Source of the DNA: a virus | Strand: one strand, 5' to 3' | IMG/VR virus record: IMGVR_UViG_3300049435_000050 | Span: 1 to 64,000 of that record | DNA: 64,000 nucleotides | Shown: positions 1-64,000 of the stretch, piece by piece | Layout of the letters: each line of letters opens with the position of its first letter | Position numbering within the stretch: position 1 is the first letter of the stretch | Notes under the pieces: generated by a model | Database searches by the model: none | Seen by the model: the letters and a program-made list of their open reading frames with translations, nothing else | Told to the model about the DNA's origin: nothing | Position numbers and translations under genes: made by a program

Positions 1-1737
1 CTGAATAAATGTAGCAGTATCATTTGTACGTACCAAACTATAATATTTAGCCCAACTTGGCGGCAATGATGTTATAGTTATAGTATGTATCGGTTGCTGC
101 AGACCGATTATACTAACACCGTCAGCACCAAACTCAGTCTCAAATGGTGTCCTGATCAATAATGAATTAGAGGTATATACATCACTTGTAACTCCATCAT
201 CATCATAAAATATTATACCGTATTTACGTGACGCACCCTGTTTTATGGTGTTTATAGAAAGCCCGTTATCAAGTAATGTAGAATAGTTCACCGCAGTTAC
301 GCTTGTAGCGAATGTAATTGAGTTTTTACCTTCATGCGCCTCTATGATAAAATCCCAATTGGCATTGCCACCTGCTGCTGTTTCATTGCTTACTGTCCCT
401 GTCCCTACGGCATCAATGGTGCGTAGCCATTGTTTTATACGCGCAGCAATTGTACTCTCCGTATCGGCATTTGTAGCTGTATATGAGAAATTCTTACCAC
501 CGTTACCACCAAATGACTGTATATAAAATACGTTGCCTTTTTTTACATCGCTGCCAATAATAAAATGAGTCGTTGTAGTCCACCACGAATTAAATATACC
601 GCCATGTTCTGTATTTGAGATAAGTGTTGAGGTAAAAGTCGGCGAATTTAGTTGTGATACTGTGCCGGATGGGAGATAGAACGGTTTAAATGTACAAACA
701 ATGCCAGCATCAATATGAACTACTGGAAATCCTTCCTGAAAGTTAGAGTATGACATCGCCCTGTTAAGGAATGATTGGCACTTCGGGGTTTTAGGTAAAA
801 ATGAGTAAGGTCGCAATACTTTGCTTTGCTCTATAATTACCAGTGGCCCATCGTTGAAAAATGTGTAAACAAAAACTGAATAATCCGGTATCGCTAAATC
901 AGCTTTATTCAGTACGATCACGCTCGCCCAATCAGCGTCATTTATTTTAGCCAATATTTCTATCTTAGTCACATCCCTGCTACCTGTTTCCATGCTCCAC
1001 TCAATAGCATTGTTATTGAATGATACATCGCCTATACCTAAATAACTTTCATTAGGTGGTAATGGAACATCGCTATAAGGAGAACACTCCGACATTTCAT
1101 TGTCGAAGTAGTAGAAGCGATAACAAAACTTCATCTGTATCCCATACAGATAGTTCGAACTCTTGGTAAGGTCTGTTACAAATTTCCATGTAGGACTGTA
1201 TACCGGGGCTTGTTTATAGGCAGTGATAAAGTCCTCTGTAATGACCGTTCCATATCCTGTACCTGTCTTGTCTATACAGCGGTTGGTGTTCGTTTTACGG
1301 GCTTTGTTCAGACCACTATCACACCAATATAGTAAGTCATCCTGTATAACGTCGGCATGGTAAATAGGGAATTTCGGGTCGAACTTTAATATATCAACGT
1401 TATTGGTGTCCGTCAGGTTTAAAAGTACCTGTGTAATAGTGTTTGATTGTATATCGTAGAAATAGATTCCGTGATTTCCGTTTGAGTTGTAGTTAAAGAA
1501 AAATAACCTGCCACGTTCCTCGTTAGCTGCCCATCCGATACATTTATTAGTACCGTCAGGAAGAGTGTTAAGTACTTGTGTATTGCCGAGGATAGAAGTA
1601 GCCACACCACGCCTGCCTGACCCATATACGCGCATATTAACCATGCGCCTTACAGTGGTAGGTTTTAGGTACTGGTCGCTCGTATCAACATCTACTGCGT
1701 CAACAAAAGTATTGGTAGTTATTTTTTTTTCTCCCAT
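1..1737 (-). CDS. Large tail/stabilisation-like virion protein (partial)
   Basis: The frame opens with ATG at 1737 and stays open for 579 codons to the left edge, so the C-terminus is outside the window. It starts 3 bases after the stop of the preceding gene and is the last visible member of the capsid-connector operon. The sequence is rich in Tyr, Trp and Asn and looks beta-rich. A Gly/Arg turn (VYGSGRRGVATS, about residues 37-48) sits near the N-terminus. No signal peptide or membrane segment is seen. In crAss-like phages a large tail-stabilisation protein follows the ring proteins. That role is inferred from order and size, not from a diagnostic motif. Confidence 0.6.
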   Translation of the reverse strand, partial: MGEKKITTNTFVDAVDVDTSDQYLKPTTVRRMVNMRVYGSGRRGVATSILGNTQVLNTLPDGTNKCIGWAANEERGRLFFFNYNSNGNHGIYFYDIQSNTITQVLLNLTDTNNVDILKFDPKFPIYHADVIQDDLLYWCDSGLNKARKTNTNRCIDKTGTGYGTVITEDFITAYKQAPVYSPTWKFVTDLTKSSNYLYGIQMKFCYRFYYFDNEMSECSPYSDVPLPPNESYLGIGDVSFNNNAIEWSMETGSRDVTKIEILAKINDADWASVIVLNKADLAIPDYSVFVYTFFNDGPLVIIEQSKVLRPYSFLPKTPKCQSFLNRAMSYSNFQEGFPVVHIDAGIVCTFKPFYLPSGTVSQLNSPTFTSTLISNTEHGGIFNSWWTTTTHFIIGSDVKKGNVFYIQSFGGNGGKNFSYTATNADTESTIAARIKQWLRTIDAVGTGTVSNETAAGGNANWDFIIEAHEGKNSITFATSVTAVNYSTLLDNGLSINTIKQGASRKYGIIFYDDDGVTSDVYTSNSLLIRTPFETEFGADGVSIIGLQQPIHTITITSLPPSWAKYYSLVRTNDTATFIQ

Positions 1738-1740
1738 AAC

Positions 1741-2520
1741 TTACATTTTAGGAGCAGAAATATTATTAGAATTGAAGGCATCCAACCAAGCAGTAATACC
1801 CTCATCACTTTCAAAAGACGATAATCTATGAAATTCCTCTTTGTAGTTTTTACGGTTAAGTTCGCCCAATTGTGGGTTACGTGTACGGTAGTATTTAGCC
1901 AACGCAAAAAACTCTATAGCCTCTTTACATTGAGATGGAACGTACTCTGGACATTCTGACAAGCCATCGCTTGAATAAAAACAGCCGAAAGTGTCTGTAG
2001 ACTGTATCGTACAGCCGTTAATAAAACTTTGTCTGCGTGGTGGGTCATAAGTAACTACGCCTGTTTTCCAATATCCACTTGGCATTCCGTACACCTCACC
2101 CAAACCGAAATTCCATGATGTATAAGGTGATACTGCATAAAACAAGTCAGTCCTGAAAAACTCCCAAATGTCATTATCGGCATTACTATTGGAAGTTGGA
2201 GTTGTTTTATTGATCGTGCCCAACAAGCTGTCATCAACAGCCAAAGCAAATGACCGTTTATGTAATGTTCCGTCCTGTGCTGTATGGGTGCGCGTTAGAA
2301 ATGTCATTAAGGGCTTAACGCATGAAGAAGGCCAGCAAATAGCATTGCGAGAGTCTGTGGTCAATCCCTCTGTTACTCCCCAACAAGGCATAGCGTGAAG
2401 CGATAAATCACGGATTGCGTCAAATATGCAGCCCCACACGGTTTGCTGATTTTGGAAGCCAGGTTCGCCAGTTTCCTTGCAAAGCTCAAGCATTATTTGT
2501 TCTGTCGCAACCACACTCAT
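1741..2520 (-). CDS. Connector/ring-like virion protein
   Basis: 259 codons, 3 bases downstream of its neighbour and 3 bases before the next gene, so clearly one operon. The C-terminal third (YRTRNPQLGELNRKNYKEEF, about residues 211-230) is helical and charged, as in neck or ring proteins. The Cys- and Trp-containing N-terminal half is unusual for a cytoplasmic enzyme. Position after capsid and two similar-sized proteins suggests one of the stacked ring proteins joining portal to tail. No catalytic motif is visible. Confidence 0.55.
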   Translation of the reverse strand: MSVVATEQIMLELCKETGEPGFQNQQTVWGCIFDAIRDLSLHAMPCWGVTEGLTTDSRNAICWPSSCVKPLMTFLTRTHTAQDGTLHKRSFALAVDDSLLGTINKTTPTSNSNADNDIWEFFRTDLFYAVSPYTSWNFGLGEVYGMPSGYWKTGVVTYDPPRRQSFINGCTIQSTDTFGCFYSSDGLSECPEYVPSQCKEAIEFFALAKYYRTRNPQLGELNRKNYKEEFHRLSSFESDEGITAWLDAFNSNNISAPKM

Positions 2521-2523
2521 TTT

Positions 2524-3135
2524 TTAATTATCTTTAGTGTCTTGTGTATAATCTTGTGGTAACTGCCTTTCCCCTAAAAGGAAGCTGACCATCATATCTA
2601 CTACCTTAGTATCTCCGTCAGATGGCAATATTACCTCGTCAGTGTCATTTAAATCACCTACATGAACCCATTGCTTGGTTCTGATAGCGTTTACCAAAGC
2701 AGGCTTGTTATACAGCCATACCCGTGTTTGTCCTTCTGGATAGTAACTTATAGCAGTCTTTAGCTTGCCATAATATTGCTCCAATGCATCATCGCCCTGT
2801 GTAAGTGGGAAACATTTCTTACCGCACATCGTATTTACCTCTAAGGCGCGTGCTTTTGGAAGTGTGATCAGTTTCTTTGGCAGGATGAAGTAGTATCTCC
2901 CTGTTGCGCTGTCTTTTTGTATAGCTATATTTTCAAAAACAGTGTATAGCAAAGGGTTTACATTATGACCACCCTCACTTCTGTTTTCAGCCCAATACTG
3001 GCCTACCATGACGTAGTTTACAGCATAAGCCAAATACGTTTCACACTCCACCCATCTTACGGCGTCATCTGTCGTGGGGTGCCCCCCTGAAATCTTAACG
3101 AGAGCCTGACCTATGAGTTCACTTTTAGTTGCCAT
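2524..3135 (-). CDS. Connector/ring-like virion protein
   Basis: 203 codons, starting inside the last 11 bases of the upstream gene (3125-3135 overlap), which points to translational coupling. It is a mixed alpha/beta soluble protein with no membrane segment. It lies in the run of three medium-sized proteins between capsid and tail, the place of head-tail connector proteins in tailed phages. Function is by position only. Confidence 0.5.
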   Translation of the reverse strand: MATKSELIGQALVKISGGHPTTDDAVRWVECETYLAYAVNYVMVGQYWAENRSEGGHNVNPLLYTVFENIAIQKDSATGRYYFILPKKLITLPKARALEVNTMCGKKCFPLTQGDDALEQYYGKLKTAISYYPEGQTRVWLYNKPALVNAIRTKQWVHVGDLNDTDEVILPSDGDTKVVDMMVSFLLGERQLPQDYTQDTKDN

Positions 3136-3823
3136 GTTTGCCTTCCCCGGCTTGTGCCGATTGAATAATACCGTACTTAGCGTATTCCTGAAGTAATTGC
3201 TCCCTGATATTCACGCCTATTTTTTCTAACAACTTATATAGAATTAAGTTGGTTGCTGCGGCAGGCCATGCCAAATCCACGCTGTTTGTAGGATCATAAG
3301 TCATTATATCTTCGTCATCTGTGCTGCTGAATGTAAAGGCTATGTATGCAGGTGATGGATATATCAGGTAAAACAGCGAGTATGGGATTGATGTAGCAGG
3401 ATAAAAGTTTGCTGTAGAGGGCGAGTTGAACCGGTAGTACACGTTCTTCTTGGCTACATTTGGCGCACGTTGTGGTATCCTTGCTATTGCCATTAGCTCA
3501 TTCTCTGCTACAGAGGGTATGCCGAACTCTATAAGGCTTGGGCTGGTTGCATATCCTACACCTAATGGCCTTGCTACTACTTCCGGTGCTGTGCCTATAC
3601 CTACTGTTCCGTCAGCGTTAGAAGTGCCTGTCTGTGGGCGTACCCAAAAGTCAAGTAATGATTTTACTTTTTCGCTCTCGTCGTATATCGGTGAAAAGTC
3701 GTTGAAAATCTCAGATTGTACTTCGGCTAAAGCTGAATTGAAATAGGCTACAATATCAGTGCCGCTTTGATATTTGGCAATGTAAGCTGAAGTCCTGTCC
3801 CAAAGAAATTTTACTCCTATCAT
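3125..3823 (-). CDS. Connector/ring-like virion protein
   Basis: 232 codons. The N-terminal helix (about residues 15-40) is followed by a Gly/Pro/Ser-rich linker and a beta-rich core, then a C-terminal helical stretch (NLILYKLLEKIGVNIREQ). This layout is common in adaptor proteins that dock on portal. Starts from ATG at 3823, next to the divergent plus-strand cassette at 3.9 kb, so transcription may restart nearby. Assignment is by context. Confidence 0.5.
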   Translation of the reverse strand: MIGVKFLWDRTSAYIAKYQSGTDIVAYFNSALAEVQSEIFNDFSPIYDESEKVKSLLDFWVRPQTGTSNADGTVGIGTAPEVVARPLGVGYATSPSLIEFGIPSVAENELMAIARIPQRAPNVAKKNVYYRFNSPSTANFYPATSIPYSLFYLIYPSPAYIAFTFSSTDDEDIMTYDPTNSVDLAWPAAATNLILYKLLEKIGVNIREQLLQEYAKYGIIQSAQAGEGKHGN

Positions 3824-3922
3824 ACTGTTACCAAATATAAATAAAATTAATAAACTTGTGAGTAATAGTAAATTTAATACATAAGTACGGCTTCCCGTAA
3901 ATAAATCTCAAAATGATTTTTA

Positions 3923-3930
3923 TATATTTG
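3923..3930 (+). promoter_or_regulatory. Bacteroidota-type -7 element
   Basis: TATATTTG fits the TAnnTTTG consensus of Bacteroidota primary sigma promoters. No clear -33 TTG is seen at the usual spacing. It lies 46 bases upstream of the plus-strand gene starting at 3977 and would make that gene independent of the surrounding minus-strand operon. Confidence 0.5.
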
Positions 3931-3976
3931 TCTTAGCCGTTCGAGCAATGTAGCCAGCGGACTAAAACAAAAAATT

Positions 3977-4648
3977 ATGAAAAGTACTATCAAAATTGAC
4001 ACGGAACAAGGTCAACCAATCCTAAAAATTGTTCAGCCCATCGAATGTGTTAACTTTACACTTCAAAATGATGACTATGATGTAAGGGATAAACTATTAT
4101 CTGAGTTTATTCAAAAGCCATCAATGACAGACTGGAATGGCTGGTTCAGAGTTAACACGCATTTTACACACCCGTTTGAAAACCCAACACATCAGATAAC
4201 TACAATTGCTCCGGTTGAAGTTAGCGAACTGTTTACCCTGTTTAAACACAATATATTAAACAGGTTAGTTCCTTACAATACTATCTGTGCCATAAACGAG
4301 GGGAAGGAAAAATCACAAGGTAAGCACGATAAGATAATAGAGTTTTTTAATTGGCTGAATGAGCAGGAGTGGGCTACATGGGAGGAACAACATCCATATC
4401 TTGAGCAATTACCTAAAAAAACAGAAATAAATTTGTCATCATTACCTAAGCGAATGACAATAAGAGGCGTGTTTGAAACACGCCTTTCTGATGAGGAAAG
4501 GTTTGCAGCATTCAATAATACACCTAAATATAAATGGGACGCTGATGTGGAAAGCGATCATCAAGCGTTAGATGTGGCATTTGATTTTGAAACTTCGCCG
4601 GAGGGATCGGATTATTGGAATAAAGTGTTAGAAAGGATAAAATTATGA
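3977..4648 (+). CDS. Unknown protein of plus-strand moron cassette
   Basis: 223 codons, not recognised. Soluble, rich in Glu and Trp, ending in an acidic helix. It lies on the opposite strand from the virion genes on both sides, has a candidate promoter upstream and shares an ATGA stop-start overlap with the next small gene. A terminator follows at 4801. This promoter-genes-terminator island is typical of morons, so a role in the host or early infection is more likely than a virion role. Confidence 0.6.
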   Translation: MKSTIKIDTEQGQPILKIVQPIECVNFTLQNDDYDVRDKLLSEFIQKPSMTDWNGWFRVNTHFTHPFENPTHQITTIAPVEVSELFTLFKHNILNRLVPYNTICAINEGKEKSQGKHDKIIEFFNWLNEQEWATWEEQHPYLEQLPKKTEINLSSLPKRMTIRGVFETRLSDEERFAAFNNTPKYKWDADVESDHQALDVAFDFETSPEGSDYWNKVLERIKL

Positions 4649-4770
4649 AAAAACAATCCTTTTCTGAGTTCTTGCACAATGTAATAGGTCATCCGTTATT
4701 AGCCATTTGTAATGCATGTCACCTTTACAGATTAGGAACATGGATACATGATGACTTATTTAAATTCTAA
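4645..4770 (+). CDS. Small unknown protein, second gene of moron cassette
   Basis: 41 codons, starting in the ATGA overlap at the end of the preceding gene. It contains a CNACH motif (Cys/Cys/His, about residues 22-26) and one moderately hydrophobic stretch. The start is decided by the overlap. No function is recognised. Confidence 0.45.
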   Translation: MKKQSFSEFLHNVIGHPLLAICNACHLYRLGTWIHDDLFKF

Positions 4771-4800
4771 ATTCTAACTTATCAATAATTTAAAAGGTGA

Positions 4801-4834
4801 AAGCGATACAGTTGTGAAATTGAATCGCTTTTTT
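4801..4834 (+). terminator. Rho-independent terminator of the 3977-4770 cassette
   Basis: AAGCGAT (4801-4807) pairs with ATCGCTT (4824-4830) around a 16-base loop, and Ts run to 4834. It sits 30 bases after the last plus-strand stop. Confidence 0.7.
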
Positions 4835-4906
4835 GTAACTTTATTTAATTATGCTAGATGTATTTAATGCCGCTTCTGTATTTTCTGATCCAGATTCTAA
4901 GGAAGT

Positions 4907-4933
4907 CAAAAAAAAGCGGGAACCACCCCGCTT
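4907..4933 (-). terminator. Rho-independent terminator after the 4974-6080 gene
   Basis: On the minus strand AAGCGGG (4933-4927) pairs with CCCGCTT (4920-4914) around 6 bases, followed by a T tract from the A run at 4907-4914. It faces the plus-strand terminator at 4801, so the two transcripts are insulated from each other. Confidence 0.75.
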
Positions 4934-4973
4934 CAATCCACAAATTAAACCATGAAAACAATTAATCAGAGAA

Positions 4974-6080
4974 CTATATTTTAATGTTGTTTACTTGTCT
5001 GTACAGTGCTATCTCGTCCTTAAGACCTTCAGCAGCTTTCTTAGCGTTAGGATGCAGGTTCGGTGAGTTTAAATCCTGTTCTGCATATTTTTTGATCTTC
5101 TCGAACTTGTATTCGTTTTCCTGTAGCTTCTTGTACTCATTCCATACTTCGCCTGTCACTTCTGACATCGTTTCAACAATTGGCGGGGTTTCAAATGACT
5201 CATCATTTTCTGCATTCGCCAAGTTTGTAGCTATGCTTGTGCCTTCCAACGACTGTCCTATCTCGTCAGAGTACATATACCATTTGGCTGACAGGTGATC
5301 GTCAAGCACCTTACGGGCGTCTATGCCGTACTGTACCGGGATTATTTCCTTGTTGTTAAGATACCAACGCTGCATACCGTTCACGGTCTTTAGCTGAATG
5401 ATAAAGCGGTCTATCGCTTCCTGTATCTTACCTGCAAAGGCTACTTCCCTGCTTTCTGCCTGATTGATGAAGTTTACAGGGTCTTTAAATGCCAGTTCTT
5501 TCAATGTGTTCTTTATCACCGCGTCGGTCATATCGTTAACACCGCCTATACCCATACCTTTTGCAAGGGTTTTAAGGCGTTCCATAGGCCATGCATTACC
5601 GCCAAGAACAATAGACATAGCTGTGATGCGTGTTTCGTCCTTGTCGTTAGATACTTTAGCCAAATGGTCATTATCAAGGAACTCATAGAATACTGGTGCC
5701 TGTGGCTTTCTGAAAGGGCTTTGTCGGTTCATCGGGTTGAGATACCAAAACAGGTATACCATCTCGTCATTAACCACTACCTCGCCACCTTCGCCTGCAA
5801 GCATCTCATTGTCGGTAGGAAAGTACTCGAAGTTACCGTCCTTATCTTTCTTTTGTGAGTTTGCCCATCTTACACGTACTTCCCTATTTAATGAAGGTAC
5901 ATATATAGCGTACTCATTGCACAAAAGGCGACCTAAATGTCTTTTGTTGCCGTCCTGGTCAGTCCTTGAAGGAAACTGAAAACGCTTTTCCCGTGGTGAC
6001 GGGATTTGATTTTTTGGTACATTAAGGAGGTCGAACAACTTTGATTTGTTTACTACCTCGTGATCCACGTAAATGCTCAT
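4974..6080 (-). CDS. Conserved-position virion-block protein, unknown
   Basis: 368 codons, not recognised. Soluble, strongly charged, with alternating Lys/Arg- and Asp/Glu-rich segments. The last third (from about residue 300) is predicted helical and coiled-coil-like. It follows the capsid gene and is followed by its own terminator. The position fits a capsid-associated or DNA-associated late protein, but no motif proves this. Confidence 0.5.
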   Translation of the reverse strand: MSIYVDHEVVNKSKLFDLLNVPKNQIPSPREKRFQFPSRTDQDGNKRHLGRLLCNEYAIYVPSLNREVRVRWANSQKKDKDGNFEYFPTDNEMLAGEGGEVVVNDEMVYLFWYLNPMNRQSPFRKPQAPVFYEFLDNDHLAKVSNDKDETRITAMSIVLGGNAWPMERLKTLAKGMGIGGVNDMTDAVIKNTLKELAFKDPVNFINQAESREVAFAGKIQEAIDRFIIQLKTVNGMQRWYLNNKEIIPVQYGIDARKVLDDHLSAKWYMYSDEIGQSLEGTSIATNLANAENDESFETPPIVETMSEVTGEVWNEYKKLQENEYKFEKIKKYAEQDLNSPNLHPNAKKAAEGLKDEIALYRQVNNIKI

Positions 6081-6129
6081 GCTATTGGTTTAAATGTGTA
6101 AAAAAGGGAGCTTTTACACCCCCTGTGTT

Positions 6130-7593
6130 TTAAATTCCTATTAATTTAATCATCAGGTTAGCCAATGCCATTTCAGCACCAACTTCTGAACGGATGTCCA
6201 GGAACTTAGCATCTATAGAAGATGTAGCCGGATCAAGTCCCGCACCACCTGTATAGTGTTGTTCCATTTCACGGTTGTACCCGCCTAATGATTTGTAACG
6301 GTAGCCTACCGATGCGGTAGCGTCCTTGTCGAACTTGCTCTGTACAAAATCAATCGGCAATACATAACCTACACCTGCCCAATTGTAACCTTCTGTTCCT
6401 GCGCCCATCTGCTCGTTCAGTTCTTCCTGAGTGCGTAACAGGTAGTTGTATCCACCTTTATGCACACCGTCGAATGACAGCCATAAGAAGAAGTCCTGCG
6501 GGTCAGAGAATGAACTGAACATATCCGACTTAATCTTGCCGCTTTGTGCAGCATATTGGAAGCAGGTATTGTTCATGTACGTTTTAAGCGTATTATCAAT
6601 CTGAGTACGCAGACCGTAGGCGGTTGGCACAAGGAATGTTTTAGTCCCTGCACGTTCGCGCTGAAGGATAGTACCGATGTTGTCAAAATCACCCATGGAT
6701 AAGTTACCAAAAGGGTATGACAGCAAGTTACCGCCTGAGTTAGTGATATAGTCATCCAAGCCCTGAGTGGTACGAACAGGCGCTACACGGTTTTGTGCGG
6801 CTGCCATGTTCTGAGTAACATTGTTGTCACCCTGTACTGAGAACCACAGTGCTTTTGAGATTTTATCCATCTGTTGCTTTTCGGTATCTTCTGACCCTAC
6901 AATCATCATGTAGTTACCTTCCTGACCACCGATAGCTTTTACTGGCATACGGTCGGTCATTGCTGAGCCGGTGATACCGTAAGCAGATTTTATGATCTGC
7001 GTGTTGTTCTGTTGACGGTACAGACGCGGTTCTTTCGGATCAGCGCCTAACGTACCTTCGGCAAATGCGTTGGAAGTGATCCAATAGCGGTTGCCTGCGG
7101 TCAGTTTAGTGGCGATGTCGTTTGTTGACAGACGCGGTTTTACGGTTAACCTGTGAGGGGTAACGGTTTCGTCTTTAAGGATGATCTGTGCCTCGCTGTT
7201 GTCCACTAACTTGATAATATCCCACTGTGCAGGGTAAGAGAACGACTGAGTGCCGTAACCTGTAACCGTAGTGGTATACATCGAAGCGGTGTCAAGGGCG
7301 ATTACAACTGCTGTACCTGGCCCTGTTGACGGGGTGATTACTGTTCCGGCCAAGAAGTTGTTGATTATCCAATCCTTTTCCCAGTGTGCGTACACAGGGC
7401 CTTCAAGTGGCATACCTAAGCCCATTTCTTTGAGCATGGTGTACCAATTCTTGTCCATCCCGTGGCGGGAAAGGAGGTCTTTTCGTACTTGCGGAATATC
7501 GGCAAGTAAACCAAGTCCGGTTACAAAACCTTCCGAGGTTGTGCCCATCACTGAGGATGGTTGATTTGAGTAATTATAAGGTGCTACTGGCAT
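6130..7593 (-). CDS. Major capsid protein, HK97-type (inferred)
   Basis: 487 codons, close to the size of crAss-like capsid proteins. No signal peptide. The N-terminal arm (about 1-45) is flexible and Ser/Gly-rich, and the body is mixed alpha/beta with many Thr/Gly/Asn turns. It directly follows a scaffold-like gene (13-base gap) and lies downstream of portal and terminase, the usual slot for capsid. Codon choice looks well balanced, as expected of a highly expressed gene. The fold itself cannot be shown without a structure search. Confidence 0.7.
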   Translation of the reverse strand: MPVAPYNYSNQPSSVMGTTSEGFVTGLGLLADIPQVRKDLLSRHGMDKNWYTMLKEMGLGMPLEGPVYAHWEKDWIINNFLAGTVITPSTGPGTAVVIALDTASMYTTTVTGYGTQSFSYPAQWDIIKLVDNSEAQIILKDETVTPHRLTVKPRLSTNDIATKLTAGNRYWITSNAFAEGTLGADPKEPRLYRQQNNTQIIKSAYGITGSAMTDRMPVKAIGGQEGNYMMIVGSEDTEKQQMDKISKALWFSVQGDNNVTQNMAAAQNRVAPVRTTQGLDDYITNSGGNLLSYPFGNLSMGDFDNIGTILQRERAGTKTFLVPTAYGLRTQIDNTLKTYMNNTCFQYAAQSGKIKSDMFSSFSDPQDFFLWLSFDGVHKGGYNYLLRTQEELNEQMGAGTEGYNWAGVGYVLPIDFVQSKFDKDATASVGYRYKSLGGYNREMEQHYTGGAGLDPATSSIDAKFLDIRSEVGAEMALANLMIKLIGI

Positions 7594-7606
7594 TTTGTTT
7601 TAAGTG

Positions 7607-8728
7607 TTAAAGTCCGTAATAATCTTTAACAGCTTTAGCCCTATTATCCCTGTCTGAGTTACCTGCATTGGCGGTATTGTCCTGTCCTCTTTGTATTGCC
7701 GAAGGGTTGTGATATTCCTCTCTGATCTTCTTTTCAGCCACGTTTACAGCGTGCTGCTGCCATGCCTGATGATTTTCGAGTATCAGTATACTTTTAGCAA
7801 AGTCCGATATGCGCTTGGCGCCATCTTCGTTTGCTGGTATGTTTGCCCATTCTGACTTGATGAACTGTGCAACTTTATCAGGCAGTGCAGCCATGCTCTC
7901 TGTAGATGGCGTGAAGTCGGCGGTTATCGCTTTGTCATCTGCCTTTCCGTTGATGTTTATCCCGGCAAAAGAGATGGATTGTAAAGCGTTTTTTGCCAAC
8001 GGTGCCAGCTTGTCGATGTGTTGTGACTGCTTTTGCTGCTGTATCTGTTGCTGTTGTTCGTATTCCGATGCCGGGGCTTGCGATACCTGTGCTTTATGGG
8101 CTGTCAGGAACTCACGGTCGCCACGTGCATCTACTTTTAGACGGATTTGCTCTCTTGCAATAGTTTCTTCGTCATGCTCGTCGGGGTTGAGTTTATAGGA
8201 GGACTCAAGGTATACTTTAGCCTCTTTCTCTGTCAAACCCTCTTTTACCTGTAGTGCGAGTAACTTGGCATCATAAGCTGACATACTTTCAAAGTTGTCG
8301 TGCTTGTTAAGCTTTAGAAATGCGTCTACCTGTTCGGGTTTTGCTCCGCCTTTGAGCAGGTCGTTGAACTTTTTTGATAAGTCATTTGCGAACGGGTCGG
8401 TTGCTACTTTGGCTTTTAGTTCAGTATTCTCGCTGTCGAGCGCCTGCAGACGGCTTTCAAAGTCGTCAAACTGGCTATACTTGTCTAAAACTCCCGCAAG
8501 TTCCTCTTTGGTCTTAACGCGTCCGTCGGTAATCTTTACCAACTCTCCGTCGAAGTCAAATTGTGGCACTTGCGCCTGTTCTACTGGTTTGGCAGGTTCA
8601 GCAATCGCTGCTTCTGCTGCCGGGGGTATTGGGGTATTAACTGTTTCTGTTGTTGTGATCGGTGCTTCTGGTTGTTTTTGAATTACGCCAGCTTGCTCTA
8701 ATAAATCCAATGTACTATTATCGGGCAT
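7607..8728 (-). CDS. Scaffolding-like protein
   Basis: 373 codons from the ATG at 8728; an upstream in-frame extension to 8827 exists but would overlap the divergent promoter region. The N-terminal 60 residues are low-complexity Pro/Ala/Thr/Glu. A long helical centre follows, with a coiled coil (about 105-135) and a Gln-rich stretch (about 235-250). The C-terminus is basic. Acidic-helical proteins with basic C-termini directly upstream of capsid are typical scaffolds; the basic tail would bind capsid subunits during prohead assembly. Confidence 0.65.
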   Translation of the reverse strand: MPDNSTLDLLEQAGVIQKQPEAPITTTETVNTPIPPAAEAAIAEPAKPVEQAQVPQFDFDGELVKITDGRVKTKEELAGVLDKYSQFDDFESRLQALDSENTELKAKVATDPFANDLSKKFNDLLKGGAKPEQVDAFLKLNKHDNFESMSAYDAKLLALQVKEGLTEKEAKVYLESSYKLNPDEHDEETIAREQIRLKVDARGDREFLTAHKAQVSQAPASEYEQQQQIQQQKQSQHIDKLAPLAKNALQSISFAGININGKADDKAITADFTPSTESMAALPDKVAQFIKSEWANIPANEDGAKRISDFAKSILILENHQAWQQHAVNVAEKKIREEYHNPSAIQRGQDNTANAGNSDRDNRAKAVKDYYGL

Positions 8729-8789
8729 TGTTTGATTATTTGATTTAGGTAAAGATAATGAGTGCGTATATAACATTTCACATGAACTA

Positions 8790-8820
8790 TTGCATATGCG
8801 ATATATTATATGTAGTATTG
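8790..8820 (+). promoter_or_regulatory. Promoter of the XRE regulator, probably leaderless transcript
   Basis: TTG at 8790-8792, then 20 bases, then TAGTATTG at 8813-8820 (one mismatch to TAnnTTTG). The start codon follows only 5 bases later, so transcription would begin at or next to the ATG. Confidence 0.6.
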
Positions 8821-8825
8821 CATAC

Positions 8826-9011
8826 ATGACATTAGGAGAACAAATAAAAGCAGAACGGGATAAGCAAAATCTAACTCAGGTTAGATTAGCCTCTAATTCC
8901 GGAATATCATTTGATACTATTCGCAGAATAGAGCAAAACAGGAGTAAAAATCCATCTCACTTCGTTGTTACATCTTTAGAAAAAGCATTAGGAATAAAAT
9001 TTGATATTTAA
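8826..9011 (+). CDS. XRE-family DNA-binding regulator
   Basis: 61 codons from ATG at 8826, chosen because the promoter -7 box ends 5 bases before it; longer upstream starts would precede the promoter. Residues 3-58 are a classical lambda-repressor-like helix-turn-helix (TQVRLASNSGISFDTIRRIE around residues 17-36). Small Cro-size protein. It heads the second plus-strand cassette and is divergent from the scaffold gene, so it may repress its own promoter or the late operon. Confidence 0.75.
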   Translation: MTLGEQIKAERDKQNLTQVRLASNSGISFDTIRRIEQNRSKNPSHFVVTSLEKALGIKFDI

Positions 9012-9013
9012 TT

Positions 9014-9157
9014 ATGGAAATAATAATTGATACTTGGGCTATTATTGGATTAGGTATTGGAGCAATAATTGGAATGTTGCTTTACCAACTTTGGTTTAAT
9101 AGAATGCATAAAAGGCGTATGAAAAAGTTAAACGATATAATGAACGGTAAATTATGA
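9014..9157 (+). CDS. Single-helix membrane protein
   Basis: 47 codons. One membrane helix (about residues 7-26, Ile/Leu/Gly-rich) is followed by a basic tail (HKRRMKK), giving a cytoplasmic C-terminus by the positive-inside rule. It is 2 bases after the regulator and shares an ATGA overlap with the next gene. Function unknown. Confidence 0.55.
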   Translation: MEIIIDTWAIIGLGIGAIIGMLLYQLWFNRMHKRRMKKLNDIMNGKL

Positions 9158-9279
9158 GAAGTCTATTCTGCTTTCTGCTCACCCATACATGGGTACAAAC
9201 ATCCTACAGGACACGTAAATGTGCCCACTGTGATAAATTACAACGCTTAGTCAGTGGAGAATGGGAGAGTATTAAATGA
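9154..9279 (+). CDS. Small Cys/His protein
   Basis: 41 codons placed between two ATGA overlaps (9154 and 9276), which supports it being translated. It carries C-A-H-C (about residues 23-26), a half zinc-knuckle. Function unknown. Confidence 0.5.
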   Translation: MRSLFCFLLTHTWVQTSYRTRKCAHCDKLQRLVSGEWESIK

Positions 9280-9518
9280 AGATACTTGGCAACAGAATAC
9301 TCATTCAACCTACTGAACCAATAGATAAGCTTGAATCAGGTTTATTTCTCCCACAATCAGCCGTCCAAAAACCAAACACCGGCACAGTCATTGTAGTAGG
9401 TACACAAGCAGATGCATTATTAGAAGGTAAGACGGTTTTATACAATCCTGTTATAGCAATAGCTATAATTGATGGAAATCATTTAATTCATCCAACTGAT
9501 ATTAAATTTATTTTATGA
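9276..9518 (+). CDS. GroES-like co-chaperonin (Cpn10)
   Basis: 80 codons. The N-terminus (MKILGNRILIQPTEP) and the segments LPQSA, KPNTGTVIVVG and GKTVLYN follow the Cpn10 beta-barrel pattern. The family is usually about 95 residues, so this is a compact version; the mobile loop that binds GroEL would be around residues 20-33. Phage co-chaperonins such as T4 gp31 adapt host GroEL for capsid folding, and the capsid gene lies 1.7 kb away. Loop sequence and GroEL binding cannot be judged here. Confidence 0.7.
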   Translation: MKILGNRILIQPTEPIDKLESGLFLPQSAVQKPNTGTVIVVGTQADALLEGKTVLYNPVIAIAIIDGNHLIHPTDIKFIL

Positions 9519-10057
9519 AACCCGAATTATCACAGAAATTAATACACGAATTCTTTGATTATAATAATGGATACTTATATTGGAAAAAACCAGTTTCAAA
9601 ATGTAGCCGCATAAAAATTGGTTCTAAAGCAGGGTCAGTAGCTATTGATAGAAGACGCGTCATACGATTTAATAATTGCTTATACCTATCATCCAGATTA
9701 ATATTTTTATGGCATCATGGTTTTATGCCAGAATTCGTTGACCATATTGATAGAAATGGGGTAAATGATAAAATAGAAAATCTTAGAGCTGCTACTCGTT
9801 TACAAAATAATCAAAATTCTACATCGAGAAAATATTCAACTTCAAAATATTTAGGAGTGCATATTTATATAGATAAGCGTCAAAGAAAAAATGGGGTAAA
9901 TAATGCTAAAACTAGATGCATTGCTTCTATTGGAATAAATTGCATAAAAACATACATTGGCATGTTTAAAACAGAGGTAGAAGCGGCGCTTGCATACAAT
10001 AGTGAGGCTGTTAAAAATCACAAAGAATTTGCAAATTTGAACATTATAAAGGTTTAA
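9515..10057 (+). CDS. HNH homing endonuclease with AP2-type domain
   Basis: 180 codons, starting in an ATGA overlap with the GroES-like gene. The HNH part (about residues 50-95) shows VDHIDRNGVNDKIENLR with the catalytic His and Asn pattern. The C-terminal half (about 110-178: SKYLGVHIYI, ALAYNSEA, EFANLNI) is AP2-like and should bind DNA. A relative with the same layout is at 33762. Such genes are selfish elements that cut homologous sites lacking them. Confidence 0.85.
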   Translation: MKPELSQKLIHEFFDYNNGYLYWKKPVSKCSRIKIGSKAGSVAIDRRRVIRFNNCLYLSSRLIFLWHHGFMPEFVDHIDRNGVNDKIENLRAATRLQNNQNSTSRKYSTSKYLGVHIYIDKRQRKNGVNNAKTRCIASIGINCIKTYIGMFKTEVEAALAYNSEAVKNHKEFANLNIIKV

Positions 10058-10084
10058 TTGTTATCTTAGCTTAAAAAAAAAATC

Positions 10085-10291
10085 ATGGCAAGTAATATTA
10101 ATGTATCGTATCCACCAGCAGTGGGTGCGGCAACCCCACCAACCGAACTAAAGTATTTTGGCAATGAATCAGCATCCACTAAGGATAGCCTGATTAACTA
10201 CGTAACAACGGCATTGCCAACAACCCCTGTAACGTGCTATCCGCATAACCGGGATTTACCTTTTAAGGGAATATCTGAATATCCTAGGTAG
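10085..10291 (+). CDS. Small unknown protein
   Basis: 68 codons, preceded by an A-rich stretch. Pro- and Thr-rich, no membrane segment, not recognised. Its start (MASNINVSYPP) resembles in style the small plus-strand gene at 18516 (MANIITVSAQ), hinting at a related role such as a small decoration or accessory protein; this is only an impression. Confidence 0.5.
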   Translation: MASNINVSYPPAVGAATPPTELKYFGNESASTKDSLINYVTTALPTTPVTCYPHNRDLPFKGISEYPR

Positions 10292-10339
10292 CTAAAAACA
10301 AATTACATAAATCTAACATTAGATAGTTAGATTTGTATC

Positions 10340-10636
10340 ATGAAGTTCAGACACCATCATAGTCCGCATCATCATCGCCATCACTACTTTCACCGTGAGA
10401 ACTTGGATGTGTACATTAATGGTAAATTAGTATTAATCATCAAAAACATTCAAAAAATGGCAACCATCTCAATTGACATCGAGGACAACCAAGCAGACCT
10501 TGACACCCTCAAAACACAAATCGCAGACTCGGTAACAGCTTTATCTACTGCAATCGAGGCAGGTAATGCGGCTTTAGCATCTTTGCAATCGTTTCAAATT
10601 TCATTTACTGCAAGCGTAGTACCACCAACAGCTTAA
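10340..10636 (+). CDS. His-rich leader plus coiled-coil small protein
   Basis: 98 codons from ATG at 10340, or 59 from the internal ATG at 10457. The long form begins with a His cluster (10 His within about residues 4-18). The short form is a compact helical heptad-repeat protein (ADLDTLKTQIADSVTALSTA) likely to form a coiled coil. A terminator follows. The upstream frame is open and contiguous, but the abrupt change in composition leaves the start uncertain. Confidence 0.5.
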   Translation: MKFRHHHSPHHHRHHYFHRENLDVYINGKLVLIIKNIQKMATISIDIEDNQADLDTLKTQIADSVTALSTAIEAGNAALASLQSFQISFTASVVPPTA

Positions 10637-10660
10637 AAGGCTTTTTAAATGCATTTGATT

Positions 10661-10686
10661 AGCCCTGTGAATACGGGGCTTTTTTT
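10661..10686 (+). terminator. Rho-independent terminator of the 8826-10636 cassette
   Basis: AGCCCTG (10661-10667) pairs with CGGGGCT (10674-10680) around 6 bases, then a T run. Confidence 0.8.
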
Positions 10687-10966
10687 ATTTGTATATGCGG
10701 GATCTTGTGATTAGATTTAGGTTCTCATCAGTAGGTTTAATAATTGGTTAATAAGGGGCAGCATGCGAAACTCAATCCGGCTGCCTTTTTTAGTGGATAA
10801 AATGCTGAGAAAAAATAATAAACCATCCAAAAATCATCAATAAGACTGCGCACAACCTGAATGCCCAATGAATTTGAAATTCAGGTCTATTTGGGATAAA
10901 TGGAACGAATACTACCGCTGTGAAGTAAATAGTTCCTATCCATACGAAAATTGGTAAAGCGTTCAT
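10685..10966 (-). CDS. Possible small membrane protein
   Basis: Read directly from the sequence: ATG at 10966, open for 93 codons to TAA at 10685. Two membrane helices (about residues 4-24 and 35-53) are followed by a soluble tail whose DNA also holds two plus-strand terminator hairpins. The tail may therefore be non-functional coding, or the frame may be chance. It fills an otherwise gene-free 361-base gap upstream of nothing on its own strand. Confidence 0.35.
10756..10790 (+). terminator. Second hairpin terminator
   Basis: GGCAGC (10756-10761) pairs with GCTGCC (10779-10784) around 17 bases, followed by six Ts. It backs up the terminator at 10661 and protects the minus-strand late operon from read-through. 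Confidence 0.65.
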
Positions 10967-10997
10967 TGAAGTATAACATCCTATTTTTCAGAATGTT

Positions 10998-13334
10998 TTA
11001 GGCTATTTTACGGGGTTGTAACAATGACTCTAACTTAACTTTATTAAGTTGATTTTGTCCTTTTAAAATTTCCAACTGAATTTGTGAACGCATTTGGGCA
11101 TCAAGTTTCTGCTGTTGCAGTGCTGCTTCTTGTTGTGCTGATTGTTGATTTAACTGAGCATCTGTTTGGCCTTTTGCTGCAACTGACTGTTGTTGCATCT
11201 GTCCATTCATTTGGATAGATTGTTGTTGCTGCTGTGCATCCTGCTGTTCCCGTTTAGCAACTGCGAAAGCTGTATAAATTTGAGCCTGCTTTAATTTATC
11301 TGATCTGATCATGTTTTCTATGATGAGCATGTCCGATTCTGACATAGACTTCATACCGCCCTGACGCGAACTATTTCTCATTTGCATTAGGTTTTCTAAC
11401 ATCAATGCCTTGTCACTGCTATTGAGGCCAGGCACCACCTGAGTATCAAAATCGTAGTCAAATATCTTTTCACTGACAGCCACAATTTCCAGTGACCGTG
11501 ATATGCTCAGTTTTTTCTTCTGTTCAGGAGTAGCATATTTAGCCACACACTGCCATTTGCTTGACACTACCTCATACGTTGCCTGTGTCATCTGCACCAT
11601 GCCATTGATAAGCGGTGTTAATGAGTTTTGAGCACCTTCAAGTAATAACTTCGATACCCCAAGTCCTGTTTGTTCATGCGGTGTCTGTGCCGCGAAAATA
11701 TCATTTACCCCTGTTACCTTTTCTATCATACCTATAACACGTCCCATATCTTCCCACCATGCCCCTATCATCTGCATGAGGTCTGTTCCTATTGGCACTA
11801 CCGGCCTTCCTGCGCCTTGGTTTTGTCCCCATTGGTTCTTGGTATCCATCAATAGGTAGCCTTCGTCCTGTAGTATTTTTAGCAGTTGTTGTGGTTTGTA
11901 GCTTACCCCGTCTATCTTCATTCCCTCAAGTGCGCCCTTGTCTATAGCTAAGTTTGGCGGTGCAGGCATTTTAGCCCTTGCTACACGCAGTTTTAGCATG
12001 ATAAGCTGTGCATCATCTACGAAAGGAATAGAACGTTCTACGATGCTTGTAGAGCCTGTACGGGTGAATTTAAGTGGGAATAGCGGCCATTTTTTGCCGC
12101 CCTCTGTCTTGTAGTTGATGTCGGTATCCTCTCCATAGTCAAATGCGTAAGCCGACCCAAGTACCATACTGGCCTTATAAATGGTCATGTTGGAGTATGA
12201 GTCAACGGTTTTACCGTCTTTTATGCCCTGCTTGTCCAGTGTATAGTTTACGTCAACCTCGTTTACGACAAGTGAGCCTGTTCTTTTACTGGTTACGCTG
12301 GTTACCCTCTTTGACTTACTGCCTATCCAATAACCCCGAAATACGTCTACCTGGATCTGATCGATCATCCTGAAGTCAAACTGGTCATTGTTAGTTTGCA
12401 GTGAGGTGTAGAAATTGACTATGTTGTTGTCACGGTACTTGCTTGCTATCTCGACAATTTGCTTGTCGGTAAGTGTTGATGTCCTGCGAAGTTCCGATAT
12501 GCTTATCCTATCCCACCATCCGCCCCAAGAGGCATCTCGGTAATCCCGATACTGACTGTGAGGGAACACGGCACGCTCAATATCCACATATCCTTCTTCT
12601 ACCTCGTTACTATTCGGGTTGGTGAATACGCGCCTCGCTGAATAGCCGCAAGTGATAAGGTCATCATTGATAAGATCCTCTATCCCTTCTGTCTTGCTGA
12701 TATAGCGTGTGGTGTCAATCAGGTTTTCCAGTGACGCTTCTTCTTCAAGCATAAACAAGCCGATAGACTGCGCTAAATCAACATCTTCAGGTGAGTTTAT
12801 AGGTACGGAGTTATTGGCTACAGGAGGCTTTGGCGGTGCAAGGTTTACAGTGTGGTTCTGGTTGATATTGGTAAGCATATTACCAAGACGTATATCAGTT
12901 ACTATTTTGGCTATGGCAACTTTGGTCTTTTTGTCCATCAATGCCTCGTAGTCACTTGCCTGCACGTTGATGTCGTATTTATTTTTCATCAGGAAACCAA
13001 GCACTGCATCGCACTTCTGCGGTAGCACCTGTGTCATGTCCCATGAAATGTTTAGTGTTGTTTTGCGTTGCCCCGAATCATCAGGGAGTCCTATCATCCA
13101 GTTCTTATACTTGTTGATGTTGTTTCGCCCGTGTCGGTATGCCCTAAGTTCGGCTATTGACCTGCGTGTTCCCCATCCATCATACGGTAATGAGCATCTG
13201 TTCATGAAGTATTTGGAACACATCGCGTTACACGCTGCTAAGAAATATCCCTCATCTTTTACCGGATTAGCCTCATCCGGGAAAGGATACGCATTATCAC
13301 GCACATACTGGCTTGCATATTTTAATTTATCCAT
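10998..13334 (-). CDS. Portal protein (inferred)
   Basis: 778 codons, the size of crAss-like portals. It lies between terminase (with one homing endonuclease gene inserted between them) and scaffold/capsid. The body is mixed helical with no signal peptide. The last 130 residues are a Gln-rich low-complexity coiled tail (QQQQQS, QQSAQQEAALQQQKLD), as seen at the end of many portals of this group. It would form the dodecameric ring through which DNA enters and leaves. No short catalytic motif exists for portals, so the call rests on size, order and tail composition. Confidence 0.75.
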   Translation of the reverse strand: MDKLKYASQYVRDNAYPFPDEANPVKDEGYFLAACNAMCSKYFMNRCSLPYDGWGTRRSIAELRAYRHGRNNINKYKNWMIGLPDDSGQRKTTLNISWDMTQVLPQKCDAVLGFLMKNKYDINVQASDYEALMDKKTKVAIAKIVTDIRLGNMLTNINQNHTVNLAPPKPPVANNSVPINSPEDVDLAQSIGLFMLEEEASLENLIDTTRYISKTEGIEDLINDDLITCGYSARRVFTNPNSNEVEEGYVDIERAVFPHSQYRDYRDASWGGWWDRISISELRRTSTLTDKQIVEIASKYRDNNIVNFYTSLQTNNDQFDFRMIDQIQVDVFRGYWIGSKSKRVTSVTSKRTGSLVVNEVDVNYTLDKQGIKDGKTVDSYSNMTIYKASMVLGSAYAFDYGEDTDINYKTEGGKKWPLFPLKFTRTGSTSIVERSIPFVDDAQLIMLKLRVARAKMPAPPNLAIDKGALEGMKIDGVSYKPQQLLKILQDEGYLLMDTKNQWGQNQGAGRPVVPIGTDLMQMIGAWWEDMGRVIGMIEKVTGVNDIFAAQTPHEQTGLGVSKLLLEGAQNSLTPLINGMVQMTQATYEVVSSKWQCVAKYATPEQKKKLSISRSLEIVAVSEKIFDYDFDTQVVPGLNSSDKALMLENLMQMRNSSRQGGMKSMSESDMLIIENMIRSDKLKQAQIYTAFAVAKREQQDAQQQQQSIQMNGQMQQQSVAAKGQTDAQLNQQSAQQEAALQQQKLDAQMRSQIQLEILKGQNQLNKVKLESLLQPRKIA

Positions 13335-13336
13335 TT

Positions 13337-14053
13337 TTATGCGTATTTTAAACTTGACCTATTTGGATATCTACCATTTAGCCAATACCTTAATGTACTA
13401 TCATTTATACCTATACTCTCCGCTGCTGTTAAAACAGAATTATAATAAATGCCATTCTCGAAATTTAATACAAGCTTTGCCCGTGAGTGAGATTCACTTA
13501 ATTTTTGACGTTGCTCTAATGACATTATTTTGCCTTTATTAGGAGATACTCTGCCTTTAAGACCTTTGCTCATATTAATTCTTGATTGCAATGTATGAAC
13601 TCTGCCTTTATTAGGAGATGGCTTCCCCTTTCTTGCTAACGAAAGTTTCAATCTATGTTCATCTGTAAACTTTTTACCAAAGTTTGCATTTTTTTCACCT
13701 GACCTACTTCCAATACGTCTCTTTAAACTATTACCTGTAAGTAATCTATTGGCTGTACCTTTACCACCAGTTGTTAAATTCAACCCAAATTGATTATTTC
13801 CTCTCCATGAATTAAATTCTTTAATCCAAAAAATCTCTAACTCATGAGCAATTTTATAATCACATGTTTCTATAACAATGAATCTACAAGTATCAAATGG
13901 ATGTTTTTTTAATGCATCACGAAGTAATCTTTGCTCTGATGTTGGCTTCATTATTTGATAATCCCTTATTCTGAATTTAAGGTTTGAGGTACAGCCTACA
14001 TATATCCTATTTGTCGGGGTAACTATTAAATAAATATATCCTAATTTCTCCAT
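13337..14053 (-). CDS. GIY-YIG homing endonuclease with NUMOD repeats
   Basis: 238 codons. The GIY-YIG nuclease occupies about residues 4-90 (GYIYLIVTP, IYVGCTSNLKFRIRDY, with E73-type acid in HELEIFWIKEFN). Next come three NUMOD3-like DNA-binding repeats (about 125-190, each with SPNKG or NFGKKF motifs) and a NUMOD1-type C-terminus (TAAESIGINDSTLRYWLNG). It sits between terminase and portal, a favourite place for selfish endonucleases, and its AT-rich codon use differs from the virion genes around it. Confidence 0.9.
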   Translation of the reverse strand: MEKLGYIYLIVTPTNRIYVGCTSNLKFRIRDYQIMKPTSEQRLLRDALKKHPFDTCRFIVIETCDYKIAHELEIFWIKEFNSWRGNNQFGLNLTTGGKGTANRLLTGNSLKRRIGSRSGEKNANFGKKFTDEHRLKLSLARKGKPSPNKGRVHTLQSRINMSKGLKGRVSPNKGKIMSLEQRQKLSESHSRAKLVLNFENGIYYNSVLTAAESIGINDSTLRYWLNGRYPNRSSLKYA

Positions 14054-14118
14054 TTTGGTGATTGAGCCGTATGGGGTATAAATGTAATAATTTTAATTTG
14101 ATAATATAAATATACTAT

Positions 14119-16233
14119 TTATACCCTATAAACGGTAAACCAAGTGGCTTCTTTTGATTCTTCTACTTGCTCGTCTGGAAACCGTAAATAGACTTTTTCC
14201 TTGGCAAGTAATCCAAAACCCCCACAAACTCCTGTGTCATTTACAGTACGGGACTTCCTGGTTTTATTCAAACTCAACCATGCTAAAATAATACGTCTAT
14301 GCTTAATTGCATTACTAAAATTCATCACATAATGGGCAATAGCCATAAAATATTGCTCAACGGTTTCCTCTGTGGCCGGAGTCCCCACTTGCTTTATACC
14401 CTTAGCCTCATATGCTTTATGATCAAATGTGCTTTCTGGCCTATCCATTAGGTATTCTGCATATCCTCGTGCCCTGAAATAACTTTTAATTGATCGTTTA
14501 TTATTCTCTGTATTCATCTGCGTCCCATAATAAACATGCATCATAATCATGTCCTCAAAAAATACATTTGGATCATCTTCTCTAAATAAATAATCTGCTA
14601 CAAACTGATTAGTATCCCATTCCCACCCAAAATCTATTGGCGTACCATCGTCGTGCTTTTTGGCGCCATCGATCATGTCGTCGTACATACGAAATATCAT
14701 ACCTGCCCCTTTAGATGCCCTATTAACATCTACTATTTCGGCTATATCATGTTCAAATGGGTCACAACTTCCGCGATAGTTTCTTATATTTCCCGGATAG
14801 CGAGTTCCGCCAATTATAATGTGTTGGTTATCCTTACCATCTTTTAGCAATTGGCTTACTTCCCACTTCCCGTCATCACATGGTCTGAAAATAACTTTGG
14901 TGTCCCGTTGACCGTTTACCCACTCAAAGTTACCGCGTACTGTCCAATCTTTAGCAGGTAGCCCGTAGCTTTCAGGGTGGTCTATTCTCTGTAAAATATC
15001 AATAAGGCGTTCCCTATTGAATGAACCTTTCTCCCCGCTTGGCGTTAATGCTTCTTCTATGGTTCTCGGTGATTTTCTTAGCAGGCTGCCTATAGCTTTC
15101 TCCTTGCCCTGTGCCCGTAAGTTGGCTATCTCCCGTTCCAATCTAACTTTTGCTTCTTCACGTTTAGGGAATCCCCAATCATCCGGCTCTGCCACATCTT
15201 CAACGGTGATGAATACCCGCCATAACCCTGTGGTGGTACGCCCATTCTCATTTAGCTGTTCCTGGTTGCTGTCGTGCCAAAATAAGTTTACCTCGTCAAT
15301 CTGCTGGTCATCTATTTCCTCTATGCTTGACTCCACCCAACATTTACCTACGATCTGTGCGCCATCGAAGTAGTGTAGGGTTGGCTTAAATACCTCCCAC
15401 CATTTTATCAGTGACATCGTTTCGAGCTTTCCTGCTTCGTTAAGGATACCCCTGTTGCTCTCCTGCCCGTCATAGGCGCTTGCTTTAGCAGGCTCAAAGT
15501 CGATCTTGCTTGACAGTTCTTCTTCACTGTACTTCACCTCGTCGGTATCGGCGTCCTTTTCTGCCATGCCCTTCATCTTGGCATCGGTCATGCGTTCTGA
15601 CGGGTAACTGAACTCCAAACGATCTTCAGGGTCATCACTACCCTTGTGTACAGGCTTCATGAACCATATCATCTTCTTATTAGCCCTTGTGATGCGCTTG
15701 AAGTTTTTGTAAGCCTCGGTGTCGTTCTTGGACTGATTGTGCCCCTGAACGTTCCTTACACGGCTACAGAACTCATATTCCTCGCCTAATGTAAATTCAG
15801 TCTTACCACCACGGCGGGGGCCGATAAGGAACAGGCCATAGCAGTCTACGTCCCTTACCACCATGTTCCACAATTGGAAGATGCAGCACTGGAAGTAACG
15901 AAAGCCTGGATGTATGTTTTTTATTGTCCACCAGTAGTTAAGGAAGAAGTAATAAGGGCCGGTGAAGTAAATTGGTTTGCCTTTAATGAGTATCCAAATG
16001 CCATTCTTGCGCTTGTGCCACTCGTTCTGTATCCATTCTTCCTCCTGTTGAGTGACTTTGTTTTTGCGCTGCTGCAGGGATTTGGGTATTTCGACATGCT
16101 TAAACTTTTGCTCCTTTTCAGGAAGTCCGTAGTTTACCATGTGCTTTAAGGGTGGCATTTTGGGTAGCGGTATTTTATACCCAGCAAATTCAGTATACCC
16201 TCCTACCTCTGACCAATCTGCTGTGTATTTCAA
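14119..16233 (-). CDS. terL: Terminase large subunit (packaging ATPase/nuclease)
   Basis: 704 codons, as in crAss-like TerL. Walker A is GPRRGGKT at residues 138-145. A segment RGILNEAGK (about 257-265) sits where Walker B/coupling residues are expected, with Asn in place of the first acid. The C-terminal half carries several Asp-containing beta strands (DPFEHDIAEIVDV, DDMIDGAKKHDDG) consistent with the RNase-H-like nuclease. It powers DNA entry through portal and cuts the concatemer. The stop overlaps the upstream gene by 4 bases (start 16233, previous stop 16230). Confidence 0.85.
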   Translation of the reverse strand: MKYTADWSEVGGYTEFAGYKIPLPKMPPLKHMVNYGLPEKEQKFKHVEIPKSLQQRKNKVTQQEEEWIQNEWHKRKNGIWILIKGKPIYFTGPYYFFLNYWWTIKNIHPGFRYFQCCIFQLWNMVVRDVDCYGLFLIGPRRGGKTEFTLGEEYEFCSRVRNVQGHNQSKNDTEAYKNFKRITRANKKMIWFMKPVHKGSDDPEDRLEFSYPSERMTDAKMKGMAEKDADTDEVKYSEEELSSKIDFEPAKASAYDGQESNRGILNEAGKLETMSLIKWWEVFKPTLHYFDGAQIVGKCWVESSIEEIDDQQIDEVNLFWHDSNQEQLNENGRTTTGLWRVFITVEDVAEPDDWGFPKREEAKVRLEREIANLRAQGKEKAIGSLLRKSPRTIEEALTPSGEKGSFNRERLIDILQRIDHPESYGLPAKDWTVRGNFEWVNGQRDTKVIFRPCDDGKWEVSQLLKDGKDNQHIIIGGTRYPGNIRNYRGSCDPFEHDIAEIVDVNRASKGAGMIFRMYDDMIDGAKKHDDGTPIDFGWEWDTNQFVADYLFREDDPNVFFEDMIMMHVYYGTQMNTENNKRSIKSYFRARGYAEYLMDRPESTFDHKAYEAKGIKQVGTPATEETVEQYFMAIAHYVMNFSNAIKHRRIILAWLSLNKTRKSRTVNDTGVCGGFGLLAKEKVYLRFPDEQVEESKEATWFTVYRV

Positions 16234-16760
16234 ATTACTCCCTTCTGCATTGCGTTCTTCTCAGCGTACTGCAATAGCCTTGCTGTTTCCTGTCGTACTA
16301 CTTTACGTGTTTCAGAATCGGGGAATATCTGCTTTTCGTAGTCTACAAGCGATTTGTGTATGTCGCCAAGTTGCTTTTCTATATTCATCCTTTCCCGTAT
16401 CGACCGTTCCATATCATCAATGTCCATTGGCTGACGGATATAGCTGGTGATCTGGTGAAAGTTGATGAGCTTGGATTGCCAAATAACGTAGGCAAGGTTA
16501 TCCATGAGCATGAATAGGCTTGTAGCTATTTTGTTGTATTCTAAGTTTTCGCCCTCTGCTATTCTTGGGTATTCAGCGCCTACATGCTTTAAAACTTTTT
16601 TGAGCCTTGACGCATAATCTTCCCTGTCGGCTAACAGGAATGGGCTGTCGTCGCTTATCATCCATATGGCTACCCTTAATAGCTTATCGTCCTCTGTTAT
16701 ACCCTTTAGCGTAGGGTATCTTTCAACCATAGGTTCTTTACAATCAGCGTCATAACGCAT
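16230..16760 (-). CDS. Unknown protein upstream of TerL, possible small terminase
   Basis: 176 codons from ATG at 16760, which lies in the 11-base overlap with the preceding gene; the longer reading begins with TTG. All-helical and charged, with a helical hairpin at about 110-160 (DIDDMERSIRERMNIEKQLG). A helical protein directly before TerL is often the DNA-recognising small subunit, but no helix-turn-helix is evident. Alternative: another packaging accessory protein. Confidence 0.5.
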   Translation of the reverse strand: MRYDADCKEPMVERYPTLKGITEDDKLLRVAIWMISDDSPFLLADREDYASRLKKVLKHVGAEYPRIAEGENLEYNKIATSLFMLMDNLAYVIWQSKLINFHQITSYIRQPMDIDDMERSIRERMNIEKQLGDIHKSLVDYEKQIFPDSETRKVVRQETARLLQYAEKNAMQKGVI

Positions 16761-17526
16761 ACTCAATGTCCTCCACTTTACCTGCTATATCCTTACGATG
16801 TATCACTTCAATATCCCTCAACTCGTCATTTCCTACCTCGTAGCTGATACGAAATCCCCTGTTTTTGTCGATAACTATCCTGTCACCGTGTACCAATTCC
16901 ATTTTTGGTTCATATTCATGTTCCAAATGCGATTTACACGGTTTATCAGCCGATAGTACTGTTCCTTTGTTGCATTCGTACTTATTGTGCGTCCTTGTCA
17001 GTAAAATACCGCTTGAAAGTTCTAAACTGTCAGGCATCTGGTCTCGCAGGAAGAAAACGTATCCATTTACCGGGCGCAGGTCGTTATTTTCGTACACCCC
17101 GTAAATCCTGTCCATTCTTACCATAACACATAGCCCGTAATCAGCCGTTCTAACGAGCCTTACCTCCGTTTCAGCATCTATTTGCTCCCTGTAGTCAAAG
17201 AATACCTTGTCGCCTACCTTAATGTCGAAATTCGCATCAAATTCAAGTGAGTTTCGTACCATTGCGTTAAATTCATCGCCATGTCCATCACCTTTATCAG
17301 CAAAAAACCACTTGTCTTGTGGCAACATTATCACTTTCCCGCTTATAGACAGGTATTTGCTCTTATCCTGATTAAAATAGCTTAGTTGTATGCTTACCTT
17401 CCCGTCAGATGTTGCTATTTCATGAAAATCATATGTTGAATCTGCCTTTATAAGTGCGTAGTTGAATGGAATTATGGCAGTTTTGAGATCAATAGTGTCA
17501 ATCATATATTCAATAGTGTCAATCAT
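16750..17526 (-). CDS. Tandem GroES-like (Cpn10) protein
   Basis: 258 codons. Two halves each read like a Cpn10 barrel: the first about residues 14-130 (IPFNYALIKADS, VGDKVFFDYRE, MVRMDRIYGV), the second about 135-258 (VNGYVFFLRDQMPDS, SSGILLTR, NKGTVLSAD, HGDRIVIDKNRG, EVIHRKDIAGKV). Typical Cpn10 is about 95 residues, so this is a fused pair with longer linkers. Position beside TerL suggests a role in folding capsid or tail proteins with host GroEL. The start codon is duplicated by a 21-base repeat (see findings); ATG at 17505 is an equal alternative. Confidence 0.5.
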   Translation of the reverse strand: MIDTIEYMIDTIDLKTAIIPFNYALIKADSTYDFHEIATSDGKVSIQLSYFNQDKSKYLSISGKVIMLPQDKWFFADKGDGHGDEFNAMVRNSLEFDANFDIKVGDKVFFDYREQIDAETEVRLVRTADYGLCVMVRMDRIYGVYENNDLRPVNGYVFFLRDQMPDSLELSSGILLTRTHNKYECNKGTVLSADKPCKSHLEHEYEPKMELVHGDRIVIDKNRGFRISYEVGNDELRDIEVIHRKDIAGKVEDIEYAL

Positions 17527-17533
17527 ATATTCA
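17485..17533. repeat. 21-base tandem duplication over a translation start
   Basis: AATAGTGTCAATCATATATT plus one base occurs twice in tandem, followed by a third partial copy (AATAGTG). It duplicates the first seven codons of the tandem Cpn10-like gene in frame and includes the stop of the upstream glycosyltransferase. Confidence 0.85.
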
Positions 17534-18467
17534 ATAGTGAATTTATGCGTAATTTATTTATATCCGAAAGTAATAAATTTTCTTCAATATACTTACACCC
17601 CTGCGTATGCTTTTCTTTTAACAGAGCCTCATCTGAAATATATTCATAGAACTTATCCAATGGCATCACAAAATCTAAGTCAAATTCAGGTAAATTTTTA
17701 TTTCCAAAATAAGCACCCCCCACCAGATGACTTTCAATCATGCTTATATTTGATTTTCCTCTATTCAACATAGTGTCACATAATGGGAATATCATAGCTT
17801 TAGGTTTAAGTTGTTTTAGATATTGAAAATAATGTGTAATAGGCATACCCTCCACTGAATTGTAATTATCACCACAACGCTGTTCTAAATAGGTAAACCT
17901 ATGCCCTATAAAATAAAAAGCCAATTCAGGGTGATTATTTACAATACCAGCTATTTGGTCAGCATTTTCGTACATATCCGCTTCATGGGTGGATCCCCCG
18001 CGCCAAACTATGTTCTTTGTTTCGTTGCTTTTCGCACATTTACCAAGTATATCTTCATTCAAAGCGTTAGGAATTACTATCCCTTTACCGAATGACTTAC
18101 GGACACTTTCGGTACTACACCACACCTCATCTGCCAATTTAATACACCTCAAAATAATTTCCCTTTGTTGGTGGTATTGGGCGAATGTAGGATTGAAGAA
18201 ATCAACATTAAGCACGTCATCATCATAGTCTAAAATTATTTTCAATCCACACATCTTGGCATTTTTTATCATTTGCAAACCGTTAGGCGTACCAGGCCGT
18301 TGTATAATGATAGCATCAGCTCCCTCTAAGTCCCATTGGCTTATTTGCCCGAAGTGCGATATGTCACGGGTGATAATGTCAGGGTGATTTATAAATGGGA
18401 GTACACCTGTAGTCCTATAAAAATCAGTGTTACCCCATGTGGAAGGCGAATAATAAAGTACTTGCAT
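17523..18467 (-). CDS. Glycosyltransferase, GT-B type (group 1/4-like)
   Basis: 314 codons. It has a two-domain GT-B layout with an N-terminal Rossmann half (YYSPSTWGNTDFYR...), an IILDYDDDV stretch about residue 97-105, and a C-terminal nucleotide-sugar half with WRGGSTH (about 165) and an S-x-x-E motif (SMIESHLVGGAYF, about 255). It ends in ATGA overlap with the next gene. It belongs to a cassette of sugar-modifying genes, so it likely modifies a capsular/LPS glycan or a virion protein. Donor and acceptor unknown. Confidence 0.7.
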   Translation of the reverse strand: MQVLYYSPSTWGNTDFYRTTGVLPFINHPDIITRDISHFGQISQWDLEGADAIIIQRPGTPNGLQMIKNAKMCGLKIILDYDDDVLNVDFFNPTFAQYHQQREIILRCIKLADEVWCSTESVRKSFGKGIVIPNALNEDILGKCAKSNETKNIVWRGGSTHEADMYENADQIAGIVNNHPELAFYFIGHRFTYLEQRCGDNYNSVEGMPITHYFQYLKQLKPKAMIFPLCDTMLNRGKSNISMIESHLVGGAYFGNKNLPEFDLDFVMPLDKFYEYISDEALLKEKHTQGCKYIEENLLLSDINKLRINSLLNI

Positions 18468-18473
18468 CTAAAA

Positions 18474-18486
18474 AAGTTATATATTT
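18474..18486 (+). promoter_or_regulatory. Possible -7 region for the 18516 gene
   Basis: TATATTTA (within 18479-18487) differs from TAnnTTTG by one base, about 30 bases before the start of an isolated plus-strand gene. Weak evidence. Confidence 0.3.
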
Positions 18487-18515
18487 ACTTAATTTTCACT
18501 TAATTTCATTTCAAA

Positions 18516-18740
18516 ATGGCAAACATTATCACGGTTTCAGCACAACTGCTAAACCACACACCCCCTTCAAGGGGACACAACATCGGGGTAGCATCAATTC
18601 TTGATGTTATTGACTACACTGGCACTGATTACCCTTTCATCAGGTCAATTGTCTACACATCAAATCCAGTATTAACAGCCCTTTATTGTAATGCTCCGGC
18701 ATCTGACATTAAGGTTTTAGCTAATGCTGCTTTGACCTAA
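18516..18740 (+). CDS. Small unknown protein in plus-strand single-gene cassette
   Basis: 74 codons, not recognised. Small, beta-rich, no membrane helix. It is alone on the plus strand inside the minus-strand late block and is followed within 10 bases by a hairpin terminator, so it is an independently transcribed moron. Its length and composition would fit a small decoration or accessory protein, but this is a guess. Confidence 0.55.
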   Translation: MANIITVSAQLLNHTPPSRGHNIGVASILDVIDYTGTDYPFIRSIVYTSNPVLTALYCNAPASDIKVLANAALT

Positions 18741-18742
18741 AA

Positions 18743-18901
18743 TTATTCTCCCTCGTCATTGGCGGGGGAGTTTATTTTACATACCTCTAATTTATCCAAC
18801 CACTCTTTTCTTAATTCATCAAGAGTAGAATGATCGAAATAATCATCACGCTGTACTGCATCTAAATATTCCTCCAATAATTCAATAAAAAGTTCTTCCA
18901 T
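18743..18901 (-). CDS. Small acidic helical protein
   Basis: 52 codons (ATG at 18901, stop 18743), 2 bases after the methyltransferase stop. Strongly acidic and helical (EELFIELLEEYLDA). Its 3-prime end contains the terminator of the convergent plus-strand gene. Too short to classify. Confidence 0.45.
   Translation of the reverse strand: MEELFIELLEEYLDAVQRDDYFDHSTLDELRKEWLDKLEVCKINSPANDEGE
18748..18777 (+). terminator. Terminator of the 18516 gene
   Basis: CTCCC (18748-18752) pairs with GGGAG (18766-18770) around 13 bases, followed by TTTATTTT. Confidence 0.6.
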
Positions 18902-18903
18902 TA

Positions 18904-19596
18904 TTATTTCCTTTTAAAACACATCAAATGTACTACGTTAGCTATAAATTCCCATTGGTCAAGATTGGTTGTCAGGTATGCAAGCAACGCGTCACTAACC
19001 TCTTTATGCCCTCTGAAATAACCATGGGGCATATTCATATAATGTCCTGCATCGTCAACTAACAGATAGCCACCTTTCTTAATTAACGGGGCATAGTTTT
19101 TAAGATCATTAAGGCAACCGTCAAAACTGTGATCTCCGTCCACGTACAGGACATCCCACTTTCCCAAATCCTTTACTGCCTGAATGACCCATGGCTCGTT
19201 GCTAAGGCCTTTTATTATTCCCGGTGGGTTTAGCCCGAAGTATTCATGTAAGTCCTGTATACACTGCCAGTAGTCATGTTCCTGATAGCCTCCTTCGCTT
19301 GATAGTGGTGTTACTCCGTGTACAGTAGCATCGGGGCGAAGTAGCTTTATAAGTGACAGTGTGCCGCTTTTATAAACACCTATTTCCAAGAAACTAAATC
19401 CTTTCTCCTGTTCATCACATATCAGTTTCCACAACCACCAAAAACTTTTTTCGCCAAATCCATATCCGTTAGCCACAAATTCCCTATGCGTTTTTAGGTT
19501 ATGATCGGCATCTACAAGTTGGCAGAATAGATCGTTGATATGAGCGTGACTTTCTTTGGTATCAAGCCAATGAGACTTTAAATCAATTAGATTCAT
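18904..19596 (-). CDS. Class I SAM-dependent methyltransferase of sugar-modification type
   Basis: 230 codons. Motif I FLEIGVYKSGT (about residues 69-79) binds SAM, followed by DVLYVDGDHSFDG (about 149-161) and GGYLLVDDAGHY (about 175-186). This D-G-D-H pattern is typical of Methyltransf_24 / cephalosporin-hydroxylase-like enzymes found in polysaccharide clusters. It lies among glycosyltransferases, so the likely substrate is a sugar. Confidence 0.75.
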   Translation of the reverse strand: MNLIDLKSHWLDTKESHAHINDLFCQLVDADHNLKTHREFVANGYGFGEKSFWWLWKLICDEQEKGFSFLEIGVYKSGTLSLIKLLRPDATVHGVTPLSSEGGYQEHDYWQCIQDLHEYFGLNPPGIIKGLSNEPWVIQAVKDLGKWDVLYVDGDHSFDGCLNDLKNYAPLIKKGGYLLVDDAGHYMNMPHGYFRGHKEVSDALLAYLTTNLDQWEFIANVVHLMCFKRK

Positions 19597-19798
19597 GGTA
19601 ATGCTCTATAATAATAAAACTAACACTTATAAAAAAGAACGAAGCCCATGTCAAAAATCTATATCTGAAAAAATCTATAATGATATGGTCTGACAATAAT
19701 AAACACTTCATATAAATGCTAACTATTACTAAAAATATCAACATTATAAATGATATTTCTAAAAAGTGGTAAATTATATGTTCTTTAATCCATTTCAT
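19583..19798 (-). CDS. Two-helix membrane protein
   Basis: 71 codons with two membrane helices (about 10-35 and 46-63). It overlaps the methyltransferase start by 14 bases and the upstream gene by 4. It could be a membrane anchor or flippase accessory for the sugar cassette, or a superinfection-exclusion peptide. No motif decides. Confidence 0.55.
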   Translation of the reverse strand: MKWIKEHIIYHFLEISFIMLIFLVIVSIYMKCLLLSDHIIIDFFRYRFLTWASFFFISVSFIIIEHYHESN

Positions 19799-20436
19799 AT
19801 CAGTTCAATTATTTTACTCATATCAGCTTGACCGTTTCCATGCACCAAAACCGGAGTTGTTAATGTTTCTTTGTTAATTATTCTACCATTAACGAAATTA
19901 AAATCTGTCCATAATGTCCCACACAAATTCTGGAAAACTTGGCAATTCGTATCCAATTCCATATCATACTTATAACCTTTAGTTATAAATGTCTTAGCTA
20001 AACACACTTGATCATTATCGATTATAGTTATAGGGTTCTCCTCAAACATACGGCAGAACAGTTCCACACTGACAAATGAAACGCCACCATTAAGGTACTT
20101 GAACCGTGACTTAGTTGATGGGTACAAATACGCCCACTGTTCATAAGGCCATGCATTAATTTCTGCCCCGAACAGTATTACATCCTTGTCTAGGATCCCA
20201 TCCAAAGCCTCCTGCATACTCCCTAACGCGATCACATCGTAAGCGTCAACTATAAATAGGTGGGTACAATCTGTTGTCTTGGCGTAGTTGTAGGCGTTAA
20301 CCATTTTACTGCCGAAAGCCTGATACTGCATACCGCATACTTCCCAATCCCATTCAAACTTTTCAAGTGACCGTACAAGGTTTTTATAACCAGGATGGTT
20401 AAGGTCGGAAACAGTAGTTATTAATTTACATTTCAT
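19795..20436 (-). CDS. PLOD/procollagen-galactosyltransferase-like glycosyltransferase
   Basis: 213 codons, GT-A-like. HLFIVDAYDVI (about residues 59-69) supplies a DxxD metal-binding motif, and KYLNGGVSFVS (about 112-122) matches the LNxG signature of PLOD-type glycosyltransferases. A late Asp (DNDQVCLAKTFI) matches the D-Q pair that closes the active site. Overlaps both neighbours by 4 bases. It probably adds a hexose to a glycan or protein; acceptor unknown. Confidence 0.7.
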   Translation of the reverse strand: MKCKLITTVSDLNHPGYKNLVRSLEKFEWDWEVCGMQYQAFGSKMVNAYNYAKTTDCTHLFIVDAYDVIALGSMQEALDGILDKDVILFGAEINAWPYEQWAYLYPSTKSRFKYLNGGVSFVSVELFCRMFEENPITIIDNDQVCLAKTFITKGYKYDMELDTNCQVFQNLCGTLWTDFNFVNGRIINKETLTTPVLVHGNGQADMSKIIELI

Positions 20437-21221
20437 TCAAAGTCCTCCCAAAGCGGCCTTACACCACTCACATAATCAGCGTGCATCTTATGATATTCAT
20501 CCCAAACTACCCCTGCTTGTTGTTGCTTAACTTGAGTATATGAGTTCTCTCCAGTATCTATATGAGAAATATCAATATGAGGTAAGTAACAATTCCAAAA
20601 ACCTGCCAGTTTTGACCGTAAATCATATATTGAATCATCAAAACCATAAACAGAAGATGGCTGAATCATGCCCCCTATTTTATCAATCAATCGCCAGTTA
20701 AACAGAGTGCATGTGCCCATGATTTGACCACCACCCTCAACTGTTATCCATCGTTGCCCTGCAACATGCGGTAAAGCTATATATTCCCCGTCAAACTCAA
20801 TATCCTTTCGCTTCAAACCAATAATACCAATGGTTGGGTCACGCTCAATAGCGGCTTCCATTTCTTCTACCCATCCTAATTGGTTTATAACTACGTCATT
20901 ATCAATTTTGCAGCAAAATTCTTCCGATTGTCTTAGCTTTAATCCCTGATTGATTGCTCTTGCAGTGCCTAAGTTTTCTGTGTTTGTAATGATATTAATT
21001 CCGTTAATCTTCCATCCGAAGTTTCCAGCAATATTTGTGTTACCTAATTCAAAATACCTTCTTAATAAACTTTTAGTCCGTTCGCAACTTCCATTATCGA
21101 CAATTATAAGCCTATGCTTATCCCAATTAACAGTTTGCGCTAATGACACTAATGTTTTTTCAGTGTATTCACTCCTGCCGTTTTCTTCGGTATCATATAC
21201 AGCACAAATTATCAGACTCAT
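20433..21221 (-). CDS. Family 2 glycosyltransferase (GT-A)
   Basis: 262 codons from ATG at 21221, chosen because GGAGGAG, an unusually strong Shine-Dalgarno for this genome, lies just upstream. Motifs: LIIVDNGS (about 38-45), NLGTARAINQGL (about 84-95) and the metal-binding CKIDNDV (about 103-109). A C-terminal acceptor domain follows. Heads the visible sugar cassette. Confidence 0.8.
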   Translation of the reverse strand: MSLIICAVYDTEENGRSEYTEKTLVSLAQTVNWDKHRLIIVDNGSCERTKSLLRRYFELGNTNIAGNFGWKINGINIITNTENLGTARAINQGLKLRQSEEFCCKIDNDVVINQLGWVEEMEAAIERDPTIGIIGLKRKDIEFDGEYIALPHVAGQRWITVEGGGQIMGTCTLFNWRLIDKIGGMIQPSSVYGFDDSIYDLRSKLAGFWNCYLPHIDISHIDTGENSYTQVKQQQAGVVWDEYHKMHADYVSGVRPLWEDFE

Positions 21222-21517
21222 ACTTGCTCCTCCAACCACTTCTGTATTTTAGCAGTGTTATCCTGCAATTCAGCCAATGTCCGGTTCGGTAAAGTAGCAG
21301 CAAGCTTGGCACATTCAAACCGGGATGGCGCTATTTTCCATGGTTGTTCGTTGAATTTTTTGAACATTTCCTGTAACTCTTTATCGCCCCCGTCTTTGAT
21401 TAAGTTTTCGGTGATTTGGTTTGGCGATACAGAATCACCGGATAATTGATACTCTTTTTTTTCTCGCTCTGTAATCATGCGGATGTTATTGCTAATATCA
21501 GGGTTGAATATATTCAT
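21218..21517 (-). CDS. Unknown helical protein, first full gene of late operon
   Basis: 99 codons from ATG at 21517; an internal ATG at about 21478 is an alternative. Soluble, helical, Lys/Glu-rich. It starts right after the T tract of the leader hairpin and couples by 4-base overlap to the glycosyltransferase. Not recognised. Confidence 0.55.
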   Translation of the reverse strand: MNIFNPDISNNIRMITEREKKEYQLSGDSVSPNQITENLIKDGGDKELQEMFKKFNEQPWKIAPSRFECAKLAATLPNRTLAELQDNTAKIQKWLEEQV

Positions 21518-21614
21518 TTGATAAAAAATAAGCCCGCCAGCCTAAAGTGAAGATAGCGCAAGCAAATCCTAACAATGAAGTGGCTGACGGGAAGTTTTTA
21601 ATATTTTGTTTCAT
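21498..21614 (-). CDS. Possible 38-residue leader peptide / small membrane protein
   Basis: ATG at 21614, stop at 21498: 38 codons with one hydrophobic segment (SATSLLGFACAIFTLGW). It overlaps the next start by 20 bases in another frame. Its start codon lies inside one arm of an inverted repeat and its body encodes the terminator-like stem. It may be a genuine tiny membrane protein or an attenuation leader peptide. Confidence 0.4.
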   Translation of the reverse strand: MKQNIKNFPSATSLLGFACAIFTLGWRAYFLSNEYIQP

Positions 21615-21635
21615 TGTCGTTTTAAATTTGCTTGC
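21520..21635 (-). ncRNA. Structured leader RNA of the late operon (attenuator candidate)
   Basis: In minus-strand RNA, GCAAGCAAAT (21635-21626) pairs with ATTTGCTTGC (21567-21558). Inside it ACAATGAA (21617-21610) pairs with TTCATTGT (21579-21572). CCCGTCAGCC (21591-21582), in the loop, pairs with GGCTGGCGGG (21542-21533), followed by a U-rich tract before the ATG at 21517. The last stem looks like a terminator; its arms place it in pseudoknot relation to the first stem. Confidence 0.6.
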
Positions 21636-21640
21636 TGCTG

Positions 21641-21676
21641 TAAATATACAAACTTATTTGGCACTTTACCAAATAA
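21641..21676 (-). promoter_or_regulatory. Promoter and palindromic operator of the late operon
   Basis: On the minus strand TTTG (21673-21670) lies 21 bases upstream of TATATTTA (21648-21641), near the Bacteroidota consensus. A perfect palindrome, TTATTTGG (21654-21661) and CCAAATAA (21669-21676), overlaps the -33 region and could bind a dimeric regulator. The predicted start falls at the first arm of the leader RNA. Confidence 0.5.
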
Positions 21677-21751
21677 AATTTAAGCCTAATTTTAAGCCAT
21701 GTAATCAATTTTTATATTTTTTGGTATATAGATACCATTTTGAAATAATAA

Positions 21752-21943
21752 TCAATTAGGTGGGCTAAAATAGTCCTCTAATCGCTTAAACCTTGTGTAG
21801 CAATCACTCAACTCAAAGTGTTGTTGCTGGTCTATCAATTCTTTTATCAGTTCTACCATGGATACTCCTGACTTATTGGTAACGCTGTACCATACTCCGG
21901 TTGGCACTTGCTGCAGCTTATTTATGGTTTCTGTTGTGGTCAT
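21752..21943 (-). CDS. Small unknown protein after primase-helicase
   Basis: 63 codons, 11 bases after the primase-helicase stop. Soluble, mixed alpha/beta, Gln-rich (DQQQHFE). Last gene of the replication operon. Not recognised. Confidence 0.5.
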   Translation of the reverse strand: MTTTETINKLQQVPTGVWYSVTNKSGVSMVELIKELIDQQQHFELSDCYTRFKRLEDYFSPPN

Positions 21944-21954
21944 AGGGTTATGGT

Positions 21955-23952
21955 TTAAAATGGTGGATTATCGTCTGATTGCATTGGTGCATAATCATAA
22001 TTATAATTTGGCTGTAAGGCTCTTTCTCTAACCGTTTCAGTAATATCAATTTTACCTTGTACTGGCTTTGACTTTACTCTGTGATACTCTACTATTGGAT
22101 TAAATCCAGGCTCCATTAAGTCACGATTCTCAGATGTTTCAAAGCCAGTTAAATGGTTTATCATTCTCAAATCTACAGGTTTATTTATCCAAGTTACATT
22201 ACCCCCTGTTTCTGTTTCCTTTACTTTCCTAACGTGAATTTCAGTAAACATCCACGCCTTTTCATTTTGTGTAACTCGGTGGATGGTTAAAAACTCATCT
22301 GCCTTATTTGCGAACATTACCCCCATTTCGGTATCTTCCTTTTGTGGGGCCATTGTAAATCCATCCTTACCTTTGTTCCTTGCACCAACTGTACCTACAT
22401 GACAGTTCAGGTAAATTGATAAGTTGTTATTCTTGCAGTAAAGCTGTATAACGCTTGCGGCCTCGTAATGATAGTCATACCCGCTTTGCTTTGACTTTAT
22501 CGGTATATCAATCTTCAATGAGTTATACGGGTCGATCATAAGCCCATTATATTTTTTCTTCCTCATTGCTTTTGTGGTCATATTCAATATTTCATTATAA
22601 TTAAAAAGCTTATCACCGCATTTAATAATGTCGAAATGATCTTTTACAAACTGCTTTGCTTTGATATATTTTTCCTGACTCATGGTATTAATCGGTTCAC
22701 ACCAATAAAATTCTATCAGTTTTCTTATCACACCGCCAACTCTATTTTCAGAACTAAATATCAGCCACTTCCAATCATGGAATATGGCAGAAAGCATTTC
22801 AAGATACCAAATTACACTGGATTTACCCACATTGTCAAGACCGTTTATGATGACCAAATTACCCTCTTTGAAAAGGAAATGCTTGTCAAGTGTAGGTATA
22901 CCGGTACTTTTACCCAGTTCAAAACTTCCATTTCGCCATGCATCAAGGTAACCGTCATAGTCGTCCTCTGTGGCAAGAAACGACGTATCATCATCTGACA
23001 TATCAATCCGACTTGGTATCACTATGTCGTTATCGCGTTGGTTCTCTATCCTATCACCATATCCCTCATCGTAAAGCATCTTAGGTACTTTATTCCAATC
23101 ACCATCGCATTTTAGCACTCCGTACACTGCATACGGCTGGTATGGTGTCTGGGCCTCAAATTCTGTTGATGTTGAGAAAACACTAAACCATTTAAGTTCC
23201 TCATCATAATTACCTGAACTATCAGCTTTGGTATCACCCGGCCTACGCATCAAAATCTTTGATCCTTTTCTTCCAACGGCAGTCCATCCATATTCCTCAA
23301 GCAATGCTACAACATCACCACGCTCATTAAAATCTTCTGTAGGCTTTAATCCCTTGGTCTGTTTCTTTTGCTCTACAATTGGTGGTTTAAACTCTTTTTG
23401 AACCTCATTGAAACTGTATGCGATGTTTAGCAGAGTCTCCCGTTCCTGAACGGTAATGGTGGGTATGTTATCGAAAGTACCGTTAATCAGTTCATACCCA
23501 GGTGTGGGGAAGCAGGCTATATACCCACCATTACCACGTGTCTCAAATAAAACTTTTATCTTTTCACCTACTTTCTGCTCTGCTTCGTTAGCATAGCGCT
23601 GCGCAAGTTTTTTATTCCCATCAATAATTTCACAACGGTAGATTAGGTGATATCCTCCGCTTGTTGTTTTCTGAACTACTAAACGTTGTAATAGCCCCGG
23701 ACAAACTTTGATAACAGTTTTTTGATATTCACTAAAAAGTTTTCCTGTAAGGTCATATTTCAAGTCTATGTCGATAGCCTCAAGGTTTCCGCTGATACTT
23801 CCGCAAACTATACCTACCCCGTAACACTGACTTAAATCATGCCTAAGTGTGGACTGTTCCCATTGTTTAACAATTGGGACTTTCTTTTCGTTTATTGGAA
23901 TAACCTGTACCCCAACTGTATTTTGAAGTTGTGAGTAGCTAATCATTTCCAT
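21955..23952 (-). CDS. Prim-pol primase fused to RecA-fold replicative helicase
   Basis: 665 codons. N-terminal archaeo-eukaryotic-type prim-pol: catalytic AIDIDL (D61, D63) and SGGYH (98-102). After a linker, a DnaB-like RecA domain has Walker A GLDNVGKSS (371-379) and Walker B LMIDP (D474). The tail ends SDDNPPF, resembling the acidic-aromatic tip of SSB proteins. It should prime and unwind DNA at the phage fork. It overlaps the upstream replication protein by 14 bases. Confidence 0.85.
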   Translation of the reverse strand: MEMISYSQLQNTVGVQVIPINEKKVPIVKQWEQSTLRHDLSQCYGVGIVCGSISGNLEAIDIDLKYDLTGKLFSEYQKTVIKVCPGLLQRLVVQKTTSGGYHLIYRCEIIDGNKKLAQRYANEAEQKVGEKIKVLFETRGNGGYIACFPTPGYELINGTFDNIPTITVQERETLLNIAYSFNEVQKEFKPPIVEQKKQTKGLKPTEDFNERGDVVALLEEYGWTAVGRKGSKILMRRPGDTKADSSGNYDEELKWFSVFSTSTEFEAQTPYQPYAVYGVLKCDGDWNKVPKMLYDEGYGDRIENQRDNDIVIPSRIDMSDDDTSFLATEDDYDGYLDAWRNGSFELGKSTGIPTLDKHFLFKEGNLVIINGLDNVGKSSVIWYLEMLSAIFHDWKWLIFSSENRVGGVIRKLIEFYWCEPINTMSQEKYIKAKQFVKDHFDIIKCGDKLFNYNEILNMTTKAMRKKKYNGLMIDPYNSLKIDIPIKSKQSGYDYHYEAASVIQLYCKNNNLSIYLNCHVGTVGARNKGKDGFTMAPQKEDTEMGVMFANKADEFLTIHRVTQNEKAWMFTEIHVRKVKETETGGNVTWINKPVDLRMINHLTGFETSENRDLMEPGFNPIVEYHRVKSKPVQGKIDITETVRERALQPNYNYDYAPMQSDDNPPF

Positions 23953-24712
23953 AAACAGATTTTACTTTTCTACTTGGTTCATTTCCGTATGTTTCTAAAT
24001 TAATTCTATTCTGCTCGTCAGTTATTTTATGGCTAAAAGGTATTTCAATAATAATTTCATCCAACCAACCTTTATTATTAATAAATGTTGTTGGATCTTT
24101 ACGAAATTTTTTATTAGGCTGACTAATTTTATAATTAGGAATATAATCCATAATTAATAAACGTTCTATGTCTGATAGTTTTCTCCATTTTTCTTTTGAT
24201 TTTTCTAAACCAACCTTCTTATCGTAAGCATCCCAAAACATATCAAAATCGACATTAATTACTTTATTTAATTCCTTTACATTATTGTATGTGGTGCTAA
24301 TGGTGTCCACTTGATGTTCTCCCGTTGGTCTTTTGCTTGGTAAATTAGATTGATAACTATCATAATTACAGATAGTTATCATGGTCATTTTGCTGGTCGT
24401 TTTGATGGTCAACATTTGATCTAAGTGTAACGAGTTGAGAAAACGTCTTACGGTATTCCTATCCCACTTCCAATCTCTGCATAAACGTTCTTGAGATGTC
24501 AATACCTGTCCCCTTTCGATAGGTATTAAATCATAACCTATAGCTTCTTTTTTACCATTATGACTTGCCATAATAAGTAAGTCTAACCAGGCCTCAAGTT
24601 TTGTTCTCTTGCGATTTTGTTCGTATAGCCAATGATTTTTAATAGACCTGAATATTTTTATATATCCAGTTTTATAATTTTGTTCAGGTTCCGACAGTAT
24701 AAAGTCTTCCAT
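23939..24712 (-). CDS. Replisome organiser / replication initiation protein (O/DnaD-like)
   Basis: 257 codons from ATG at 24712 (the longer reading starts with TTG). Residues about 15-115 form a winged-helix block (GYIKIFRSIKNHWLY, LTSQERLCRDWKWDRNTVRR), typical of phage replication organisers. The C-terminal helical part (FDMFWDAYDKKVGLEKSKEK) is the helicase-loading type seen in phage replication proteins. It directly precedes the primase-helicase and likely loads it. Confidence 0.7.
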   Translation of the reverse strand: MEDFILSEPEQNYKTGYIKIFRSIKNHWLYEQNRKRTKLEAWLDLLIMASHNGKKEAIGYDLIPIERGQVLTSQERLCRDWKWDRNTVRRFLNSLHLDQMLTIKTTSKMTMITICNYDSYQSNLPSKRPTGEHQVDTISTTYNNVKELNKVINVDFDMFWDAYDKKVGLEKSKEKWRKLSDIERLLIMDYIPNYKISQPNKKFRKDPTTFINNKGWLDEIIIEIPFSHKITDEQNRINLETYGNEPSRKVKSVYGND

Positions 24713-24747
24713 TTTACCAAAAGTCAAAAGTGTAAAGCCAAAAAAGA

Positions 24748-24921
24748 TTATGCTACTTCCTTGAAAGTAGATTTATCAATAAATTCTTTACCTAAGAATT
24801 TAACCTTTTTTAGTCTTCCATCTTTAACCCAATTGAAAACTGTTTGACGGGTAACATCCATAAGAACAGCGTAGTCATTAACTGTCATAAGGTTACTTGT
24901 GATGATTTTAGTTGTTTCCAT
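24748..24921 (-). CDS. MerR/excisionase-like helix-turn-helix protein
   Basis: 57 codons. TVNDYAVLMDVTRQTVFNWV (about residues 13-32) is a HTH_17-type helix-turn-helix followed by a wing. Its promoter -7 box ends only 4 bases before the ATG, so the mRNA is probably leaderless. It may control the replication operon that begins 36 bases downstream, or act as an excisionase-like architectural protein. Confidence 0.75.
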   Translation of the reverse strand: METTKIITSNLMTVNDYAVLMDVTRQTVFNWVKDGRLKKVKFLGKEFIDKSTFKEVA

Positions 24922-24925
24922 AATT

Positions 24926-24956
24926 CAAATGTAAATACAATTTGTCATAATGTCAA
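24926..24956 (-). promoter_or_regulatory. Promoter of the 24748-24921 regulator
   Basis: On the minus strand TTG (24956-24954), 20 bases, TACATTTG (24933-24926): an exact Bacteroidota promoter. The ATG follows after 4 bases. Confidence 0.75.
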
Positions 24957-24965
24957 GTGTGTTGA

Positions 24966-24999
24966 TAAAAAAATAACCGAGACACCACATCCCGGTTAT
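24966..24999 (-). terminator. Terminator of the RepL-NinB operon
   Basis: On the minus strand ATAACCG (24999-24993) pairs with CGGTTAT (24979-24973) around 13 bases, followed by a T tract. It lies 57 bases beyond the NinB-like stop. Confidence 0.75.
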
Positions 25000-25055
25000 A
25001 ATACCAACATCGTTAAGAAAGACTACGGCATCAAAGGTAGTAATTTTTATTATTA

Positions 25056-25514
25056 CTAAAACTTTAATTCCACATCCTCATTAGGGAGTGGTAGCTGTAG
25101 TCCCAGGAAATCATTCGCCCACAGCCTTATTTGTTCCGTAAACTCGTTAAACTCAATAGTTGAAAGGTTAGTGGTACTTCGGTAGGTCTTTAAAACTTCA
25201 CCAGTTGACTTGTCAGCCATTATATCCCCATTCTTATCCACTGCATCCACCGAAAGAAATTTGTGCCTTAAAACCTCTTTAATAGCGTTAGGTTCTATAC
25301 CAGTTTCTTCGGCTATCTCGTTGATATACCAGTGCAACACCGAATTTTGCTTCAAACTACGGGGCTTCCTTCGTGTTTTAATCTCCACAGTTACCTTGGC
25401 CCCGTCATCGAAAGATAACCTCAACTCCCGATAAACGTACCTATCATTGGGAAAATTAAAGGTAGTGTCATCACCGGTGTGCACTATAACCCCGTCAAAC
25501 TTGCGCGTTGGCAT
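25056..25514 (-). CDS. NinB-like recombination mediator
   Basis: 152 codons from ATG at 25514; an in-frame extension to 25622 runs inside the upstream gene and is hydrophobic, so it is unlikely. RSLKQNSVLHWYINEIAEET (about residues 50-69) and the following helix EPNAIKEVLRHKFL match the NinB/Orf family. These proteins bind single-stranded DNA and help phage recombination. Followed by a terminator. Confidence 0.7.
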   Translation of the reverse strand: MPTRKFDGVIVHTGDDTTFNFPNDRYVYRELRLSFDDGAKVTVEIKTRRKPRSLKQNSVLHWYINEIAEETGIEPNAIKEVLRHKFLSVDAVDKNGDIMADKSTGEVLKTYRSTTNLSTIEFNEFTEQIRLWANDFLGLQLPLPNEDVELKF

Positions 25515-26214
25515 AGCTAAAAATATTATGTGAATGAAGTTTAAAGCGATTTTCTTGGTCATTGAAAATATCCATATCCAATTCACAACCGTAAAAATCA
25601 AAACCAAGCAGGTCACAAGCAATACGAATAGACCCTGACCCTAAATGTGTATCAAGTATCTTATCACCCTTATTTGCATACCGTTTTAAAAGTTCCCCGT
25701 AAACAGGAATTGGTTTTTGATTAGGATGTATACGTTTTTCGTTTAACTTCTTATTCCCTTGCTGAATACGGTTATTAATTTGATAACCCTGTATCATTCC
25801 ATTCCATAAAAACTCAAAATAATCAATCTTATTAGTTAGTGATGTCCACATAATTTGACATGCCGAAAAATCATTGTCTCTAAGTAAATTCCAAACTATT
25901 CTACCTGCAGATATTGATTTTTGATCGAAGTTTAAATAGTTTTCGCACATTATTATTTGGTGTTTACTCACTCTGAATAACTCATTATAATATTTTTGGT
26001 CAGGTGGATAGTTATCCCAATCCTTAATACGATGCTTGGCATTATGAGCTATCATAGTCCCGTTTTTCTGCTTTACATGTGTTGGTCTTGTAGCGTGCTT
26101 TTTATCTTCACCCTGACCTGTTTGCGGATCAACAATTGCTAAGTCAAAATATTTATCAGGAAATTTCCCCATAAATATCATATTATCGATTTGTTCAGTT
26201 TGACTTACGGGCAT
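25495..26214 (-). CDS. DNA methyltransferase-like protein with altered catalytic motif
   Basis: 239 codons, N6/N4 amino-methyltransferase fold. The SAM-binding motif LDTHLGSGS is at about residues 187-195, HPNQKP at 163-168, and YGCELD at 208-213. The catalytic motif, normally DPPY or DPPW, reads DPQT (D29-T32). With Pro and the aromatic residue missing the usual base-flipping chemistry may be lost or changed. It may be a self-protection enzyme, a decoy, or a divergent active form. Overlaps neighbours on both sides. Confidence 0.7.
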   Translation of the reverse strand: MPVSQTEQIDNMIFMGKFPDKYFDLAIVDPQTGQGEDKKHATRPTHVKQKNGTMIAHNAKHRIKDWDNYPPDQKYYNELFRVSKHQIIMCENYLNFDQKSISAGRIVWNLLRDNDFSACQIMWTSLTNKIDYFEFLWNGMIQGYQINNRIQQGNKKLNEKRIHPNQKPIPVYGELLKRYANKGDKILDTHLGSGSIRIACDLLGFDFYGCELDMDIFNDQENRFKLHSHNIFSYANAQV

Positions 26215-26404
26215 AAAATTCTTTCATTGAGTAATACACTTTTACTTTTCCCTCTACTATAAGTTGGTTGATCCTATCAGTGAACAAGGTTTCCTGTGCC
26301 CCCTTACGATAGGTATATTGCTTCTTTGTCTTGACAATACTATTTACCTTATGCTCGTGCTTATGTTCATCATATTCCAGGCTATCACAGTATGGATTTT
26401 TCAT
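26195..26404 (-). CDS. Small basic unknown protein
   Basis: 69 codons, Lys/His-rich, soluble (HKHEHK near residue 14). ATGA overlap with the membrane protein gene upstream and 20-base overlap with the methyltransferase-like gene. Not recognised. Confidence 0.5.
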   Translation of the reverse strand: MKNPYCDSLEYDEHKHEHKVNSIVKTKKQYTYRKGAQETLFTDRINQLIVEGKVKVYYSMKEFYARKSN

Positions 26405-26580
26405 TTTAATGTCAGCTTAATATACTCCCAGTGGTGAATAACCAACTCCAATGCCACCGTAATCAAGGCCCCGAACAGTAGTGAAGCCAATACAGCAGGC
26501 CAGTGGTGTTTTATTAAGTCAAACACATATAACACCACCACAATAAGGATCAATACCCAAACCTTAACTTTATTTTTCAT
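26401..26580 (-). CDS. Two-helix membrane protein
   Basis: 59 codons (ATG 26580, stop 26401) read directly from the sequence. Two membrane helices (about 6-22 and 27-47) are separated by a KHHW turn, with a second HHW after the second helix. ATGA overlap downstream. Function unknown. Confidence 0.55.
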   Translation of the reverse strand: MKNKVKVWVLILIVVVLYVFDLIKHHWPAVLASLLFGALITVALELVIHHWEYIKLTLK

Positions 26581-26587
26581 CTTTACT

Positions 26588-26776
26588 TCATTTACGCATA
26601 TTAAATTCTAAAGCATCCTTCTCTGCTTGTACCCGAAACAGCACACAGTACCCATTCTTAGCGTGATCACAACTCTGGCACTCATTCACCTTCACATACT
26701 TGTCACACACTTCGCACAGCCGATTATTATTCCGGTTATCAATTATAGCATCAAGGTAATCTTCGTAGTCACTCAT
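26588..26776 (-). CDS. Small zinc-binding-like protein
   Basis: 62 codons. Cys pattern C-x2-C, C-x2-C, then C (about residues 21, 24, 33, 36, 43) suggests a small zinc ribbon. Acidic N-terminus. It overlaps the upstream gene by 4 bases. Role unknown, possibly a regulator of the RepL operon. Confidence 0.55.
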   Translation of the reverse strand: MSDYEDYLDAIIDNRNNNRLCEVCDKYVKVNECQSCDHAKNGYCVLFRVQAEKDALEFNMRK

Positions 26777-27138
26777 ATTAATTCAATATCTCTTTTAATA
26801 ATACTCGTCTTTACGTGGTTTAACCTGTACCAACCTCTCTTTTCAAGTTTTGTTATCATCTTGCTTTCGGTAAATCTTTTAATTATCTTAAACATAGAAC
26901 CCCGTGACACATTTACATTACCCAAAACAAAACTCCTAAACTCCTCATCTATAAAAATCCTATTAGTCCTGTTCATATTCAGTATCATTAAATACAAGAT
27001 ATGCTCCGCCTTAAACAAAGTCCTTGCCTTTTCGCTTAAACATATATTCTTAATATCCATAAAGGTATTATCCTTTATTTCAATAACAAAACCCTTAGAG
27101 TCATCACTAACATTGTTAAAACCTCTTTCCATATTCAT
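26773..27138 (-). CDS. Winged-helix protein next to RepL-like gene
   Basis: 121 codons. The centre (VSRGSMFKIIKRFTESKMIT, about residues 76-95) reads as the recognition helix and wing of a winged helix. The overall layout echoes the C-terminal half of its upstream neighbour, so the two may be diverged relatives. It overlaps that gene by 23 bases. It likely binds the iteron region or partners the initiator. Confidence 0.55.
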   Translation of the reverse strand: MNMERGFNNVSDDSKGFVIEIKDNTFMDIKNICLSEKARTLFKAEHILYLMILNMNRTNRIFIDEEFRSFVLGNVNVSRGSMFKIIKRFTESKMITKLEKRGWYRLNHVKTSIIKRDIELI

Positions 27139-27571
27139 TGTACTTTTTTAAAAGTTTAATTTGGGTTTCCTTATCACCGATATAAAAGAACCGAGGGTTT
27201 ATCATATACCCATTCCCCGATATTTTCTTCATCAACTTACCTGCACAGAAATGTTTTATATACTTCATTATCATAGCTGGCTTAAGTTTTAAATATTCAC
27301 CTATAGCCGATTTACAAACATGACCTATATCAACAGTACAGTCCTGCCATATAGTTCTTTGCAAAAGAAAGTAAAATACCACAAACTGCTTACCAAGACT
27401 CTCCAACGGCTTTATTTCAACCTCATGATCAACAACCATCATCTTAAACCAGTTCCCAAGATCAAAAACAGTTATCTCTAAGAAATCCTCCACTTCCCTT
27501 ATTTCCCCACTATCTGTATCAACCCCCTCTCTTATAATCGGTATCTTTTTTACTCTTGCCTTCATAACCAT
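27116..27571 (-). CDS. RepL-like plasmid replication initiator
   Basis: 151 codons, close to the 150-160 of RepL proteins. The winged-helix core at about residues 60-120 includes KPAMIMKYIKHFCAGKLMKK and GNGYMINPRFFYIGDKETQ; the YMINPxF(x)xG(x)K(x)xQ signature with a trailing KLLKKYN helix is RepL-type. Its promoter is canonical, gives a leaderless start, and is preceded by three 22-base-spaced iterons. It likely starts replication at the adjacent AT-rich region and represses itself. A remote-homology search would settle it. Confidence 0.6.
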   Translation of the reverse strand: MVMKARVKKIPIIREGVDTDSGEIREVEDFLEITVFDLGNWFKMMVVDHEVEIKPLESLGKQFVVFYFLLQRTIWQDCTVDIGHVCKSAIGEYLKLKPAMIMKYIKHFCAGKLMKKISGNGYMINPRFFYIGDKETQIKLLKKYNEYGKRF

Positions 27572-27575
27572 ACTA

Positions 27576-27607
27576 CAAATATAATACTTAGTCTATAATA
27601 ATGCAAA
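27576..27607 (-). promoter_or_regulatory. Promoter of the RepL-like gene
   Basis: On the minus strand TTTG (27607-27604), 20 bases, TATATTTG (27583-27576), then the ATG 4 bases later. Exact Bacteroidota consensus; a leaderless transcript is expected. Confidence 0.75.
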
Positions 27608-27611
27608 TACT

Positions 27612-27673
27612 TTACACGATTAATACAAGTTAATTACACGATTAGTACAACATTTTTACACGATTAGTACAAG
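27612..27673. repeat. Three 18-base iterons at a 22-base period
   Basis: Copies at 27612-27629, 27634-27651 and 27656-27673 share TTACACGATTARTACAA; copies 2 and 3 differ only in the last base. Starts are exactly 22 bases apart, two helical turns, so a protein would bind all three on one face. They lie directly upstream of the initiator promoter, the usual place for iterons serving as both origin and operator. Confidence 0.8.
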
Positions 27674-28015
27674 GTATTTTCCTATATTCCTTGTTTAAAC
27701 ACTACTGAACACATTTTATACACTTTTTTACTCTTATCTATTATTATACAAGTCACTTTTATATGCCATTATAATAGCCTATATACACACATATTTTAAA
27801 ACATCCTATACAACTTTTTAGTTGGGGTGTACATCGGTTTATTTTGTCTCATATTGCTTTTCAGTAGGGGTAGCCCCCCTCCCTGGCCACCCCATGATCA
27901 AGGTACAAAAACGGCTTTACTGTAACCGGGTATCCCCAAATAAAAAGTAAAATAATTGTTAAGATAAATAGTTAAAGTTTTTTCTTTACTATTGTGTAAA
28001 CAAAGCTATTTCATT
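27674..28015. promoter_or_regulatory. Divergent control region, candidate replication origin
   Basis: AT-rich, gene-free, between the leftward replication operon and the rightward early block. It holds homopolymer A/T runs and a G-C patch at about 27865-27893 (GGGGTAGCCCCCC) that can fold back. TACTATTG at 27987-27994 is a weak -7 box for the 28016 gene. No other gene is seen. Confidence 0.45.
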
Positions 28016-28360
28016 ATGACAGTTAATGATAAACTCTTAGCTGTATCTCAGTTCTATTGTACACCAATACCCAAAATTAAGCGGTTCATTCCTGAGCATC
28101 CAAAAGTTAAACCATTCACAGCATTTAGATGGCTTATAGTCATATCATGTAACCCTGGCTTAACTAAAACAGGTTTACACACTGTTTATCATACCCATAT
28201 TGATACCCTTAATTCAACAGTTAACAGGTTGTTAGAGCTTGGATTTATTAAACAATCTAATAGTCCCTACTTCGTTGTTCCATTAAATAAATACCGTGTC
28301 TTAAAGGTCTATACCATTACGCAAAACGGTTCAAAAGTGCTGTCACAGTTGCTTGGATAA
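28016..28360 (+). CDS. Winged-helix DNA-binding protein
   Basis: 114 codons from ATG at 28016; an upstream TTG at 27992 is less likely. Residues about 60-112 form a MarR-like winged helix (HIDTLNSTVNRLLELGFIKQ, then a beta wing KVYTITQNGSKVL). First gene of the early block, divergent from RepL. It probably regulates the shared control region. Confidence 0.6.
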   Translation: MTVNDKLLAVSQFYCTPIPKIKRFIPEHPKVKPFTAFRWLIVISCNPGLTKTGLHTVYHTHIDTLNSTVNRLLELGFIKQSNSPYFVVPLNKYRVLKVYTITQNGSKVLSQLLG

Positions 28361-28585
28361 GGGATAAACTACCACTACTAAAGTTGTAAACTCTATTTGC
28401 GTGTTACAAAGAGTAACCAAAGAGTTACAAATAATTATCACTACTAAAGATAAGCATAGAGTATAGAATGTTCCGCTATCGCTACACGAGCCTTCGGCAG
28501 ATAGGAATAGTGTTAGTGTTCGCTATGCTCACAGGTGCTTATATCCCGCTTTAACCCATTACCTTTATGAGGTAACCTAAATGAT
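28361..28585 (+). promoter_or_regulatory. Gene-free regulatory interval with small repeats
   Basis: CACTACTAAAG occurs twice (near 28370 and 28432). GTTAC (28403-28407), GTAAC (28413-28417) and GTTAC (28424-28428) form alternating inverted half-sites. A hairpin TTACCT (28559-28564) / AGGTAA (28570-28575) ends 10 bases before the next start codon. No convincing frame was found. Confidence 0.4.
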
Positions 28586-28942
28586 ATGCGTAAACGCCTA
28601 ATAACTATTATCACAGCAATAGGATTAACAGTATTTATATTAATTGGAGTATTTGAGCGTGATGTAGCCGGATATTTTAACAGGCATGCTAAGTATAACC
28701 ATTATAAGCGTTTGAAATGGTCAGTGCTTGTTAAGGTTATCAATAACGCAAAGGTTGATAGTTTTAGAACAACAGCCATAATTTCAAAGGATAGTGTTGT
28801 TTCGGTGCTTATGGCGAATAACGCGCTGTTATCAACTAATGACTTTAAGACGGTGCATAAATGTGATGCCTCTGATAACTGCGTTGTAGAGGCTAAAAAT
28901 GGCATTAAATACAATATTTATCTTATATCAGTGATAAAATAG
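28586..28942 (+). CDS. N-terminally anchored membrane protein
   Basis: 118 codons. One membrane helix (about residues 5-22) after a basic start (MRKR), then a soluble domain of beta character that would sit in the periplasm, with a Cys pair (HKCDASDNC, about 93-99) able to form a disulphide. No lipobox. Early expression and envelope location suggest superinfection exclusion or receptor masking; not proven. Confidence 0.55.
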   Translation: MRKRLITIITAIGLTVFILIGVFERDVAGYFNRHAKYNHYKRLKWSVLVKVINNAKVDSFRTTAIISKDSVVSVLMANNALLSTNDFKTVHKCDASDNCVVEAKNGIKYNIYLISVIK

Positions 28943-28957
28943 CAACATAAAAAGCAA

Positions 28958-29080
28958 ATGATTTCTAATCATTATGTTTACTACGGATTAAAAGAATGGT
29001 TTACAGGAAAAAATGAGCCAAAAGAGGAATATATAACCCCAGAGCTAACAACTGTTAGTGAGGCGAAAGATTTACTTTAA
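28958..29080 (+). CDS. Small unknown protein
   Basis: 40 codons (ATG 28958), aromatic N-terminus (NHYVYYGLKEWF), acidic C-terminus. 15 bases after the previous stop and 7 before a hairpin terminator. Not recognised. Confidence 0.45.
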   Translation: MISNHYVYYGLKEWFTGKNEPKEEYITPELTTVSEAKDLL

Positions 29081-29087
29081 GCATAAA

Positions 29088-29139
29088 AAAACCGTCTTAC
29101 TTTGGAGCTTGGACACTTTAAGAGATGACGGTTTTTAAA
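29088..29139 (+). terminator. Bidirectional-looking hairpin terminator
   Basis: AAAACCGTC (29088-29096) pairs with GACGGTTTT (29127-29135) around a 30-base loop; T-rich on the plus side and A-rich on the other. Ends the 28016-29080 group. Confidence 0.6.
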
Positions 29140-29160
29140 AGTCAGTTTTGAAATAACTTA

Positions 29161-29231
29161 GGGGAGTCCGGGAAGGCTACGGAGGACTTGACATTCATCG
29201 TAGATGGGTTCGACACCCATACTCTCCACCA
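29161..29231 (+). ncRNA. tRNA-like RNA with alanine-type acceptor and encoded CCA
   Basis: A perfect 7-bp acceptor stem GGGGAGT (29161-29167) / ACTCTCC (29221-29227) includes a G3-U70 wobble. Discriminator A and CCA (29228-29231) are encoded. The T arm is perfect: ATGGG TTCGACA CCCAT (29204-29220). The middle (29168-29203, 36 bases) is about 5 bases too short for normal D plus anticodon arms. CCG/CGG can form a short D-like stem, but no good anticodon stem-loop forms; the best has a mismatch and a loop reading TCA. Not a canonical tRNA. It could be tmRNA-like, a charge decoy, or a decayed tRNA. Confidence 0.6.
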
Positions 29232-29255
29232 TTACTTACTTCAAAGGTAAGTAAT
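29231..29255 (+). other. Perfect 9-bp hairpin after the tRNA-like element
   Basis: ATTACTTAC (29231-29239) pairs with GTAAGTAAT (29247-29255) around TTCAAAG. It begins on the last base of the CCA and could end or protect the 3-prime end of the RNA. Confidence 0.5.
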
Positions 29256-29296
29256 TATTAAGAATAATCAAGAATTATTGATAAATACTTACCATT

Positions 29297-29851
29297 ATGC
29301 AACCTTTAGGCAAATCACTTCCTTTCCGCACCATTAACGATGTAGCTATCCATTTCCAGGAACAAAGCACTTGTATTGAGTATTTAACTCAATTACGTTG
29401 GAACGGCACAGTTAAATGTGCGTTCTGCGGCCACGATCATGTTTATGAGTTGAAAGGCGCTAACAAGCGTTATAAGTGCGCCAAATGCCGGAAACACTTT
29501 AGTGCTATCAAGGGAACGATCTTTGAAAACAGCACTGTACCACTGGCTAAATGGTTTATGGCAATATTCATACTGTCTACACACCGTAAAGGTATCTCCA
29601 GTGTGCAGGTTGCGCGGGATATTGGTGTTACTCAAAAGTCTGCATGGTTTATGATGCAAAGGGTAAGGAACGCATTTAAAATGCAGTCCTTTACTTATGG
29701 CAAATTAGGGGCCAGCACCACTGTAGAAGTAGATGAAAGTTATATTCAAGGCAAACCATCCAACATGCACAAGAAGAAACGGCAAAGCATCGAGGTACTC
29801 AATTTCCCCTACCTTTTCAAATGCTTTGATAGCTATTTCAATGCGCTCTAA
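29297..29851 (+). pseudogene. IS1595-type transposase, N-terminal remnant
   Basis: 184 codons against about 300 for the family. The N-terminal zinc ribbon (C-x2-C at about 38-41, KCAKC at about 59-63) and the IS1595 block (FENSTVPLAKWFMAIFI, STHRKGISS) are intact. The first catalytic Asp is present (VEVDES, about 150). After KPSNMHKKKR the frame runs into unrelated sequence and stops, so the second and third DDE acids are missing. No terminal repeats are evident, so this is a dead or captured fragment. It may still bind DNA. Confidence 0.7.
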
Positions 29852-29917
29852 CTGTATTTTTAGCCGTACCCTGCGTAGTTTTAATTGTGCTAAAACTTGT
29901 GCATCTGTTAGTTCCAT
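29705..29917 (-). pseudogene. N-terminal fragment of a helical protein, opposed to the IS remnant
   Basis: ATG at 29917; about 45 residues of good amphipathic coiled coil (DAQVLAQLKLRRVRLKIQLE) then the frame runs antisense into the transposase remnant near 29790. It looks as if two unrelated fragments were joined tail to tail there. Function unknown. Confidence 0.35.
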
Positions 29918-30080
29918 AACTTTTTGGAATAGACGTTATTAACGTATAAAGCACAAGATAATAAACATTTTTAACTTAAAAAACACAAGATTTACATATA
30001 TTTTATGGGTTCAACTGGTATATAATTCCCTGCTCACATGTGTAACCTATTCTATTTAGTTATATCGTAAACATTTATTT

Positions 30081-30117
30081 CGTATAGTACGTATAATGCG
30101 TATAATGCGTATATTTG
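30081..30117 (+). promoter_or_regulatory. Four CGTATA repeats at a 9-base period over a -7 box
   Basis: CGTATA at 30081, 30090, 30099 and 30108, exactly 9 bases apart; the last overlaps TATATTTG (30110-30117), a perfect -7 element. No -33 TTG is seen, so the repeats may bind an activator. Drives the 30162 gene. Confidence 0.6.
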
Positions 30118-30161
30118 TTATGTATTAGCAATGTAGCTGATATATAAAGCTTGACGGCAAA

Positions 30162-30437
30162 ATGAAAGACCTAACAACTACAACCACGCAAACAGTTATC
30201 AATGGATCACCTAAAGTTGAAAAGGTTTTAATCCATACTCAAACATCTTGTTATTTGGTAGATAAAGTTTTATGTACAGTAACTGGCGAGCGCGCCATTG
30301 ACGTAGCTAAGATAATTTTAGCAATGCATGCATCAATTCAAAGAGCAGAGCAATTTATATCAGGCTTTGAAGGCGATGAAAATCAAACAGGAGTAGATGA
30401 TATTTTAGAAATGCTTAGGCGTTTCGATTTGAATTAG
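30162..30437 (+). CDS. Small early protein, unknown
   Basis: 91 codons. Thr-rich N-terminus, beta-strand pair, then an acidic helical end (VDDILEMLRRFDLN). First gene after the CGTATA-repeat promoter, so probably among the earliest products. Not recognised. Confidence 0.6.
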   Translation: MKDLTTTTTQTVINGSPKVEKVLIHTQTSCYLVDKVLCTVTGERAIDVAKIILAMHASIQRAEQFISGFEGDENQTGVDDILEMLRRFDLN

Positions 30438-30485
30438 CCCGTTTCGCCCGTCAAGCACGGGTTAAACATCAGCCTGCCTAACACG

Positions 30486-30509
30486 CGGGCTTTTGGTAGT
30501 AAAAGACAA
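30486..30509 (+). repeat. Early-leader repeat, copy 1
   Basis: CGGGC, 10 variable bases, AAAAGACAA, just upstream of the 30517 start codon. GCCCG copies at 30437-30450 can pair with CGGGC, giving a hairpin followed by an A-rich translation start. Related copies lie at 31745 and 31812. Confidence 0.45.
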
Positions 30510-30516
30510 TAAGATC

Positions 30517-30714
30517 ATGAGTATACGCAAAGAAGTAACACTGTCGCCGGAAACAAAGAAGGCCTTGGGGTCTATGGCTCTGGATGAAGATAAGAGTTTA
30601 AAGGCTTTTATTGAATCTCAACTTGTAGCTATGGGTAAAACCGGCATCAGCTACCTTGCTTTATGGGGGCAGTGTGAGTCCTTAACAGAACAATTAAAAA
30701 CCTTAAACAAATAA
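30517..30714 (+). CDS. Ribbon-helix-helix-like small protein
   Basis: 65 codons from ATG at 30517, placed after an A-rich leader. RKEVTLSPETKKALGSMALD (about residues 4-23) then KSLKAFIESQLVAMG resembles a ribbon-helix-helix dimer of the CopG/Arc class. Probable DNA-binding regulator. Confidence 0.5.
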   Translation: MSIRKEVTLSPETKKALGSMALDEDKSLKAFIESQLVAMGKTGISYLALWGQCESLTEQLKTLNK

Positions 30715-30719
30715 TTATC

Positions 30720-30881
30720 ATGTTATACAGAGTCACTTTTATCAATGCACCAACTCAAATAGTCAGGGCAATAAACAGGGCTGATGCCATTACGCAGGCA
30801 GTTAGAAAAACACGCGGTTATCTTTCATGCACAGAGCAACGAAGTAATGTTATATCAGCTAAAATAGACCAATACAACTAA
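30720..30881 (+). CDS. Small basic protein
   Basis: 53 codons (ATG 30720), 5 bases after the previous stop. Mixed strand-helix, basic (VRKTRGY), no membrane segment. Not recognised. Confidence 0.5.
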   Translation: MLYRVTFINAPTQIVRAINRADAITQAVRKTRGYLSCTEQRSNVISAKIDQYN

Positions 30882-30914
30882 GTCAAACAGTAAACAATTT
30901 AAACCAAGCATATC

Positions 30915-31034
30915 ATGAAAAAAGCAAGCATCATTCTATCAGTCCTTACAGTAATGGCTGTTATCACCTTTTTGGTAATAGTTATGCCTTCATTGGCTCA
31001 TAACATAGTATTAGACTTAATAACTAAAAGATAA
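30915..31034 (+). CDS. Single-helix membrane peptide
   Basis: 39 codons with one membrane helix (about 5-27) after MKK. It could also be read as a signal peptide, but almost nothing would remain. One of many such early peptides here. Confidence 0.5.
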   Translation: MKKASIILSVLTVMAVITFLVIVMPSLAHNIVLDLITKR

Positions 31035-31066
31035 GATTAACTCATTTAAAATAAAAACGATCAATT

Positions 31067-31675
31067 ATGAAAACTACAACAAATTACGATTTTTCAAACT
31101 TAACAGACGAACAAATCAAGTCTATCGCTTTATTACAGCACTTAGGAGACAGTTTCTTTATACTTGATGATAAAGTATTCACCGGCACCATGGAAGAAGC
31201 CACAGAGGCTTATAATGGCGCAAATTGCTGTCAACTATCTACACTTGATCTTTCAGAATGTGAAACGGAGGCTGACCAGGCTAAAATATATGACTGGTGT
31301 ATTGCTGAATTAGAGCAGGTTGAGCCATACGATGAAGATGATTATAACAATAATTATATTGTGTTAACCGATAGTGAGGCAGATGATAAGGCAGCCGAAT
31401 ACATCAAAGATAGCTTGTGGGCGTTTAACGCTTCGTTCTTAGCAAGTGAAACCGGCCTTGATGAAGAAATATTTCAGGCTATTCAGGATAACGGACGCTG
31501 CGAAAGCAATAATGATATTATCTATAACACAATTAATAAGCTTGGCAATATGGATGAATTTATAGACGCTGCTATCTCAGCAGACGGACGCGGACACTTT
31601 ATGTCAAGCTATGACGGCAATGAAAACGAAGAAACGGTAAACGGTGAAATGTTCTTTATCTACCGTATAAACTAA
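31067..31675 (+). CDS. Acidic conserved-type phage protein
   Basis: 202 codons, very acidic (clusters EPYDEDD, DSEADDK, NENEE). The C-terminal half (DSLWAFNASFLA, then AISADGRGHFMSSYDGNENE) has the look of a widespread phage family of unknown function. High surface acidity would allow DNA mimicry or protein-blocking; this is inference. No catalytic motif. Confidence 0.65.
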   Translation: MKTTTNYDFSNLTDEQIKSIALLQHLGDSFFILDDKVFTGTMEEATEAYNGANCCQLSTLDLSECETEADQAKIYDWCIAELEQVEPYDEDDYNNNYIVLTDSEADDKAAEYIKDSLWAFNASFLASETGLDEEIFQAIQDNGRCESNNDIIYNTINKLGNMDEFIDAAISADGRGHFMSSYDGNENEETVNGEMFFIYRIN

Positions 31676-31842
31676 CTTGCCTGTTTTTACCTGATCGTTT
31701 TTAAGGTAAGGTCTGCCAGCCCGACACTATGTTAATTCATGGTTCGGGCATTAGGCGGCAAAAGACAAAAAACAGTATGTAACAGTCAAGTACAAGGGTC
31801 AGCCACAGAGCTGGCCTTTGGCAGTAGAAAACCATAAACAAA
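31676..31842 (+). promoter_or_regulatory. Gene-free interval with hairpin and two leader repeats
   Basis: GCCCGA (31719-31724) pairs with TCGGGC (31744-31749). Leader-repeat copies at 31745-31768 and 31812-31834 share the pattern seen at 30486. No coding frame is convincing. Confidence 0.4.
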
Positions 31843-31929
31843 ATGACAAACTTACACATTCAATCAACCTTACAATGTCACGGGGTGACAACCATGGTCA
31901 AAGGTGATAAGTATCATGGCTTTGGATGA
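31843..31929 (+). CDS. Possible 28-residue peptide
   Basis: ATG at 31843 after an AAACAAA leader; ends with an overlap of 14 bases into the next start. Contains one Cys and three His. Very short, so doubtful. Confidence 0.3.
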   Translation: MTNLHIQSTLQCHGVTTMVKGDKYHGFG

Positions 31930-32047
31930 ATACACTATCCAGGGCGTACACTGCGGTAAATGGATAGATGTAACCGGGTATAGCTACAGGGAGTTACGTA
32001 ACTTCTTAGGGTATGATAACATTGAAGATCAAATCATTTATAATTAA
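31916..32047 (+). CDS. Small unknown protein
   Basis: 43 codons (ATG 31916). Tyr-rich, soluble, acidic C-terminus. It precedes the next start by 4 bases. Not recognised. Confidence 0.45.
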   Translation: MALDEYTIQGVHCGKWIDVTGYSYRELRNFLGYDNIEDQIIYN

Positions 32048-32051
32048 AACA

Positions 32052-32300
32052 ATGGCCTGTAAAGATATTATAGACGCAAAGCTATCCGAGATAGAAGGGA
32101 TATTAAACGCTTATCCACGGGGCGCAATGGGGCTGACAATGGACAGCGCCAAAGATGCAGCCTGGAGGAAAGCTAAACAGGATTTTGCTTATTGGTTCCG
32201 TGCACTGCAAAAGTATAACAAACAGTTTCTAAAAACACATAAGCGGGTAGGTTTTGAAGTAGTAAACGGCAAACGTGTAATAATTTATCAACCCAAATAA
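32052..32300 (+). CDS. Small basic helical protein
   Basis: 82 codons from ATG at 32052, chosen over an upstream frame because it follows the previous stop by 4 bases. Helical with many Lys/Arg and aromatic residues (FAYWFRALQKYNKQFLKTHK); may bind nucleic acid. Not recognised. Confidence 0.55.
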   Translation: MACKDIIDAKLSEIEGILNAYPRGAMGLTMDSAKDAAWRKAKQDFAYWFRALQKYNKQFLKTHKRVGFEVVNGKRVIIYQPK

Positions 32301-32323
32301 TTTATAATTAAACTTAAACAATC

Positions 32324-32437
32324 ATGCAAAACTTAACTTTATTTCAATCTGCTATTGCATTACTTGGCGCCATTGCCTTAGCAATCATTATTGTTTACTG
32401 TATTGTTAACCGTAAACATATTAAAAGTCAGTTGTAA
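32324..32437 (+). CDS. Single-helix membrane peptide
   Basis: 37 codons, one membrane helix (about 8-28) then a basic tail (NRKHIK). Confidence 0.5.
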   Translation: MQNLTLFQSAIALLGAIALAIIIVYCIVNRKHIKSQL

Positions 32438-32470
32438 ACAAGATCCTGCCAACATTTAAAAACCACAACC

Positions 32471-32872
32471 ATGAAGAAATTATTCTTAATACCGGCCCTG
32501 TTTATAGTATTCAGCGCCCACGCACAAACTAAACAGTATATCCGTATTGAAACAACCCATTTCACGAAAGAACGGGATATTAAAAGCAAAACCATTAAAT
32601 ACGATGGCGGAACGGTGGATATTGGTATCAATTCCTTTACCATCGACAAAGAAGCGCCCAAGCCGGTATACTATGCCATTGCCAAGAAAGGCAAAATCGA
32701 GCCACAGGACGAAGGATATACAGCCACCGAGTATCTTTGTATAGCTGAGGATAATAAAGGCCGTGTAAAGGCTGTAAAAGTGGTATTATTCTATACCCCT
32801 AAAAGGGAACTGTGCGACCTGGTTGTAAAAGAAGGTAGCAAGAACACGGACTATTGTATTACAGATAAATAA
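32471..32872 (+). CDS. Secreted early protein with Sec signal peptide
   Basis: 133 codons. Signal peptide of about 18 residues with cleavage AHA|Q. The mature part is about 115 residues, Lys-rich, beta, with two late Cys (CDLVV, DYCITDK) able to pair. Expected in the periplasm or outer membrane of the host. An early secreted phage protein may block receptor or inhibit a second phage; not proven. Confidence 0.65.
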   Translation: MKKLFLIPALFIVFSAHAQTKQYIRIETTHFTKERDIKSKTIKYDGGTVDIGINSFTIDKEAPKPVYYAIAKKGKIEPQDEGYTATEYLCIAEDNKGRVKAVKVVLFYTPKRELCDLVVKEGSKNTDYCITDK

Positions 32873-32913
32873 CAGGGTTAGGCAAAGGCGCTTTTTAACT
32901 AAAATTAGAAATC

Positions 32914-33099
32914 ATGAGCAAAACCGCAATGGATACATGGCTTAGAATACAGGGACTCAAGGAACCTAAAAAACGTAAGCCTATAATGTACTTTACAGCC
33001 TGCTTTGGAAACCTTGAATTAGAAAGTAATACATCAATAGCCCTGTTGAAACATAAATACAAGGATCAGCCGGGAGTAACCTTCAAAACAATTAGATAG
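32914..33099 (+). CDS. Small basic protein
   Basis: 61 codons, Lys-rich, no membrane segment. Followed after 1 base by another start. Not recognised. Confidence 0.5.
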   Translation: MSKTAMDTWLRIQGLKEPKKRKPIMYFTACFGNLELESNTSIALLKHKYKDQPGVTFKTIR

Positions 33100-33100
33100 C

Positions 33101-33226
33101 ATGAACACAATCTTACCCTATCTCAAAGCAACTCTATTCGCCCTTGTGGTGATCGTTCTTGCCCCTATCATTGTAATAGCTTTAATAATAGCTACTATGT
33201 TCTTTAACCTTGAATCAAAACAATAA
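33101..33226 (+). CDS. Single-helix membrane peptide
   Basis: 41 codons with a long hydrophobic helix (about 11-35, VVIVLAPIIVIALIIATMFF). Stop overlaps the next start by one base (TAATG). Confidence 0.5.
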   Translation: MNTILPYLKATLFALVVIVLAPIIVIALIIATMFFNLESKQ

Positions 33227-33324
33227 TGGAAACTACCTATTTAACCGCGTACGAATTTGGATGGCGCTATCACTATAGTTTTTTCATCCATAACAATATG
33301 GTTTTTTGCACAATATTAAACTAA
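33226..33324 (+). CDS. Possible 32-residue peptide
   Basis: ATG shares the last A of the previous TAA. Aromatic-rich (YEFGWRYHYSFF). Short, supported only by the stop-start coupling. Confidence 0.35.
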   Translation: METTYLTAYEFGWRYHYSFFIHNNMVFCTILN

Positions 33325-33329
33325 AGATA

Positions 33330-33485
33330 ATGAGAAAGCATTACAACGTTAGTTATACATTCCTAAATGTGGGGTGTACTTACGAAACTACAGACTTCTA
33401 CACTTTCGTCAATAAACTAAACTGGTTAGATGAACAAGACGAAGTATTACATAACTCAATTAAAGTTTGGACAGAAGAAAAGTAA
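33330..33485 (+). CDS. Small unknown protein
   Basis: 51 codons (ATG 33330), aromatic N-terminus, acidic C-terminus. 5 bases after the previous stop. Not recognised. Confidence 0.45.
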   Translation: MRKHYNVSYTFLNVGCTYETTDFYTFVNKLNWLDEQDEVLHNSIKVWTEEK

Positions 33486-33504
33486 AATAAATACAGTAAA
33501 TCAC

Positions 33505-33534
33505 TTGTTTTATTGAAATTACACTGTATCTTTG
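33505..33534 (+). promoter_or_regulatory. Canonical promoter of the 33540 regulator
   Basis: TTG (33505-33507), 19 bases, TATCTTTG (33527-33534); start codon 5 bases later, so leaderless. Confidence 0.8.
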
Positions 33535-33539
33535 TTATT

Positions 33540-33758
33540 ATGAATAAGGAATTAATAGTAGAAGCCATAAGAGACAAAATGTTTACTATTATGGCAGAGG
33601 AAAAGAAGAAGTTTTCAGATACTTATTTCGCTGAGCAAATGGGATTAAGTAAAGCAACTCTTTCAAGGATTTTGAACTTTAAGGAAATTGATTTAAAGAA
33701 CGCGATCCTGGTTTGCAAATGGCTTGATCAGCCGATAGATAATTTTATAAAGGGCTAA
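33540..33758 (+). CDS. Cro/C1-type helix-turn-helix regulator
   Basis: 72 codons from ATG at 33540, fixed by the promoter. FAEQMGLSKATLSRILNFKE (about residues 27-46) is a clear helix-turn-helix. Expressed from its own promoter within the early block, so it may switch early transcription. Neighbouring homing endonuclease starts 3 bases later. Confidence 0.75.
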   Translation: MNKELIVEAIRDKMFTIMAEEKKKFSDTYFAEQMGLSKATLSRILNFKEIDLKNAILVCKWLDQPIDNFIKG

Positions 33759-33761
33759 GCA

Positions 33762-34298
33762 ATGAGAGGTAGTCACACCATAACACAAGAACGAGCAGAA
33801 CAACTTTTCAATCATATTGATGGTGTTTTATACTGGAAAATAAAATTGCATAGAGGTGTGGTTATTGGGAAAGAAGCTGGATATATCGATGAAAATGGTT
33901 ATAGGGTGATAGGCCTGGAAGGACAACGCTATAAAAGGCATCAAATTGTTTTTCTTTTGCACAGAGGTTATATTCCAAAAGAGGTAGATCACAGGGATAA
34001 GAACAGGTTAAATGATAGGTTTTCAAATTTAAGGGAAGTGACCCATCAACAAAATTGTTGCAATAAATCTGCCAGAAAGAACAAAACTTCTAAATACATA
34101 GGGGTATCCTTATCGGTACCAAAAAGGGGGCGAACAAAGTGGTTAGCTCAGATTAATACCAATTCTAAGGGATATAACCTGGGGAGATTTGAAACAGAAG
34201 AAGAGGCAGCGGAGGTTTATAATAATAAAGCCCTTGAATTATTTGGAGAATTTGCAAATTTAAATATTATAATATACGCCAACACCACCGAAAAATGA
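33762..34298 (+). CDS. HNH homing endonuclease with AP2-type domain
   Basis: 178 codons, same design as the gene at 9515: HNH core at about 50-95 (VDHRDKNRLNDRFSNLREVT) and AP2-like C-terminus (SKYIGVSLSV, LGRFETEEEAAEVY, EFANLNI). The two are paralogues within the genome and show that the element has moved. Start at 33762; stop overlaps the next gene by 4 bases. Confidence 0.85.
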   Translation: MRGSHTITQERAEQLFNHIDGVLYWKIKLHRGVVIGKEAGYIDENGYRVIGLEGQRYKRHQIVFLLHRGYIPKEVDHRDKNRLNDRFSNLREVTHQQNCCNKSARKNKTSKYIGVSLSVPKRGRTKWLAQINTNSKGYNLGRFETEEEAAEVYNNKALELFGEFANLNIIIYANTTEK

Positions 34299-34504
34299 AA
34301 GTTTTAACCACAAACAAAAACCTAAATGCCTTTATGCAGGCAGTGATCGTAACAGACGCTCAAAGAAGGCACGTAAGCAACGAACAATCCCAAATGGATA
34401 TGCGGGAAGCTAATCAACGCTCTGAGTGCTGCGGACCCCCTGTAATACATGAGGGTCTGCACACTATTTGCTATAGCTGCGGGAACTGGTGTTCTATATT
34501 ATAA
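34295..34504 (+). CDS. Small zinc-ribbon-like protein
   Basis: 69 codons. The C-terminal third has ECCGPP and CYSCGNWC, a C-x-x-C pair pattern typical of a small zinc ribbon. Function unknown. Confidence 0.55.
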   Translation: MKVLTTNKNLNAFMQAVIVTDAQRRHVSNEQSQMDMREANQRSECCGPPVIHEGLHTICYSCGNWCSIL

Positions 34505-34522
34505 CCATTAATATAAATTATC

Positions 34523-36001
34523 ATGAAAACCCTCAAAGACCTGACACCTGAAATAGCCGCTAAAATACCTGAATATATAGCAAAATACACTAAAGGTGTT
34601 TTTGACGGGGAACGATACAACAATTTCAATATTGAATCAGCTACAGCCCTGATAGATTGGAATTACGAAACGTGTAAGTATAAAAACCCATGTGTATTAG
34701 TAGCTGAAAATCCATACGAAGCACAAATATTTTTCAATTATATATCCGCCAATAAAGAAGCGTTTACACCAATTATATATGCGATATACTGCCTCAGAAA
34801 TGGAATTGAAGTAAACCTCAATGTTGTGCCTGAAAATAAGAAGCTAGACTCACAGCTAGGCTCACAGCTATACTCACAGCTATACTCACAGCTAGACTCA
34901 CAGCTATACTCACAGCTATACTCACAGCTACGCTCACAGCTAGGCTCACAGCTAGGCTCACAGCTATACTCACAGCTAGGCTCACAGCTATACTCACAGC
35001 TAGGCTCACAGCTATACTCACAGCTATACTCACAGCTAGACTCACAGCTACGCTCACAGCTAGGCTCACAGCTAGGCTCACAGCTAGACTCACAGCTATA
35101 CTCACAGCTATACTCACAGCTACGCTCACAGCTAGGCTCACAGCTACGCTCACAGCTATACTCACAGCTATACTCACAGCTATACTCACAGCTATACTCA
35201 CAGCTACGCTCACAGCTATACTCACAGCTAGACTCACAGCTATACTCACAGCTATACTCACAGCTATACTCACAGCTTAAAACCTATAATAACGACTATT
35301 TATTTACTACTAATGTATACTCAAATTGGTATGCTGGATATTATAAATTTATAGCTGACGAACTTAGTGTTGATGCCCCTATAAATGTGATGCTAAATAG
35401 CTGGAATGATCTTTACCAAAAATCCAATGTTTACTCAGCTATATTTTCTGAATTGCTTTGTGTGGTATCTAAATACCCTAAAAAAGTACATCGTAATGAA
35501 AACAATGATATGCACAGAACGGATGGGCCAGCTATTGAATGGGGATTTTCCACCGATATAACTAAATTTGACGGATACTATGTCAACGGTCGCAATATGC
35601 CGCAATGGATATTTGGAGAAGTGACCAAAGAGCAATTCATTAATGAAACCAATGAGGATATTAAGGCCGGGATATATGAAGTAATAGAGGCTAAAGGAGA
35701 AGGCACTATGCTTAACTTTTTGGGGGCTACAGAAGTAGATAAGCAATCAGTAGTTCACGGTGATGGCAGCGTAGAAGAATTAATTTTATATAAAACTACT
35801 GAACGATTTAAAGAAGAGGAAGATTTAAACGGCAAAACGAACGTACCGCTTGCCTGGATAAAAATGTGTTGTCCAAGTACTGGAACAAAATATTTAATAC
35901 CATCGGATAGTTCATTTAACTCTGCTATGGATGCCGCTAAATTTGCTCGCCCAACTATAGTACCACAAGAATTAGAATATACCTGGTTACAAAGAAATTA
36001 A
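34523..36001 (+). CDS. DUF6745-like protein with 36 tandem xSQL tetrapeptides
   Basis: 492 codons. Residues about 1-108: helical N-domain. Residues about 109-252: 36 uninterrupted x-S-Q-L units where x is Tyr, Gly, Asp or Arg. Residues about 253-492: a C-domain with HRTDGPAIEW and YYVNGRNMPQWI, a pattern I associate with DUF6745-type proteins, in which analogous four-residue repeats occur. The repeat would form a regular solenoid or helix with one variable face. Function unknown; repeat length is probably unstable between isolates. Confidence 0.7.
   Translation: MKTLKDLTPEIAAKIPEYIAKYTKGVFDGERYNNFNIESATALIDWNYETCKYKNPCVLVAENPYEAQIFFNYISANKEAFTPIIYAIYCLRNGIEVNLNVVPENKKLDSQLGSQLYSQLYSQLDSQLYSQLYSQLRSQLGSQLGSQLYSQLGSQLYSQLGSQLYSQLYSQLDSQLRSQLGSQLGSQLDSQLYSQLYSQLRSQLGSQLRSQLYSQLYSQLYSQLYSQLRSQLYSQLDSQLYSQLYSQLYSQLKTYNNDYLFTTNVYSNWYAGYYKFIADELSVDAPINVMLNSWNDLYQKSNVYSAIFSELLCVVSKYPKKVHRNENNDMHRTDGPAIEWGFSTDITKFDGYYVNGRNMPQWIFGEVTKEQFINETNEDIKAGIYEVIEAKGEGTMLNFLGATEVDKQSVVHGDGSVEELILYKTTERFKEEEDLNGKTNVPLAWIKMCCPSTGTKYLIPSDSSFNSAMDAAKFARPTIVPQELEYTWLQRN
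34847..35278 (+). repeat. 36 tandem 12-base units (in frame)
   Basis: Each unit is a variable codon (TAC, GGC, GAC or CGC) plus TCACAGCTA; only the final unit ends CTT. The nine constant bases are nearly invariant while the first codon varies, so the array is kept by selection or recent conversion. Confidence 0.95.
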
Positions 36002-36022
36002 CAATTTAAACAAATAAAAAAA

Positions 36023-36415
36023 ATGGAAAATAAATTACAGTTCACAGGAGAAAACAGCCACCACGGAGATGTGCAATTATTCAGCATATCTCAATTGCCA
36101 GCAGGTGTTAAAAAAGTAGAAAATCGTTTGATTGCCAAAAGCGAAAAATCGGGGCATTCACATGTACTTTGCGGAGACTACGATATGTACGAAAAAGAAG
36201 GGGTTGACGGTGTATTTGTTGTAGTCGGTGAAAAAGGAGCTACGCTTAACCACGCCATGTCCTCCAAACTTAATACTAAAGTGATGGCTACAAACGCAGC
36301 TACTGAGGTGGCTGATCACCAGCCTAACTTTTACAAAGCAGGGGACACGATGTTTATAGGGATCCAGCAACGTAAAAAACATTTTAGCAAAGTATGGGCT
36401 AAAGTTAAGGACTAA
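36023..36415 (+). CDS. Early protein, unknown
   Basis: 130 codons, soluble, beta-rich, several His (GHSHVLCGDY). Stop overlaps the next start (TAATG). Not recognised. Confidence 0.6.
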   Translation: MENKLQFTGENSHHGDVQLFSISQLPAGVKKVENRLIAKSEKSGHSHVLCGDYDMYEKEGVDGVFVVVGEKGATLNHAMSSKLNTKVMATNAATEVADHQPNFYKAGDTMFIGIQQRKKHFSKVWAKVKD

Positions 36416-36726
36416 TGAATCTACAATGTTACATAGTAGAAAACACGGTTAATGGAGTAACATCGTTATACTTTTGCTCGGACAGGCCTATTATAAATGG
36501 TGACTATTATATCAACACCTCACTACAGCCAACTATACGCATTCAGAGGGCATATAGGCCAATAGTCAAGGAAAGATGTAAAAGAATAGAGGCAACGTCT
36601 AATACGGCTTATAGCGTGCCTCAAATACCATCCTCGTTTGTAACAAAGTATTTTGAACTGGATAAAAAGGATAGGCCTGTTAAAACGCATTTTAGAATTT
36701 TAGAAACAAATTTAAAAACCATATAG
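36415..36726 (+). CDS. Early protein, unknown
   Basis: 103 codons, basic, beta N-terminal half and helical end. It sits between two coupled genes and just before the SSB-like gene. Not recognised. Confidence 0.55.
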   Translation: MNLQCYIVENTVNGVTSLYFCSDRPIINGDYYINTSLQPTIRIQRAYRPIVKERCKRIEATSNTAYSVPQIPSSFVTKYFELDKKDRPVKTHFRILETNLKTI

Positions 36727-36728
36727 AA

Positions 36729-37367
36729 ATGAGTATAGTTGCAAAATCAAGCGGGGGAACTACCCGTGAACCAATCGAAGCCGGGATGTATGTTGCGCGT
36801 TGTTTTCAAATGCTGCATATAGGAAATGTTATAGAAACCATTCCGGGCATGGCCCCAAAAAAGATGAATAAAGTTCGGATCACATGGGAACTACCTACAG
36901 AGATGCGAGTATTTAAGGAAGAAAACGGAGAACAACCGTTAACTACATCAAAGGATTTTACCCTATCCATGCACGAAAAGTCAGGATTAAGAGCAATGTT
37001 AAAAGGATGGCGCTCTAAAGACTTCACAGAACAGGAAGCCGCAGCGTTTGACATTACAAAACTATTGGGTGTTGCCTGTATGTTAAACATCACTCACAAG
37101 CCATCTAAAGACGGCTCACAGATGTACGAACAAATATCAGGAGTTACACCGCTGCCAAAGGGAATGACTTGCCCACCTCAGATAAATCCTAATCAGGAAT
37201 TAACATACGATAATTGGGATCAATCCTTATTTGATAAGTTGCCCGATTTCTTAAAGGATAAAATTAGGTCATCTGATGAATACAAAGCTATGATGAATCC
37301 TGAGCAAGCTTTTGTTGACGAGCATGGACAGCCAGTTGTTGACATAGAATCTGATTTACCCTTTTGA
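36729..37367 (+). CDS. Single-stranded-DNA-binding-like phage protein
   Basis: 212 codons. Core about 5-145 is beta-rich and reads like the phage DUF669/SSB-type family (VRITWELPTEMRVF, SLMHEKS-type segments). The tail is acidic and ends ESDLPF, very close to the DDDIPF tip by which bacterial SSB recruits partners. Likely coats ssDNA for replication or recombination. A structure search would confirm an OB fold. Confidence 0.55.
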   Translation: MSIVAKSSGGTTREPIEAGMYVARCFQMLHIGNVIETIPGMAPKKMNKVRITWELPTEMRVFKEENGEQPLTTSKDFTLSMHEKSGLRAMLKGWRSKDFTEQEAAAFDITKLLGVACMLNITHKPSKDGSQMYEQISGVTPLPKGMTCPPQINPNQELTYDNWDQSLFDKLPDFLKDKIRSSDEYKAMMNPEQAFVDEHGQPVVDIESDLPF

Positions 37368-37407
37368 CCATTAACGTCTCAATTAATAATTAACTGATTA
37401 CCAACAG

Positions 37408-37431
37408 CCCCGGTAAATATTCCGGGGTTTT
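37408..37431 (+). terminator. Hairpin terminator after the SSB-like gene
   Basis: CCCCGG (37408-37413) pairs with CCGGGG (37422-37427) around 8 bases, then TTTT. Confidence 0.7.
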
Positions 37432-37445
37432 AAAACACCACAAAC

Positions 37446-38717
37446 ATGAAATACCTAAAAATTCAAAATGACGGTGAACTTGACATAAGGTTAGTTGCAC
37501 TTATGGGAGGCACTACCAAAGCAAATGATACTTTTAAAATAGGCCAATTCGGGACAGGGTTAAAATACACCCTTGCTTACCTGTTTCGCAACAATATAGA
37601 ATTTAAAATATTTGTAGGGGATAAAGAAGTCCAACTATCTATTGAAACAGAAATTATAAAAGGAGAGAACTTTGACATTATTTGTATCAACGGCAACAGA
37701 ACCTCTATAACGACCCGTATGGGCGCCGATTGGTCAGCTTGGATGATCATAAGGGAATTATGGTGCAACGCCCTAGATGAAGGCGGAGCACTTGGAGAGG
37801 TAGTTACAGAAACAACTCCTGAACTCGGCAAAACTGTCTTTTACATTCAGGTTGATAAGGATTTTCAAAATGTATTAGATAACTGGCATAAATATTTTAT
37901 TCACGGAAAAGAAGCCTTATTTGAAAATACAACCCACAAAATATATCACGGTGGGGATAAGGTACGTATTTACAAACAGGGTGTACTTATTCACACTGTA
38001 GATCAACCGGGGCTATTCTCTTACGATGTAAAGAATGCCAGTATAAATGAACTACGCGAGTTTAAAGGTGTAGTAGCTGCAGAAATAGTACGGGCATTAA
38101 AAAATACCAATCCAACTGTAATAACCCATTTTCTTGAAAATGTAAACGATACCCACTTCGAGGGGACAATGGACTATAATTGGTATGAGAGCTTCGGCAT
38201 GGTTTGGAAAGACACTATAGGCTCGGCTAAAATCATCCACCAAAAAGCAGTTAACACTATTAAAGACAGGGGGGCAGAGATGGATATGGAGTCTATAATT
38301 ATACTCCCTATGCCTGTTTATAAATTCCTATCGGCGCAATTTGATGGTATAGGTGCTTTGCGTACTGCCGATAAGATTAATGAATTTTACGAAATACATT
38401 CAGAGGCGTTATCAACCAAACTCAATGAGGTGTTTGCTATTCTTGAAGTATGCGAATATGCTATACACCCTGAATTAAAGTTTTTATTTGGTGCTTTTGG
38501 TGATAAAAATATTCAAGGGCAAATAAATATGAACACCAAAGAAGTGATGCTATCAGATACATTGCTTGAAAAAAGCTTGTTTAATTTTATTGCCGTTATC
38601 ATTGAGGAAAATGAGCATTTCAAATCAGGTTTCCATGATTGCACCCGTAACTTTCAGCAACACTTCATTAATCTATACACAAAAACACTGTTAGATAAAA
38701 ACACTATTAAACTTTAA
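37446..38717 (+). CDS. Circularly permuted GHKL (Hsp90-like) ATPase
   Basis: 423 codons. Residues 5-14 (KIQNDGELDI) match the G1 box, 32-40 (IGQFGTGLK) the G2 box of Hsp90 (IGQFGVGF), and 103-113 (RELWCNALDEG) the N box (RELISNASDA) with E104, N108 and D111. In canonical GHKL proteins the N box comes first; here it follows G1 and G2, so the fold is permuted. The C-terminal 300 residues are unassigned but hold IIEENEHFKSG near 384-394, which could bind metal. It should bind ATP; role unknown. Confidence 0.65.
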   Translation: MKYLKIQNDGELDIRLVALMGGTTKANDTFKIGQFGTGLKYTLAYLFRNNIEFKIFVGDKEVQLSIETEIIKGENFDIICINGNRTSITTRMGADWSAWMIIRELWCNALDEGGALGEVVTETTPELGKTVFYIQVDKDFQNVLDNWHKYFIHGKEALFENTTHKIYHGGDKVRIYKQGVLIHTVDQPGLFSYDVKNASINELREFKGVVAAEIVRALKNTNPTVITHFLENVNDTHFEGTMDYNWYESFGMVWKDTIGSAKIIHQKAVNTIKDRGAEMDMESIIILPMPVYKFLSAQFDGIGALRTADKINEFYEIHSEALSTKLNEVFAILEVCEYAIHPELKFLFGAFGDKNIQGQINMNTKEVMLSDTLLEKSLFNFIAVIIEENEHFKSGFHDCTRNFQQHFINLYTKTLLDKNTIKL

Positions 38718-38721
38718 AATC

Positions 38722-39315
38722 ATGCAAACATCACAGGATCAATTTGAAGATATGCGCCAGGAAGAACTGGACTCAAAGCCAACCTGGACAAAACCAATAG
38801 CCACAGGACTAACCATACCTAAAAAATCTATTTATAACATTCACGGGGATTATATGCGCCTTATGGATGAAATAGAGAGCAATGAGGGGGAGTTAACCGA
38901 AGATACTGAAAAGCGCCTTGCTATCACTATGGAAGAATTGGAAGAAAAAGCAGTAAGCTATGGTTATTGTATCAGGCAGTTTGACTTTGAAATTAAGCAC
39001 ATACAGGCTGAACACGACCGGTTAAGTAAGATTATGATTAGCAAGACCAAGATACAGGCAGCTCTTAAAACACGTATCGCAGAGGCTATGCTCCACTTTA
39101 ATATTGAAAAGGTAGAAAACAACAACCTAAAACTATATTTCCTTAAATCAGAGCAATTACACATTGACGATGATGCTAAGATACCTAAGAAGTATATTAA
39201 AACTAAATTAGTAGAAACTATTGATAAAGCCGGACTAAAGGCTGATACTAAAAGCGGTGCTATTAAAGTTGAGGGTATATTTATTGTTGAAAACCAAAAC
39301 CTTCAAATAAAATGA
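38722..39315 (+). CDS. Siphovirus Gp157-family protein
   Basis: 197 codons. The long helical centre (YMRLMDEIESNEGELTEDTE, then EEKAVSYGYCIRQFDFEIKH and an EHDRLSKIMISK coiled coil) matches the Gp157 family, with a beta C-terminal third. Gp157 proteins occur in early phage regions beside recombination/SSB genes; their exact role is unsettled. Starts 4 bases after the GHKL gene. Confidence 0.75.
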   Translation: MQTSQDQFEDMRQEELDSKPTWTKPIATGLTIPKKSIYNIHGDYMRLMDEIESNEGELTEDTEKRLAITMEELEEKAVSYGYCIRQFDFEIKHIQAEHDRLSKIMISKTKIQAALKTRIAEAMLHFNIEKVENNNLKLYFLKSEQLHIDDDAKIPKKYIKTKLVETIDKAGLKADTKSGAIKVEGIFIVENQNLQIK

Positions 39316-39497
39316 ACGACAAATTAACTTGGTGGGGATATAAACATATATCCGGTACATTACAAGCAAAACGCTATTTTGATAAACGGGATTTAGAAGA
39401 AGCTTATTCATCAGATTTTGTTGACCAAGTAGTTCAGCCATTTCAAGCATCCAATAGAGAAGAAGCATTAGAACATATAAAAAACCAAACCTCATAA
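39312..39497 (+). CDS. Small unknown protein
   Basis: 61 codons, overlaps both neighbours (4 bases upstream, 1 base downstream). Mixed charge, aromatic N-terminus. Not recognised. Confidence 0.55.
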   Translation: MNDKLTWWGYKHISGTLQAKRYFDKRDLEEAYSSDFVDQVVQPFQASNREEALEHIKNQTS

Positions 39498-40513
39498 TGA
39501 AAGCAAAAACCATAAAAAAAATCCTCAGCAAAAAGTTTGATGATTTTGTAAAATCCATTAAGGACAAAGACCTGCAAAAGTTGGTAGAAAAAAATACTAT
39601 CATCACAGGCGGATGTATAACATCAATGCTTTTGAAAGAAAATGTGAATGATTTTGATTTATACTTTACCAATAAAGAAACCGTATTAGCGATTGCTGCT
39701 TATTATGTTAAGGAATTTAAGAAAGATAATCCATATTTAGAAATATCAGTAGTAGATGTAGATAAACTGATACCACACTCCGAATGGGAAAAACTAAAGG
39801 AGAAACCATTAGATATTAATAATGAAGCTTTAGGTGATGCGGATTATTATGCTTTACGCGGATTTTCACAAAGCGGACGTATTGGGGTGTTCTGCGCCTC
39901 CATCATGGGCAAAAGTGAGGGCGAAGATAATGTGCTATCTGAAAAGGAGATTGATATTATAAGTAGCGTATTGGATGATAAGGATGCCTCAGATATTGCC
40001 GAAGCCCCTAAGTCTGCAGAAAAGTACAAACCTGTTTTTTTATCTCCAAATGCTATATCACTATCTAACTGCGTGCAACTTATACTACGATTTTACGGGG
40101 ATGCAAAGGAAATACATAAAAACTTTGACTTCGTGCATTGCACAAGTTACTGGACTTCTAATGACAAGCAATTATTTTTAAGTCCTAAAGCAATGGAGTC
40201 AATTTTAGCCAGAGAATTGGTTTATATTGGTTCATTGTACCCTGTTACTTCAATCATTAGGACACGTAAATTTATTAATCGTAACTGGACAATAAATGCA
40301 GGCACATATCTTAAAATCATGTTCCAAATATCTAAACTTGATTTAACAAGCATAGCCACATTGGAAGATCAATTAATCGGAGTTGATATAGGTTACTTCA
40401 TGGCACTCATTAATGCACTTAAAGCGGCTGAATTTGCGGCCAAAGACGAAGGCGAAACTTTCTGCTTGACTTATGAGTATATTATAGATGTTATTGATAG
40501 GATATTTAATTAA
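39497..40513 (+). CDS. Pol-beta-superfamily nucleotidyltransferase
   Basis: 338 codons. TGGCITSMLLKENVNDFDLY (about residues 37-56) is the GG(x)nDxD signature of the nucleotidyltransferase fold, giving two metal-binding Asp. A later Asp in ISVVDVDKL (about 84-92) can be the third acid. The remaining 200 residues are helical. Such enzymes add nucleotides to RNA, protein or small molecules; in a phage early region it may act on host tRNA or protein. Substrate unknown. Confidence 0.65.
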   Translation: MKAKTIKKILSKKFDDFVKSIKDKDLQKLVEKNTIITGGCITSMLLKENVNDFDLYFTNKETVLAIAAYYVKEFKKDNPYLEISVVDVDKLIPHSEWEKLKEKPLDINNEALGDADYYALRGFSQSGRIGVFCASIMGKSEGEDNVLSEKEIDIISSVLDDKDASDIAEAPKSAEKYKPVFLSPNAISLSNCVQLILRFYGDAKEIHKNFDFVHCTSYWTSNDKQLFLSPKAMESILARELVYIGSLYPVTSIIRTRKFINRNWTINAGTYLKIMFQISKLDLTSIATLEDQLIGVDIGYFMALINALKAAEFAAKDEGETFCLTYEYIIDVIDRIFN

Positions 40514-40707
40514 GACATAAGAGCGCGTTTTTTTTAATCATAGTAAAATGTAATGTTAAACTTGTTTAGGGAAAATCAATGCTGGCACGTGCGCTCGCCA
40601 GTTTAACAGAATGGGAACTGTCCTAAATACCCAAATTGTGATAAGGTTTAGGTTTGACCGGGTAAACTGCGAGAGTGAACCCGGTTTATTAACTCAAATA
40701 AATGATT
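40514..40707 (+). other. Gene-free interval with two hairpins
   Basis: CTGGC/GCCAG near 40582-40601 and a perfect ACCGGGT (40657-40663) / ACCCGGT (40679-40685) hairpin followed by TTATT. They may end transcription or stabilise the downstream message. No frame is convincing. Confidence 0.45.
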
Positions 40708-40851
40708 ATGAAAAGAACTTCTACTCAACAGCCAGTAATACCACAAGGGTACACAGGCGATATGCGTCACTTCAACCAGTGGCAAAGCTATCTGTTAAAA
40801 CAGATGGATAAAATTAAGGGCCTGCGACTGACTGAACGAAATAAGGCTTAA
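40708..40851 (+). CDS. Small basic protein
   Basis: 47 codons (ATG 40708); stop and next start share one base (TAATG). Gln-rich N-terminus, basic C-terminus. Not recognised. Confidence 0.5.
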   Translation: MKRTSTQQPVIPQGYTGDMRHFNQWQSYLLKQMDKIKGLRLTERNKA

Positions 40852-41087
40852 TGGCACGTACAAGAGTCACAGTGACCTTACAATCAAAAATAAATAGTAG
40901 CCCTGACTTTTATACGCTTAGATGGCTGCAAGAGTTGGCAGAGGGTGTAAAAGATAAAAATGCAGACCGATATAAGGCTTACAATAAAGTGTTTAATAAC
41001 TTAGGGAGTGATGGCAAAAATAAGAAAAACGCCAACGGAAATAAAACAAGAGATATTGTTGAGAAAATTACGACCGAAGCAATCTAA
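40851..41087 (+). CDS. Small basic protein
   Basis: 78 codons. Very basic C-terminal half (KNKKNANGNKTR). It overlaps the following HNH gene by 77 bases in another frame, so its tail could be non-essential. Not recognised. Confidence 0.5.
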   Translation: MARTRVTVTLQSKINSSPDFYTLRWLQELAEGVKDKNADRYKAYNKVFNNLGSDGKNKKNANGNKTRDIVEKITTEAI

Positions 41088-41370
41088 GAAAGCTAAAATA
41101 AAAAAAATTAAAAAACAGCTATTTATAGATAGGGTAGCTTTTAGAAAACAACAGCCTTATTCTGACTTCCTTAAAGGTAAATATTGGCAACAGGTACGTA
41201 AATCAGTTTTAAAAAGAGACAAAAATATGTGTATCATTTGTAAATTAGAGAGTAACTTACAGGTTCATCACGATACGTATAAAAATCACGGTGACGAGAT
41301 GAACCATTTGGAAGATTTAATGACTCTTTGCCGTAAATGCCACAAAGAACACCATGATGCACAAAAATAA
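41011..41370 (+). CDS. HNH endonuclease
   Basis: 119 codons from ATG at 41011. Lys-rich N-terminus binds DNA; HNH core: CIICK (C-x2-C), LQVHHDTYKNHGDE with the catalytic His pair, EDLMTLCRKCHKEHH closing the zinc site. Similar free HNH enzymes act in DNA packaging or as homing nucleases. Lacks an AP2 domain, so not the same family as 9515 and 33762. Confidence 0.8.
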   Translation: MAKIRKTPTEIKQEILLRKLRPKQSKKAKIKKIKKQLFIDRVAFRKQQPYSDFLKGKYWQQVRKSVLKRDKNMCIICKLESNLQVHHDTYKNHGDEMNHLEDLMTLCRKCHKEHHDAQK

Positions 41371-41403
41371 TTTTAGCCCGTTAAAACGCCCAAAAAAAAG
41401 AAT

Positions 41404-41580
41404 ATGAAAATAGAAATAACCTATTCCCGCTACCCCAACATGAAAGAGGCCCGGCTCTTTGAAAAGAGAACGATAAAAATCTTCGGGATAAGTTTCACGG
41501 TATGGAAGCAGGTAGACTGGTACAGGGGCTATTCATTAAGCATCAGGGCGCAAATCCCCCCTCATACAGAACAAAGGTAA
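41404..41580 (+). CDS. Small unknown protein
   Basis: 58 codons (ATG 41404), basic, beta-like (IKIFGISFTVWKQVDWY). Not recognised. Confidence 0.5.
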   Translation: MKIEITYSRYPNMKEARLFEKRTIKIFGISFTVWKQVDWYRGYSLSIRAQIPPHTEQR

Positions 41581-41610
41581 AAACAGTTTAAAAAATAAAC
41601 CCAAATAAAC

Positions 41611-41910
41611 ATGAACACACAAAAATTCAGCATTATCAGAACTCATTCCGCAGGTGTATGGTTCGGCAACATCAAAAAATTAGATGGCAGTATCGCTATC
41701 ATTACTAACGCAAGAAGGTTATGGTATTGGTCAGGGGCGGCCTCATTGAGCCAATTAGCGGTTGAAGGCACTAAAAGGCCACGTGATTGCAAATTCACGG
41801 TGACTATAACCGATGAGGATGGCGTTTATTTGCCACAGGTTATTGAGGTACTTCCATGCACTAATGAAGCTGTTGAAAACATTAATTCAGTGCCAGTATG
41901 GAAGATTTAA
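41611..41910 (+). CDS. Small conserved-type phage protein
   Basis: 99 codons, soluble. The pattern IITNARRLWYWSGAASLSQL resembles a small family seen in early regions of many phages (DUF6948-like); recalled, not verified. Overlaps the next gene by 13 bases. Confidence 0.6.
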   Translation: MNTQKFSIIRTHSAGVWFGNIKKLDGSIAIITNARRLWYWSGAASLSQLAVEGTKRPRDCKFTVTITDEDGVYLPQVIEVLPCTNEAVENINSVPVWKI

Positions 41911-42674
41911 TCAAAGCATTTATGGCGGCAACGCCGCAAAATTCCGGTTACGGTGACGGTTACGGTTCCGGTGACGGTTACGGTGACGGTGACGGTTCCG
42001 GTTCCGGTTCCGGTGACGGTTCCGGTTACGGTGACGGTTCCGGTTCCGGTGACGGTTCCGGTTACGGTGACGGTGACGGTTCCGGTTACGGTTACGGTGA
42101 CGGTTCCGGTTACGGTTACGGTTACGGTTACGGTGACGGTTACGGTGACGGTGACGTAAAGACTATTAATCACAGCGAGTATAAAAAAGGCTTTTTAGAT
42201 AAGCAAATTCATTCGTTAAAGTCATTCAACGGAGATCCAGTATATTATATAGATAATATCCCTTGTACGTTTTTATCAATCGTGAACAATGTGGCTAAAG
42301 TCGCCGTAATAAAAGATGACTTTAGCATAAAAAAAATGTACATCGCCAAGTCGGGTAATCTCTTTGCACACGGTGATACCAAAGAACAAGCGTTAAGAGC
42401 GGTAAATGAAAAGTTTTACGCCTCAATGTCTTTTGAAGAACGCAAGGCTGAATTTATCAGCAAGTTCAAAAATGATGCTGTGTACCCGAATCGACACTTC
42501 TTTGAATGGCATCATTTGTTAACAGGGAGTTGCGAAAGCGGGCGCATGATGTTTGTTGAATCACACGGGATTGATCTCGACGCTGGGATGAATACGATTA
42601 CATTTTTGAACTTGACAAAAAACGAGTACAACGGTGAAATTATCAAAGATATTTTAAGCCAAATAAGTTACTAG
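41898..42674 (+). CDS. Protein with 35 Gly-x dipeptides and a conserved C-domain
   Basis: 258 codons. Residues about 17-86 are 35 Gly-x dipeptides, x being Tyr, Asp or Ser. The C-terminal 170 residues form a soluble domain (KSFNGDPVYYIDNIPCTF, FEWHHLLTGSCESGRMMFVE). The C-domain pattern is one I associate with early-region phage/prophage proteins of unknown function that often carry variable N-terminal repeats. The flexible repeat could act as a tether or phase-separating tail. Confidence 0.6.
   Translation: MEDLIKAFMAATPQNSGYGDGYGSGDGYGDGDGSGSGSGDGSGYGDGSGSGDGSGYGDGDGSGYGYGDGSGYGYGYGYGDGYGDGDVKTINHSEYKKGFLDKQIHSLKSFNGDPVYYIDNIPCTFLSIVNNVAKVAVIKDDFSIKKMYIAKSGNLFAHGDTKEQALRAVNEKFYASMSFEERKAEFISKFKNDAVYPNRHFFEWHHLLTGSCESGRMMFVESHGIDLDAGMNTITFLNLTKNEYNGEIIKDILSQISY
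41946..42155 (+). repeat. 35 tandem 6-base units (in frame)
   Basis: GGT followed by TAC, GAC or TCC, uninterrupted for 210 bases. As in the 34847 array, only the second codon of the unit varies and TAC/GAC recur. Confidence 0.95.
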
Positions 42675-42694
42675 GAACAGTTTTAAAAATTGAC

Positions 42695-42985
42695 ATGATG
42701 AAAACATACAAACAGTTCGATAAGAGCGAAAAGTCTTTCGACGAGTTTTTAAAACCATTAGATCGGATAGATTGGGAGTTGTGTGAATATATCCTATGCG
42801 GATGGGTACCCTCTAATTTCAATGATGGCACTTGGGGGCAAAACGGAGAGTGTTGTTTTGGAAAAGATGGGATAAACTATTATTCAACTGTTTTGATGTT
42901 AGATGACAAATATTACTTTATGGGTAATTGCCCCTCTTTGACGCCAGAAGTTTATCCAGATAAGCAGCTTGATTACGATTATTAA
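42695..42985 (+). CDS. Small acidic protein
   Basis: 96 codons, acidic, aromatic-rich (DRIDWELCEYILCGWVPSNF), ends YDY. Not recognised. Confidence 0.55.
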   Translation: MMKTYKQFDKSEKSFDEFLKPLDRIDWELCEYILCGWVPSNFNDGTWGQNGECCFGKDGINYYSTVLMLDDKYYFMGNCPSLTPEVYPDKQLDYDY

Positions 42986-43028
42986 CTGAGATTAACCCCC
43001 TCTATTTAGAGGAAACAGAAAAGAGATT

Positions 43029-43343
43029 ATGAAAACAGAAAAAGACATGCTACCCTGTAAGTTTAAAGTAGGCGACACGGTGGTTTATGCAGGATTACAG
43101 GCTACGGTAGAAAGTATTAGCCCAGTTTATAGCTATAATTATTGGCTATTGAGCCTTGTTTCTGTCGAAGATGAAGAACTAACATGTACGGCAAATGAAT
43201 GCGAATGCGAGCCATTTAACAGTGATATATTCGACACTGATTTATCAGAACAGATGCTTGCCGATGCGAGGTTGGAAAGCTGCCGTATCCAAAACTTAGG
43301 CGATAGTTTGACCGATAAATATTTTCGAGACGGAAATCATTAA
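43029..43343 (+). CDS. Small Cys-rich protein
   Basis: 104 codons. KFKVGDTVVYAGLQATVESI is a KOW/SH3-like barrel start, followed by LTCTANECECEP. May bind nucleic acid or protein; unknown. Confidence 0.55.
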   Translation: MKTEKDMLPCKFKVGDTVVYAGLQATVESISPVYSYNYWLLSLVSVEDEELTCTANECECEPFNSDIFDTDLSEQMLADARLESCRIQNLGDSLTDKYFRDGNH

Positions 43344-43400
43344 CCCCTTTCCCCCTTCCTTAAAACAGTACAGTAAGTAACCTCAATTAAAAATAGAATT

Positions 43401-43772
43401 ATGAAAAATAGAGAAATAAAATTTCGTTTTTGGGTAGAAAAAGCCGCCAAAATGAGTGATTGGGAAACCGCAAAAAAAGAATGTGACCGCCTTTCACTTT
43501 TAAGTTTTGAGGGTTTTATTCCCATGCAATTTACTGGCCTAAAGGACAAAAACGGAGTTGAGATTTACGAGGGTGATATATGTTCAAAAATGATTAGCCC
43601 CGATGAAAATAACCTTGCGCCAAAAGAATTACATAGAGGTGTGATAGTTTTTCATTTCGGCGGATTTTGTTATAAGTCCGGTGATTATTATTATCCGATG
43701 TCTCGCACAAGTGGAGTTGTTGAAGTAATCGGCAATATATACCAATCCCCTGAACTAAAAGATAAACTATAA
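43401..43772 (+). CDS. YopX-family protein
   Basis: 123 codons. REIKFRFWVEKAAKM, MQFTGLKDKNGVEIYEGDI and VIGNIYQSPEL are the hallmark blocks of the YopX family, common in early regions of phages of Firmicutes and Bacteroidota. Forms a beta-rich oligomer; function unsettled. Confidence 0.85.
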   Translation: MKNREIKFRFWVEKAAKMSDWETAKKECDRLSLLSFEGFIPMQFTGLKDKNGVEIYEGDICSKMISPDENNLAPKELHRGVIVFHFGGFCYKSGDYYYPMSRTSGVVEVIGNIYQSPELKDKL

Positions 43773-43803
43773 ATAGATAACCCAATGAAAATAGAATATA
43801 CTA

Positions 43804-44544
43804 ATGGATAAAGAAAAGATGAAACGAGTTATAAATTTCAGTGGTGGTAAAACATCTGCATTAATGACTATCCTTTTGAAGCCGACAGAAGATGATATAG
43901 TTTTGTTTACCGATACGAAGTGGGAGCATGAAAAGACTTATAAATTCTTAGATGACTTTGAAAAGAACGAGGGCATAAAGGTACATCGTGCTACATACGA
44001 AAATAAAAAGCGTCCAGACTTGCAGGGATTTGAAGCGTTGGTTAATACACGTAAATCTATGCCCAACCGAATGAAACGGATGTGTACAGTTGATCTGAAG
44101 GTTTTCACGGCTAAACGCTATTTAAGGACGCTTGGTGTATGCACATTTGAAAATTATATCGGCTTTAGGTTTGATGAACCGCACCGGGTAAATAGGTTTA
44201 AAGAGCAATTTAAAAAGGTATTTACCAAGTTTCCTTTATATGATCAGGGAATCACAAAAGAAATGGTCAATCAATATTGGCTAACGAAACCCTATAATTT
44301 AGAGATACCCTCAATACTTGGCAACTGTGATTTGTGTTTCTTGAAAGGCAAGGATAATATTATAAAAATCATGGCGCTGTACCCGGAATTGGCGGACAAA
44401 TGGATCGAGGCCGAGCAAGGCAAGAAAGGTACATTCATCAAAGGAATCTCTTACAAACAACTACGGCATATTGCCCTTAGTCAGCAATCATTATTCGATT
44501 TGGATAAAGCCTTGCCTGCCTACAATTGCTCATGTACAGCTTAA
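43804..44544 (+). CDS. PP-loop ATPase of the PAPS-reductase superfamily
   Basis: 246 codons. SGGKTSA (about residues 14-20) is the PP-loop. LFTDTKWEHEKTY (about 34-46) matches the D/T-x-x-E of this family. Cys in MCTVDLK, GNCDLCFLKGK and YNCSCTA could hold an iron-sulphur cluster or carry sulphur. Related phage enzymes belong near DndC/PAPS reductase and may modify nucleic acid by sulphur, or act in sulphur metabolism. Substrate unknown. Confidence 0.75.
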   Translation: MDKEKMKRVINFSGGKTSALMTILLKPTEDDIVLFTDTKWEHEKTYKFLDDFEKNEGIKVHRATYENKKRPDLQGFEALVNTRKSMPNRMKRMCTVDLKVFTAKRYLRTLGVCTFENYIGFRFDEPHRVNRFKEQFKKVFTKFPLYDQGITKEMVNQYWLTKPYNLEIPSILGNCDLCFLKGKDNIIKIMALYPELADKWIEAEQGKKGTFIKGISYKQLRHIALSQQSLFDLDKALPAYNCSCTA

Positions 44545-44568
44545 TACCCCTAACACAAAGTAATCAAT

Positions 44569-44724
44569 ATGGATAACAAACCAAAGAAGCGAAAGCTTAA
44601 AAATCATTTTTACCTGTCAACAAAGATAGGAATGGTACACGTAAATATGAACCCTGATGCGGATAATGAAACGTTGGAAGCAGTTCAAAAGATGGTCGAA
44701 TTAGCTTATCATAAAGTAAAATAA
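44569..44724 (+). CDS. Small basic protein
   Basis: 51 codons (ATG 44569), basic N-terminus (KPKKRKLKNH), helical C-terminus. 5 bases before the next start. Not recognised. Confidence 0.5.
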   Translation: MDNKPKKRKLKNHFYLSTKIGMVHVNMNPDADNETLEAVQKMVELAYHKVK

Positions 44725-44729
44725 TTAAC

Positions 44730-45074
44730 ATGGAAACTATACAACAAAAGATCAATAAGGCAAAAAACATCGGTTCGGATGATTTGCTTGATAGTAGCTT
44801 AGGTAGCCTTTTATCTGCTCTTGAGCGGTACGAGCAAGTATACAAGCACGGGTTCAGTATTGAAAACGACTATGCTTTTTATAAAGATGGCGAACTTAAG
44901 CAGGCCGCAATGTTTTGTCTGTTCCCAACTATTTACCAATGGCCGCGTGGTTGGGATTTGCATTTTAAGGATAAAATCCTACTAAAGTCTGAAATTGAGC
45001 GTTCGGTAATCGCATCGGCTTTCCTATCATCTGAGGCCGACAGACTGCTTTATAAACAAAGAAACCTGCTTTAA
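44730..45074 (+). CDS. Unknown helical protein
   Basis: 114 codons, helical, soluble. Not recognised. Confidence 0.55.
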   Translation: METIQQKINKAKNIGSDDLLDSSLGSLLSALERYEQVYKHGFSIENDYAFYKDGELKQAAMFCLFPTIYQWPRGWDLHFKDKILLKSEIERSVIASAFLSSEADRLLYKQRNLL

Positions 45075-45088
45075 CCCATTTAACAGCC

Positions 45089-45352
45089 ATGAACAAAGAA
45101 CAAAGCGAACTGAAAGAACAATGCCCTGAATTTCCACATTTTGGAGCAAGCTATCCCGATGCCAGATGCATTGACGGCTATCTGTGGGATTTAGATAAAT
45201 ATGAAGATGGACAACTTTATGGCGGTGGCGATGACCCGTGCCCATTCTGCAACACGGATGAACATATCGAGCATCACCTTGACCCTTTAAATGGCATCAC
45301 CAAAGAAGTAATTTTGGCTCATATTGAATATTTAAAAAAGAGGTACTCATGA
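45089..45352 (+). CDS. Small Cys/His acidic protein
   Basis: 87 codons. GGGDDPCPFCNTDEHIEHH (about residues 45-63) offers C-x2-C and His ligands for zinc. Ends in ATGA overlap. Function unknown. Confidence 0.55.
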   Translation: MNKEQSELKEQCPEFPHFGASYPDARCIDGYLWDLDKYEDGQLYGGGDDPCPFCNTDEHIEHHLDPLNGITKEVILAHIEYLKKRYS

Positions 45353-45504
45353 AGCCACTAAAGGATTTTATTTCCAGAATACTGGAGAGTAATTATTACG
45401 TTGACTACTCGGATAACGTAGAATTATTATCAGCCATCGAGCAATACGCAGCTCAATTCAAACTCACCCCCACAGATAGAATAGAAGGAGAGAATAAGAG
45501 ATGA
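45349..45504 (+). CDS. Small unknown protein
   Basis: 51 codons enclosed by two ATGA overlaps (45349 and 45501). Soluble, acidic first half. Not recognised. Confidence 0.5.
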   Translation: MKPLKDFISRILESNYYVDYSDNVELLSAIEQYAAQFKLTPTDRIEGENKR

Positions 45505-45734
45505 ACATGCACGGACTTTTAAAAGCGCACGGCGGTATAATGAAGATGACTGCTATACAGGATTACAATTGTGTGAAGCTGTATGTTATAGAAAAAGGGT
45601 TTGAAGTAGTAGAACCTAAAAATACAACTAAAAACAGGATTGAAAATGCGACTGCTGAAATGTTGCATCCAATGTTATCGTTTCCACACTATTTAAATAG
45701 GGGATTTTCTTATTATAAATCATTAATCAAATGA
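45501..45734 (+). CDS. Small unknown protein
   Basis: 77 codons; GGAGAGAATAAGAG upstream is a usable Shine-Dalgarno. Overlaps both neighbours. Not recognised. Confidence 0.55.
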   Translation: MNMHGLLKAHGGIMKMTAIQDYNCVKLYVIEKGFEVVEPKNTTKNRIENATAEMLHPMLSFPHYLNRGFSYYKSLIK

Positions 45735-46006
45735 AAACCGATATAACACTCGAAGAAGCCTGTAGTCAGGAGAGCCGTTTTTACAATGCCTTAAATGGTC
45801 AAGAACGAATTGTTTACATGACAGGCGCTAAATTTGGTGCTAATTGGAAATCCAACAGGCTATCCAAAAAGGAAAGGGAGATGAGGGAAGTGCTTGCGAA
45901 ATGGGAAAACGAGGCAAAATCATATAAACAATACGATGACCGCATAGAATTAGGCATAATAACAGGCTGCATCCAAGATTTAAAAGAGGCACTTAAAGAA
46001 AAATAA
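45731..46006 (+). CDS. Small helical protein
   Basis: 91 codons, helical, Lys/Glu-rich (SKKEREMREVLAKWENEAKS), coiled-coil-like. Starts in ATGA overlap. Not recognised. Confidence 0.55.
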   Translation: MKTDITLEEACSQESRFYNALNGQERIVYMTGAKFGANWKSNRLSKKEREMREVLAKWENEAKSYKQYDDRIELGIITGCIQDLKEALKEK

Positions 46007-46008
46007 TA

Positions 46009-46380
46009 ATGAAAACAATCTTAACAATACTTCTTGCCTTTACAGTATCGGCAGGGATGGCGCAAAGTAAAACAGATACGGTTTTATTCGACAAATATAG
46101 TACCACTGTCGCTTCTTCTTCTAAAGAACCACATAAAGTAATTAAACTCGATACTGAAAGATGTTGGTTCAAAGAGTTGGATATACGCTTATGCCGTTGC
46201 TTAGGCGCGGGGGATACTATAATTGAGCATTGGCGACACGGCTATCAGGTCATTGAAACATTAAATTCAGTACACTGGGTAAGTGACACGCAATTTATAA
46301 ATGATACGGAATTGGCTTTTTATCTATACTCTGACCGGAAAACAAAGGTGACAAATAAAATCATTTACTCATTTAAGTAA
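46009..46380 (+). CDS. Secreted early protein with Sec signal peptide
   Basis: 123 codons. Signal peptide about 18 residues, cleavage GMA|Q. Mature part has Cys in RCWF and LCRCLG, so a disulphide is likely. Periplasmic or surface location expected. No motif. Confidence 0.65.
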   Translation: MKTILTILLAFTVSAGMAQSKTDTVLFDKYSTTVASSSKEPHKVIKLDTERCWFKELDIRLCRCLGAGDTIIEHWRHGYQVIETLNSVHWVSDTQFINDTELAFYLYSDRKTKVTNKIIYSFK

Positions 46381-46431
46381 ACGTTACCCCACAAATAAAA
46401 TGAACGACAACGACCGTAACAAAGTATAACC

Positions 46432-46983
46432 ATGAGTAAAAATACCCGATGGACACCTCATGACCTCAAAAGGTTAAATCTTGTTGAAAAAGATGGGCAA
46501 TATGTCAAAGTATCCTCTTTGGTAAGTAAAAAAGTAAAAAAGCTATTGCCATTGATCACTGACTTTCAGCAATCCGATATTGTAAGGATTGAGAATAGGG
46601 AAACAGGAAACAAGAAGGTGCGTAACGCCACTAAATCAGTAGTCAATGGCGTGAAGTTTGATAGTAACCTTGAGAAATACATGCACTACCTGCTCACAGG
46701 CGCTCAGATCGACTTTGAGTTCCAAAAGGTATTCATACTCCAACCTAAATTTAAATACCATACAGAGAACGTAAGGGCTATATCCAAGATAGTCGATTTT
46801 TATCTTGAGTCAAGGTCGGTTATCATAGACACGAAAGGGTTCAGCAATGACGTATCGCCTATGAAGCATAAAATGTTGAAGTTTGCTTTAATGAATGACT
46901 ACGGCATACAACCAGAGATATTTATGCCATCAACCAAACAAGAATGCCAATTACTACTTAACCGATTACTTTACGACAAATGA
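46432..46983 (+). CDS. DUF1064 PD-(D/E)xK nuclease
   Basis: 183 codons. VNGVKFDSNLEKYMHYLL (about residues 70-87) starts the DUF1064 domain; ISKIVDFYLE and VIIDTKG give the D...DxK catalytic pattern. DUF1064 proteins are phage Holliday-junction-type or single-strand nucleases used in recombination. The first 60 residues are basic and probably bind DNA. Confidence 0.75.
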   Translation: MSKNTRWTPHDLKRLNLVEKDGQYVKVSSLVSKKVKKLLPLITDFQQSDIVRIENRETGNKKVRNATKSVVNGVKFDSNLEKYMHYLLTGAQIDFEFQKVFILQPKFKYHTENVRAISKIVDFYLESRSVIIDTKGFSNDVSPMKHKMLKFALMNDYGIQPEIFMPSTKQECQLLLNRLLYDK

Positions 46984-47255
46984 AAATTACAATCACAATA
47001 GCCCTGATATTAGTAGCTTCTATCAGTATGGCACAAACTAAAGCAGACACTTCCAAACGTTACCGCTTTTCCGAGCCGGACGTTATACTTATTGACCAAC
47101 TTATGGGGCAGTTAGATATTGTAAGCGGAAACAGCGACAAGGTAAGCACAGCACAGTATAACGCTATACGCCACTCCATAGCAAGAGTAGACAGTCTGAT
47201 AAAGGCGCAGTATAGCAAATTCCACCCTGCTAAATCCGAGCCTAAGAAGCCATGA
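46980..47255 (+). CDS. Secreted small protein with Sec signal peptide
   Basis: 91 codons. Signal peptide about 18 residues, cleavage SMA|Q. Mature part helical, basic end (KSEPKKP). ATGA overlap with both neighbours. Confidence 0.6.
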   Translation: MKITITIALILVASISMAQTKADTSKRYRFSEPDVILIDQLMGQLDIVSGNSDKVSTAQYNAIRHSIARVDSLIKAQYSKFHPAKSEPKKP

Positions 47256-47383
47256 TTAACGACCATAACTTCTTCACCAGGATAACCAAGCCACGGTTTC
47301 CTGTGCGCAAAACATACTCTAAGCAGGAGATAACATTTTATTTAGAAGTTTTTGCATCTTTAAGAGTAACTTTGAAAAAGTAA
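47252..47383 (+). CDS. Small basic protein
   Basis: 43 codons (ATG 47252), basic, aromatic. Coupled to the secreted protein by ATGA overlap. Not recognised. Confidence 0.45.
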   Translation: MINDHNFFTRITKPRFPVRKTYSKQEITFYLEVFASLRVTLKK

Positions 47384-47414
47384 TTAACATAATTTCAAAC
47401 ATAAATAATCAAAA

Positions 47415-48002
47415 ATGAGCATCCTTTCCCCCCTTATTTCAATTTGGACGTGGTTCAAAAAAAATGTCATTGATCATGCCAAAGACGCAGCTAAAGTGGC
47501 TGTAACTATAACAGAGACCGTAAAAACTCTTTTAAATAACCCATTAACTGGCTTCCTGTTAAACCTTGCTGATGGTATCACCCATACACAGTTGCCAACA
47601 GAGGTAGCAACTTTTGTAAACAACCAGATACCTAAAATATTGGCTGTTGAATTAGCTATTGAGGGTTTGCCGGATAATCCTACTGAAGTTGATATTTTAG
47701 CCTTTGAACAACGTGTATTAACCGCTTTCTCCGTTCACGATGACAAGAGCAAGCTATACACGGTACTCGCGGCACAGATATACAGAATTTTAAAGGATAA
47801 GCTGGCTGACGGTAAGTTAACTTTTGCAGAAGGTGTACAAGCTATACAGGAATCATGGTTAGCCTATCAGGTTGATTTAGCCGCTAATACGGGGGTTGTA
47901 GACGCTCCGGTTGGTACAGTGCTGCCAAATGGCAATATTGTCGTGGAGAGCGCCGCAGATGCCTTAAATGACATTAAAAACGATCAAGTAGTCCCGCAAT
48001 AA
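47415..48002 (+). CDS. Unknown helical protein at the end of the early block
   Basis: 195 codons. Trp- and hydrophobic-rich N-terminal amphipathic helix (about 4-20), then soluble helices, acidic C-terminus. Ends just before three hairpins. It may be membrane-associated. Not recognised. Confidence 0.6.
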   Translation: MSILSPLISIWTWFKKNVIDHAKDAAKVAVTITETVKTLLNNPLTGFLLNLADGITHTQLPTEVATFVNNQIPKILAVELAIEGLPDNPTEVDILAFEQRVLTAFSVHDDKSKLYTVLAAQIYRILKDKLADGKLTFAEGVQAIQESWLAYQVDLAANTGVVDAPVGTVLPNGNIVVESAADALNDIKNDQVVPQ

Positions 48003-48059
48003 GCCCGTGGTATTTACGGGCATGGGACTGGATTAAAGAAACTCCGTTTCATGTGGAGT
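48003..48059 (+). other. Two consecutive stem-loops between convergent blocks
   Basis: GCCCGT (48003-48008) / ACGGGC (48016-48021), then ACTCC (48041-48045) / GGAGT (48055-48059). Neither has a T tract. Confidence 0.5.
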
Positions 48060-48074
48060 AAATAGTGATTATGA

Positions 48075-48100
48075 GCCGGGTTTGGTCGCCCGGCTTTTTT
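48075..48100 (+). terminator. Terminator of the early plus-strand block
   Basis: GCCGGG (48075-48080) pairs with CCCGGC (48089-48094) around 8 bases, then six Ts. Lies at the convergence with the lysis genes. Confidence 0.85.
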
Positions 48101-48395
48101 AGTTCTTACCTGGTACCTCAACCTTGACAGTGTCGGTATTAACAACTGTTTTGGTAATTGTACCGTCATCTGTTTTAGTTACCTCTTTAGTAGGATCAGC
48201 AGGAGTAAAGAAGTTTTTTACCAAATAAGCAACACCACCAGCTAACGCAGCCATACCTATCTGTTTCCAGTTAAATACAAATTGACCATTAGCAATAGCC
48301 TGTTGAATGATAAACAGTGAAGGTGTGCCTACTGCCATAATAAGACCCTTAATGGCATCATTCCAGTTCAGGGTGAAAAGCGGTGAAGATTTCAT
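48099..48395 (-). CDS. Holin-like membrane protein
   Basis: 98 codons. Two membrane helices (about 17-34 and 44-60) and an acidic/Thr-Val tail. It directly follows the endolysin gene. Size and position fit a class II holin that opens the inner membrane for the endolysin. Confidence 0.6.
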   Translation of the reverse strand: MKSSPLFTLNWNDAIKGLIMAVGTPSLFIIQQAIANGQFVFNWKQIGMAALAGGVAYLVKNFFTPADPTKEVTKTDDGTITKTVVNTDTVKVEVPGKN

Positions 48396-48442
48396 GTTGT
48401 TTTAGTTTTTACGTATAAATTAAAATAGTGTGTTGTCTTATT

Positions 48443-48961
48443 TTAGATATTTACAAATTCAGTCCCCGATATAAAGTTCTTTGCGTTGTGAAGTGCTAAT
48501 AAATCTCTCCAATTATGCCCTAATTTATTTTCAAGGTGCGGATAATCTTTAAAGTTTCCCGAAAAATCCCCGCCCCAAGTAAAACCATGTGACTTAAAAA
48601 TATTAACTACAGTCATCCAATCATGGTTTACTTCCCATTTATCAACTCCGTTTACCTGCAAATGAAAGTCCAAAGCCATCGCGTAATTGTGGTACGATTG
48701 CCCCGGCTTGGCATTACTTACAATACTACCCGGTGTAGTTCTGCCCTGATCGTATAAGGCCTGGCTCTCAGCGAACGTTCTGTATGTTTGATCTATAACA
48801 GGATGTATACCTACTGGAGTAGCTTTAACAGCCTCGTTGTATGCGTCAATGGCAGACTGCCTAATTTTGGGGTGTAACAGATTTAGTTTGTCTAATGAAG
48901 TCATATCGTAATTTAAAAATGATGTATGAACTACCTCTCCGTCTATTGTTACAAATCCCAT
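48443..48961 (-). CDS. Endolysin, M15C L-alanyl-D-glutamate peptidase type
   Basis: 172 codons. Zinc ligands: SYHNYAMALD (H91, D98) and DYPHLE (H142); QTYRTFAESQALYDQG (about 58-73) and HDW (113-115) complete the M15C pattern. It would cut the stem peptide of peptidoglycan. No signal peptide, so it needs a holin. Starts next to two tiny membrane peptides. Confidence 0.9.
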   Translation of the reverse strand: MGFVTIDGEVVHTSFLNYDMTSLDKLNLLHPKIRQSAIDAYNEAVKATPVGIHPVIDQTYRTFAESQALYDQGRTTPGSIVSNAKPGQSYHNYAMALDFHLQVNGVDKWEVNHDWMTVVNIFKSHGFTWGGDFSGNFKDYPHLENKLGHNWRDLLALHNAKNFISGTEFVNI

Positions 48962-48963
48962 TT

Positions 48964-49053
48964 CTACACTTTCCTATTTGCTGCCCAAATACCTATCATT
49001 ACTATTATAGCAAGTGTTATGCTTAAATAGAATAGGATATAGGTTGCAGTCAT
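48964..49053 (-). CDS. Tiny single-helix membrane peptide
   Basis: 29 codons (ATG 49053, stop 48964), one membrane helix, ends NRKV. 2 bases before the endolysin start. Similar ending to the next peptide. Could be a holin/antiholin component. Confidence 0.45.
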   Translation of the reverse strand: MTATYILFYLSITLAIIVMIGIWAANRKV

Positions 49054-49075
49054 TTATTAAATCTACAAAGTATTT

Positions 49076-49159
49076 TTATACTTTCCTAATCTTATCCCAC
49101 CCTATGGCTAAAACAAGTGAGAGGGCTATTACTACTAATATTATAATGTATGGGTTCAT
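49076..49159 (-). CDS. Tiny single-helix membrane peptide
   Basis: 27 codons, ATG in ATGA overlap with the stop of the adhesin gene, one membrane helix, ends KIRKV. Placement in the lysis block suggests a lysis role. Confidence 0.45.
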   Translation of the reverse strand: MNPYIIILVVIALSLVLAIGWDKIRKV

Positions 49160-51543
49160 AATCCTTGAATATATCCAAAGCGGCCATCGATCAAATACCA
49201 CCATCTGTTGACAGCCGGATTAACCGCTGCCTGTATCGTAAAATCACTGTTGCCTCCCGCATTTACAGCGCGAACTACAAAGTTTGTTGGTGACTGCGTG
49301 GCGGTAGGTGTGCCACTGACTACCCCGGTTGTACTTGATAGCGATAACCCAACGGGTAGTGTACCCGACAACAAACTGTACGATGTGGAAATTCCCCCAC
49401 TGTTGGTAGGCGATATTGGAGTTATAGGCTGTCCCTGCACATAAATGACGCTGCTGTAGACATAGCTAATCGATGGTGCAGGAATTTGATTAATTGCGAC
49501 GGTAACGTGTGTTGTTGAACTTCCCCCTGAATTAGAGCCTACAATCGTATAAGATGTGCTACCTGATACAACCGTTCCAGTTCCGCTTATAACTCCATTT
49601 GAAGTGCTGAAATTGAGCGAGGCGGGCAAAGCGGGGCTAATAGTAAATCCTGTAGCAGCCCCACCAACATTTATTGGTGACATATTCGTGATCGCTACGT
49701 TAATCGTTCCTGTTTGTGAACTTGGAGAGTACGAGATATTTGGCGGTGTTACAGCAGGCGGAATAACACTGATTGATATAGGAAACACAGACGAACCACC
49801 TGCATTTTGTGCAGTAATATTATATGCCGTTGCTGATTGTGTTACGCTTGGCGTGCCTGAGATTACCCCGGTACTTGTGTTTAGGGATAGGCCTGAAACA
49901 AGTGCAGGTGATACACTATAGCTGCTTACAAGACCACCTGAGTTGGCAGGACTTAGCGGCACAATGGCACTATTTTGTGTAAAGGTAAAAGGACTTCCTG
50001 CATAGCTTATGCTTGGTTTAACAGGCAAAACTGTGATCGTCACCCCGGCATTTGAACTTCCTGAACTATTTGAGGCCGTAACCGTGTACACTACTGCTGT
50101 CTGTACCACGCTTGGAGTCCCGCTGAATGTGCCTGAATTAAAGGTAATGCCTGTGGGAACACTTGGGCTTACTGACCATGTAGTTATCGCTCCACCGGTA
50201 TTGGACGCGCTCAGAGGCGTTATAGCAGTGTTTACGGTCTTAGTAATGGTATTGGGGGAATAAGATATGGATGGCTTTACTATTACCGGGGCTTGGGTCT
50301 TGATATTAATTACCGTAGTTCCCGTACCACCGCCATTAAGGGCGCTCACCGTATAGTTTGTAGCTGTCGTAACAGTGCTTGGGTTTCCCGAGATAATGCC
50401 TGTAGTGGCAGATATGACAAGGCCAGTGGGTAACGCAGGGCTGACTGACCACTGATTGCTACCGCCGCCAGTATTTGTTGGTATAATGCTTGCTATTGCT
50501 GTACCTGTAGTAAAGGTATAAGTTGCCGGAGTATAGGATATTATAGGTATAGGTACGGTTACGGAGCAAGTGCCAAACAATGGTACAGGCAACATAGCTG
50601 CCGTTATAGTTGGGTCTGCTTTCCCTGCCGGAGTATTGGTATTCCATCCATTGGGCGCAAACGCCGTGTTAGGGTCGAACCAAATGGAAGATGTTTGTCC
50701 TGCCGCATTAATAAAATTAATCTTATTGTTAGCCATAGTGATGTTATAACTGGCAACAAAGGGATTAGTATAATTACCAAAGGCTAACCCCACAGTGGAC
50801 ACAGGTAGCCTATTGCTGTATATCCTGTTATTGGACATTATGATGTCATGACCGCCTTGAACTTGGCATCCTTCCATCCCCGCCGTTACATAAGTATTAA
50901 ATTCTCCGTCTTGAAAACTTCCCCCCAAATCGCCCAAAACTGTCCCCGCAAGCCCTGTTGACTCTGTACTACCACCCTCACACTCATTGTAAAAATGCTG
51001 CATGTAATCAGTCGATAACCCGTTCACTTTAAAGAAAGAAAACTGATCGCCTATGTTAACATTATTAGTGGTGTGGTAGGATTTGTTATAGTTAGCACGT
51101 AATCCGCCGCCTGATACGCCATTCCATTGTATTGAACAGCCCCCTTTGGTTGGCCTACCTACTTGCTCGCAGTTTTTAAAATAGTTGTAGTTGTTAACTA
51201 TGAAGCCATTTGTGACCGCCTGTACTAAGATACCATAAGAGTCATTTTCAAAATAACAGGTGTCTACTGTAATATTTGAGCCACCATGTATATCGACAGC
51301 ACCACTGTAAGATGCCGTAGAAGCGTTAATAAGCTTGCACTTAGTGATATGTATGTTGGTACAGTTTGTTAATCGTATACAGAACTGTCCCCCCGCCGCG
51401 TTGATACTGTCTCCGCTTATGGTTTGATTGGATACGTTTGACAGGGTTATAGTGGCGTGATTGGTGAAAGTACCGCATCCGGGAACGGCCTGTCCAAAGC
51501 ACCAAAAAGGCACAAGTAAAAGTAATAGGGTTAATCGCTTCAT
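49156..51543 (-). CDS. Secreted/virion adhesin: beta-helix plus five Ig-like repeats
   Basis: 795 codons. Signal peptide about 17 residues, cleavage CFG|Q. Residues about 30-330: parallel beta-helix rungs (NITVDTCYFENDSYGILVQA, NNRIYSN) as in pectate-lyase-like folds. Residues about 335-785: five He_PIG-type Ig repeats, each with a P-x-G-L...G-x-I-S-G-x-P signature. C-terminal WWYLIDGRFGYI cap. Glycan-binding or depolymerising fibre is likely. The signal peptide is odd for a virion protein. Confidence 0.75.
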   Translation of the reverse strand: MKRLTLLLLLVPFWCFGQAVPGCGTFTNHATITLSNVSNQTISGDSINAAGGQFCIRLTNCTNIHITKCKLINASTASYSGAVDIHGGSNITVDTCYFENDSYGILVQAVTNGFIVNNYNYFKNCEQVGRPTKGGCSIQWNGVSGGGLRANYNKSYHTTNNVNIGDQFSFFKVNGLSTDYMQHFYNECEGGSTESTGLAGTVLGDLGGSFQDGEFNTYVTAGMEGCQVQGGHDIIMSNNRIYSNRLPVSTVGLAFGNYTNPFVASYNITMANNKINFINAAGQTSSIWFDPNTAFAPNGWNTNTPAGKADPTITAAMLPVPLFGTCSVTVPIPIISYTPATYTFTTGTAIASIIPTNTGGGSNQWSVSPALPTGLVISATTGIISGNPSTVTTATNYTVSALNGGGTGTTVINIKTQAPVIVKPSISYSPNTITKTVNTAITPLSASNTGGAITTWSVSPSVPTGITFNSGTFSGTPSVVQTAVVYTVTASNSSGSSNAGVTITVLPVKPSISYAGSPFTFTQNSAIVPLSPANSGGLVSSYSVSPALVSGLSLNTSTGVISGTPSVTQSATAYNITAQNAGGSSVFPISISVIPPAVTPPNISYSPSSQTGTINVAITNMSPINVGGAATGFTISPALPASLNFSTSNGVISGTGTVVSGSTSYTIVGSNSGGSSTTHVTVAINQIPAPSISYVYSSVIYVQGQPITPISPTNSGGISTSYSLLSGTLPVGLSLSSTTGVVSGTPTATQSPTNFVVRAVNAGGNSDFTIQAAVNPAVNRWWYLIDGRFGYIQGL

Positions 51544-51574
51544 TGTAAATTAATTATGACTATAAATCTATGTA

Positions 51575-51970
51575 TTATTTTTTAGCAAACCAAGTAGCTA
51601 AAATTGCAGCAACCATTAAGGCTATTGTAATTGCGATCTGCGTAGTACTCATTCTGCCCGATGTGGCAGCCTGATTAGTTTGGAGGGCAAGCATCGCGGC
51701 AGCAACTTCTTTTTTGAATGACTCGAATAAAAGTGCCATCTGTGCAGCGGCCGCATCCTTGTTTTTTATCTCATTTTCAGCATTACGCATGATGAGTTCC
51801 CTAAATTCGCGGTCATGTGAAAGGGTTAATTGCTGTATTTCCTTGAGGTGTGATATTTGCCCGCGTGTAAATTCCTTTTCAGCAAGTGAAAGATCGTTAA
51901 GGCGCTTGACTTCGGTATCTACGTGTTGGATAGCGGCTTTGGTCGGATCTGGTAGTTTAGCCTTCGGCAT
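51575..51970 (-). CDS. Coiled-coil protein with C-terminal membrane anchor (lysis accessory)
   Basis: 131 codons. Long coiled coil (about 20-90), then a C-terminal membrane helix (about 110-128). The shape is the reverse of an Rz spanin; it may be a spanin-like or tail-anchored lysis protein. Confidence 0.5.
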   Translation of the reverse strand: MPKAKLPDPTKAAIQHVDTEVKRLNDLSLAEKEFTRGQISHLKEIQQLTLSHDREFRELIMRNAENEIKNKDAAAAQMALLFESFKKEVAAAMLALQTNQAATSGRMSTTQIAITIALMVAAILATWFAKK

Positions 51971-51971
51971 G

Positions 51972-52226
51972 TTATTTCCCTTTAGACAGAATCAAAGCAG
52001 TGAGTTTATCGATCTTCTCATGCAATGGGTTCATGTGGTCTTTAAACTTTTCATCCACTATACGCTGTATAGCTTCATCCCTGCTGTCAGACCAGTATTT
52101 GAAAACATAATAAATAGCCGTATGGGTAAGTCCATACAGAGTAGCCCACGGTAATAAATTCACTAAGACGATATACCACGGACTTTGAGGTGGTTCAGGT
52201 AAAGCCATTTCTCTATTATTATTCAT
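51972..52226 (-). CDS. Small membrane protein
   Basis: 84 codons; ATG at 52226 or 52208. One long or two short membrane segments (about 17-45) then a charged helix. Coupled by 1-base spacing to neighbours. Possible holin or spanin partner. Confidence 0.5.
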   Translation of the reverse strand: MNNNREMALPEPPQSPWYIVLVNLLPWATLYGLTHTAIYYVFKYWSDSRDEAIQRIVDEKFKDHMNPLHEKIDKLTALILSKGK

Positions 52227-52227
52227 G

Positions 52228-52587
52228 TTAAAACATTTTCAATCGCTTGCCACAGATCAATACTATCATAGTAACGCAAGCCACACCAGTATTAAAACAC
52301 CAAAACTTCGTTATCGGGTCAATTAACAATTGATGATGGTTCAAGATAATCAAAATATAATTAATAATTAAAGTCCAAAAGCATATTAAGTTAAATTCCT
52401 TGTGCCAAATACTTTCAAACCCTGTTCGTTGGTCTATGTAAAAGAATAACAACATAGCTAAGTTTAAATAGTTGTAGAACAACTTCTTTTGCTCTATAGG
52501 CACATCTGGATTTGTCAATTGAAGTATATACAGGCTAAAAAGCACACAATATAACAAAATTGCCCCTATGCATAATAACGACCTCAT
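52228..52587 (-). CDS. Four-helix membrane protein
   Basis: 119 codons from ATG at 52587, set by ATGA overlap with the upstream gene. Four membrane helices (about 5-24, 40-52, 70-85, 98-113). Candidate second holin or superinfection-exclusion protein. Confidence 0.55.
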   Translation of the reverse strand: MRSLLCIGAILLYCVLFSLYILQLTNPDVPIEQKKLFYNYLNLAMLLFFYIDQRTGFESIWHKEFNLICFWTLIINYILIILNHHQLLIDPITKFWCFNTGVACVTMIVLICGKRLKMF

Positions 52588-52706
52588 TCGCCAATATCTG
52601 GGACGCACTTCCCTTGTGAGTTGCGATAATAACCTGGTGGGCAAGCAGGAGGATCGGTCATTGGTTTCACCACCGGCTTCTTTGTTTTTGTTGTTTTCTT
52701 TGCCAT
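52584..52706 (-). CDS. Small Lys/Pro-rich protein
   Basis: 40 codons (ATG 52706). Lys-rich first half, C-x-P-G...GKC in the second half, so two Cys may pair. Coupled downstream. Confidence 0.45.
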   Translation of the reverse strand: MAKKTTKTKKPVVKPMTDPPACPPGYYRNSQGKCVPDIGE

Positions 52707-52710
52707 TTTT

Positions 52711-52866
52711 TTAATTATTTTCGTTAGTAAGTCTTTCAAGTTCCTCTCTGCGCTTTTTCAACATAGCCACCATATCCATTCTGTGCTGGCTTGGGTCGCA
52801 ATCATCTAAGGCATCTGTTAAAAACTCGATGTCGTCTATCAGGATTAAGGTTAAGAGCTTTTTCAT
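52711..52866 (-). CDS. Small acidic/basic helical protein
   Basis: 51 codons; start shares one base with the previous stop. Acidic centre, basic helix end (LKKRREELERL). Not recognised. Confidence 0.45.
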   Translation of the reverse strand: MKKLLTLILIDDIEFLTDALDDCDPSQHRMDMVAMLKKRREELERLTNENN

Positions 52867-52979
52867 TAAGGTAATAATTTTTTATAAGCATCGCATCTAC
52901 TTGCTTCTATTTCTTCCTCTGTGGCCTTTGTCAACTGGCTTTTCCGTCTATTATTACTACACCGGATACGCTTAGCCAT
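52866..52979 (-). CDS. Small basic protein
   Basis: 37 codons (ATG 52979), basic N-terminus with two Cys. Coupled by 1-base overlap. Not recognised. Confidence 0.4.
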   Translation of the reverse strand: MAKRIRCSNNRRKSQLTKATEEEIEASRCDAYKKLLP

Positions 52980-52993
52980 TGCCGTGATTATTT

Positions 52994-53287
52994 TTAAATT
53001 TCTTCTAACCATCGCTTTTTACCATCAACCAAAATATGGCAGTCGCCATCCCCGTTGCAGATAACGTCACATTCTTTAAAGTTGTAATCAACCACATTCT
53101 TACTGAAATGATCACCCAATGGGCTGTCCATAGGTACTGACACCTGCCTTATAGTCACACTTTCGCCATGAATCTTATATTTGCCTTCGTTTATCAAGGC
53201 TGCAATGATGGATTTAAGTAAGGATATCTGCACGTCTTTGTGGTGAAGTTGTTTTTCTGTTTCGGTTATGGGGATTGCAGTTTTCAT
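52994..53287 (-). CDS. Small unknown protein after the esterase gene
   Basis: 97 codons, beta-rich C-terminal half with CDVICNGDGDCHI (Cys and acids). Two bases after the fibre gene. Could be a small virion or chaperone protein. Confidence 0.5.
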   Translation of the reverse strand: MKTAIPITETEKQLHHKDVQISLLKSIIAALINEGKYKIHGESVTIRQVSVPMDSPLGDHFSKNVVDYNFKECDVICNGDGDCHILVDGKKRWLEEI

Positions 53288-53289
53288 AA

Positions 53290-54648
53290 CTATGGTGTTA
53301 AATAACTATTAATTACTGGCCTGATTAACGAATCTACTCTTTGCGCTCCAATTAAGCTTAGATGCGTTTGTCCATCAAAAAAATAAACTGTATTAGTCGG
53401 ATCGGATAGGTGCGGGTCTGCATTAATGTCCAAAAGTGTATCTACGGCTAGTGTATGCCACCTATTTCGATATCGGTTGTTGATCGTGTCGGTTAGTGAT
53501 TGAGCATAAACGGTAGTATTTAGCAATGTTAATAAAACCACCTTGTATCCGGCCGCTCTTGCCAATGAACATATTCTAACTGTTTGATTATATAAAGTGT
53601 CTATTCCGACATGATTGGGCGCTACAGTAAGATTATTATGTCCAATTAGCAAAGAATAACACATTTTTACTCTTGGCTGAGCTTTATTTACAACTTCACT
53701 ATTTAAGCTGTCGATGACATTTTGAGAGTTACGTCCTGAAACAGCTGAATTAATAAGATAAAGGTATCTCGTAGAAGGCAATAAATCGATAAGCGTATAA
53801 ACAGGATAGTTATAAGATGGTGAACCTTGTGCTGTGGCTGTTATACTATCGCCCCCGGAATTCCATAATCCCGGTATTGGTGTAATATATCTTGCTATTA
53901 AATATGTAGTTAGTGTTAATACCTCTGAATCAGACAACTGCCTGTCGTAAACAAGTATGCGCGATATATCGCCTATGAAATAGTTCAGTCCCGTTATTTT
54001 CCCTATTATATGGCCGCCTGTCGGGGCTATTGGGTTGGCTGTTAAATTTAATGGCGTGAATTTATTAGCTAAACAGTTATATATTTTTGTATTGGACGCA
54101 GAATGAGAACAAACTACAATCTCATCCACATCATTCCCCGTAAAAAAATCAGCCGATTCCTCTGAAGTGACACCCGGATAGTACACCCCTGAATTAATGC
54201 CTCGCGTAGACCCCAAAAAATCAACTAATCCATATCCGTTATTAGTATTTCCATTTTGAAAAGTCCCCAAATTGGAATTTGCTGAAACCATAGGCGATAC
54301 GCGCCTGATAATTACCATTGTGAAATTCGTACTTGAAGTGGGCAGATTCCCCGCCAAAAACTGCCCACCTGAAAATGTTGCATATGCATTATTTCCACTG
54401 CCCCCATTATGGTGATATATTGGCTGTTTTGTCGTGTCCGACTGTGAAGAAATGATCGATCCTACCGCGTCTGTGATCTGCGTAATTTTATTGTGATAAG
54501 TAACTACCGAATTTTGATTAGAGAAATCAAAATCTGTTATAAGATTGCTTATTGAAGGCAATGATGTACTTGTCTGAATAATCTTTCTGTTGATTTTTTG
54601 GCCAAGTACCGATAAAGGAAATAGTAATAAAAATAATATAAACTTCAT
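53290..54648 (-). CDS. LamG-like plus SGNH hydrolase (carbohydrate esterase)
   Basis: 452 codons. Signal peptide cleavage VLG|Q. Residues about 33-255: LamG/ConA-like jelly roll. Residues about 260-450: SGNH hydrolase with GDSIT (S268), G305, GHNN (336-339) in place of GxND, and a C-terminal D425/H429 pair spaced one residue wider than the usual DxxH. It likely removes acetyl groups from a surface glycan of the host. Overlaps the next fibre gene by 1 base. Confidence 0.75.
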   Translation of the reverse strand: MKFILFLLLFPLSVLGQKINRKIIQTSTSLPSISNLITDFDFSNQNSVVTYHNKITQITDAVGSIISSQSDTTKQPIYHHNGGSGNNAYATFSGGQFLAGNLPTSSTNFTMVIIRRVSPMVSANSNLGTFQNGNTNNGYGLVDFLGSTRGINSGVYYPGVTSEESADFFTGNDVDEIVVCSHSASNTKIYNCLANKFTPLNLTANPIAPTGGHIIGKITGLNYFIGDISRILVYDRQLSDSEVLTLTTYLIARYITPIPGLWNSGGDSITATAQGSPSYNYPVYTLIDLLPSTRYLYLINSAVSGRNSQNVIDSLNSEVVNKAQPRVKMCYSLLIGHNNLTVAPNHVGIDTLYNQTVRICSLARAAGYKVVLLTLLNTTVYAQSLTDTINNRYRNRWHTLAVDTLLDINADPHLSDPTNTVYFFDGQTHLSLIGAQRVDSLIRPVINSYLTP

Positions 54649-57600
54649 TATTTTTGAGTTATGGTTGAAATCGCATCATACGTTACTGTGCCTGTCACGG
54701 TTGCCGTGACAGTTATGGTTGAACCCGATTTACACCATATAACTGAAGGCGCGAAATCAGAAACAGAGATTGCCGTTAATGCCGTATATGTTTTAGATTG
54801 GCTTGTGTTATTTTCATCAGTATATGTAAAAGATAAAGTTAATGTCCCCGCAGTTACTGCGGTTATATCTGCTGCAATATTTACAGTGTATAACCCGGCA
54901 TAAGTTGTTGTAAATGATTGTACGGTCTGCGTAGTTGTTTGCGCAGTTTTACTACCTGATATATCCCACGGTGCGTTAAACACCGTTGATCCAATATTCA
55001 TTGAGAATAAACCATTTTGTAGCATTTGAAAGTAAGGTTGGCCAGTTGTGTAAAAAACCAATCCTTTATTAGTCCCAACGCCTGCCACATTAGTTACAAA
55101 CCATGTAGCTCCAGGGCCTAAGAATTCTGCCTGCGTTGTGCTGGAAAATATGGCGCCATTTCCTCCTGCATTATTATAAGTAATGCTTCCTGTAGTTGTC
55201 GAATTTCCAGATATATTAAACGATGCAGGTTGAACTACAATTGAATTCGTTTTTATAAAAGAGTTCTCAGGGACAGTATACGCATTAAAGTAAGTACCGT
55301 CATAAACTACTTGCAGTATTTGGCCAGCTACAATATCGCCACTTTGTAATGTAGAAGTAGACTGCCTGTTAAGCGCTTTTACGCCCAAAGAATTTAAGTT
55401 CAATGTTGCAGTACTTGTGTTCGCATTTGTAAATTTTATTAAATAAGTATCGCCTGCGTTATATGCTACTGGTGCCGGGCTAATAGTAGCCGTATATGTA
55501 TTAGTACCGGACGCAACAGCGTATAAAATGCCACCTGACCCGCCAAAATATTGAGGGATATTTAAAGTGCTACCAACCAATGTTGCCGCACCTGCTGTAC
55601 CCGTTGTTGTCAGAATTATCGACTCCTGCTTACCTGCTAATGCCGTAAACACCCCACCTGATCGAACAGGAAACAAACTGCCTGCCGTAGGAGTAGAATC
55701 AATAGCTAAAGTAAATGGATTACCCACGCTTCCATCCCCTGTAAATGTTCCGGTAGCAAAGTTAACAGCCGGGTAATATTGAACTGACCAAGATGCGGCA
55801 GTCGTTCCAGATGTAAGGATGCAAGTATAAATAGCGGCTGAAGTGCCGATCATAGTTTGCACTAAGTTAGAGCCCGATGAGTTAACGGTTACATTCCCTG
55901 TGCTGTTATTAACTATTAAAAATTGCTGATATTGAGTTAGCGTTGACGCAACAGGTAAAACAACTGTCTGTGTGGTAGTACCCGTAAAAAACGTTTGTGC
56001 GGGTGACGATACGGTGAGCGTTGTTGTACCGACTGCGGTGGCTATGGTTTGGCCGCCAGTTATAAAATTATTAGCAGAAAAATTAACATTTGCATCCCAT
56101 TTAGAAATTGTGCTTGCTGTTGGGGTTGATGTTCCCCCACCCCCTGAACCATTACTTGCCGCCGTTAACCTCCCCTTAGCATCTACTGTAATATTCGCAT
56201 TAGTGTAACTTCCTGCGCTTACGGCTGTATTAGCTAATGTTGCCGCTACGCTTCCCGGCCCTGATGCTGTAACGTCCCCTGTTAGGGCGGTGATATAGTT
56301 TCCTGATGCCTGTTTTCCGCTTATACCGGTAACTAAATTATTATAATCAGCCAGAAAGCCTGCCTTAGACTTTATTAATGTTGTATCAACTTTAAATGTA
56401 CTACTCCCCGAGGCGTCATATGTAGCTGTCCCAGAAACGAGCGCAATACCATATCCATAAGCTAAAGTTGCAAGGGTGGTATTGAAATTACTGGCAATAC
56501 TATGCCCAGCTATGGTAAAATCATGCTTATACCTTGTGTCCGTACGTGGGAATAGATTAGTTACTGTTTGCAACCCCGTTGACGAAGTATCGGTCCTTAT
56601 CGTATGATTAGGTGTAGTAGTAGGATTAGCCACACTGGAAATAATACCGAAGCCGTCTGTTTTCGAAAAGGAGGTTAACGTTCCTGTATGTAAAGCTGCC
56701 ACACTATCAGCCATGAACCTTGCTATACTGTCAACCTGTCTTTTTGATGGAATATAATTCCCTGTTGGAAGTAAATAAACACCATCGTAATAAGCAGCAT
56801 TTGCATCAATAGTGCTACTGAAGTGCATTCCCGACGTGCCTGTGTTAAACCCCTGGTTCCCTGATCCGTTAGTGAAGTTAACAGCGGCACTATTACTGCT
56901 TGCATTAACTGTGGCCGTGTTACCCGCACCATTACTGCCGTTTATTTGCGCCTGTGCTGTCGAGACATTGATTCCGTAATGATCTCCGCCTGGATTGGTT
57001 ATGTTAGTCCCGAAATTGTTAGCCCCCCATATCGTAGAGCCGTTTACGCCCCCGAAGTCTGTACCCGATATTGTAAAATTAAAATTATTTATGTCGATAG
57101 ACCTTGATGCCGTCAAAGACCCGCCAAGCCTTAAATTACCGCTGCTAAGCTGTACGCCGCCACCACTGGCCGTAAACGCAGGCGCGGCGCCTATCGTGTT
57201 ATAGCTAATCGTTTTCGCCCCCGAGCCGTCAAAAGTAGTCCCAGACGATGCCCCTGTGCCTGAATTGTTCATCGTAAGGGGGAAGGTTGTAGTGCCGCCG
57301 CCGCCACCAACCAAACTAATGGTATCATTAGAGATGGTAAACTGCGTGGGGTTGAAATGAGCCGCATTGGCAGTCAGTGTATCTATTAAAGCCTTGTGAG
57401 TCACAACACCCCCTTGTGACACCGTATCTATGCCGAAGTTTTGTCCGGTTAACGTAATTGGGAAAGTCGGTAGGTAGATTGCTTGGCTACTGAAAAACAG
57501 GTTACCAAATCCATCATCTTGTATTACCTCCCCGCTACGCCCGTGTCTGCTTGGAAATATGTATTCCCCCGCTACTTTTATGGTGTCTGTCCTTAATGTT

Positions 57601-58154
57601 CTTACCCATGGGTTAGCATAGGATTGTTGAACCAATGGAATAGAGAATACAAACTCATTAGCGGGGCCAGGTGGAATGATTACAGTCGAAGTAGGAGTAA
57701 TCAATACCGACCCAACAATAAGCGTGTCAGTACCAAAAGCTGGCTGTATAGGCGTTGGACTCAATATCCCTACCTTTATCCCTATGCCATTATTCGCTTT
57801 AGTGGCATATACTGTCTCGTATCGTGAATACACAGAGTCACGCGCTTGTAGTGTGAAGTTCGTATTACTACCGAGTGTGTAGATTTGGTTGTTTATGCGC
57901 CATGTACCTGTATGAACGGTTAGTGTGCTGCTGACTACAGTCATTGACAAACCTGTCAGGACTGTATTAGGAGGCGTGTAAGGGAATAGCGGATACCAAC
58001 CGAGGGTAGCACCATTGTACCACCAGCGCGTGCCTGTAGAAGGTTCGTTGTACAGCGTAGTCTGTGGTACTTGTACAGGGTTAACGGGTTGTGCCTGTTG
58101 TGCCATCACCCAAGCAGGCAGTAAAAGCAATATGAATAGTAAAATCTTTTTCAT
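54648..58154 (-). CDS. Long tail fibre-like protein
   Basis: 1168 codons. Signal peptide cleavage VMA|Q. The body is Thr/Ser/Gly/Asn-rich with repeated fibre blocks (TGDVTASGPGSVAATLANTA, DAKGRLTAASNG, GSGAKTISYNTIGA) common in phage fibres. The C-terminal 100 residues form a beta domain with one Cys. Largest adhesin of the block; likely the main receptor fibre. A signal peptide on such a protein is unusual. Confidence 0.75.
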   Translation of the reverse strand: MKKILLFILLLLPAWVMAQQAQPVNPVQVPQTTLYNEPSTGTRWWYNGATLGWYPLFPYTPPNTVLTGLSMTVVSSTLTVHTGTWRINNQIYTLGSNTNFTLQARDSVYSRYETVYATKANNGIGIKVGILSPTPIQPAFGTDTLIVGSVLITPTSTVIIPPGPANEFVFSIPLVQQSYANPWVRTLRTDTIKVAGEYIFPSRHGRSGEVIQDDGFGNLFFSSQAIYLPTFPITLTGQNFGIDTVSQGGVVTHKALIDTLTANAAHFNPTQFTISNDTISLVGGGGGTTTFPLTMNNSGTGASSGTTFDGSGAKTISYNTIGAAPAFTASGGGVQLSSGNLRLGGSLTASRSIDINNFNFTISGTDFGGVNGSTIWGANNFGTNITNPGGDHYGINVSTAQAQINGSNGAGNTATVNASSNSAAVNFTNGSGNQGFNTGTSGMHFSSTIDANAAYYDGVYLLPTGNYIPSKRQVDSIARFMADSVAALHTGTLTSFSKTDGFGIISSVANPTTTPNHTIRTDTSSTGLQTVTNLFPRTDTRYKHDFTIAGHSIASNFNTTLATLAYGYGIALVSGTATYDASGSSTFKVDTTLIKSKAGFLADYNNLVTGISGKQASGNYITALTGDVTASGPGSVAATLANTAVSAGSYTNANITVDAKGRLTAASNGSGGGGTSTPTASTISKWDANVNFSANNFITGGQTIATAVGTTTLTVSSPAQTFFTGTTTQTVVLPVASTLTQYQQFLIVNNSTGNVTVNSSGSNLVQTMIGTSAAIYTCILTSGTTAASWSVQYYPAVNFATGTFTGDGSVGNPFTLAIDSTPTAGSLFPVRSGGVFTALAGKQESIILTTTGTAGAATLVGSTLNIPQYFGGSGGILYAVASGTNTYTATISPAPVAYNAGDTYLIKFTNANTSTATLNLNSLGVKALNRQSTSTLQSGDIVAGQILQVVYDGTYFNAYTVPENSFIKTNSIVVQPASFNISGNSTTTGSITYNNAGGNGAIFSSTTQAEFLGPGATWFVTNVAGVGTNKGLVFYTTGQPYFQMLQNGLFSMNIGSTVFNAPWDISGSKTAQTTTQTVQSFTTTYAGLYTVNIAADITAVTAGTLTLSFTYTDENNTSQSKTYTALTAISVSDFAPSVIWCKSGSTITVTATVTGTVTYDAISTITQK

Positions 58155-58159
58155 TGTCC

Positions 58160-59482
58160 CTATTTTAAAACACTATAATCCCACCTTACCACGCCTGAAA
58201 GCCCTGACGGATATACCACATCAAAAGTAGTAGTCGTTTTATTCGTTACATAAAAACCTGCAACCGCATTTGACGAAGTAGGCGTTATCTGTACCTTGTA
58301 AGTGTTGTTTGGTTGTGTTGAGCCTATGGTAACTGTAAAAGTCGTTGTAGCTGAACCAAAACCATTGTAACTACCTGATATTACCCTTGCGTCAACATAT
58401 CTTTTACTTGTCTTGGTTTCGTTGGTATACGTAGATGAATAATCCTGATCGTACTGGTCTAGGCCGAAAGTCCTTAGTGCAAAGCTTGATATGCCTGAAT
58501 AGCTTGTTATAGCCGATACGTGTATAGAAAAGCCTGTACCTATAGGGTTGCCGTTAATATCGGTTACCGCAGCGCCAAGCACGTCCCCTACCGTATAGTT
58601 CACACCGGGATTTAAAAGCGATACAGCCGTTATAGCGCCCCCTGTGGAGGTTAATTGAGCCATACCACCTGACCCTGTGCCACCTGTCAGCAGGGCGTTG
58701 TAAACAGAAGTACCGTAGCCACTTCCGCCTGCCAAGGTATTGAGTCCGGAAATGATCGACACGCCAAATACCGGACGCACATCTAAACCGACAAGTATAT
58801 CACCATTGGCGATAGGCTGTAGAATATCCTGCTGTAACTCTCCCCTTGCGCTTCCTGCTGATGCTTTTATGTAGGAGTTCTTATTTACAAACCCGTTATA
58901 GCCTACCGATAACCAATCGTTATTAGCAACACCCCTTACATTTAAGATATTGGCGGTATTGGTATTGATGAAGTTCTGTACGTTAAGCACCGCGTGTCCG
59001 TCTGCTACCGACCTGCTGATATACACTCCTGTTGTGGATGTGGCTATCTGTGCATTGGCACCTGTAAGAAGGTTACTCATGCCCGCTGCATGGAATTGAC
59101 CTCCTGCATCAAGGTTAGCTACCTGAACGTTATTTAACTTCCATTGCTGTGGGTTAGCCGAGCCGGTTTGATTAAGGATGAAATTAAAGCCTGCAAGGTT
59201 AGTTGTGGTGTTTTGTGAGAGTGTACCACCCATGCCGATATTAATGCTTCCTGTAAGCCCATTAACGCCTGTAGCGGAACTACCACCGCCTGTTGGGATG
59301 GTGTCTTTCTTGATATTGCCTGCGGTGTCTACTGTTACCATCATATCCCCCAAAGCAGGGCTATGAGGTACGGTCTTTACCTTTAGCTTATCTGGTATAG
59401 TAGTTGTTTGTGCTTGTGATACTGTTGCCCATAGCAGACAGATTACAATTAAGTATTTGGCACGTATGTTTGTAAATCCCAT
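58160..59482 (-). CDS. Tail fibre/appendage-like protein
   Basis: 440 codons. Signal peptide of about 24 residues, cleavage SQA|Q. Gly/Thr/Asn-rich fibre; C-terminal beta domain. Start overlaps the upstream gene by 34 bases and no better start is seen, so the signal peptide is probably genuine. Confidence 0.65.
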   Translation of the reverse strand: MGFTNIRAKYLIVICLLWATVSQAQTTTIPDKLKVKTVPHSPALGDMMVTVDTAGNIKKDTIPTGGGSSATGVNGLTGSINIGMGGTLSQNTTTNLAGFNFILNQTGSANPQQWKLNNVQVANLDAGGQFHAAGMSNLLTGANAQIATSTTGVYISRSVADGHAVLNVQNFINTNTANILNVRGVANNDWLSVGYNGFVNKNSYIKASAGSARGELQQDILQPIANGDILVGLDVRPVFGVSIISGLNTLAGGSGYGTSVYNALLTGGTGSGGMAQLTSTGGAITAVSLLNPGVNYTVGDVLGAAVTDINGNPIGTGFSIHVSAITSYSGISSFALRTFGLDQYDQDYSSTYTNETKTSKRYVDARVISGSYNGFGSATTTFTVTIGSTQPNNTYKVQITPTSSNAVAGFYVTNKTTTTFDVVYPSGLSGVVRWDYSVLK

Positions 59483-60234
59483 TGTCCTGTAGGTGAGTTG
59501 TCAAGTTTAAGATATTTAGCGGGTACGTTAGGCAATAAGATAAGCTGTCCCCAAAGTGCGCCCGGATATAGCCCGTTTAATGTAGCGTCATCCAAAAGAA
59601 CCGCGCTATTGTTTGTTATTGGAAGTGCCACTATATTCGCTCCCTGTGGTACAAATCCTGTAATTTGAATATATCCCGTTGTAGGAATACCAAATGTCCA
59701 AGTGTAACTGTCTGGCTTGTTAATGTCCCCACCCAAGTTTACTATCGTTGGCACTGTTCCTGTATCTTCCTGCATGGTAGCGTAGTCGTCTACCGTAACA
59801 AATAGCTGAACAATAGCATTGTCGCCATATTTGGCAATGTAAGTTGCCTGGAAGTTACTTAACGATGCAGTGAATACGCCACCACCCTCACCAAACTTGA
59901 TGCGGTCGTAGTTAGCCTGTGCGTTTAGTACCGTAGTAATATCTATCGTAGTTTCTGGCACTTGTGCGTTAGGGTCGAAAGCGATACCGCCTGCCCATGT
60001 TGAGCCAATATCAAGTAACTGGTTATAAATATCTACCGATGCTACCGATGAAAAGTCGGCTACCCTTAATGAAAAGAAGCCTGACTTTATCTTTAAATCC
60101 TGACAAGATGCCGTGTTCCACTTTACCACACATCCTAAAGCCTCACGTGCCCGTATGGTTTGTACCAAAGCGGCATTAGCCCGTGATGCGGTATATACAA
60201 CGTCACTATATTGCTGCTGGCTCAACATCCGCAT
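59449..60234 (-). CDS. Probable tail/baseplate protein
   Basis: 261 codons, no signal peptide, beta-rich second half. Overlaps both neighbours. Lies between the giant polyvalent protein and the fibres, so it may attach fibres. Not recognised. Confidence 0.5.
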   Translation of the reverse strand: MRMLSQQQYSDVVYTASRANAALVQTIRAREALGCVVKWNTASCQDLKIKSGFFSLRVADFSSVASVDIYNQLLDIGSTWAGGIAFDPNAQVPETTIDITTVLNAQANYDRIKFGEGGGVFTASLSNFQATYIAKYGDNAIVQLFVTVDDYATMQEDTGTVPTIVNLGGDINKPDSYTWTFGIPTTGYIQITGFVPQGANIVALPITNNSAVLLDDATLNGLYPGALWGQLILLPNVPAKYLKLDNSPTGQWDLQTYVPNT

Positions 60235-60719
60235 TCCTCCGAATTAATCAGTGTATTAGCGTCATCTATAGCATTCTGTGCTTCCGATGGTACGTTGAAC
60301 AGGGTTGCTGTCACTGACTCGCTATGTGCCAAGTCGGCCTTTACTGCAGCGTTACAAAGTTTGTGGCAAGTACAACAGCGTAGCTTTCGTGATACTTCCC
60401 TTGCTACGTTATTGTAGAAGTTATCCATTAAGGCATTTTCTGTACCTGTTCTTACTGAACCGCCTGCTAAAGTGAATGACAGGACATTATGTAAATAATA
60501 ATCTTTAGTAATGGTTATTTCTGCTGTTAATGACGAAGGGGCAAATGTTATCGTTTCTATATCGTTACCCAACCCGTCAGTGATGGTATCAGTACGTTCC
60601 CCTATATTACCAAGAGTTACCGAATCACTGTTGTCCGAATAATTCGAAGTATCTGTTATTACGACAATCGACCCATCGGCAGATTGGGATAATGATACGG
60701 AAGGTTGGAAAACTGGCAT
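60222..60719 (-). CDS. Probable tail/appendage protein
   Basis: 165 codons. Beta N-terminal half, then a helical part with CCTCHKLC (about residues 114-121) and a final CGC, able to bind metal or cross-link. Not recognised. Confidence 0.5.
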   Translation of the reverse strand: MPVFQPSVSLSQSADGSIVVITDTSNYSDNSDSVTLGNIGERTDTITDGLGNDIETITFAPSSLTAEITITKDYYLHNVLSFTLAGGSVRTGTENALMDNFYNNVAREVSRKLRCCTCHKLCNAAVKADLAHSESVTATLFNVPSEAQNAIDDANTLINSEECGC

Positions 60720-60755
60720 GTCTGTTTATGTTTTGATAAATATAAATATTATTTT

Positions 60756-63700
60756 TCAATGTTTCTTTTTGTTCTCCGGTGCATTGGCATCATATTCACC
60801 TACCCTGAACCCTGTAGAGCCGGAAATAGCACCTGACATTATCCCGTTTATCACATTGTCAAGAGTCATTTTATGCGCACCATGATCCAACGCTGATTTA
60901 TAGGCCACACTTGCGGCCTCCGCAACAGGTAATGGTGCTTTATTCCATGCGTATTCTCCCCACGTTAATTTATGAGCATACCCACTTGGCTTGTCGTGCC
61001 TGTACGGCATAATATTACCACTAAAGTCCTGACCGCTGAAAAAATCTGCTGCTGTCCCGTATAATGGCGCTAATTTACCCCTTGCATATCCGCCCACGTC
61101 TTTACCCAATGCCTTGACCCCATTATCGCCGTGTAATTCTTGTTTGCTTTGAAAAGGTATACTGCCAATGGTACGCATAAACAACGCAGCACCACGCATA
61201 CCCGATGTTGGGTCAATCGTAACATTACCGAACTTAAACTTCATAAAGTCAGGTTTTTTAGGATTGGTAAAGTTAACAGGGTTCTTTGGGTTGGCATTAT
61301 TTTGTATAGCTGAATTAGCAAGCAACAACGCGCTATATGTAGCTAACTGTTCGCCTACCCTACGTGCCCATACCTTAGCAAATACCCTATCAGCAGCCGA
61401 TGCTTTGGACGGGGCGAATATTGTATTCAGCGCAGTCTGTGTAGCCTTTACAGGGCTTGCAGTGAGTTTCTCCCACCTTGCAGCTTCCATACCGCCTGCA
61501 AATGATGCTTCGTTAACCCAAGCAGGTATTTTAACGTTCGTAGCGCCGGTAGCCAGATTAACTAAATTAGCCACACTTTTTGCCACATTTGGATCATCGC
61601 GTTCAGCCGGAGTAAGTTTATTAAAATGGTAATCAAATAAATCCTGCCTTAATACCTTTATGGCATTAAATCCTCTCTCTCCCGCCAACCCAAGTTTACC
61701 TAAGAAATGTTGACTCTTTTGATATTCCTCTGTGTTGATACGTGCAGGATTATTTTTTAATCCTGCACGTTGAGCAATCAAATAGTTGGGACTATTCTTT
61801 AGTTCCTCCAAAGAACGCTGATAGTTTCCTTCATTGCCATAAGCAAATTTCCATCCCCTGAAAAAAGCAGGTATGGTCTTATTCCACATAGAGGGGTTAA
61901 ATGCCGTCATGCCTGCGTGAGTACCAACGAATATACCACCGTGACCAAATACTGCCACGCCCCTGAATAATCCTGATACTTTTTGCAAGGCTTTGCCAAG
62001 TGCTGATTTGTTTTGATCGCCTATCCAGTTTTTTATGCCTACCCTATTACGCGCTAAATCAGACTGTCTTTTCCACATCTCATCGGAAACACGTTTTAGC
62101 TTTGGCGTAGTAATAGCCTCGCTTACCTGCCTCCATGATAGCCCCAAATCTTCGGATGTCTTTGACAATGCATCACGGTATGAAGTACCATTTTCAATAT
62201 AGGTCTGCTTCATATAGTTCCAAATGTCACGCGCTTCCTCCGTAGTGAACTTGTTGCCTTCCTTATCTACAAACCGTTCCTGTAGATCAGCCAAGTCGGT
62301 AGATCCACTTTTATCGTTATTAAAACGTTTAAACTCTTTCTCTGCTAATGCCTTTTTATTTTGTGGCAACGACTTATACCAATCCGATTCCTGTATATGT
62401 TTAATCCCTGCATCTATGGCATCAGCTACCTTACCGCCTGCCTCAATACTTTTTGCAGCAACCTCAATAGCGCCATCCCATACTAATGAAGCAGGTGTTG
62501 CTGAGCTGAATACCCCCGGCCTGCTGAGCTTGGCGTTCTTCCTTAGATTATCGGCTATCCGCTTTGCTTTCTGTGCCTTTGTTTCGTCCTTTGCTGCCTG
62601 CTCACCTGCCTTAAATGCTTTGTCAGTTTCCTCCATTAGTTTGGATTCGGCTTCCTGTAATTTAGTTTTGAGGGTTTCATTTTCCGAAGTAAGGGTTTTC
62701 ACTTTCTTTTCCTGGCCCTCTGTCAACGGCTTACCTGTTAGTTTTTCTACCTGACTTTTTACGTTGGCATAATCCAGTTCAGCATTCTGATATTCATGGG
62801 CAAGCTGTCCGTTGAACTCACCCCCTAAATAGCCTTTTTTCTCCATTAAGGCAATAATATCGGCTTGCTTTTTGGCAAGAGCATCTCGCTCATCACTTCC
62901 TTCGGGAAGGTTACTCATTTCACGGATATTACGTATCTGTAACTGTGCTAAGATAGATGCAGCCATACCACCTTCAATATCGCCGTTTTCTACAGCCATG
63001 TGCGCTGCTTCTTCGCCAAACTTATTTATAAAGTCGGTAGCCTGTTTTGAGCGTTCTTCCTGTGTAAACGATTGGCGTGTAAGTCCTTTTTCTTCAAGGT
63101 ATTTCTTTACGTCAGGCTGTATATCCCCTTCGTAAGCGCGTTTAGTAAGGATAGTTTTCTTTACTTCACTACCACCTTCCTGTGTTGGTTCTTCAACCAC
63201 ACCGTTAATATCCCCATCCAGTTTTTTACGTACATCTTCTTCTTTCAGTTCAGGATGAGCATTCATAATATGCTTTACTCCTTCGTTGATAGCATCGGCA
63301 AGTTCTCCGCCTTTTTCAATGACGGTAGCAATTGTTTCTAAAGCACCATCCCATGTGGCTACGGCAATGCCTTCCAAGCCACCATGGAGCTGTGAACGGT
63401 CTGATTTAAGCGCACGTATCTTATCTGCAAGGGTTTTGGCTTTATCGGCTACTTTTGGTTCTGCTCCTTGTGTAACCGCACTGCCTGTATCTTGTGGAAA
63501 TTCATCCTTATAATGTATTTTTTTAGGGTCTAAAACGACTATTTCATTATCGTATGTGTGGCTATTTTTATCTATGATGGCATCATATCCTAATTCTTTT
63601 GCTGCTTCTGAATAGTATTTTACAGGCAATCTTTCACCTAACTCATTTCCATCAACTGGCATTGTTTCTTTACCGTTTTTATTGACATACCATTCGTTTT

Positions 63701-64000
63701 CAGGATCGTAGGTGAGGTTTTCTTTATTCCAGTTTTTAGCGGCTAAATCACGAACCTTTGTTTCATCTGCGCTGTCTGTATATAATGGTTTTTCAATTGA
63801 CAAATTAACTTTAGTAAGTTCTTTTCCAAACTCATTTATAACCAAATCCTTATTCGTAGAAAAATAAGTCCCTTTACCGAATTGAGGCGCTTCTCCTTCG
63901 CGTAATTGGCCTACTCTTTTAGTTGGAGAGGCATGATAAAATTCATCCTGTTCACCTAATTTAAAAAGGTTTATCGGCTTTTCTTCTGGCTGTGCATTTT
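60756..64000 (-). CDS. Giant polyvalent virion protein with ART-like domain (partial)
   Basis: Open from the right edge to TGA at 60756, so the N-terminus is outside. Near the edge FYHASP...GKGTYFST and, about 100 residues on, YDNEIVVLDP give the H, Y and E/D sites of an ADP-ribosyltransferase-like fold. Two copies of a WDGA-x-E...GG-x-x-ADAI helical module follow, with a coiled coil between. The C-terminus is Gly- and Asn-rich. Such multi-domain proteins are ejected with the DNA to protect it or disarm the host. Confidence 0.7.
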   Translation of the reverse strand, partial: NAQPEEKPINLFKLGEQDEFYHASPTKRVGQLREGEAPQFGKGTYFSTNKDLVINEFGKELTKVNLSIEKPLYTDSADETKVRDLAAKNWNKENLTYDPENEWYVNKNGKETMPVDGNELGERLPVKYYSEAAKELGYDAIIDKNSHTYDNEIVVLDPKKIHYKDEFPQDTGSAVTQGAEPKVADKAKTLADKIRALKSDRSQLHGGLEGIAVATWDGALETIATVIEKGGELADAINEGVKHIMNAHPELKEEDVRKKLDGDINGVVEEPTQEGGSEVKKTILTKRAYEGDIQPDVKKYLEEKGLTRQSFTQEERSKQATDFINKFGEEAAHMAVENGDIEGGMAASILAQLQIRNIREMSNLPEGSDERDALAKKQADIIALMEKKGYLGGEFNGQLAHEYQNAELDYANVKSQVEKLTGKPLTEGQEKKVKTLTSENETLKTKLQEAESKLMEETDKAFKAGEQAAKDETKAQKAKRIADNLRKNAKLSRPGVFSSATPASLVWDGAIEVAAKSIEAGGKVADAIDAGIKHIQESDWYKSLPQNKKALAEKEFKRFNNDKSGSTDLADLQERFVDKEGNKFTTEEARDIWNYMKQTYIENGTSYRDALSKTSEDLGLSWRQVSEAITTPKLKRVSDEMWKRQSDLARNRVGIKNWIGDQNKSALGKALQKVSGLFRGVAVFGHGGIFVGTHAGMTAFNPSMWNKTIPAFFRGWKFAYGNEGNYQRSLEELKNSPNYLIAQRAGLKNNPARINTEEYQKSQHFLGKLGLAGERGFNAIKVLRQDLFDYHFNKLTPAERDDPNVAKSVANLVNLATGATNVKIPAWVNEASFAGGMEAARWEKLTASPVKATQTALNTIFAPSKASAADRVFAKVWARRVGEQLATYSALLLANSAIQNNANPKNPVNFTNPKKPDFMKFKFGNVTIDPTSGMRGAALFMRTIGSIPFQSKQELHGDNGVKALGKDVGGYARGKLAPLYGTAADFFSGQDFSGNIMPYRHDKPSGYAHKLTWGEYAWNKAPLPVAEAASVAYKSALDHGAHKMTLDNVINGIMSGAISGSTGFRVGEYDANAPENKKKH

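Follow-up and report, generated by a model that had tools for sequence, protein, structure and literature searches.

A conserved pseudoknot was found in the leader of the late operon of an uncultured phage, on the minus strand of the 64,000-nucleotide stretch analysed here (the window), which is part of a phage record of 73,185 bases. The pseudoknot spans the predicted transcription start to 16 nt ahead of the first late gene, and 16 further leaders have the same topology with largely different arm sequences, so that the existence of the conserved structure is secure. We infer that this 5'-terminal pseudoknot acts in cis, as a gate on expression from a host-type promoter, a reading to which we give a probability of about 0.45. 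The knotted leader of the late block probably controls gene expression as an RNA switch of a kind not described before.

The window phage appears to be of the Bacteroidota type. Its closest isolate by primase was Cellulophaga phage phi38:1, at about 30% identity, and GTDB genomes yielded no primase or terminase relative, so no host or prophage was found. The leader lies between a replication block (primase, DnaD-like) and a minus-strand late block that runs from 21.5 kb downwards and contains a 99-aa gene, GT2 and PLOD-type glycosyltransferases, a methyltransferase, a Cpn10-like gene, the terminase large subunit and the portal. The preliminary description had placed a structured leader at the head of an operon of sugar, packaging and capsid genes, and this was borne out by the glycosyltransferase, terminase and portal genes downstream of the pseudoknot. 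The first late gene (21218..21517, minus strand) encodes a 99-aa protein of unassigned function with homologues in L019 and L023, and is followed by the GT2 glycosyltransferase gene (20433-21239, minus strand). The glycosyltransferase at 19795-20436 (minus strand) carries a PLOD GT domain (E 8e-27), a family best known in animal lysyl hydroxylases. Directly upstream of the packaging genes, a 258-aa protein (16750-17526, minus strand) has a C-terminal Cpn10 (GroES-like) domain, which is also present in the gene behind the L129 leader. Immediately before the late promoter lies a gene for a 63-aa protein family (21752-21943, minus strand) with 44-56% identity in six relatives.

Three inverted repeats, A, B and C, 103 nt in all, were present on the minus strand where they had been described. 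Repeat A (21635-21626/21567-21558) forms 10 Watson-Crick pairs, or 12 pairs with two G-U pairs, repeat B (21617-21610/21579-21572) forms 8 bp, and repeat C (21591-21582/21542-21533) forms 10 bp including one G-U. The arms follow in the order A B C B' A' C', with arm C inside the A-B hairpin loop and C' downstream. Because A/B and C interleave, the structure is a true H-type pseudoknot and not three separate hairpins; the interleaved helix pairs that characterize this class are formed by A/A' and C/C' in the window and in the 16 further members. Read from its 5' end on the minus strand, the RNA opens with the 5' arm of stem A (GCAAGCAAATTT, 21624..21635, pairing with 21558-21569) and the 5' arm of stem B (ACAATGAA, 21610..21617), which holds the start codon of a leader ORF at 21614-21612. 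An A-rich linker (21592..21609) that ends in TATTAAAAACTT and is similar in relatives whether or not these have the leader ORF leads to the 5' arm of stem C (CCCGTCAGCC, 21582..21591, pairing with 21533-21542). There follow the 3' arms of stem B (TTCATTGT, 21572..21579) and stem A (GGATTTGCTTGC, 21558..21569), then a pyrimidine-rich A'-C' linker (GCTATCTTCACTTTA, 21543..21557) with similar counterparts in relatives, and finally the 3' arm of stem C (GGCTGGCGGG, 21533..21542), which completes the pseudoknot.

The promoter ahead of this structure was recognized by its sequence. A -33 element, TTTG (21670..21673, minus strand), whose position is kept in most relatives of the late head, and a -7 element, TATATTTA (21641..21648, minus strand), together give TTTG-N21-TATATTTA, which fits the Bacteroidota -33/-7 consensus TTTG/TANNTTTG (PMC6847099). 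This match puts the transcription start at the foot of stem A, in agreement with the earlier suggestion that the repeats begin exactly there; stem A begins 5 nt past the -7 box in the window and 3-6 nt past it in relatives. A near-palindrome, TTTGGTAAAGTGCCAAA, covers the -33 element (21657-21673) and could be a repressor operator; L023 carries TTTGGTAAAGCCAAA in its place. Another near-palindrome, TGGTATATAGATACCA (21722-21737), is located further up this intergenic region, ahead of the late promoter.

Stacking of helices A (-19.0 kcal/mol) and C (-21.8 kcal/mol) gives the pseudoknot a score of -40.8, the best on either strand of the 64 kb in a descriptor scan for interleaved helix pairs (runner-up -30.7). 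When the 250-nt upstream region was shuffled 200 times with its dinucleotides preserved, no shuffle reached this score, the best attaining -25.7. The nested fold alone had a z of -2.7, with 2 of 200 shuffles equally good. For L023 taken alone, 4 of 200 shuffles matched its score.

Relatives were obtained through primase, terminase and glycosyltransferase searches; a single-sequence scan of viral contigs gave no homologues of either the first gene (99 aa) or the glycosyltransferase gene that comes first in the block, and a scan with the conserved upstream 63-aa gene gave no new leaders. Before any descriptor scan, inspection by eye revealed the same topology at the corresponding head of all eight loci (L019, L021, L022, L023, L002, L017, L010 and L016). 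Stems were aligned too poorly in a MAFFT alignment of the leaders for a covariance model, so further members were added by descriptor scan and the resulting 17, including the window, were partitioned by hand. Among these 17 members, about half of which were first recognized by the same pairing rule that defines them, arms pair 99-100% with their own partner and 46-50% with the arm of another member, and most positions of helices A and C show three to six pair types. The eight pre-scan loci gave the same picture, with 99-100% own pairing versus 58-63% with the partner arms of the window. The preliminary description had proposed looking for compensatory changes in related phages, and the arms co-vary in every relative found, across phages whose terminases are from about 24% to 88% identical to that of the window. 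The element begins where transcription is predicted to start, and 9-23 nt separate its end from the ATG.

This covariation bears on whether the repeats act as RNA at all. Short inverted repeats are common in AT-rich DNA and many random two-helix pseudoknots score to about -30, as would suit chance repeats or DNA-level sites for an operator or for recombination. We give this explanation almost no credence: the arms differ among relatives yet keep their pairing, where a DNA-binding site would keep its sequence, interleaved pairs cannot make a cruciform, and upstream of genes such pseudoknots are far commoner than in shuffled sequence. Both the topology and the covariation led us to reject a DNA cruciform or operator.

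The isolates Cellulophaga phi38:1, Elemovirus elemoE (partial) and Calle_1 (second half) contained no convincing copy of the element. At the curated gathering score, Rfam gave no match in the window or in 12 loci with further copies; weak matches to eukaryotic families, in the leader only and at E 0.89 or worse, were discarded as chance. HDV-like and pistol ribozymes were set aside because the structure has no room for their extra helices.

The 38-residue frame of the preliminary description is present at 21498..21614 on the minus strand (MKQNIKNFPSATSLLGFACAIFTLGWRAYFLSNEYIQP, 38 codons), with its start codon in the 8-bp stem B, and its last 20 nt lie within the first gene. Of the 17 members, 14 have an ATG 10-24 nt past the start of stem A, usually in or beside the 5' arm of stem B. 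As a frame control, we compared the three frames: the leader frame is open to within 10 nt of the ATG of the next gene in 11 of these 14, the other two in one and none, and over the same stretch the leader frame has 5 stop codons versus 29 and 26. Leader ORFs have 33-38 codons and stop from 9 nt before to 20 nt after the next ATG, three of them in ATGA overlaps, so that a conserved short ORF ends at the start of gene 1, as coupling would demand. We read this open-frame pattern as a signature of selected translation and coupling, and since the other two frames are open in only one and no cases, the 38-residue peptide is probably translated. Leader peptides share a loose motif, M[KN]xxxK.[FI]P, before they diverge; part of it could reflect constraint at the RNA level, because members lacking the ORF keep the same A-rich linker. 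Three knots have no leader ATG (L022, L016a, L004) and three have short frames only (L023, L129, L113), so the ORF is not essential to the element, and the knot is conserved more widely than the ORF. Programmed frameshifting from the leader ORF into gene 1 was set aside since their relative frame varies among members. Selection on the frame of a small ORF, on top of the need of its RNA to form a pseudoknot, amounts to an unusual double constraint.

Whole-record scans revealed further copies of the element in the same genomes as the late leaders of the relatives. Upstream of ORFs in eight records (G000-G007), 17 sites scored -32 or better versus 0.85 expected, and more distant relatives had 14 sites versus 1.2 expected. 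Many of these copies are of a compact form, without stem B or leader ORF, which combines a 6-10 bp helix A and a helix C that mostly measures 8-16 bp with an A-rich linker some 20 nt long, joins that are short, purine-rich and GAA-containing, and a U-rich spacer up to the ATG. Behind the extra copies lie, for the most part, genes for free-standing HNH endonucleases (HNH_3, NUMOD4, HNH). A leader at p<=0.01 precedes 7 of the 24 HNH_3 genes in these records, and the window's own two HNH genes (9515-10057 and 33762-34298) are both without one. Compact leaders with strong U-tracts were seen at L182:12261-12341, L164:2832-2755 (minus strand), L156:11856-11784 (minus strand), L158:7933-7863 (minus strand), L158:5893-5969 and L168:7251-7342, as well as in L229 and L231, and many of these sit directly before free-standing HNH genes. 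The compact leaders are probably a separate RNA motif class. Finding this RNA architecture before mobile endonuclease genes suggests that such genes bring a brake on expression with them.

Between the pseudoknot and the first gene lies a U-rich spacer (21518..21532, minus strand). The terminator-like U tract noted there earlier (CUUAUUUUUUAUCAA) does exist but is only moderate, with a U-tract score of 3.4 versus a mean of 2.3 at other starts; mean scores are 3.6 for the late-operon copies and 5.1 for the compact copies. The spacer from C' to ATG is 54% T in the late class and 67% T in the compact class, versus 29% T and 41% A at other gene starts. These features bear on a transcription attenuator, in which C-C' and the U-tract would form a pseudoknotted intrinsic terminator that separates the late genes from their host-type promoter until antitermination lifts the block later in infection, with a logic like that of lambda pR'-tR' and Q. 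A host-consensus promoter should fire at once, so something must restrain the late genes, and both the U-rich spacer, unlike the A-rich spacers of other genes, and the compact copies, whose C helices measure 8-16 bp in most cases and whose U-tracts are strong, would suit a terminator. The late-class U-tract, however, is often broken near the helix (TTAATT, TTACTT), 10 of the 17 tracts have no run of five T, and neither an antitermination factor nor a site for one has been identified. Nor is a mutually exclusive antiterminator encoded, as there is no overlap among the arms of A, B and C. The preliminary description had read the leader as an attenuator; the terminator-like helix and U-tract of that proposal are matched by the compact copies elsewhere, but the late copies have a weak to moderate tract and no antiterminator. 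Attenuation by the leader is plausible on these features, though as the primary function of the element we consider it rather unlikely. Terminators inside the first 100 bp of a coding region still function in E. coli (PMC4824070), so translation of the leader need not abolish termination.

We favor instead a gate that works through both the knot and the leader ORF. The RNA would begin at the foot of stem A and fold A-B first, after which C-C' would close just ahead of the U-rich spacer and the first start codon. Once folded, the knot would hide the start site of the leader ORF within arms A and B, and helix C-C', set beside the start region of gene 1, would let few ribosomes enter; the same helix before a U-rich stretch may also pause or stop RNA polymerase, most clearly in the compact HNH copies. 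Ribosomes that start on the leader ORF early in transcription could keep A, B and C unpaired, run through all three arms and stop at the start of gene 1, where termination-reinitiation would hand them to that gene and open the operon. Host polymerase should read the promoter at once, and in this way the knot would restrain expression from it. Candidate triggers for the switch would be a phage protein, free ribosomes or timing. In Flavobacterium, structure around the start codon or initiation region lowers initiation (PMC6847099), and in the absence of a Shine-Dalgarno site such structure is a natural means of control. Direct occlusion of gene 1 would be partial, since its core start region lies beyond the end of the knot.

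Among the closest known systems is the leader of T4/T2 gene 32, an H-type pseudoknot in a phage 5' UTR with an unstructured A/U-rich stretch before the start codon; in T4, knot and tract are bound by the gene's own product, and a 2010 review considered this perhaps the sole viral pseudoknot in autoregulation of translation (PMC3014915). By analogy, a phage protein might bind the pseudoknot and the adjoining A/U-rich spacer as gp32 does, and repress translation. Conservation seems higher in the short single-stranded motifs, the A-rich linker before C and the pyrimidine-rich one before C', than in the stems, and several copies per genome could make a regulon. The T4 knot, however, sits 67 nt ahead of a single gene, whose own ssDNA-binding protein binds it. 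The knot here begins where transcription is predicted to start and stops 9-23 nt short of the ATG; it also overlaps a leader ORF, and the genes that follow it are unrelated. Downstream are an unassigned 99-aa protein with glycosyltransferases, or HNH endonucleases, and not an RNA- or ssDNA-binding protein, which makes autogenous control unlikely and sets the leader of the window apart from the gene 32 type. No binding protein is known, and the leader ORF would be left unexplained, leaving a translational operator improbable in our judgment.

A parallel in genomic setting is given by the stand-alone homing endonucleases Aeh1 mobE and T4 segB, whose leader RNA structures reduce initiation (PMC3014915) and, as here, precede free-standing phage endonuclease genes. 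In mobE a hairpin covers the ribosome binding site, whereas here pseudoknots occur in phages whose likely hosts make no use of Shine-Dalgarno sites, and unlike mobE and segB the same architecture also heads a late operon. That such leaders reduce translation counts against a positive element, in which a 5'-end structure would stabilize phage mRNA or recruit ribosomes or RNA polymerase factors, perhaps through put-like antitermination or as an enhancer whose U-rich spacer binds ribosomal protein S1. A stem A flush with the predicted 5' end, the free spacer and start codon of gene 1, and a location before genes that need high expression would all suit such a role, but the element is also found before genes for HNH endonucleases, whose expression is normally low. 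The put antitermination RNA of HK022 consists of two separate, tandem hairpins that act on RNA polymerase, whereas the helices of the window are interleaved into a pseudoknot. A positive role therefore seems to us improbable as well.

The use of a short ORF also has precedents. In RepY/RepZ of IncI-alpha (ColIb-P9) plasmids, a short leader ORF is coupled stop to start with a second gene, and a hairpin loop pairs just before that gene to form a pseudoknot that activates repZ, needs repY translation and is controlled by an antisense RNA. The late leader shares the combination of leader ORF, pseudoknot and coupling but differs in having its leader start codon inside the knot, and no antisense RNA is known here. 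Like the leader-peptide attenuators of trp, erm and mef/mel, it has a short ORF over RNA structure upstream of an operon and a U-tract after the last helix; unlike them, it shows no exclusive antiterminator helix, regulatory codons or conserved stalling peptide.

We tentatively suggest that these leaders form an undescribed RNA family of Bacteroidota phages, a 5' pseudoknotted lock on host-type promoters that may control both the late operon, where translation of a coupled ORF would open it, and mobile HNH genes. The element could also be of use as a short regulatory part in Bacteroidota, in which Shine-Dalgarno control is lacking. To our knowledge, the delay of late genes in Bacteroidota phages is poorly understood, and our literature search found no paper on it. 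One concrete and testable answer would be a conserved knot in the leader behind a host-type promoter, and if true, a pseudoknot lock would give these phages late timing without a dedicated late promoter or polymerase.

Follow-up and report, generated by a model that had tools for sequence, protein, structure and literature searches.

A phage family of GHKL ATPase-like proteins with motifs in permuted order

The gene, its family and its neighborhood

The window analyzed here is a stretch of 64,000 nucleotides, positions 1 to 64,000 of the 73,185-base virus record IMGVR_UViG_3300049435_000050. At positions 37446-38717 it encodes a 423-residue protein with a GHKL ATPase-like core, a transducer-like region and a C-terminal domain resembling a small metallopeptidase. 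The features of the locus are as follows.

37446..38717, plus strand: whole gene, permuted GHKL ATPase-like protein of PHROG 8203 (open reading frame, 423 residues; profile match and 80 relatives)
37446..37694, plus strand: segment B, residues 1-83 (G1 strand, lid, G2 helix, sheet strands), canonically second and here first (colinear with canonical residues 45-120)
37458..37484, plus strand: G1-like motif KIQNDGELD, residues 5-13 (N8 in 74/80 relatives, G10 in 76/80)
37539..37565, plus strand: G2 motif IGQFGTGLK, residues 32-40 (G33, G36 and G38 invariant in 80)
37695..37811, plus strand: relocated segment A, residues ~84-122 (N-box helix with a strand on either side), which canonical relatives have at the N-terminus
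37752..37787, plus strand: N box RELWCNALDEGG, residues 103-114, with E104, N108 and D111 (these and R103 invariant in 80; helix 98-112)
37827..37850, plus strand: G3-like strand GKTVFYIQ, residues 128-135 (T130 invariant; modeled strand 129-135; aligns with the canonical G3 strand)
37851..38345, plus strand: transducer or Hsp90-middle-like region, residues ~136-300 (alignment with TRAP1; E202 and R204 in 80/80)
38388..38699, plus strand: C-terminal domain resembling mini-gluzincins, residues ~315-418, its site altered (structural matches)
38604..38618, plus strand: EENEH, residues 387-391, where canonical relatives have HExxH (motif alignment)
38722..39315, plus strand: neighboring gene for a Gp157/Gam-like protein (PF05565, E 2.4e-21; phrog_253, E 3e-23)

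The protein falls within PHROG 8203, a family of phage proteins catalogued with unknown function: residues 1-410 match positions 1-381 of the 394-position phrog_8203 profile (E 3.3e-51). Members such as gp29 of Pseudomonas phage YuA and the 'HATPase' of Epa38 match the family nearly over their full length, with an identical order of segments. Relatives are held in 72 phage records, mostly from Yuavirus-like Pseudomonas and Bordetella phages, and a few PHROG 8203 members have been named 'HATPase' or 'ATP-binding protein' by their depositors. The family is common across phages and has mostly gone unannotated so far; we found no record of it that notes the rearranged order described below. Searches of Pfam, NCBIfam and PDB sequences with the single protein gave nothing above cut-off, and no Pfam family was matched. 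The alignment used throughout comprises 80 relatives of the protein drawn from contigs of viruses and of bacteria.

Each of 50 viral contigs was found to carry a single copy of the gene, with 49 of the 50 frames free of internal stops. Against the relative in contig L002 the window's gene has a dN of 0.13, with dS saturated. As judged from these sequences, the gene is under purifying selection. A chromosomal housekeeping role in Bacteroidota was considered and rejected, full-length members being present in just 2 of 296 genomes, one of which was the genome used as the center of the sample. In two metagenome contigs (L009, 872-1675; L010, 3998-4801) the family frame runs to about residue 187 and then continues into an apparent DNA methyltransferase end. 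The junction is identical in both contigs and could represent a fusion, a deletion or an assembly chimera.

The preliminary description placed the gene next to Gp157 and SSB-like genes. The Gp157 assignment is borne out by the PF05565 match (E 2.4e-21), whereas the supposed SSB-like neighbor at 36729-37367 has no Pfam match and hits only phrog_862, a family of unknown function. Adjacency to Gp157 is peculiar to the window, with no above-cut-off Gp157 match in 50 contigs. Genes near family members mostly act in DNA metabolism but vary widely. Erf lies within 4 kb of the family gene in four of the five Erf-bearing contigs among the 50, and exonuclease VIII and DnaB-type helicases are found near other members. 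No fixed partner gene emerged across 90 loci. Just upstream of the gene, at 37408-37436, is a terminator-like inverted repeat, CCCCGGTAAATATTCCGGGG, followed by TTTT; the gene may accordingly be transcribed from a promoter of its own or be subject to attenuation. Two nearby genes encode repetitive proteins. One, at 34523-36001, specifies 492 residues with ~30 copies of an SQL(Y/G/R/D) repeat and has relatives near family genes in three other loci; the other, at 41898-42674, specifies 258 residues that start with a long Gly-Asp-Gly-Tyr/Ser repeat.

Motif conservation and segment order

ATPases of the GHKL type power topoisomerases, Hsp90, MutL, MORC and histidine kinases; to our knowledge, the order of their motifs is constant. 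The reading frame and motif positions proposed for the window's protein at the outset proved accurate (a G1-like motif at residues 5-13, G2 at 32-40, N box with E104, N108 and D111), and the relatives conserve all three motif regions. The N box has the expected E-x3-N-x2-D pattern on a helix (residues 98-112), and G2 conforms to GxxGxG. Thirteen positions (K25, G33, G36, G38, G93, W96, R103, E104, N108, D111, T130, E202 and R204) are invariant in 80/80 relatives, which argues that the motif set has not arisen by chance. In every one of these relatives the N box follows G1 and G2 instead of preceding them. Since the preceding gene ends at 37367, leaving a gap of 78 bases, no N box is hidden upstream. 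The order is G1-G2-N box-G3, and we therefore file the protein as a permuted GHKL derivative and not as a canonical member.

G1, originally listed as a plain motif, is present at residues 5-13 but degenerate. The aspartate of the GHKL DxGxG pattern is replaced by Asn8, the corresponding position in the relatives being Asn in 74, Ser in 5 and Thr in 1 but never Asp, and the second glycine is absent. In GHKL proteins this aspartate contacts adenine, and the matching yeast Hsp90 mutant, D79N, loses ATP binding. Because of the asparagine substitution, the protein may not bind ATP.

The best named profile for the family is that of the sacsin N-terminal GHKL domain (NCBIfam NF047352), which has the normal order; it matches 68 of the 80 members and scores the window's protein at 19.8 bits against a cut-off of 50. 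Positions 28-73 of the 80 in this profile correspond to residues 4-45, so that nothing at the N-terminus matches the profile's N-box part. With a tandem copy of the domain, a single match runs across the junction (residues 101-185 on profile positions 3-73) and the E value improves from 8e-4 to 2.6e-12. Each of the five members examined in this way gave a junction-crossing match, at E 5e-9 to 1e-13.

Proteins that retain the canonical order provide a closer comparison. A search of 296 Bacteroidota genomes with the family alignment identified a normal-order protein with an intact HExxH motif (L168), and further canonical-order relatives are carried by plasmids and by phages, VPMS1 and MTATph1 among them; PHROG 6077 is of this canonical kind. 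No canonical relatives were found when viral contigs were queried with L168. The canonical proteins, among them the HATPase of Vibrio phage VPMS1, the protein of Moorella phage MTATph1 and a plasmid 'ATP-binding protein', are homologous to the window's protein across the core and transducer, and some of them share its zincin domain. They differ in that the N box comes first and, where a zincin domain is present, in that HExxH...E is intact.

Profile-profile comparison with these relatives (E 2.2e-27) aligns residues 2-81 with canonical 45-120 and the remainder, from about residue 117, with 121-440, leaving residues 82-116 out of the colinear alignment. Residues 86-114 separately match canonical 4-32 (E 1.8e-6, or 6.8e-9 for the segment alone). 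A rotation scan of the core against the canonical relatives raised the score from 90 unrotated to 136 when starting at residues 73-89. When residues 84-122 were attached to the start of the full-length protein, the profile score rose from 210 to 268, compared with 218 for the reversed segment, a maximum of 220 for shuffled segments and 218 for the deletion. The HtpG and MutL profiles were discarded from the rotation scan as too narrow for the family, giving short matches only, mostly to the N box.

Were there no permutation, the N-box-like segment would be a chance or unrelated insertion into a protein that had lost its true N box, and sequential alignment does indeed treat residues 82-116 as an insertion. 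This explanation is extremely improbable given that the segment matches the canonical N-terminus, that its E-x3-N-x2-D is invariant in 80 relatives, and that moving it restores a single continuous alignment with the canonical proteins. We are confident that the canonical order A-B-C has instead become B-A-C in this family; segment A, comprising a strand, the N-box helix and a further strand, is shifted to just before the G3 strand. The term circular permutation, used in the preliminary description, thus captures a rearranged GHKL domain, as supported by the fold, the profile and the relatives, but the change is not a simple end-joining of the whole domain. Such an order could have arisen if A-B was first duplicated in tandem and the first A and last B were then lost.

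The AlphaFold2 model (pLDDT 92.6 overall, 94.0 for the core) appears GHKL-like, with strands and helices in the order expected of a Bergerat core that starts from the G1 strand. Within segment B the modeled elements are strand 3-9, helix 38-48 and strand region 53-81. VIA-align superposes residues 1-300 on TRAP1 151-468 (Z 6.8, 195 aligned, 4.2 Å), and Hsp90, GyrB, Topo IV and MORC2 align over similar ranges. The alignments with TRAP1, Hsp90, GyrB, Topo VI and MORC2 begin at the G1 strand and omit the N-box helix. Hsp90, TRAP1, GyrB and Topo VI can be aligned with the model through both the core and the middle or transducer region; unlike it, they have the N box first, an aspartate in G1 and no such C-terminal domain. 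With the core alone, Topo VI, GyrB, Topo II and ParE lead the VIA list at Z values of only 4.2 to 2.6, the Topo VI match (Z 4.2, 89 residues, 3.4 Å) being weak in itself. Foldseek found no significant match to the core alone in the PDB. This blank and the low VIA Z values are to be expected because the domain is permuted and the aligner sequential. Neither kind of comparison is able to fit a permuted chain, and the model-based alignments therefore support a rearranged GHKL domain but are not proof of it. Permuted proteins go undetected or score too low with sequential family models and with Foldseek, and phages therefore probably encode more ATPases than is recognized.

We found no report of a permuted GHKL or Bergerat domain in the open-access literature, and an earlier description elsewhere is possible. 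Permutation is not mentioned by Iyer 2008, and PMC7824862 mentions phage topoisomerases and RIIA as having GHKL domains in a normal context. The protein can accordingly be called undescribed, as it was initially, insofar as no open-access paper on a permuted GHKL domain was found, but not as a family, since it falls in PHROG 8203 and some depositors have given its members ATPase names. A natural permutation implies that the GHKL fold and pocket tolerate rewiring.

The C-terminal domain

The modeled C-terminal domain, over residues 319-418, resembles the mini-gluzincins selecase (Z 7.4, 89 aligned, 3.7 Å) and abylysin (Z 7.1) and also Wss1 (Z 6.3); the sequence match to abylysin has an E of 0.43. 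The modeled fold may be that of the mini-gluzincins and Wss1/SprT, at Z values of about 6-7, but their HExxH is replaced by EExxH. The pattern E-E-x2-H-x6-D-x5-Q is present in 67 of the 80 permuted members, where canonical relatives possessing the domain have HExxH-x6-D-x5-E, and histidine occupies the first motif position in none of the 80. By analogy with the gluzincin pattern, the helix glutamate of the canonical pattern would be the third zinc ligand. Because HExxH...E has become EExxH...Q, the domain probably does not work as a classical zinc protease.

An active metallopeptidase gated by the GHKL domain, in which EExxH would form a metal site of an unusual type, is nonetheless suggested by the fold matches to selecase, abylysin and Wss1 and by the strong conservation of the altered site, which at 67 of 80 members argues against simple decay. 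The replacement of the first zinc ligand histidine by glutamate and of the conserved helix glutamate by glutamine, together with the loss of the EExxH motif from one subclade that keeps the permuted core (L012, L013, L029 and L032-L035), makes such an activity distinctly improbable.

Possible functions

Our somewhat favored reading of the whole protein is a permuted GHKL nucleotide-gated clamp serving phage DNA metabolism. The B-A-C chain would refold to the canonical pocket, which would bind a nucleotide, probably ATP, and Asn8 may shift its specificity. With a nucleotide bound, the dimer would shut as a clamp on DNA or a protein; the C-terminal domain would serve to bind and not to cut, and the process most likely to be served would be phage DNA replication or recombination. 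Among the parts of this reading, the nucleotide-gated clamp is reasonably probable, and the role in DNA metabolism is tentative. The DNA-metabolism genes near family members speak for the reading, while the asparagine in G1, the low core alignment scores and the variable neighbors speak against it. The broader suggestion made at the outset, of a role in DNA metabolism or anti-defense, is a guess. Other GHKL dimers exchange a free N-terminal arm on dimerization, and the permuted family tests how far ATP-driven closing depends on that arm. It is conceivable, if doubtful, that the permuted Bergerat fold, an altered nucleotide specificity and a repurposed EExxH...Q metal site together constitute a phage switch that operates without one.

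A GHKL domain could alternatively be used by an RIIA-like modulator of lysis or exclusion. RIIA-like proteins are among the viral fold matches (E 5e-5), but with TM-scores of only 0.25-0.28 and rmsd values of about 17-21 Å, and the RIIA family profile phrog_612 gives no match to the window's protein at E ≤ 1. T4 RIIA has its GHKL domain at the N-terminus (PMC7824862). These poor superpositions render the RIIA-like reading highly improbable. RIIA proteins are, moreover, longer and of normal order.

The main rival to the nucleotide-gated clamp is anti-defense mimicry, in which a rearranged, protease-dead copy of the canonical GHKL-zincin proteins of hosts or plasmids would act as a decoy, poisoning their complexes or blocking their targets. 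The phage family replaces two conserved protease-site residues, as such a decoy might, and canonical genes on plasmids have type I restriction genes, a Piwi protein or DprA as neighbors in one case each. There are, however, only three such neighborhoods, no recognizable defense island surrounds the Bacteroidota chromosomal relative, and PADLOC returned no meaningful match; we regard the decoy as unlikely and retain the clamp as the preferred reading. Two of the canonical genes are of interest in their own right. One, at 2962-4404 of L182, has type I restriction genes on both sides on Salinibacter pSR56, and another, at 2983-4377 of L181, is carried by a Natrinema plasmid with a Piwi gene nearby; these genes are possibly an unlisted defense component.
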